Below are positions 1 through 21,089 of a stretch of 21,089 nucleotides of DNA, one piece after another. The stretch spans positions 1-21,089 of IMG/VR virus record IMGVR_UViG_3300042465_002841. One strand, given 5' to 3'. This DNA is from a virus. Each line of letters starts with the position of its first letter. Within the stretch, counting starts at the first letter, position 1. Made by a program: the position numbers and the translations under genes. The notes beneath the pieces were generated by a model. It was not told where the DNA came from. It did no database searches and saw only the letters and a list, made by a program, of their open reading frames with translations.

Positions 1-142
1 CAGTTACACCGGTTGATGCGATTTGTTGACCTGCAGGTAAAACTGAGTTTAATATTTGTACAATTTGATTTGAATCAATCGTACCAGTATTAGCCAATGC
101 TCTTATCTGGTCGGTTATATTTGGGTCGTTTATTAGTGCCAT
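1..142 (-). CDS. Start of a phage gene truncated by the left edge
   Basis: An ATG at 142-140 opens a frame with no stop through the left edge, giving 47 residues that begin MALINDPNITDQIRALANTG. The stretch looks helical and polar and I recognise no domain. It follows the 208-residue virion protein after a 20-base gap, on the same strand and with the same A/T-rich leader lacking a Shine-Dalgarno sequence, so it is most likely another tail or virion gene of the same transcript. The C-terminal part lies outside the window, so no function is offered. The start is supported by its close spacing to the upstream stop codon and by uninterrupted phage-like coding sequence. Confidence 0.7.
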   Translation of the reverse strand, partial: MALINDPNITDQIRALANTGTIDSNQIVQILNSVLPAGQQIASTGVT

Positions 143-162
143 TTTATATTTCTATTTTATTT

Positions 163-789
163 TTATGCGGTTGCTTTGTATGTTACGATTACAGGAATAG
201 TTTGAGAACCTCCAGTTTCATTACCAAATACAGTTATTGTAGTAGATACATCAATTGTTAAGTTTGGATTTGGAGTGAATCTAAATTCTAAACCAGTAAC
301 AACTTGTGCCGTTGTTGTAATTTCATCACCTAAGAATAATGTAGTACCAGTACCACTTGCTCCTCTAGTTACAGTTACTGTACCAGCTCTTTGGTCTGCT
401 AATACCATTGTGTATCCAGCATTTTGATTTCCAGCAGGAGATGTTGTTGGAGATAATCCTACACCACCTTCATATTGATTAACACTAATAGAAGGTACAC
501 CCAATCTTACAGTTGGAATTTGAGTAGTTCCTTTTGGAAGGGTAACTAATTTATATCTTAATACTTGTGTTTCATCAGGACTAGCTTCCGTAATAGGAAT
601 AGCTCTAATTGCTGAATCGTAGTATGCAGAACCTTTTGGATGTGCTGGTTCGTAAAGCGTATAATCAATTTCATCATCACCCAAAGCGAACTTTGTAATG
701 TTTAATGATTGACCGGATGCTAATTTTTGTCTTCCTTTTTTGGTAAGAATTGCATCAACTGTAATTTCCGAGTTATCTAAGTATGCCAT
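163..789 (-). CDS. Conserved phage virion/tail structural protein (208 aa)
   Basis: The protein begins MAYLDNSEITVDAILTKKGR and continues with a KFALGDDEIDYTLY stretch (about residues 33-46). From memory, this N-terminal pattern (LDNS, then a hydrophobic xDA(I/V)LTxxGR, then FALGDDEIDY) recurs in structural proteins of marine and freshwater T4-like phages. The remainder is rich in Thr, Gly and Val and looks like beta-sandwich sequence, including a GTVTVTRGASGTGTTLFLGD stretch. It is the first gene after a 54-base gap that carries a candidate promoter motif, and the 1755-residue tail protein lies upstream. A role as a tail or tail-appendage component is inferred from family pattern and neighbourhood. 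No catalytic motif is visible, and the exact position in the virion is unknown. Confidence 0.75.
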   Translation of the reverse strand: MAYLDNSEITVDAILTKKGRQKLASGQSLNITKFALGDDEIDYTLYEPAHPKGSAYYDSAIRAIPITEASPDETQVLRYKLVTLPKGTTQIPTVRLGVPSISVNQYEGGVGLSPTTSPAGNQNAGYTMVLADQRAGTVTVTRGASGTGTTLFLGDEITTTAQVVTGLEFRFTPNPNLTIDVSTTITVFGNETGGSQTIPVIVTYKATA

Positions 790-808
790 TTGATATTGTT
801 TTTTATCT

Positions 809-824
809 ATATTCTATAAATATA
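809..824 (-). promoter_or_regulatory. Candidate phage promoter, copy 1 (ATATTTATA motif)
   Basis: The gap before the 208-aa gene contains TATAAATATA on the + strand at 815-824, read as TATATTTATA on the coding strand, 25 bases upstream of the ATG. The same 9-mer is found in all four wide gaps of the window. The downstream extension here (GAATATAG) matches the other three copies less well (they have N-ACATA). No -35-like element is obvious, as in T4 late promoters, whose single element is TATAAATA. The orientation is the opposite of T4's, so the promoter role is inferred from position and recurrence. Confidence 0.45.
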
Positions 825-843
825 ACTAATTTTTATTTTTCAA

Positions 844-3800
844 TTAATCTACCTCAAGTATTGGTTCACCACTACCTCTACCAGTTTTAGCAACTCTAAG
901 AATATTAGGATTAGTAGTAAATATTTCAACTGGGTCTAGTCCATCAGGTGTGGTTGTTGAATTTTGAACAGAACCTTTCCAAAATGAACGTTTCATACCT
1001 TCACCTAAATTATTTTTATATATATAATGTGTAGGAAAATATCCTTTAAGTGGTGTTATTTCTACCAAATCTCCACTTGCGCTTGGGAAAAATGGAACTC
1101 CATATGAACCAGTACTAAATGGCAATATTCCAACTTTATATCTATATTTTGTAACAGCTATCTTTTCGTACTTAACTTGTCCATATGGTGTTGCTGGATA
1201 TCCTTCTGTTTGTGTATTTATTTTTTGAGTATATTGCTGTTTTATTAAAAATATATTTTTTCTACTGCCTGTTTCTTGATAGTTACCGAATAAAGGGTCA
1301 TAACTTCTAACTAAACCAGTACCATTAGTAGCATATAAACCATAACCAGCATTAGCAAGAGAATCTCTATCCATACCCACTTCAGTAAACGTAAATGAAT
1401 CAGCTTCACCAGAAAAACTTGCACCAGTTGGACATTGTATTTCCATATCGTAAAATGGTGCACTACCTTCTAATAAAACTCCATCATTTGCGTCAATATT
1501 ACTATTGTAAGATGGATTAGTTGCTTCTAATTGTATAACATCGTTTGCATCTACTATACCCGTATTATTACTAACATCTCCAAATAGATTTGTTATTTCT
1601 GATGCATCTAATATAGCATCTTTTGGTATAGATTCCGCATCCAATAGTACATCTCTATTTGTATCAATAAATGTTTCAAAATCATTTCTCAATGAGTTTG
1701 GTTTATCCCAACGAGTTTTATTTCTTTCTAAATAATGTGGTTCAATTAATAATCCTTTAGATATGTTTGTTCTAACAGGAGCTAAATCAGAAAGTACTTC
1801 AAATAATGATTTGTCTATATATCTTATTAATCTAATATATTCGTAGATATCTCTATTATCTAATCTTTCAAAATAATAATGTCTTAATATATCTAATTGT
1901 TTATAGTTGCTCTTATATTCATCGCCAAAATCTCCAATGTAGTTATCAATATTAAAATCACCAAATGCTTTTAAGATATCCATATTCAACTCCTTGATTG
2001 GAGAGAAAAATAATCCTAAACGATTTGAATCTATTGGAGCTCTATCAAATGATTTTTGAGTTGCTCTAGTTTTGTAAGAAAGGTCACCTATTAAAGTTTG
2101 CTCCTCAAAACGAATTTTATTAGAAACATTAAATCCTAAAGATGGAACATTTGCTGTTACAGTTCTATCATATGGAATATAGTTATATGGATATGCTGGA
2201 ATTGAAGGGAAATTACTAGCCGTTGCAAATCCAGTATCACCAACATAAGATGTATCTATTGAAACGTTTTTAATATATGGGTCTAATACTCTATCTTTAG
2301 GATATTCAAAATCCAAACGGAATACTAAATCTTTTGTTGATGAATCAAAATCGTTACCATTAATTGCATCTGGAAATAATGTGTGGTTTTCAAATTTACT
2401 TCTTTGTAATGGAACGGTCCATAATCTGAATTCATCTAAATTACCAGAATACCCATTGCTACCAACCTCAATATAATTACCACTTTCCCATTGCGTATCA
2501 TCCGTTAATATAGACATACTAACAAATGTAGTTTGTCTAGTACCATTTGAAGTACCTAACCAAACTTCATACAAAGATGTTGCACCACCATAATTATATC
2601 TATTTATTGCTACATTTGAATAATTTTCAAGTGATATTGGAAATCCTAAACTTCCTGTTTTTAAATCAGGACCATAAGCATATGGATAATTACTAGCCGT
2701 ATCAAAGTAATATGTTGAAACAGATGCACTTATAAATGGTTCTAAAATATAAGTACTTGTTGATATATCACCACCAAAGTTTAATTCTAATGTTGCAAAA
2801 GAACCAGTAGTTTGTAATAAATCTAAATTCCATTGACTTGATGATATTAATCTTTGTGGCGTTGATGTAATTGATGCTGGTAATATTCTAAACTCAATAC
2901 AATTAGGATAATCTCCAGTTTTTGTTTGTTTCCAAGGAACCCTTACAGATGAATTATTATCTAATACAATTGCTGCGGTTCTATCATCGAATGTAAATTT
3001 ACTAACCCCACCTCTAGTTGGATCTTGAGGTCCACCAAATTCCATTATTGTCAACATAGATTGAGGTACACCATAACAAGCCATTACAGCTTTAAGTGCC
3101 CTAGAAGTACCTTTATGCTTTAATAGGTATGGTAAGTTATTTAAAATTCTTCTCCATACTTCATAGTTTGCATCTTGTAAGCTTCTTCCATATTTTTGAT
3201 ATCCATCTTGAGTTGTACCAAACATATATTCCCAAAGTAATTGAGAATTAAATGCTCTTTTTTCAGTCCAACCCATTGAGTTTAGCATAGAACTAACCAA
3301 CGAATCAGGCACTCCTAATTCTTCTTTATGTTCTACGTTTTTAGCTTTTTTTATTCCATTTATATAAACCCATAAAATATCAAAATGTTGCCCAATCATA
3401 TCTAAGAATAGAATAAAATCGGCGTTATCATAATCTTCAGTTATATATTCAGGAAGATTATTACGCATTGCATATGAATTATATTTATCAAATTCTTCCG
3501 AATCAGCCAATGCAGTATCATACCAACTAACAACCAATGGATTTGTTATAGGTCTTAACACTCTATAAGTTAATGATGTTGTTGAGTTAAAATAATCTAC
3601 TTTTGGGTATGCTAAATCATTTTCTGATTTAAATAAGAATTTTTCATATCCATCAAATGTTTTTATTAAATTACTTATTTTTTCAGCAACAGAGTTAGCT
3701 TGAATCAATGCATATGGTGCAGGAATTACTTGTGGTACTTCGTATTGTAATTGTAAAATTGGGTCTATTTGTTCACCAATTAAAATCTCATCACCTTGAA

Positions 3801-6111
3801 TTTCAGGAGTACCATCGCCACCAGTATCTTCAGTTAATAAATAACCAATTGGAAATGTTGTTTGTGTTAAACTTAAATATTTTGCTTGATATTCTTGTAA
3901 AATGTTTATTTTATAATAAAAGTTTTTTAATCGTTCAGCGGCTGAACCAAAATGTACAAATTGGTTAAATGTATAGGAAGAACCATTAACATATTGAATA
4001 TTTAACTTTTCGGTATCAATATTATTTTGTGATGTTATTTTATTTAAGATATCATTTGATGTAGTAGAACCACTTGCTATCAAATCATCAAATATCTTAA
4101 AAGAAGTTCCATTATCAGGCTCTAATAAAAAATTAGGTCCTTTTAGTGGTGCACAATAGCTTGTATCAACTCCACTAATTGTTATTGTTTCAACTATTGG
4201 GTCAGCTTGTAATTTAGAAATCCAAACTTGCTGATTTGGTTGTACAGTTGTTTCTAATGGCTCATATAATTTTAATATAAGTGAATCATTATCGCCAGTC
4301 CAAGTTGTAATTACTTTATTATCACCATTACCAATATGCAATAAGTGAGTTAAGTATTTTGAAGTTTCATCTGCAAAAATAGTTTTATCAAATTGTGCAA
4401 TAAATCCTTCCGCAATTCTACTAATAGCAACTTCTCTAGGAATTGTTAAATCACCTTTATCAAATTGAATTGTAATTAATTCTTGCTTACCAGTTACAGT
4501 CTGTCTTCCACTTATATTATATGGAATTAAAATTAATTGTAAATTAATTATATCTTGGTCTTCCGAAACGTTAGTTCCGGCATTTATTAATAATTGCTTA
4601 AAATTAAATGTATGTGTACCATTTTTTGGTAATTGTGTAAAATTAGAATTAGTACTACCAACGTACATTCTAACATAATCAGCATCAACAGAATCAAATG
4701 ATATTTTAAAATCAACATCAGTACCTACATAATCAGGTCCTCTTAATACAGAAGGATATTGTATATTTCTAATATCAGGAACACCAACCCATATATCATC
4801 CACAGCTACCAATGCTGTTTCTATAACATCGCCATCTCCATCAGCATTATTTGGAACTAATTTTATTGTGTATTTTCCAATTACATCAAATGTTTTTGAT
4901 GGTATTATTATTATGGCACTTTGACCACTAACATTAAATTCATATGTTTTATCCTTTACATATGCAGTTACTTTTGTAGTATTTCCAAAAAGATTCAATC
5001 CAATTGGAACTGCTGCATCTGAATTAATATTATATTGTGTAAAGTCTTGAGATACTAATTGCGCTGGATTTGTAAATGTTATTATAGGAACTGTAGCTTG
5101 GATTATAGCAAAGTTTTCACTAGTAATACTAATATTTAAATTTCTATCAAAATTTACAAGTGTAGATATACTTTCTAAAGCAGAAGTTGCTTCTAATGTT
5201 TGTGTTTTTATACCTTCACCACTAATTACTATTTTAGTAATTCTATATGAATTTATATTAGATGTTTGTATTGAATATGATAGTTCAGAATCTGCACTAT
5301 CTTCAATTTCACTAACTCCATTGGTCAAATTAAATGATTCAACTCCAGCTAATTCTTTTTTATTTTTTATAAAAGTAACAGAATTATTTGGTCCATCTAT
5401 TGCTACATTTAATTTAATTTTTGGAACAAGTGGGTCTGTTGGATTTTGTATTACTTCATTTTGAGCTAATGTAAAATCAATAGATTTATCTTGCGAATCT
5501 ACATCATAATTATAACTTGTTTCAAGTACATCTCCTACAAATTTTCTTATTCTAAATGTATATGCCGGTGTTGTTGAGTAAACACTTTTATAAGTTTCAG
5601 GATCGTATGTATATAAATTATTAGTATCATTTGTATAGTTTGGAAGACCCCTAGTACTATATGCTACTAAACTATCATATGGATTTATATCTAAAGCTAT
5701 ATATGGTACATAATATTTTGGATTTTGTACAATATCTATTATAAATTTTTCACCTGATGAATATCCTTCTTTTTGTACAGTAATGTTTTTAGGACCGTTG
5801 GTTAATAAATCACTCAAAGATACTGAAAGTCCGTAGCTTGTAGTTTGATATAATGGTAAATCGTTTACATAAATACTTGCTTCTGTATTTGATTTAATGT
5901 AAAGTATATTTTTATTATCAGTATTAGCTACATTTGGCGTATCTACAATTGGTATAAATCCGGCAGTACTTCCTCCACCGCCACCATATGAAATACCAAC
6001 GCCAGAGCCACCACCTATACCAATGCCCGATTGATTATCGAGATTGTTTAGCTGTTGAGATTCACTTACACCAAACCCATTATCAAAAGCGTTTTCGTCT
6101 ACTGCTTTCAT
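844..6111 (-). CDS. Giant multidomain tail/baseplate structural protein (1755 aa)
   Basis: The protein starts with a Gly-rich segment (about residues 27-50). A PEGA-like module follows (about 68-130: short strands, a bulky aromatic patch, then NITVQKEGYSSG). Next comes a long run of beta-rich Ig-like sequence to about residue 560. A helical segment around residues 900-1010 contains NNLPYLLKHKGTSRALKAVM and a following CYGVP, a pattern I recognise from large tail proteins of Bacteroidetes and marine phages. It vaguely resembles tail-protein-I-type helical regions. Residues about 1070-1265 look like a LamG/concanavalin-like jelly roll (opening IEFRILPAS, closing GNLDEFRLWTVPL, then LVFRLDFEY). 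Residues about 1500-1545 hold repeated (L/I/V)DA(N/S/E) units. The C-terminus TGRGSGEPILEVD is also a recurrent phage ending. It is the last gene of the baseplate block, so I infer a baseplate-wedge or peripheral tail role with possible glycan binding. There is no direct evidence of enzymatic activity. Confidence 0.75.
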   Translation of the reverse strand: MKAVDENAFDNGFGVSESQQLNNLDNQSGIGIGGGSGVGISYGGGGGSTAGFIPIVDTPNVANTDNKNILYIKSNTEASIYVNDLPLYQTTSYGLSVSLSDLLTNGPKNITVQKEGYSSGEKFIIDIVQNPKYYVPYIALDINPYDSLVAYSTRGLPNYTNDTNNLYTYDPETYKSVYSTTPAYTFRIRKFVGDVLETSYNYDVDSQDKSIDFTLAQNEVIQNPTDPLVPKIKLNVAIDGPNNSVTFIKNKKELAGVESFNLTNGVSEIEDSADSELSYSIQTSNINSYRITKIVISGEGIKTQTLEATSALESISTLVNFDRNLNISITSENFAIIQATVPIITFTNPAQLVSQDFTQYNINSDAAVPIGLNLFGNTTKVTAYVKDKTYEFNVSGQSAIIIIPSKTFDVIGKYTIKLVPNNADGDGDVIETALVAVDDIWVGVPDIRNIQYPSVLRGPDYVGTDVDFKISFDSVDADYVRMYVGSTNSNFTQLPKNGTHTFNFKQLLINAGTNVSEDQDIINLQLILIPYNISGRQTVTGKQELITIQFDKGDLTIPREVAISRIAEGFIAQFDKTIFADETSKYLTHLLHIGNGDNKVITTWTGDNDSLILKLYEPLETTVQPNQQVWISKLQADPIVETITISGVDTSYCAPLKGPNFLLEPDNGTSFKIFDDLIASGSTTSNDILNKITSQNNIDTEKLNIQYVNGSSYTFNQFVHFGSAAERLKNFYYKINILQEYQAKYLSLTQTTFPIGYLLTEDTGGDGTPEIQGDEILIGEQIDPILQLQYEVPQVIPAPYALIQANSVAEKISNLIKTFDGYEKFLFKSENDLAYPKVDYFNSTTSLTYRVLRPITNPLVVSWYDTALADSEEFDKYNSYAMRNNLPEYITEDYDNADFILFLDMIGQHFDILWVYINGIKKAKNVEHKEELGVPDSLVSSMLNSMGWTEKRAFNSQLLWEYMFGTTQDGYQKYGRSLQDANYEVWRRILNNLPYLLKHKGTSRALKAVMACYGVPQSMLTIMEFGGPQDPTRGGVSKFTFDDRTAAIVLDNNSSVRVPWKQTKTGDYPNCIEFRILPASITSTPQRLISSSQWNLDLLQTTGSFATLELNFGGDISTSTYILEPFISASVSTYYFDTASNYPYAYGPDLKTGSLGFPISLENYSNVAINRYNYGGATSLYEVWLGTSNGTRQTTFVSMSILTDDTQWESGNYIEVGSNGYSGNLDEFRLWTVPLQRSKFENHTLFPDAINGNDFDSSTKDLVFRLDFEYPKDRVLDPYIKNVSIDTSYVGDTGFATASNFPSIPAYPYNYIPYDRTVTANVPSLGFNVSNKIRFEEQTLIGDLSYKTRATQKSFDRAPIDSNRLGLFFSPIKELNMDILKAFGDFNIDNYIGDFGDEYKSNYKQLDILRHYYFERLDNRDIYEYIRLIRYIDKSLFEVLSDLAPVRTNISKGLLIEPHYLERNKTRWDKPNSLRNDFETFIDTNRDVLLDAESIPKDAILDASEITNLFGDVSNNTGIVDANDVIQLEATNPSYNSNIDANDGVLLEGSAPFYDMEIQCPTGASFSGEADSFTFTEVGMDRDSLANAGYGLYATNGTGLVRSYDPLFGNYQETGSRKNIFLIKQQYTQKINTQTEGYPATPYGQVKYEKIAVTKYRYKVGILPFSTGSYGVPFFPSASGDLVEITPLKGYFPTHYIYKNNLGEGMKRSFWKGSVQNSTTTPDGLDPVEIFTTNPNILRVAKTGRGSGEPILEVD

Positions 6112-6126
6112 TTATTAATTTTTATA

Positions 6127-7383
6127 TTATGTATATTCAATTCGTTCTCTACCCATACCACCATCTGCCAAATTCTGTCTATCCAATGTATCATATTCTT
6201 GGTAGATGCTGCCGCCTCCACCGCCTCCACCGCCACTTGGTGGTGATGGTTGTTCATATGGTGGTTCATCGATAGGGGTCACTATTATTGGTTCAGGTTC
6301 TACTGGTAACACTTTTATAACATCAGGTGGTGGAGGTGGGGGTATTTGCTTTTTAATTTCTTCCTCCAACTTTAATTCCTTAGCTGTTAGTATTGGTTTT
6401 ATTATTTCTGCTTTTTTAATTACAGGACTACTTGTATCTATTGTATTGTTTGAATCAATTCTTTGTAATACTTTACCAACAATATCAATACTATCATCCA
6501 TCCCAGCATCATAAGTAGCTTCTTTTTTAACATCAGGCTTTGATAGATAAAAATCAATACACATAATCAATATCCTCTTACAAATACTTTCTATTTGATT
6601 TACTGATAATTCTATTACAGGTCTTTCAGTTTTTGGTTTACCATATTTAACATCCCTAATATCAGATATTCTATTTGTAAATTCATAAAAAGATGCTTCA
6701 ACAAATTTTTCAAATACTTTAGTTGAAAGTGTATCAAAATCTTTTATTTTAAATTCCGAAACCATTTTATCTAACCACTTAGTTGAATACTTTGATTTTA
6801 AAAAATTATCAATTACCGTTGGATTTACTTTTTCAATAAAATTAAATGCTAAATTTATAGTATCATCTCTGAATTCACCATTATTTATAAATAAATCAAA
6901 TCGTTTTTTAAGTTCTGGATTTAGTTGTAATCCTTTTTTTAATGGTAATAATCTAACCTCTGTACGTGATGGTGATATTTCTGCTATCCACAAACTATCT
7001 GCTGCAGCTTCGCTACCTACTCTTTTGTTAAGTAATGTTATTTGTGTTTTAAATATACCATTATCATATCCAGCTTCTCTTAAAAGTCTTTCAACATCTA
7101 TAAAATATTCAGTTGGAAATTGATTTTTTTTAAGTACAGTTCCCTCAGCTATTAAAAAATAATCTTTAATGTTTGCAGTTGTCAATGGAACATATCTAAC
7201 CAAGTCATCATTTATTTGTGGTAATTGGTTATCGTTTAAATCATATACAATAAACTCAATAGCATCCTTTTCACCAAATCCAAAGAAGGACTCAAGGTTA
7301 CCTTCTTCAAATATTTTTCTATCGTTTGAAGATATTCTATACCCATGATTATTTAATATTTCCTTAAATGTTTTTATTGCCAT
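6127..7383 (-). CDS. Conserved baseplate/neck-type phage structural protein with Pro/Gly-rich tail (418 aa)
   Basis: Residues about 30-180 contain IEFIVYDLNDNQLP, YVPLTTANIKDYFLIAEGT, FPTEYFIDVERLLREAGYDN and ISPSRTEVRLLPLKKG. I recognise this series from a structural protein conserved across uncultured marine and freshwater T4-like phages, where it lies next to baseplate genes. The middle (about 180-330) is helical and Lys-rich. The C-terminal 70 residues are low-complexity: a run of six prolines near residue 350, several further P-x-P segments, then eight consecutive glycines near residue 388. The start overlaps the end of the upstream gene by 10 bases, which suggests translational coupling. 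No enzymatic motif is visible. Virion localisation is inferred from family and neighbours, and the disordered tail may be an assembly or docking segment. Confidence 0.7.
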   Translation of the reverse strand: MAIKTFKEILNNHGYRISSNDRKIFEEGNLESFFGFGEKDAIEFIVYDLNDNQLPQINDDLVRYVPLTTANIKDYFLIAEGTVLKKNQFPTEYFIDVERLLREAGYDNGIFKTQITLLNKRVGSEAAADSLWIAEISPSRTEVRLLPLKKGLQLNPELKKRFDLFINNGEFRDDTINLAFNFIEKVNPTVIDNFLKSKYSTKWLDKMVSEFKIKDFDTLSTKVFEKFVEASFYEFTNRISDIRDVKYGKPKTERPVIELSVNQIESICKRILIMCIDFYLSKPDVKKEATYDAGMDDSIDIVGKVLQRIDSNNTIDTSSPVIKKAEIIKPILTAKELKLEEEIKKQIPPPPPPDVIKVLPVEPEPIIVTPIDEPPYEQPSPPSGGGGGGGGSIYQEYDTLDRQNLADGGMGRERIEYT

Positions 7384-8429
7384 GACAACTTGTTTCTTTT
7401 ACTCATTTGCTTATCATATACATAGTAACAATATTGTTTTCCTACATTATGAATAAGTTTACCTATCCAATTATCTTTTGGTAATGTACCCACTTCATAA
7501 GCCATATGCTCAGTCCAAGGTTTTACCATCATATAAATCCACTTAGTATTTTGTGGTTTAGCTTTCATATACTTAACTACATTTCTAGCCCACATCATAT
7601 ATCCTAATACCAAACGAGGGTCTTTCTCATACATCATCTCACCATAAATTTCATCGGCGTTCCAAATGTGTTGAGGTAAGTAACCCTGATTGTATAATTC
7701 GTTACAAATGATTTTCTTTTTCTTAGTAGTTGCATTTGTAAGTTGTTGGTTAGCTGCAATCAATTGTGTTTGGTTAGTATTCAATTGAGTGTTTATCTGA
7801 TTTATTGTTTGATTAAGATTTACTATCTGCGCTTGTGCTGATGTAAGTTGTTCTCCCAATAATGCGTTCTCTTGTAATAAAGAAGTATTTCTTGCACTTA
7901 ATGAAACTCTTTGAATAGATTCTGCAGTTGCTTTTTGTATTGAGTTTTGTAAACTACCAATACTACTTTCTATCTTTGAATTTGCTTGTTGTGTTTGGTT
8001 TTGAGATACAGCTAATAGTAAATCTCTAGAATCAATCTCCACTGCAAGACTTTGGGTTACTATTTCTAATTCTTTAACCTTAGATGCTAAATCAAGAGTA
8101 ACATTATTTAATCTTTCAACTTGTAATGTCAAATCTGCTATTAATTGATTAGCTTGATTATAAGATGTAAGTAATATTGTTGGTGGTAAATCCGGTGCTT
8201 CCACTGGTATTAATTCCACAATATTAGTATCTATTGATTTTATAACTTCAACCTCATTATATTTTGGTTTTGTTAATTTACCAGAAACTATACCATCAGT
8301 CGCAACAGATCCACTAAATACATGAACACCAAAATCATTTTTAGTTTTGATTGCCAATGAACCACTAACTAAAAGTTCTGATATTTTATCTTCATTTCGT
8401 AAACCTGTCTTTATTAATCTTTTTATCAT
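7374..8429 (-). CDS. Coiled-coil tail protein with conserved C-terminal domain (351 aa)
   Basis: Three parts are visible. The N-terminal ~90 residues are beta-like, with SGSLAIKTKNDFGVHVFSGS resembling a small shaft or collar segment. Residues about 95-235 form a long Gln/Asn/Leu-rich heptad region without prolines, typical of a trimeric or dimeric coiled coil. After a KKKK stretch at about 238 comes a compact C-terminal domain rich in Tyr, Trp and Met (starting ICNELYNQGYLP and ending near QYCYYVYDKQ). From memory, this domain recurs at the C-terminus of phage proteins, often as CTELYRQ-type sequences followed by a KPW segment. It is coupled to its neighbours by 2-base spacing on one side and a 10-base overlap on the other. 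A fibrous baseplate or short tail-fibre role is inferred, and I assign no enzymatic role. Confidence 0.65.
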   Translation of the reverse strand: MIKRLIKTGLRNEDKISELLVSGSLAIKTKNDFGVHVFSGSVATDGIVSGKLTKPKYNEVEVIKSIDTNIVELIPVEAPDLPPTILLTSYNQANQLIADLTLQVERLNNVTLDLASKVKELEIVTQSLAVEIDSRDLLLAVSQNQTQQANSKIESSIGSLQNSIQKATAESIQRVSLSARNTSLLQENALLGEQLTSAQAQIVNLNQTINQINTQLNTNQTQLIAANQQLTNATTKKKKIICNELYNQGYLPQHIWNADEIYGEMMYEKDPRLVLGYMMWARNVVKYMKAKPQNTKWIYMMVKPWTEHMAYEVGTLPKDNWIGKLIHNVGKQYCYYVYDKQMSKRNKLSWQ

Positions 8430-8431
8430 TT

Positions 8432-9517
8432 CTAGTTCTTTGCTATACTAAATGTTATATTATCATCAAAATATTGAGAGCCACCATTTTGTTCAACCAT
8501 AAATTCTATTTTATAAACCCTATCAGCTTCCCAATTCGATAGATTAAGTTTTATATAGTTTCCATCAGAATCACAACTTATTTTAGAATAGTTGCCAAAC
8601 GGAATTATAATATCATTAGATGAAAAATCTCTTATTTGATAATATGTAGTTTGTGGTAAATACTTTTGAGTATTATATGAAAATTGATTAGAGAAAGTTT
8701 TTAATGGATATAATTCTCTACCAAATATTCTTATTTTAGCAATACTATTTAGTTTATATTCTTTCTTTAAATTATTAATACCAATTTTAATATCTTCTGC
8801 AGTTAATGCCGTCAATGAACCAGTTACATATAATTGGTCATCCCAACCTATTCTAATCTTTGGTTGATATATCGTATGAGTCTCTTTACTAAAAAATTTA
8901 ATTACACCATAATCTTCTGTATTGGATTCTACTTCGGTTGGATATTTTAAAATAAATCCATCATTTGGTCTTACAATACCATTTACAGAACCAGTCATCC
9001 AAATTTGTAACATAGATTTTACATCCATATTAATATCAGAAGTTTGATAATTAAATGATTGAGAAGCTGCGTATTGTGTCCACCAAGTTCCACCTACTCC
9101 ATTGTTTATACTAGCGGTTGTATTTGGTGCAAAGTTATTTTGTAACCATTCTAAGTTAGTATCACCTTCTCTATAATTCCATGTTACACCTTGTGTTGAT
9201 ATGTTATCAAAACGAGTACCAATACCCATTTGCCAACTACCAGATAATGCATTTGCATATATTGTATATTCTAATGGAATTTCATTTGTTTGAGTTTCTC
9301 TTAAAATTAAATTTGCATCATTAAATCCAATACTACTATCTACGATTGATTTAGATATATAACCCAAATCAAATTTAATTAAAGTATGAGATACATCCTT
9401 TATGTTACCATAATATATTTTACTTATTTCTAAGATTTCATCAAGCCCAGTATTTTGATTGGGTTGTTGAAGATAAAGCGTTGCATCTTTTGATGCTGTT
9501 AAAAAGTAGTATCCCAT
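8432..9517 (-). CDS. Baseplate-associated protein with DNRLRE-like N-terminal domain (361 aa)
   Basis: Residues about 5-55 (ASKDATLYLQQPNQNTG, then VSHTLIKFDL) follow the pattern of DNRLRE (disaggregatase-related) beta-sandwich domains: an initial KDA(T/Y) strand, an N-x-G loop, and a closing (L/I)xxFDL strand. The rest (to residue 361) stays beta-rich and aromatic, with no Cys-based or catalytic motif. The gene begins in a TAATG overlap with the gp6-like gene, so the two are translationally coupled. In T4 the genes after gp6 encode the wedge proteins gp7 and gp8. By position this protein could occupy such a wedge or peripheral baseplate place, but I see no sequence resemblance to gp7 or gp8 themselves. 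Carbohydrate binding is a possibility from the domain family, not a demonstrated property. Confidence 0.6.
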   Translation of the reverse strand: MGYYFLTASKDATLYLQQPNQNTGLDEILEISKIYYGNIKDVSHTLIKFDLGYISKSIVDSSIGFNDANLILRETQTNEIPLEYTIYANALSGSWQMGIGTRFDNISTQGVTWNYREGDTNLEWLQNNFAPNTTASINNGVGGTWWTQYAASQSFNYQTSDINMDVKSMLQIWMTGSVNGIVRPNDGFILKYPTEVESNTEDYGVIKFFSKETHTIYQPKIRIGWDDQLYVTGSLTALTAEDIKIGINNLKKEYKLNSIAKIRIFGRELYPLKTFSNQFSYNTQKYLPQTTYYQIRDFSSNDIIIPFGNYSKISCDSDGNYIKLNLSNWEADRVYKIEFMVEQNGGSQYFDDNITFSIAKN

Positions 9518-11553
9518 TATTTTGCTCTTCCTTTTATGTCCGAATCCGGATATTTAATTTCAAAAATAGATGGGTCTAAAGATGGATATACAATCTTAGC
9601 TTTAGTTGCCGCTTCTATATTATATGAATTTGGTCCGTACTTACCACCACATTTATTCACTATTGATAAACTTGGAACAGATGAAACTCCTTCTATATTT
9701 GCTATTAATAATTCAACTTCACTCAAATTTATTGTTTGATTAAATTGCCAGTTATCAATATTAAAATAATCTTTTAATTCTGCAATACATTTTGCTAATA
9801 CTTCACTTTTATTATAATTCTGATAAACTGATATTTCAAATTCAATACCTATGTTTATAATGAATCCATCATTAATATTAATACCATCAGTTAGTAATCT
9901 ATACTCATTTAAATAAGTCTTTACATTTTCTTTAACGCCTCTAGTAAGTGGTACTAATCTTCCAAATAAATCATATCCTAACAAATATAAATTAATTGCA
10001 AATGGGTTATTCTTTTCATTTTCATTTGAAGTCTTTCCAATTAAATATTGTGTAATATCTTCTTTTACCGATTGCTCAGATGGTTCTTCACTATCAGGCA
10101 TATTTACAAAACTCATTACTAAATCAGTAAATTCTTGCAAATTATTAGGCGATGCTAATATGGATGCCGGTGAGTTATTATCTATTGTACCATCAGCTAC
10201 AGCGTATGCTTTTGCAACTGCTCCAAATTTTGCAGGCATAGATAAAACTCTTACCTGATAATCTTTTGCTGTTACTGCTCTATTTTGAGAACCAAAGTTT
10301 GCTAAAGCGTTTTGTCTAATTTCTTCAACAGTCTCGCCCCCTCTACCACCTGCAGCGGTTACTTCATTATCAATCGCTACAGAGTTTTTTGTTGCTTCGT
10401 AAATTGCTCTTTCACTATCAGTCAATGCTTGTGTATCTTCTTCAAATTCTATTTTATTAATTCTAGTCAATTGACCGGTTGCTACATTTGATTTAACACC
10501 ACCACCAATTAAATATCTAACAGTCATTGTTGTTGCCGATGGCGATGTTCCGTATGTTTTTGTTTTTAAGAAGTTTGTTGGGTCGAATGATTCTTCTAAT
10601 CTACTAATAGAGTTTGGTAATCCCAATCCAACATTTTTAAGATTTGGAATTAATTGCTCATCCGATGCCGATGAATCACCTGCGCCAAATTGAATAACAG
10701 TTCTACTTTCTTCATCTACTTTTGCAACAAATCTTCTTGGAGTTTTTATTGTTTTTAAAATATATGGTACAGTTGTTTTAAATTGATATAAATCTGCATC
10801 ATTTACTTCTGTATTTGGTACATCTATAAAAACCATTTCTTGTGCCAAATATGGTACTTCATACCATTTGTTATTACCACTATCTCTTACATCGTATATT
10901 TGAATAACATTAGTTTCATCTAATACTATTTTTTCAAATGGAGAATATGAATCAAATGTAACTGCCTTCTCTACCAACTCACCAGATATTGCTTGTACAT
11001 ATTTTTTAATTAAATAAAAGCTTGGTTCTCCAGTTGCAGAATCTCTTTGATAAACACTAACTTCTCTACCATTTTCATCGGAAAAATCAACAGCGTCTGT
11101 TGTTCTGAATAATATACCATCTTTTGTTGATGCTGATTGTAATCCTTCTTTGATTCTTAAAAAATATTTTGTATCAGGTAAATTATTTACTCCGATTCCA
11201 ATAGATGGAACTAACTGATACACCGATATTGTTGTAATTGCTGGCGATGATACCTTTGGTTTGTATCCTAAATATTGAGATAATGCTAATACACTTTTTA
11301 TATCTTCAGCATATACCATCAATGATTCTTTTAATGTATCATCAATATAATATGATAGAGAATCACCTATATAAGATGCCATCTCAATAAACATCATACC
11401 AGGAGATGATTCATTAAAATCAGAATATGTTTTTGGGAAATAGCTTTTTGCAAACTCTACTAGATTATTTCTAAATCCAATAAAATCTTTATCAAGATAT
11501 TTTATATCTTTTCCTTTATTTTTAAAATTTTTATTTGTTACAGTTATTCCCAT
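9517..11553 (-). CDS. gp6: Baseplate wedge protein, gp6/baseplate-J family (678 aa)
   Basis: Its length (678 aa) is close to T4 gp6 (about 660 aa). The N-terminus contains YLDKDFIGFRNNLVEFAKSY followed by a GMMFIEMASYIGDSLSYYID helix, the usual opening of gp6-like proteins. The baseplate-J signature lies at about residues 400-450: a Gly-rich GGRGGETVEEIRQNA turn, then NRAVTAKDYQVRVLSMP. The C-terminal third (about 520-678) has the alternating alpha/beta segments of the gp6 ring domain. In T4, gp6 dimers form the inner baseplate ring together with gp25 and gp53. Here gp25 is encoded immediately upstream with an 11-base gap, which supports the assignment. The downstream gene overlaps the stop codon as TAATG. 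No defects are visible. Confidence 0.9.
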   Translation of the reverse strand: MGITVTNKNFKNKGKDIKYLDKDFIGFRNNLVEFAKSYFPKTYSDFNESSPGMMFIEMASYIGDSLSYYIDDTLKESLMVYAEDIKSVLALSQYLGYKPKVSSPAITTISVYQLVPSIGIGVNNLPDTKYFLRIKEGLQSASTKDGILFRTTDAVDFSDENGREVSVYQRDSATGEPSFYLIKKYVQAISGELVEKAVTFDSYSPFEKIVLDETNVIQIYDVRDSGNNKWYEVPYLAQEMVFIDVPNTEVNDADLYQFKTTVPYILKTIKTPRRFVAKVDEESRTVIQFGAGDSSASDEQLIPNLKNVGLGLPNSISRLEESFDPTNFLKTKTYGTSPSATTMTVRYLIGGGVKSNVATGQLTRINKIEFEEDTQALTDSERAIYEATKNSVAIDNEVTAAGGRGGETVEEIRQNALANFGSQNRAVTAKDYQVRVLSMPAKFGAVAKAYAVADGTIDNNSPASILASPNNLQEFTDLVMSFVNMPDSEEPSEQSVKEDITQYLIGKTSNENEKNNPFAINLYLLGYDLFGRLVPLTRGVKENVKTYLNEYRLLTDGININDGFIINIGIEFEISVYQNYNKSEVLAKCIAELKDYFNIDNWQFNQTINLSEVELLIANIEGVSSVPSLSIVNKCGGKYGPNSYNIEAATKAKIVYPSLDPSIFEIKYPDSDIKGRAK

Positions 11554-11563
11554 TTTTTATTTA

Positions 11564-11992
11564 TTAAGCGGCTATTGTAAAAGATACAGTATTTAAATCA
11601 GGTTGATTTAATAATCCAAAAGTAACAGACACATTAACTAAGTTATTATCTCTATTATTATTTGTACTTTCTACATCTATTTGTTCTATTGTAACATATG
11701 GTAACCATTGTTCCAATGCAATTGTTATTGCATCTTCAATTTTACCAGGCAAAGTATCATCATTAAAATCAAAAAGTAATTCTTGAAGACCACTACCAAA
11801 ATTAGGTTGCATTACTCTTTCACCTTTTTTGGTTAATAGTAAATTTTTTACATTTGATTTTATTTGCTCATTAGTTGTAAAGGTTTGATTGAACGCAGTA
11901 TTACCGATTTGGATTGGCAATGATATACCTATCGCATAATCTTCATACTTTTTAGTATCTTGTACTAATTTTTGTCCTAATACAATTGCCAT
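11564..11992 (-). CDS. gp25: Baseplate wedge protein gp25 (GPW/gp25 family, 142 aa)
   Basis: The length matches T4 gp25 (132 aa). Residues 47-74 hold the family hallmark NVKNLLLTKKGERVMQPNFG followed by SGLQELLFDF, that is, a helix, the T(K/R)xGER turn, then a P-x-(Y/F)G-x-G-L. This family nucleates sheath assembly in contractile tails and in type VI secretion systems. The old lysozyme label for the family is not supported by its function in baseplates. It sits between a small helical protein (overlap TAATG) and gp6, the canonical baseplate order. A second, Asn-rich C-terminal strand region (NNNRDNNLVNVSVTF) is typical. I am confident in the family call. Confidence 0.93.
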   Translation of the reverse strand: MAIVLGQKLVQDTKKYEDYAIGISLPIQIGNTAFNQTFTTNEQIKSNVKNLLLTKKGERVMQPNFGSGLQELLFDFNDDTLPGKIEDAITIALEQWLPYVTIEQIDVESTNNNRDNNLVNVSVTFGLLNQPDLNTVSFTIAA

Positions 11993-12492
11993 TACTTCTT
12001 TTTAAATCTTTTTACAAGTTCTGAATAATCTCTATTCAGAGCTTTATCTATTTCAGCTACTCCAGTATTCACACCCAATCCAGTTGGAGAAGGTCCTTTA
12101 GCCATTTCACCATAACCCATTTTTTCAGCTAATGCAGTACCACCTACAAGTGAACCCATGTCACCTTGTCCAAAATTCATTGTTCTATACCCACCATCTC
12201 CTTGTGGAATTCCACCTCTTGTTTCATTTAGGATTTGGTTAATCATTGGGTTTTTGCTAAATGTTTTTTGTGGTGCTACTTTTTGTTGAACTGATTCTTG
12301 AATTGGTTCATCCTCCATCATAGCCTTAGCCATTGATAATCCAGTATTTTTAGGTTGTACTGGTTGTCTACCTTCGCTTAATAATCTTTTTACTTCCTTT
12401 TGTACGGATTCTTTGATTAACGCAGGTAATTGCTCCTTCAATTCCTCTTTTATAAGGATTTGTATAGCTTTTAATAGTTTATCTGTGTCCAT
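11992..12492 (-). CDS. Small helical hypothetical protein upstream of gp25 (166 aa)
   Basis: Residues 1-45 form a strongly amphipathic, highly charged helix (KLLKAIQILIKEELKEQLP, then alternating K/E), predicted to be a coiled coil. The middle is Pro/Gln-rich and probably disordered. The C-terminal part is Gly/Met-rich (TMNFGQGDMGSLVGG), and a last charged helix ends FKKK. No enzymatic motif is visible. It is the first gene of the baseplate block, 18 bases after a candidate promoter motif, and its stop codon overlaps the gp25 start. An internal ILNE at about residue 88 resembles the N-terminal tags of two genes further right, but it is not terminal. Baseplate assembly chaperone or minor virion component are possible roles, and I cannot decide between them. 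Confidence 0.6.
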   Translation of the reverse strand: MDTDKLLKAIQILIKEELKEQLPALIKESVQKEVKRLLSEGRQPVQPKNTGLSMAKAMMEDEPIQESVQQKVAPQKTFSKNPMINQILNETRGGIPQGDGGYRTMNFGQGDMGSLVGGTALAEKMGYGEMAKGPSPTGLGVNTGVAEIDKALNRDYSELVKRFKKK

Positions 12493-12504
12493 ATATTGTT
12501 TTGT

Positions 12505-12519
12505 TATGTTTATAAATAT
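12505..12519 (-). promoter_or_regulatory. Candidate phage promoter, copy 2 (ATATTTATANACATA)
   Basis: The coding strand reads ATATTTATAAACATA, 12 bases before the start of the 166-aa gene counted from its downstream end (18 from the 9-mer core). It is identical in 14 of 15 positions to the copies at 17582-17596 and 20257-20271, differing only at the variable position after the 9-mer. It lies in one of the four wide gaps and opens the gp25/gp6 baseplate block. Its role as a late promoter is inferred, and no -35 element is seen. Confidence 0.5.
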
Positions 12520-12542
12520 TTCAATTAAGTATTTTTGAGATT

Positions 12543-12558
12543 TAACCTGAAAAGGTTA
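12543..12558. other. Small perfect inverted repeat after the M15 gene
   Basis: TAACCT (543-548) and AGGTTA (553-558) pair across a 4-base loop, GAAA on the + strand. The repeat starts five bases past the stop codon of the 358-aa peptidase gene, between it and the candidate promoter. The stem is only six pairs with two G:C pairs, and no T-run follows in the direction of transcription, so it is at best a weak RNA hairpin or processing site rather than a standard intrinsic terminator. Confidence 0.3.
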
Positions 12559-12563
12559 TATTT

Positions 12564-13436
12564 CTATTCATATATTGAAACGTGCATAGGGTCATTACGA
12601 CTTAACCATGTCATTCCCTGTGATTTAAATATTGCAGCAACTTGCTGAAATCCTTTATCAAACTCATTTAAATCTCTAACTTTTGTCTTACCACTATATA
12701 TCCCGTCATCTTTAAAATTATAACCATATGGATATACAGATGTGTTCATATCTATTGCAGTTCCCCAAGCGTGATTTGAGAATCTAGTACCACAAGTTAC
12801 GTTTCTAACTGCCAACCCACCTGCGCAATTTTCAATATATTTTTGTAAACCCTGTGCTTTTATTTTGTCAATAGCTGGTTTTATGATTGCTGCTAAATTT
12901 TTATGAACCATTATTTTAGAAGCACCTTTTTTAGTTGGGAACATAATTTCAGTACAATTAGCTTTTAAATATTCATTATTAACCTTATACCAATATCTAG
13001 GACATTTTCCACTTTCAGTTGTTTGTACTTCAAATGAACCAGGCGAACCCTTTGCTGGCCAATGACCGCTTCCACATTTCTTAAATAAAGCCTCATCACC
13101 TCTACCAGCTAATTGTGGTTTTGGTTTATCCGGCGTACCTGCACCAGAACCACCACTAGCACCGCTAGTACCTGCTGTTCCTGATGTGGGCCCAGTACCA
13201 AAATCAAGACTACCACTTTCTCCAAGTGGTGGGTCTTCTCCTAATATTACGCCATCATCACCGGATTGATTAACTTCTTCATTATACTCTTTGACAGAAT
13301 TTAAAGCTTCTTCTGAAGTAACTTGACTGTTATTTGCCATAGCATCTTCTTCACTTGCGAATTGAGCTTCATAAGCGGCCTGACTAGCTGGGTATTCTAC
13401 ATTTATATCTCTTTCAATTACTGCCGCTTCTTCGGA
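12564..13436. repeat. Left copy of an ~0.87-kb tandem gene-part duplication
   Basis: This segment encodes the acidic helical region, the Gly/Ser linker and the M15 domain of paralogue A. It is homologous to 13652-14530. The last 100 encoded residues are identical between the copies although many third codon positions differ, so the duplication is old and the protein sequence is held by selection (or only partly homogenised). Confidence 0.85.
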
Positions 13437-13640
13437 ATCAAAATCACCAGCTTCTCCACGTTTTGCTGGAGTAACCATATATCCAGTCCAATTTATTATA
13501 CCAGGTCCCGGAGTTCCAATCGGTGGATATAATGATACTGTATTTATAACACCACTCACAGTAGATAGATGTAGTGTAGCATATGATATAAAATCATCTA
13601 CTATAACAGATGTTTTTTTTGTTGGTGGAATTACTGACAT
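12564..13640 (-). CDS. Virion protein fused to M15/VanY-like peptidase domain, paralogue A (358 aa)
   Basis: The N-terminal ~65 residues include a TVSLYPPIGTPGPGIINW stretch that I recall as a stand-alone motif of phage structural proteins. Residues about 69-145 are acidic and helical, residues 146-170 are a Gly/Ser/Thr linker, and residues 185-358 form the enzymatic part. M15 zinc-peptidase signatures are intact: FSNHAWGTAIDMN supplies His290 and Asp297, and NDPMHVSIYE supplies His353 with Asp350 three residues before it, as in L-Ala-D-Glu/VanY-like members. Six cysteines (C189, C213, C229, C272, C283 plus a nearby H193) may form disulfides or a small metal site. It probably cleaves peptidoglycan stem peptides. 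The structural N-terminus and the position between hub and wedge genes suggest a virion-borne lysin for entry, rather than a lysis endolysin. That placement is inference. Confidence 0.75.
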   Translation of the reverse strand: MSVIPPTKKTSVIVDDFISYATLHLSTVSGVINTVSLYPPIGTPGPGIINWTGYMVTPAKRGEAGDFDSEEAAVIERDINVEYPASQAAYEAQFASEEDAMANNSQVTSEEALNSVKEYNEEVNQSGDDGVILGEDPPLGESGSLDFGTGPTSGTAGTSGASGGSGAGTPDKPKPQLAGRGDEALFKKCGSGHWPAKGSPGSFEVQTTESGKCPRYWYKVNNEYLKANCTEIMFPTKKGASKIMVHKNLAAIIKPAIDKIKAQGLQKYIENCAGGLAVRNVTCGTRFSNHAWGTAIDMNTSVYPYGYNFKDDGIYSGKTKVRDLNEFDKGFQQVAAIFKSQGMTWLSRNDPMHVSIYE

Positions 13641-13651
13641 ATTATAGTTTT

Positions 13652-14530
13652 TTATTCATATATTGAAACGTGCATTGGGTCATTTCTACTTAGCCACGTC
13701 ATTCCCTGTGATTTGAATATTGCTGCCACTTGTTGAAATCCTTTATCAAATTCATTCAGGTCTCTAACTTTTGTCTTACCACTATATATACCATCATCTT
13801 TAAAATTATATCCATACGGATAAACAGAAGTATTCATATCAATAGCAGTTCCCCATGCATGGTTTGAGAATCGGGTTCCACAAGTTACATTTCTAACTGC
13901 AAGTCCGCCGGCACAATTTTCAATATATTTTTGTAAACCCTGTGCTTTAATCTTTTCTATTGCGGGCTTTATAATTGCTGCTAAATTTTTATGAACCATT
14001 ATTTTAGAACTTCCTTTTTTAGTTGGGAACATTATTTCAGTACAATTAGCTTTTAAATAATCATTATTAACTTTATACCAATATCTAGGACATTTTCCTT
14101 TTTCAGTAGTACTTACTTCAAAATTACCCGGAGTACCTTTTGCCGGCCAATGTCCATTACCACATTTCTTAAATAAAGCTTCATCACCCTTTCCAACTAA
14201 TACCGGTTTTGGTTTATCGGGCCCATCACTACCACCACCGCCACTAGCACCGCTAGTACCACTAGTACTTGCTACTGATACGGGCCCAGTACCAAAATCA
14301 AGACTTCCGCTTTCTCCAAGTGGTGGGTCTTCCCCTAATACTACACCATCATCATCAGAATTATTAAGTTCAGATTTATATTCCTTGATTGAATTTAAAG
14401 CTTCTGCTTCAGTAACTTGACTATTATTTGCCATAGCATCTTCCTCATTTTCAAATTGTGCTTCGTATGCTGCTTGACTCATTGGATATTCTTCATTGAT
14501 ATCCCTCTCAACAGCAGCTGCTTCTTCCGC
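13652..14530. repeat. Right copy of the ~0.87-kb tandem gene-part duplication
   Basis: Partner of 12564-13436. Homology begins at the EEAA(A/V)xERDIN region and runs to the stop codon. The unequal 5' parts mean the duplication (or domain capture) joined the same cassette to two different N-terminal domains. Confidence 0.85.
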
Positions 14531-14953
14531 ATCAACCGAATCTTGCGTTGGTATTGATGGAGATGCTATTGGTGGAGTCCATTGACCCGGATTAACTACT
14601 ATATTAGTTACAACAGAAACATTTGAAGTTGCTCCCGTTGCTGGAATTATAGGTGTTGGAAAATTATTCATCGTTGCCCCACTCCAATATGCAATTACAC
14701 CCTTACCCATCTCACCAACCAAATCATATGGTGCAGTTGATGTTTGTCCTTTTAATAAAGCTGCTTTGAATAATTGAGTCATAGCTTCAACATTTCCTTT
14801 TTGTAAAGATATTTGATGAAGTGAATCCTTTCCTCTTTTAATTGCAGCATCGTATTCATTAGCATATGTTTTTGCTACAATATCTACATCCGCAATACTT
14901 TCTGGACTATTAGAAAGATTTAATATGTTATCTTTAAATGTTTGCCAAGACAT
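13652..14953 (-). CDS. Virion protein fused to M15/VanY-like peptidase domain, paralogue B (433 aa)
   Basis: The N-terminal ~125 residues differ from those of paralogue A. They start MSWQTFKDNILNLSNSPESI and include YDLVGEMGKGVIAYWSGATM and PTPIIPATG, a recurrent structural-protein segment of T4-like phages (family recalled, function unknown). Then come the same acidic helical region (about 141-215), a Ser/Gly linker (about 225-243) and the M15 domain. Zinc ligands are His365, Asp372 and His428, with Asp425 in the catalytic position. The final 100 residues are identical to those of paralogue A. The gene stops 11 bases before paralogue A starts, so both come from one transcript. The two products probably share a peptidoglycan-cleaving domain mounted on different docking domains of the tail, for example two rings or a heteromer. 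Activity against a given stem peptide cannot be told from sequence. Confidence 0.77.
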   Translation of the reverse strand: MSWQTFKDNILNLSNSPESIADVDIVAKTYANEYDAAIKRGKDSLHQISLQKGNVEAMTQLFKAALLKGQTSTAPYDLVGEMGKGVIAYWSGATMNNFPTPIIPATGATSNVSVVTNIVVNPGQWTPPIASPSIPTQDSVDAEEAAAVERDINEEYPMSQAAYEAQFENEEDAMANNSQVTEAEALNSIKEYKSELNNSDDDGVVLGEDPPLGESGSLDFGTGPVSVASTSGTSGASGGGGSDGPDKPKPVLVGKGDEALFKKCGNGHWPAKGTPGNFEVSTTEKGKCPRYWYKVNNDYLKANCTEIMFPTKKGSSKIMVHKNLAAIIKPAIEKIKAQGLQKYIENCAGGLAVRNVTCGTRFSNHAWGTAIDMNTSVYPYGYNFKDDGIYSGKTKVRDLNEFDKGFQQVAAIFKSQGMTWLSRNDPMHVSIYE

Positions 14954-14964
14954 AATTAATTTTT

Positions 14965-15924
14965 TTAAACATCTAAATAGGTATCTATATGTCCTTGAAG
15001 TGTGTTAATAGCTCTATCAGGATATATATTTGTAAAAGAAGTACCAGTTATAAATCCTGTTTTATTTTGATTTTTGTATGCACTTGTTATATAAAATCCT
15101 TTTTTGTTTCGTTCAATATACAAATAGAATTTTTTACCCGTATCTAAACCTTCATATGTTTCTACGAATTTTTGAGGTTCAGTTAAATCAGGCTCACCTA
15201 TGGTTTGATTTGATTTTTCAATAGCTGCTTTAGCTGCATCTTGCGTTGGCTTTGCATCCTTTTCAGCAATTTCTGTTGTTTTGTTAATTGTAATTTTATC
15301 TTTTTCTACTTCTGTCAATGGTTTGCCACCATTTTCTTCTTGAGCCTTTTTAATTTCATCCTTTACACTTTGTTTAGCTTTTTCTGCAGTAGCAGTTGCT
15401 TTTTCTTCTGCACTTGCAATTCCTTGTTTTACTTTATCTTGTGCAGTTGATACGGCCGCTTGAGCTTTTTCTTGTGCAGTTGCTACGGCTGCTTGTGCTT
15501 TTTCTTGAGCCCCAGTTATAGCTGCTTGTGCTTTTTCTTGAGCCCCAGCTACTGCTGCTTGTCCCTTTGCTACTAATTGTTTTGCTTTAGCTGCAGCTGC
15601 CGCTAACTTATCTTTGAATTTATTATTTTTAAGTTTCTTTGGTACTGGTAATTCTTTTTGTTTAAATTCAGGAACACCAGGTAATTGTGGTACGTTTGGT
15701 AACTTAGGTAATTGTGGTACTGCAGGTGGTTTTGGTATTTTTGATTGTATATCACCCACCGCATTTGTTGCAGCTGATGTTGCATTTCCAACTGCGTTTG
15801 ATGCTGCTGCTGATGCATTTCCAGCTGCGTTTGATGCTGCTGCTGATGCATTTCCAGCTGCGTTTGTTGCGGTTGCTTGTGCATTTCCAGCTGCGTTTGA
15901 TGCTTGTTCACTTAAATTTTCCAT
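14965..15924 (-). CDS. Ala-rich 11-residue-repeat protein with Pro hinge (319 aa)
   Basis: The architecture is very regular. Residues 10-53 are four 11-residue units of the type NAAGNASAAAS. Residues 63-86 are Pro-rich (QLPKLPNVPQLPGVP). Residues 127-181 are about five 11-residue units of the type GAQEKAQAAVA. A charged helix follows to about 240. Residues about 245-319 form a small alpha/beta domain with KKFYLYIERNKKGFYITSAY. An 11-residue period gives three helical turns per unit and is typical of LEA-like and other long amphipathic helices. No cysteine or catalytic motif is present. It is encoded between the gp5-like hub and the M15 proteins, so a rod, spacer or hub-associated tail component is the likely role. 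A tape-measure role is unlikely at this length. LSE at residues 4-6 resembles a prohead-protease site but may be chance. Confidence 0.7.
   Translation of the reverse strand: MENLSEQASNAAGNAQATATNAAGNASAAASNAAGNASAAASNAVGNATSAATNAVGDIQSKIPKPPAVPQLPKLPNVPQLPGVPEFKQKELPVPKKLKNNKFKDKLAAAAAKAKQLVAKGQAAVAGAQEKAQAAITGAQEKAQAAVATAQEKAQAAVSTAQDKVKQGIASAEEKATATAEKAKQSVKDEIKKAQEENGGKPLTEVEKDKITINKTTEIAEKDAKPTQDAAKAAIEKSNQTIGEPDLTEPQKFVETYEGLDTGKKFYLYIERNKKGFYITSAYKNQNKTGFITGTSFTNIYPDRAINTLQGHIDTYLDV
15382..15546. repeat. In-frame 33-bp repeats, second Ala-rich helix
   Basis: About five degenerate 33-bp units encode (G/T/S)AQEKAQAA(V/I)x in the 319-aa protein (residues 127-181). The units nearest 15480-15546 are almost identical at the nucleotide level, which implies recent unit gain. 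The repeats keep the reading frame, so copy number can vary without breaking the gene. Confidence 0.85.
15766..15897. repeat. In-frame 33-bp repeats, first Ala-rich helix
   Basis: Four 33-bp units encode NA(A/V)GNAxxxAx (residues 10-53 of the 319-aa protein). The two central units are identical or nearly so at the nucleotide level, while the outer two have diverged. They are coding repeats, not a CRISPR or an iteron array. Confidence 0.85.
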
Positions 15925-15925
15925 A

Positions 15926-17167
15926 TTAAGATGTTTGGTTTAATTTACTTAAAATATCATTTAGTTTGGATTTGATTTTACTAAACGTTGGTAAATTTTC
16001 AGGTCCTATTTTAGATGGGCCTGATGGTGTTAAGTAATTTTGTGCAACTATTGCATCTAATAGTTCTGCTAATAGTTCAACTAACTTCTTTCCTTTAACC
16101 AATGGTTCTAATTCAACATCTCCTAAAAATATAGAACCCTTACCACTATGAATTGCAAAATCTCTATTGTTTGTTACAATATGAATATTATCTTTAACGC
16201 TTATATCAATACCACCTTTATTATCAATAGACATTGCACCATCTGAAATAAATCCATAATTCTTTTTAGAGTAAAACATCATTTCACCAGTCTTTGCTGA
16301 TAAAATTATTCTACCTGAATTTAAAAGTAGTTGGTCACCAACCAACTTATCAGGATAATTTTCAAAAGATTCAGGCTTTGTTTCAAAATCACCTTTACCC
16401 TTATCATCAACTTTACCTGGAACAAATCCTAATTGAAATTTATCAGATGTCATAGCTATTATACTACCATCTCTATTTATATCTTCTTTAGTTACTTCAT
16501 TTTCTAATAATTTTTTAGAATCTGCATTCTCACCATTTCTTATTATGATTGCTGGCGAATATTTCTTTACATCGTTATTATATCCAGAAAATCTAATTGA
16601 TTGTCCAAATCTACTTTCAAATAAAGTATCACCTTCCCATAATTTTAATTTGTGAATACCTTTTTCATATGTAAAGTAATCGCCATATCCATTATATTTT
16701 GAAGTTTCATCTGTATTACTTCTAGCGATTCCCGTAGATTGTACTTTAGCGTATTCTTTTGATTTATTTTCAGTTGCTTCTACTGGATTAAATAATTTGG
16801 ATATATTGTTTGGGTCAGCATCTACAAATGGCGATACTTCAGGTCCTATTCTTTTATAATACGTTGTACCACCAGCGCCTTTTATAATCTCTACCGATTC
16901 ATTTTTTACTGGTAGTGTTTTTAAATTTTTATCTATTGGATAAGCAATAGGTAAACTCGCTTCATCACTTGATGGTTGACCTGTCAATCTATATTGAATT
17001 GCTCCAATAAAAATAGATTCTTTATTTTTAGTATCTTCTCTATTTTTTAAATAAGGATGTGTTTCATCTAATATTACACTATAAACTACACCTTGCGATT
17101 TTGCACCATCTACTCCTGCCGATTGTGCTGCTTGTACTGCTGATACGCTTGAATTTTGTAATCCCAT
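15926..17167 (-). CDS. Baseplate hub/spike protein, gp5-like without lysozyme domain (413 aa)
   Basis: Residues about 25-115 look like the OB-fold domain of gp5/VgrG-type hubs (VYSVILDETHPYLKN, then the beta-strands IAYPIDKNLKTLPVKNESVE). Residues 178-193, EGDTLFESRFGQSIRF, followed by PAIIIRNG and an INRDGSIIAMTSD segment (about 230-242), match a pattern I recognise from gp5-like baseplate proteins of marine T4-like phages. The C-terminal part (about 285-345) has short regular strands ending GSIFLGDVELEPLVKGKKL, consistent with a spike beta-helix or prism, then a leucine-rich helix. T4 gp5 carries a lysozyme domain between the OB fold and the needle. None is visible here, and the M15 proteins encoded two genes downstream may supply that function. 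A central hub of the tail tip is likely. Confidence 0.75.
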   Translation of the reverse strand: MGLQNSSVSAVQAAQSAGVDGAKSQGVVYSVILDETHPYLKNREDTKNKESIFIGAIQYRLTGQPSSDEASLPIAYPIDKNLKTLPVKNESVEIIKGAGGTTYYKRIGPEVSPFVDADPNNISKLFNPVEATENKSKEYAKVQSTGIARSNTDETSKYNGYGDYFTYEKGIHKLKLWEGDTLFESRFGQSIRFSGYNNDVKKYSPAIIIRNGENADSKKLLENEVTKEDINRDGSIIAMTSDKFQLGFVPGKVDDKGKGDFETKPESFENYPDKLVGDQLLLNSGRIILSAKTGEMMFYSKKNYGFISDGAMSIDNKGGIDISVKDNIHIVTNNRDFAIHSGKGSIFLGDVELEPLVKGKKLVELLAELLDAIVAQNYLTPSGPSKIGPENLPTFSKIKSKLNDILSKLNQTS

Positions 17168-17168
17168 A

Positions 17169-17561
17169 TTACTTCATTTTCTTTTTTAACTCCTCCATTT
17201 CAAATTCCAAATCATCCACTCTCTCAACTTCCTCTTTAGTAGTTTCCAAATCTCTAAGTAATTGTTCTTTCTCAAATGGTGATAGGAATCCTTCTTGTCC
17301 TTCAGTCTTTTTATCAGCTGCTACAATCTTAGTTGCAATAGCCGCTAACTTAACCAAATGGTCATCGTTTCTAATTGAACTATCTATTAGTGAATTGATT
17401 AATGGTCCTAAGTTACCCATATCGCTTGGACTTCTAACCATATTTTTTAAATCATTGATTAAATCGCTGATTCTTGCTTTCTTATGTACTTGGTTGTTGT
17501 ATATATCCTGAAATAACCCATTTAGGGATTTACCTGGAAATAATTCGAAATCGTTTGACAT
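17169..17561 (-). CDS. Small coiled-coil hypothetical protein (130 aa)
   Basis: First gene of the hub block, preceded by a candidate promoter and followed after one base by the hub gene. The N-terminal half holds SLNGLFQDIYNNQVHKKARI and helical segments. The middle (NLGPLINSLIDSSIRNDDHL) is hydrophobic and helical. The last 30 residues (LLRDLETTKEEVERVDDLEF, then EMEELKKKMK) form a clear heptad coiled coil. I know of similar small proteins beside structural genes in T4-like phages, but no function. An assembly factor, scaffold-like role or minor tail component are all possible. No metal-binding, nuclease or DNA-binding motif is visible. Confidence 0.6.
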   Translation of the reverse strand: MSNDFELFPGKSLNGLFQDIYNNQVHKKARISDLINDLKNMVRSPSDMGNLGPLINSLIDSSIRNDDHLVKLAAIATKIVAADKKTEGQEGFLSPFEKEQLLRDLETTKEEVERVDDLEFEMEELKKKMK

Positions 17562-17581
17562 ATTAATATATTTACATTTTG

Positions 17582-17596
17582 TATGTATATAAATAT
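17582..17596 (-). promoter_or_regulatory. Candidate phage promoter, copy 3 (ATATTTATANACATA)
   Basis: The coding strand reads ATATTTATATACATA in the 56-base gap before the 130-aa gene, with the 9-mer core 26 bases from its ATG. It is the same motif as at 12505-12519 and 20257-20271. It opens the hub/peptidase block. No second element at -35 is apparent. Confidence 0.5.
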
Positions 17597-17617
17597 GGTT
17601 CTATTAAAATGTTGAAA

Positions 17618-18433
17618 TTAAACTGGGATTACTTCGATTGTAATCTTTGGTTGATATCCTTCAGGCAATTGTCTATTAATACCTTTGAATTCATCCACCT
17701 TACCTTTAAAGTAGGTTATTTGTAATATACGGTCTGTCAGATTCATTACCGTTTGTGAAGAAGTAGACATTTCTTCAGTGTCTCTTTTCATATTCAATTG
17801 AGGTTTAGTTGGGAAGTATTCCTTTCTCATAGCTTGTGCTATTTCTTTCCAATCTTCTACTTTATCAACTGATTTCTCTGCTGATATCTTTCTCAATTTT
17901 GAGCTTAAGTATTTTTCACCACTTGTGTATCCAGCATCTGTGAACATATGTCCGTGATTTGTACGAACAACAGGTGATTCGGAGTTTTGAAGTTTAACAT
18001 CAGGCTTATGCTTTGATGTAGTTTCAATACTAACCAAATGTTTTGTAGATGATACAAATGTATGACCTTTCAAAGATAATCCACTCTTGCCCTTATATGA
18101 TAGTGCAGCTCTTACTGCATCCATTAAGGTAGGTTGCTTAATGATGTTTCTCATCTTGTCACCATCAGGTCCAGGTTTACCACCCTTCTTTACAATCTTA
18201 TGTTCAGCTTCATCGTGTCCAACTAATAGTGCTGAGTTTACAACACCTATTCCGTTTTCATTTAAACCCTCACTCCAATCAGTTACTAAATCGTGCAGAT
18301 ATGCAACTTCCACACCATCAATGATAGTATGTACTATTTCTAAAGATGGATTATAAGCTCTATCTCTATTCTTAGCTAAGATAAATTTATCGTTAATTTC
18401 TTTAGATACGATAATGCATTCTGAGAGTTTCAT
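17618..18433 (-). CDS. Ntn-hydrolase-like protein (C45/NRDE-related), 271 aa
   Basis: The sequence fits an N-terminal-nucleophile hydrolase of the acyltransferase C45 / TANGO2-NRDE / linear-amide type. Cys6 is followed by a strand (IIV), then FILAKNRDR (Arg23-Asp24). Next come TDWSEGLNENGIGVVNSALL (about 51-70), GHTFVSST (123-130) and VRTNHG (156-161, Asn159), the usual order in this superfamily. The nucleophile must become the N-terminus. Here Cys6 is preceded by MKLSE, and L-S-E is the T4 prohead-protease consensus, so cleavage at E5/C6 by that protease or by autoproteolysis would expose it. Substrate is unknown: an amide, an acyl-amino acid or a cell-wall amide are conceivable. The gene overlaps the upstream one (TAATG). 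In phages this fold is an uncommon find, and I judge the family call likely but not certain. Confidence 0.65.
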   Translation of the reverse strand: MKLSECIIVSKEINDKFILAKNRDRAYNPSLEIVHTIIDGVEVAYLHDLVTDWSEGLNENGIGVVNSALLVGHDEAEHKIVKKGGKPGPDGDKMRNIIKQPTLMDAVRAALSYKGKSGLSLKGHTFVSSTKHLVSIETTSKHKPDVKLQNSESPVVRTNHGHMFTDAGYTSGEKYLSSKLRKISAEKSVDKVEDWKEIAQAMRKEYFPTKPQLNMKRDTEEMSTSSQTVMNLTDRILQITYFKGKVDEFKGINRQLPEGYQPKITIEVIPV

Positions 18434-19320
18434 TAGTTAATATAAGCGTTTAGTTCATATCTATCCTGTCCACCGTGTAAACTCTTAGTATAAGAACCAT
18501 CTGAATTATCTCTTTTGAAAGTTCCCATATTATAAACCTGAATATGTAATAACTTCTTTTGTGGTTTACCACCTTTAGTTAATTCAATTGAGAATCTATT
18601 TGTTTTTCCAGCAGATGGTTTTCTAGGGCCCATTCCTATCTTTCTAAATGAATCCTCATCATCTACTTCATATCCTTTCTTTTCTGCATACTCTTTAGCA
18701 GTATTGATAGCTGCTGAATATGTGAAGTGATATACGGGATAATCCGATTTAGCTTCTTTTATAGATTCAGTAGTTCCTTCAAATAATCTAACAGAAAGAA
18801 TTACATCTTTACCTATATTTAAATTTCTTACTTTATGTCTTTCTAAATCGTAAGATGGATTACCAATTGTATTTGCTTTAGCAACTACACCATTCTTAAT
18901 AAAGTGTGGTTGTAATCCAGAGTAGTTATCATCCCTAAACATAAAAACATTATTAGGTAATTCTTTGGATATTTTAATTATTTTCTTTAAACCTTCTTTA
19001 CCCATAAAGCAACCACCTTCACATTTAGTTCCACCATAGGTTTTACCTTTTTGGAATGATGCTTCGGTTACTATACTTTCTCCAAACATACCTACAAAGT
19101 TACCTTGATATTTGTTACCCGGTCTTCCACTTATTGCTGTTGCGAAGTCCATTCTATCTTTTAACTTTCCTTTAGCTATAAAGTTAAAAAGTTGCTTAGC
19201 ATTCAAATTGAAATCATCTATAAATTTTTGTACTGCAATTCCACGAGTACCAGTAAATCCAGCAATTCCCATTGCTTCTTTACTAGCTGTTTCGTTTAGT
19301 ATATTTTTTAAACTTATCAT
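18433..19320 (-). CDS. Conserved phage protein with N-terminal LNE tag (295 aa)
   Basis: The N-terminus MISLKNILNETAS carries L8-N9-E10, a good match to T4 capsid-targeting and prohead-protease sites. Residues about 28-80 hold KFIDDFNLNAKQLFNFIAKG, then DRMDFATAISGRPGNKYQ, a segment I recall in several proteins of marine T4-like phages. C100-x3-C104 (KCEGGCFMGK) could be a half metal-binding site. The C-terminal ~100 residues (AKEYAEKKGYEVDDEDSF, FSIELTKGGKPQKKLLHIQ, YELNAYIN) are another recurrent phage domain of unknown function. I see no secure enzymatic motif. ADP-ribosyltransferase activity, the role of the T4 head protein Alt, was considered but has no clear R/STS/ExE pattern. Its position next to another LNE-tagged gene and the Ntn-hydrolase suggests a head-packaged protein. 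Confidence 0.6.
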   Translation of the reverse strand: MISLKNILNETASKEAMGIAGFTGTRGIAVQKFIDDFNLNAKQLFNFIAKGKLKDRMDFATAISGRPGNKYQGNFVGMFGESIVTEASFQKGKTYGGTKCEGGCFMGKEGLKKIIKISKELPNNVFMFRDDNYSGLQPHFIKNGVVAKANTIGNPSYDLERHKVRNLNIGKDVILSVRLFEGTTESIKEAKSDYPVYHFTYSAAINTAKEYAEKKGYEVDDEDSFRKIGMGPRKPSAGKTNRFSIELTKGGKPQKKLLHIQVYNMGTFKRDNSDGSYTKSLHGGQDRYELNAYIN

Positions 19321-19321
19321 A

Positions 19322-19594
19322 TTAAAATCCTATTGAAATTAAATCACCATCCGCTTCAACCCAACGAATTTTTAATGCTAATAATTTTTTAAGAGTATCA
19401 GCTCCAAAACGATAACCACTTCCAAAGTTACCATCTGCTGGAATATCTACAACCATTCCGTGAATACCAGAAAAAATTTGAGAATGGTCTGCACCAATTA
19501 CTTTTTGAAATGCCACAACCTGTTTTTGTTGAATAGGTTTTAATTCTTTGAATTTTATTTCAGATGCTTCGTTTAATTGAGTAAGCTTTATCAT
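19322..19594 (-). CDS. Small phage protein with N-terminal LNE tag (90 aa)
   Basis: The N-terminus MIKLTQLNEASEIKFKELKP contains L7-N8-E9 followed by Ala-Ser, close to the tag of the 295-aa protein (ILNETAS). The remainder has a helix (PIQQKQVVAFQKVIG), then HSQIFSGIHGMVVDIPADGN and a GSGYRFGADTLKKLLAL helix, ending in a strand pair (IRWVEADGDLISIGF). I recall similar short proteins in aquatic T4-like phages but know no function. The gene is separated from its neighbours by single bases, so it is in the same operon. If the tag is cleaved, an ~81-residue mature protein would remain in the head. This is inference. Confidence 0.6.
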   Translation of the reverse strand: MIKLTQLNEASEIKFKELKPIQQKQVVAFQKVIGADHSQIFSGIHGMVVDIPADGNFGSGYRFGADTLKKLLALKIRWVEADGDLISIGF

Positions 19595-19595
19595 T

Positions 19596-20243
19596 TTATT
19601 TCTTTAATTTAAGTTTCCAATAAACACCACCTCTTACATATGGAGTGAATCCACCATTTGTACCATCAGTTGTTTGATTAGTAACACCCAAACCTAATTG
19701 GTATATCTTATCTTTCTTAGTATTGATTAAAACACCAGCTCCTACTGAACTTACAAAATCTGCTTTATTGAATCCACCCTCTAAACCATAGAATACTTTA
19801 GTCTTAGGTAATTCTTTTACGATTGTAGTTTCTTTGATAGTTCTTTGCTTAACATTTGCATTAAAAGTTCTACCTAATATTTTGTTTTGTGAGATTGTAT
19901 CAGTTACAGCCACAGTTCCTAATGAATCAGGCAATACTAATACATCCTTATATAATACCTTTGAATAATAATCTTTTAATAAAGCCATAGTATCAATAAC
20001 CGCTGGGATGATTACTTCTTTCTCTACGATTGTTTCATGATAGATATCTTCGCCTTTCTTAGTTACTACTTTAGTCTTAACTATATCAACCGTATCGATT
20101 TCGTGCTTAATTACTTCATAAGCCTTACCAGCTATGAATACTTTCTTACCTGGCATAACTCCACCTGGGTTAAACCACTCCAATAAAACGAATATAATCA
20201 ATGCTGCGATTACTATATTCTTAAAGTTCAACAATTTTTTCAT
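19596..20243 (-). CDS. Membrane-anchored protein with beta-rich C-terminus (215 aa)
   Basis: Residues 10-24 (NIVIAALIIFVLLEW) form one strongly hydrophobic segment after a KK(x)K start, fitting an N-in/C-out membrane anchor or uncleaved signal. Residues about 40-145 are extended, with paired Val/Lys/Thr strands (VDIVKTKVVTKKGEDIYHET, later TIKETTIVKELPKTK). The last ~65 residues (FYGLEGGFNKADFVSSVGAG to PYVRGGVYWKLKLKK) alternate like beta-barrel or beta-sandwich strands. No lipobox, catalytic triad or coiled coil is seen. It begins block (ii), after a candidate promoter. Possible roles are an envelope-spanning protein in lysis (spanin-like) or a cell-surface modification, but the sequence does not settle this. 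It resembles DUF6808-type proteins of Bacteroidetes phages in layout only, so that link is weak. Confidence 0.55.
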   Translation of the reverse strand: MKKLLNFKNIVIAALIIFVLLEWFNPGGVMPGKKVFIAGKAYEVIKHEIDTVDIVKTKVVTKKGEDIYHETIVEKEVIIPAVIDTMALLKDYYSKVLYKDVLVLPDSLGTVAVTDTISQNKILGRTFNANVKQRTIKETTIVKELPKTKVFYGLEGGFNKADFVSSVGAGVLINTKKDKIYQLGLGVTNQTTDGTNGGFTPYVRGGVYWKLKLKK

Positions 20244-20256
20244 AATGTATTTGATT

Positions 20257-20271
20257 TATGTGTATAAATAT
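20257..20271 (-). promoter_or_regulatory. Candidate phage promoter, copy 4 (ATATTTATANACATA)
   Basis: The coding strand reads ATATTTATACACATA in the 37-base gap before the 215-aa gene, the 9-mer core ending 19 bases before the ATG. It differs from the other two extended copies only at the variable base after the core. It opens block (ii). The promoter role is inferred from recurrence and position. Confidence 0.5.
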
Positions 20272-20280
20272 TGATTTATT

Positions 20281-21089
20281 CTAAAATATCATTTTTGACC
20301 CGATTTGGATATTATTTAATAAAGAAAAACTATCCCCAAAGGACATTGCTGCTTTATAAGATGCTGAAAATCCAAATCTTTTACTTATTTTGTAATCATA
20401 TCCCAATCCTACCATTGCGCCCGGTATTCTACTTACAGTACTTCCACCAGTCACAGTATTCCAAGCTAATGGAGATTGCATTACAAATACTTGCGGAGTT
20501 AGGGTAACCTTTCTACTATAAGGAAATGGTTTCATCCAAAATCCTACTGCAGATGAACTTAAACTAACATCATATCCTCCAGTAACTGCGTTTTGCATCA
20601 TTAAAGTAATTATACCAACATTGTATCCAAATGTTCCGTATTTAGGGTGAGGTTTAATCCAAGTGTATCCGTTAAGATTCATTATAGTTCCTTTAAGATA
20701 TGCAAATGTAGTTCCGTATGAATGTATTGCGTTCAATTGTCCGTTCTCAAAATCCATCTTTGTAATACCACCACTTAAAGCAAATTGATTTAGGGTACTC
20801 CATATAAGTGCGGTAGCTGAATATGATTTATCTCCCATCAATGAAGATTTAGATACACCCACACTCATCATTACAGCATACTTACCTTCCGCATCTTCCG
20901 TACCAGCCAAATCAGATGCCATCATCATTGGATTTGCTACTGTTTTCTTTTTTTCCTCTTTTTTCTTTTCTTCCTTCTTCTCCTCTTTCTTTTCTTCTTT
21001 AGATTCTTCCTTCTTCTCCTCTTTTTTCTCCTCTGACTTTGATTCTTCTTTCTTTTCTTCTTTGCTTTCCGATTTAGTTTCTTCTTTCT
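20281..21089 (-). CDS. 5'-truncated outer-membrane-barrel-like protein with K/E/S-rich linker
   Basis: The frame is open to the right edge. An internal Met at 20928 is not the start, because the upstream codons continue without a stop through KEEKKEEKKEE-type sequence and TVANP before that methionine. The remaining ~215 residues alternate short hydrophobic or aromatic strands and polar turns (KYAVMMSVGVSKSSL, VTLTPQVFVMQSP, GAMVGLGYDYKISKRFGFSA) and end KMIF with a C-terminal phenylalanine, as outer-membrane beta-barrels do. A signal peptide would lie to the right of the window. It may be a phage-encoded envelope protein or a gene taken from the host. It is separated from the phage genes by only 37 bases and follows their strand, so it is part of this genome region. 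The function is unknown. Confidence 0.6.
   Translation of the reverse strand, partial: KEETKSESKEEKKEESKSEEKKEEKKEESKEEKKEEKKEEKKKEEKKKTVANPMMMASDLAGTEDAEGKYAVMMSVGVSKSSLMGDKSYSATALIWSTLNQFALSGGITKMDFENGQLNAIHSYGTTFAYLKGTIMNLNGYTWIKPHPKYGTFGYNVGIITLMMQNAVTGGYDVSLSSSAVGFWMKPFPYSRKVTLTPQVFVMQSPLAWNTVTGGSTVSRIPGAMVGLGYDYKISKRFGFSASYKAAMSFGDSFSLLNNIQIGSKMIF
20941..21087. repeat. Low-complexity K/E/S-rich coding tract
   Basis: About 49 codons made almost only of Lys, Glu and Ser, in degenerate KKEE and ESKSEEK units. The + strand shows it as a C/T-only run. It is coding and highly charged, probably a flexible periplasmic or disordered linker of the barrel-like protein. It continues past the right edge. 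Confidence 0.8.

Follow-up and report, generated by a model that had tools for sequence, protein, structure and literature searches.

A Predicted Phage Ntn Hydrolase with a Prohead-Protease-Type Site Directly before Its Nucleophile: A Candidate for Activation during Head Maturation

Introduction

Head proteins and ejected proteins are known substrates of prohead proteases, which trim them, and the short propeptides are read as targeting tags. In T4, the protease gp21 cleaves after L/I-X-E and carries LIE close to its own N-terminus; the propeptide of Alt comprises 7 residues, and an Asp at P1 in the CTS of IPIII prevents processing without affecting the targeting (PMC9026906). In phiKZ and SPN3US, the prohead protease cuts ejected proteins, so that a phage head protease trims proteins entering the host (PMC5694885).

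The gene studied here raises the question of whether a cut of this kind may also create the catalytic residue of an enzyme. It is located in a 21,089-nt stretch of viral DNA (record IMGVR_UViG_3300042465_002841; hereafter, the window). An earlier note, made from the letters of the window and the translations of its open reading frames, described the gene product as a C45/NRDE-type Ntn hydrolase with a Cys nucleophile, and suggested that the L-S-E preceding Cys6 is a gp21-type site in exactly the position required to expose this cysteine. If this is true, the cut would mean catalytic activation and serve as a timing device, with the enzyme switched off in the producing cell and armed in the particle. 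Below, we consider the fold of the protein, the conservation of the site, and the genomic surroundings of the gene and its relatives.

Results

The Window Protein Is Predicted to Be an Ntn Hydrolase

The open reading frame starts with MKLSE-C, followed by NRDR, WSEGLNENG (residues 53–61) and RTNHG, in the order given in the earlier note (Table 1). Its ATG shares one base with the stop codon of the upstream gene, and the two genes are therefore probably co-expressed.

Table 1. Features of the hydrolase gene and of the two genes upstream in the window. A slash marks the putative cleavage site.
Feature	Position	Strand	Basis
Predicted Ntn (C45/choloylglycine-hydrolase-like) hydrolase precursor gene, 271 aa	17618..18433	(-)	ORF with ATG start; AF2 model; PDB fold matches
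Putative propeptide MKLSE with the gp21-type site L-S-E at its end	18419..18433	(-)	sequence and homologue conservation
Cys6 codon, predicted catalytic N-terminal nucleophile (P1' residue)	18416..18418	(-)	invariant in 143 distinct contexts; structural alignment
Glu5 codon	18419-18421	(-)	sequence
NRDR motif, residues 22-25	18359..18370	(-)	invariant, alignments A3 and A4
WSEG motif, residues 53-56	18266..18277	(-)	invariant, alignments A3 and A4
RTNHG motif, residues 157-161	17951..17965	(-)	invariant, alignments A3 and A4
Upstream gene, 295 aa, CTS-like N-terminus MISLKNILNE/TASK	18433..19320	(-)	ORF
Upstream gene, 90 aa, CTS-like N-terminus MIKLTQLNE/ASE	19322..19594	(-)	ORF

Scans of the window protein against Pfam, PHROGs and NCBIfam gave no significant family, and searches of the PDB by sequence, with the window protein as a single query and as a profile, returned chance matches only. 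Among 24 homologues, weak matches to Pfam AAT (C45) appeared in five and to TANGO2 in one (best E 0.0033); the curated score of PF03417 AAT (C45) was not passed, and the window protein gave no match to it. The hydrolase would work like C45 enzymes but is not filed as a member of PF03417 AAT.

The structure prediction points to the Ntn group. The AF2 model of the window protein, obtained with a 24-sequence alignment, had a pLDDT of 85.5 and a pTM of 0.86, and its low confidence at residues 1–3 suggests that the prefix is probably flexible. When compared with the PDB by Foldseek, the model gave 39 matches at E ≤ 0.001, where IAT came first (E 2.7e-9), followed by CV2077, bile salt hydrolases (BSH), penicillin V acylases (PVA) and NAAA; precursor structures (2x1c, 2iwm and 6dxw) were among these matches. 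The VIA-align Z-scores were 20.7 for CV2077, 19.9 for NAAA, 19.7 for IAT, 18.8 for acid ceramidase and about 17 for BSH and PVA, in line with the alpha-beta-beta-alpha fold of Ntn hydrolases. Model residue 6 opens the alignment and lies opposite residues 103 of IAT, 126 of NAAA, 143 of acid ceramidase, 1 of PVA and 2 of BSH, all of which we take to be the catalytic cysteines. Thus, Cys6, invariant among the homologues, occupies the place of the first residue of the aligned mature chains, which makes it the expected nucleophile of a predicted Ntn hydrolase of the N-terminal Cys type, N-terminal in the mature form. These comparisons support the assignment made in the earlier note, which had also proposed a search among Ntn families; the fold was found by structure, and a sequence-family match was not.

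A gp21-Type Site Is Kept ahead of the Cysteine

Scans of viral contigs yielded several hundred relatives (182, 371, 440 and 381 in separate scans), and tblastn found two homologues in isolated phages, Chryseobacterium phages MA9V-1 and MA9V-2, with about 44–45% identity. No cellular relative was found in a scan of genome contigs. The MA9V-1 protein taken as a lone query matched no viral contig, while alignment queries did. Most scans used peptide patterns distant from the N-terminus, although one included [EM]C; the N-terminal result therefore does not stem from the way the relatives were searched for. The variants in the first set, which comprised 80 loci, were MKLxEC, MKITEC, MINEC, MLKEC and MQLTEC. 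More distant sets comprised MKKDILINEC, MNNLFDKIMLGEC, MAKLLNEC, MFDKIILGEC and others, as well as MC starts. The N-termini of the isolated-phage proteins are MTSANNNEFLNEC in MA9V-1 and MTSADNNAFINEC in MA9V-2, where FLNE/C and FINE/C are kept; the MA9V-1 homologue is MA9V1_182, with the prefix-bearing start MTSANNNEFLNE.

After the removal of identical contexts, 143 distinct genes remained for the tally. An [LI]xE/C start is present in 134 of them, VxE/C in two (MSKPVTE/C, L252 and L253) and Met-Cys in seven, with no other type, and the cysteine is present in all 143. The prefixes of the 136 prefixed genes are 4, 5, 7, 8, 9, 10 or 12 residues long, and the site always abuts the cysteine. Glu occupies P1 in 136/136 cases and is never replaced by Asp; as both of its codons are in use (GAA in 61 genes, GAG in 75), the residue itself is under selection. 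The absence of the Glu-to-Asp exchange, which requires a single-base change, fits the block caused by Asp at P1 in T4. P3 is Leu (from six codons), Ile (from three codons) or, in the two genes mentioned, Val, and P2 accommodates ten residue types. The fewest changes on a tree of 103 mature sequences were 0 for P1, 12 for P3 (all between L and I), 32 for P2 and 4 for the presence of the prefix, these counts being approximate because the bootstrap was not fully settled, and the two V-x-E genes having been found later. Given that [L/I]-x-E occurs at about 1.1–1.6% of positions in the proteins of these phages, its frequency before the nucleophile exceeds chance in the genes compared. As judged from the alignments, two things are fixed across the family: a cysteine able to become residue 1, and a gp21-type site wherever a prefix exists. 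MINE/C and MLNE/C are the minimum that a P4–P1 site allows. The proposal that L-S-E is such a site therefore stands, with [LI]xE kept in 134 of the 136 prefixed homologues while x drifts; strict conservation of L-x-E-C does not, in view of the two V-x-E genes and the seven Met-Cys starts.

A general count of L/I-x-E near the N-termini was also considered as a proof and was dropped. The genome-wide excess was weak in three large contigs (0.021–0.027 at residues 6–8 vs. 0.011–0.015 at residues 41–58) and absent in MA9V-1 as a whole.

The conserved site bears on the question of whether the protein cleaves itself at Glu5-Cys6, in which case L/I-x-E would stem from interactions between the prefix and the active site of the same protein. 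Among the closest relatives by fold (IAT, NAAA and penicillin V acylase), propeptides are usually removed by autoproteolysis, the precursor structures mentioned above belong to the matches, and the scissile bond sits right at the nucleophile. However, self-cleavage predicts no need for L/I at P3 and Glu at P1 that would match the protease of related phages across prefix lengths from 4 to 12, and it leaves unexplained the neighbouring genes that have the same motif without an Ntn domain (see below). We therefore regard autoproteolysis as unlikely, and cleavage by the prohead protease as the preferred explanation.

Relatives Starting with Met-Cys

The seven Met-Cys starts among the 143 contexts correspond to about four changes on the tree. 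In all proteins that have lost the prefix, Met is followed directly by Cys and never by another residue. Methionine aminopeptidase can expose Cys from Met-Cys, and presumably these relatives arrive at the same mature form in this way. The idea that Met-Cys phages are devoid of the protease was ruled out, as gp21 was found in some of them: Met-Cys homologues occur also in gp21-bearing phages (G041, G042, G043 and G045), thus indicating that the coupling is dispensable. Some Met-Cys genes are neighbours of the baseplate operon (L104, L111, L109), and others are surrounded by unrelated genes of the replication type (L143, L160, L106). According to the earlier note, homologues starting directly as Met-Cys would refute its idea. 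Such homologues do exist, and the exposed N-terminal Cys is still what is conserved; we would argue from these comparisons that most but not all members of the family have the coupling, and that the Met-Cys forms do not refute it.

The same genes help to evaluate another explanation, in which the protein is an ordinary capsid-targeted internal protein, L/I-x-E is a tag for packaging or processing, and the exposure of Cys is incidental. T4 internal proteins do bear cleavable CTS prefixes, and the upstream genes in the window carry similar ones. Yet a mere tag accounts neither for a cysteine invariant in 143 contexts nor for the loss of the prefix giving exactly Met-Cys; the shortest prefixes hold the cleavage site but no whole CTS, and the fold demands an N-terminal Cys. 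This makes a simple capsid tag very improbable when compared to a prefix whose removal would expose the nucleophile.

The Prohead Protease and the Genomic Neighbourhood

If a prohead protease removes the prefix, it should be encoded by the phages in question. A gp21-family protease was found in 21 of 64 related records, the longest ones included. Peptidase_S77 (PF03420) scored above the cut-off in MA9V-1 and MA9V-2, in 4/34 records of the window group and in 15/28 further records; the records without PF03420 are mostly short fragments. PHROGs label the protease as a head maturation protease, and the major head protein, portal and terminase were identified alongside. The window is itself a 21-kb fragment that has neither this protease nor a head cluster. 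The gp21-like protease that the earlier note had proposed to look for in the rest of the genome was thus found in related phages and not in the window.

The prohead protease of MA9V-1 lies within a 1347-aa protein, MA9V1_151 (L081, OR050627.1, 126501–130544), whose size greatly exceeds that of T4 gp21 and of the freshwater-phage versions (roughly 200 aa).

In the same phages, sites of this type are present near the N-termini of head proteins, namely, the protease (MKGLLIE/T), a scaffold-like protein (MASSKLLKE/A) and a capsid protein (MANFDLSKLME/G). The hydrolase gene may also be found among the head genes. In L155 (contig G058, 266 kb), it occupies 5004–5831 within the head cluster, together with the protease (2845–3444), a scaffold-like gene (6561) and the major capsid protein (7740), and in L120 the terminase genes follow the hydrolase gene. 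Most copies, including that of the window, lie outside the head cluster, between variable genes and a baseplate operon (gp25- and gp6-like).

This prevailing location next to the baseplate genes is what one might expect if a host protease or another phage protease removed the prefix in the cytoplasm, independently of head assembly, and the Met-Cys relatives indeed need no head protease. Against this, the motif corresponds to the gp21 specificity and is common to the gp21, scaffold-like and capsid proteins of the same phages, and we know of no host protease that would be specific for L/I-x-E. Cytoplasmic processing is thus improbable in our opinion, and we continue with the prohead protease as the preferred candidate.

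The variable upstream genes often have N-termini resembling the T4 CTS (MIKLKDLLNE, MISLKNILNE, MIKLTQLNE; 9–10-residue forms), and both genes upstream of the hydrolase in the window are of this type (Table 1). The first 12 residues of the directly upstream gene contain [LI]xE in 32 of 76 distinct cases. At upstream positions 1–3, such N-termini were found in 53/201 genes vs. 55/452 at downstream positions 1–8 (Fisher p 1.3e-5, with a crude non-redundancy filter). The L-x-E prefixes of the two upstream genes, just as the Met-Cys minority and the gp21-family protease of the relatives, had escaped the first reading of the sequence.

Short homologues of the upstream 295-aa protein (L008:4716-5360, L073:9410-9997, L049:5386-5931) start with MKSLKE/AFVKG or MIRLKE/AFIKG, and the window protein has an internal SIVTE/ASFQKG where these short homologues begin. 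Possibly, judging by the sequences, a head-protease site is kept ahead of the shared domain despite the differing N-terminus.

Discussion

Direct support exists for the fold, as a prediction, for where the nucleophile lies, for the conservation of the site and for the protease in relatives; moreover, part of the family has neighbours of the head-gene or CTS type. The coupling inferred in the earlier note is the best-supported reading at the sequence level, qualified by the Met-Cys relatives. In this mechanism, the gene product would be an Ntn cysteine hydrolase from the C45/choloylglycine-hydrolase/NAAA fold group, made as an inactive precursor with its nucleophile masked by the short prefix. 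The gp21-family prohead protease of the phage would cut after the prefix (MKLSE in the window) at L/I-x-E, thereby freeing the alpha-amino group of Cys6, which would act as both the catalytic nucleophile and the base. The prohead is where gp21-type proteases work, so that activation of the enzyme would take place there, in the course of head maturation. Once active, it might work in the head or leave with the DNA and cut an amide in a Bacteroidota cell that has just been infected.

We consider it likely that the catalytic nucleophile is created within the prohead, when the prohead protease takes off the prefix, and that the enzyme then acts there or is ejected. The more specific version, a zymogen switch in which the head protease creates the nucleophile in the prohead, the enzyme is injected in its armed state along with the genome and relatives have shed the switch several times, has in our estimate a slightly better than even chance. 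The travel with the DNA into the next cell is the least certain step, because the shortest prefixes are devoid of the targeting half of the CTS, and another docking route would be needed. Although MKLSE ends in L/I-x-E, as do the prefixes conserved across the homologues, a CTS of about 10 residues with targeting residues 4 and 7 was not found: the window prefix has 5 residues, many relatives have 4, and prefixes of 4–5 residues are too short to contain both. The protein data in the MA9V-1 paper comprise SDS-PAGE only.

By analogy with the fold relatives, the substrate is perhaps an N-acyl lipid or another acyl-amide. A lipid amide is a guess only, made because the nearest folds cut N-acyl amides and because N-acyl amino lipids and sphingolipids are well-known lipids of Bacteroidota.

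Known CTS cargo, with Alt and the IP proteins as examples, would be the nearest system. As in T4 Alt and IPI–IPIII, we see a short prefix ending in L/I-x-E and, in related phages, a gp21-family protease, and Alt is an enzyme too. The difference is that the T4 propeptide is described as a targeting signal, whereas in the window protein the catalytic residue would arise through the loss of the propeptide, and the shortest prefixes are without the part bearing targeting residues 4 and 7. The enzymes C45/IAT, NAAA and acid ceramidase share with the window protein, as predicted for it, the Ntn fold, the N-terminal Cys nucleophile and a removable precursor N-terminus; unlike them, self-cleaving and endowed with long propeptides, it has a prefix that in the family measures 4–12 residues and fits a separate protease. 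Penicillin V acylase and bile salt hydrolase (CGH family) likewise have the same fold and an N-terminal Cys, and PVA has a three-residue prefix, but there is no family-level sequence match to the CGH family, and the prefix described here contains a conserved protease site. In phiKZ, the cleavage occurs after S/A-x-E, in contrast to L/I-x-E here. The earlier note knew of no described coupling of this kind; in agreement with this, we found in the open-access papers searched no Ntn hydrolase with prohead processing or in phage virions, and no cleavage generating an Ntn nucleophile. What would be new is that the cut generates a catalytic residue.

The proposal offers a concrete, testable case of head maturation switching on cargo enzymes. 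A large unannotated protein family of freshwater phages, whose relatives include proteins of Chryseobacterium phages and which is without a Pfam, PHROG or NCBIfam assignment, would gain a role, and a conserved L/I-x-E right before a residue that needs to be N-terminal may guide the search for further cases.

Other Observations

Two adjacent genes of the window located next to the baseplate genes, 12564–13640 and 13652–14953, have nearly identical C-terminal halves. The product of the latter matches Peptidase_M15_4 (D-Ala-D-Ala carboxypeptidase), and the pair has the appearance of a tandemly duplicated gene for a tail-associated peptidoglycan enzyme. At 14965–15924, between spike-like and peptidase genes, the window encodes a 319-aa protein with many near-perfect Ala/Asn-rich repeats (NAAGNASAAAS...).

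BFVD entry A0A1B1IVH7 is a 944-aa viral protein with a domain 38% identical to the hydrolase. Finally, a large terminase-adjacent protein of 800–927 aa (L095:8656-11301, L096:2690-5092, L098:8674-11457; a 1490-aa form in contig G043) starts with MKGLAKFLVE/SILLEA, followed by VVVVYSGRFQPFHKGHYAT, which resembles the nucleotidyltransferase HxGH motif. Possibly, this is another packaged enzyme with a cleavable prefix.
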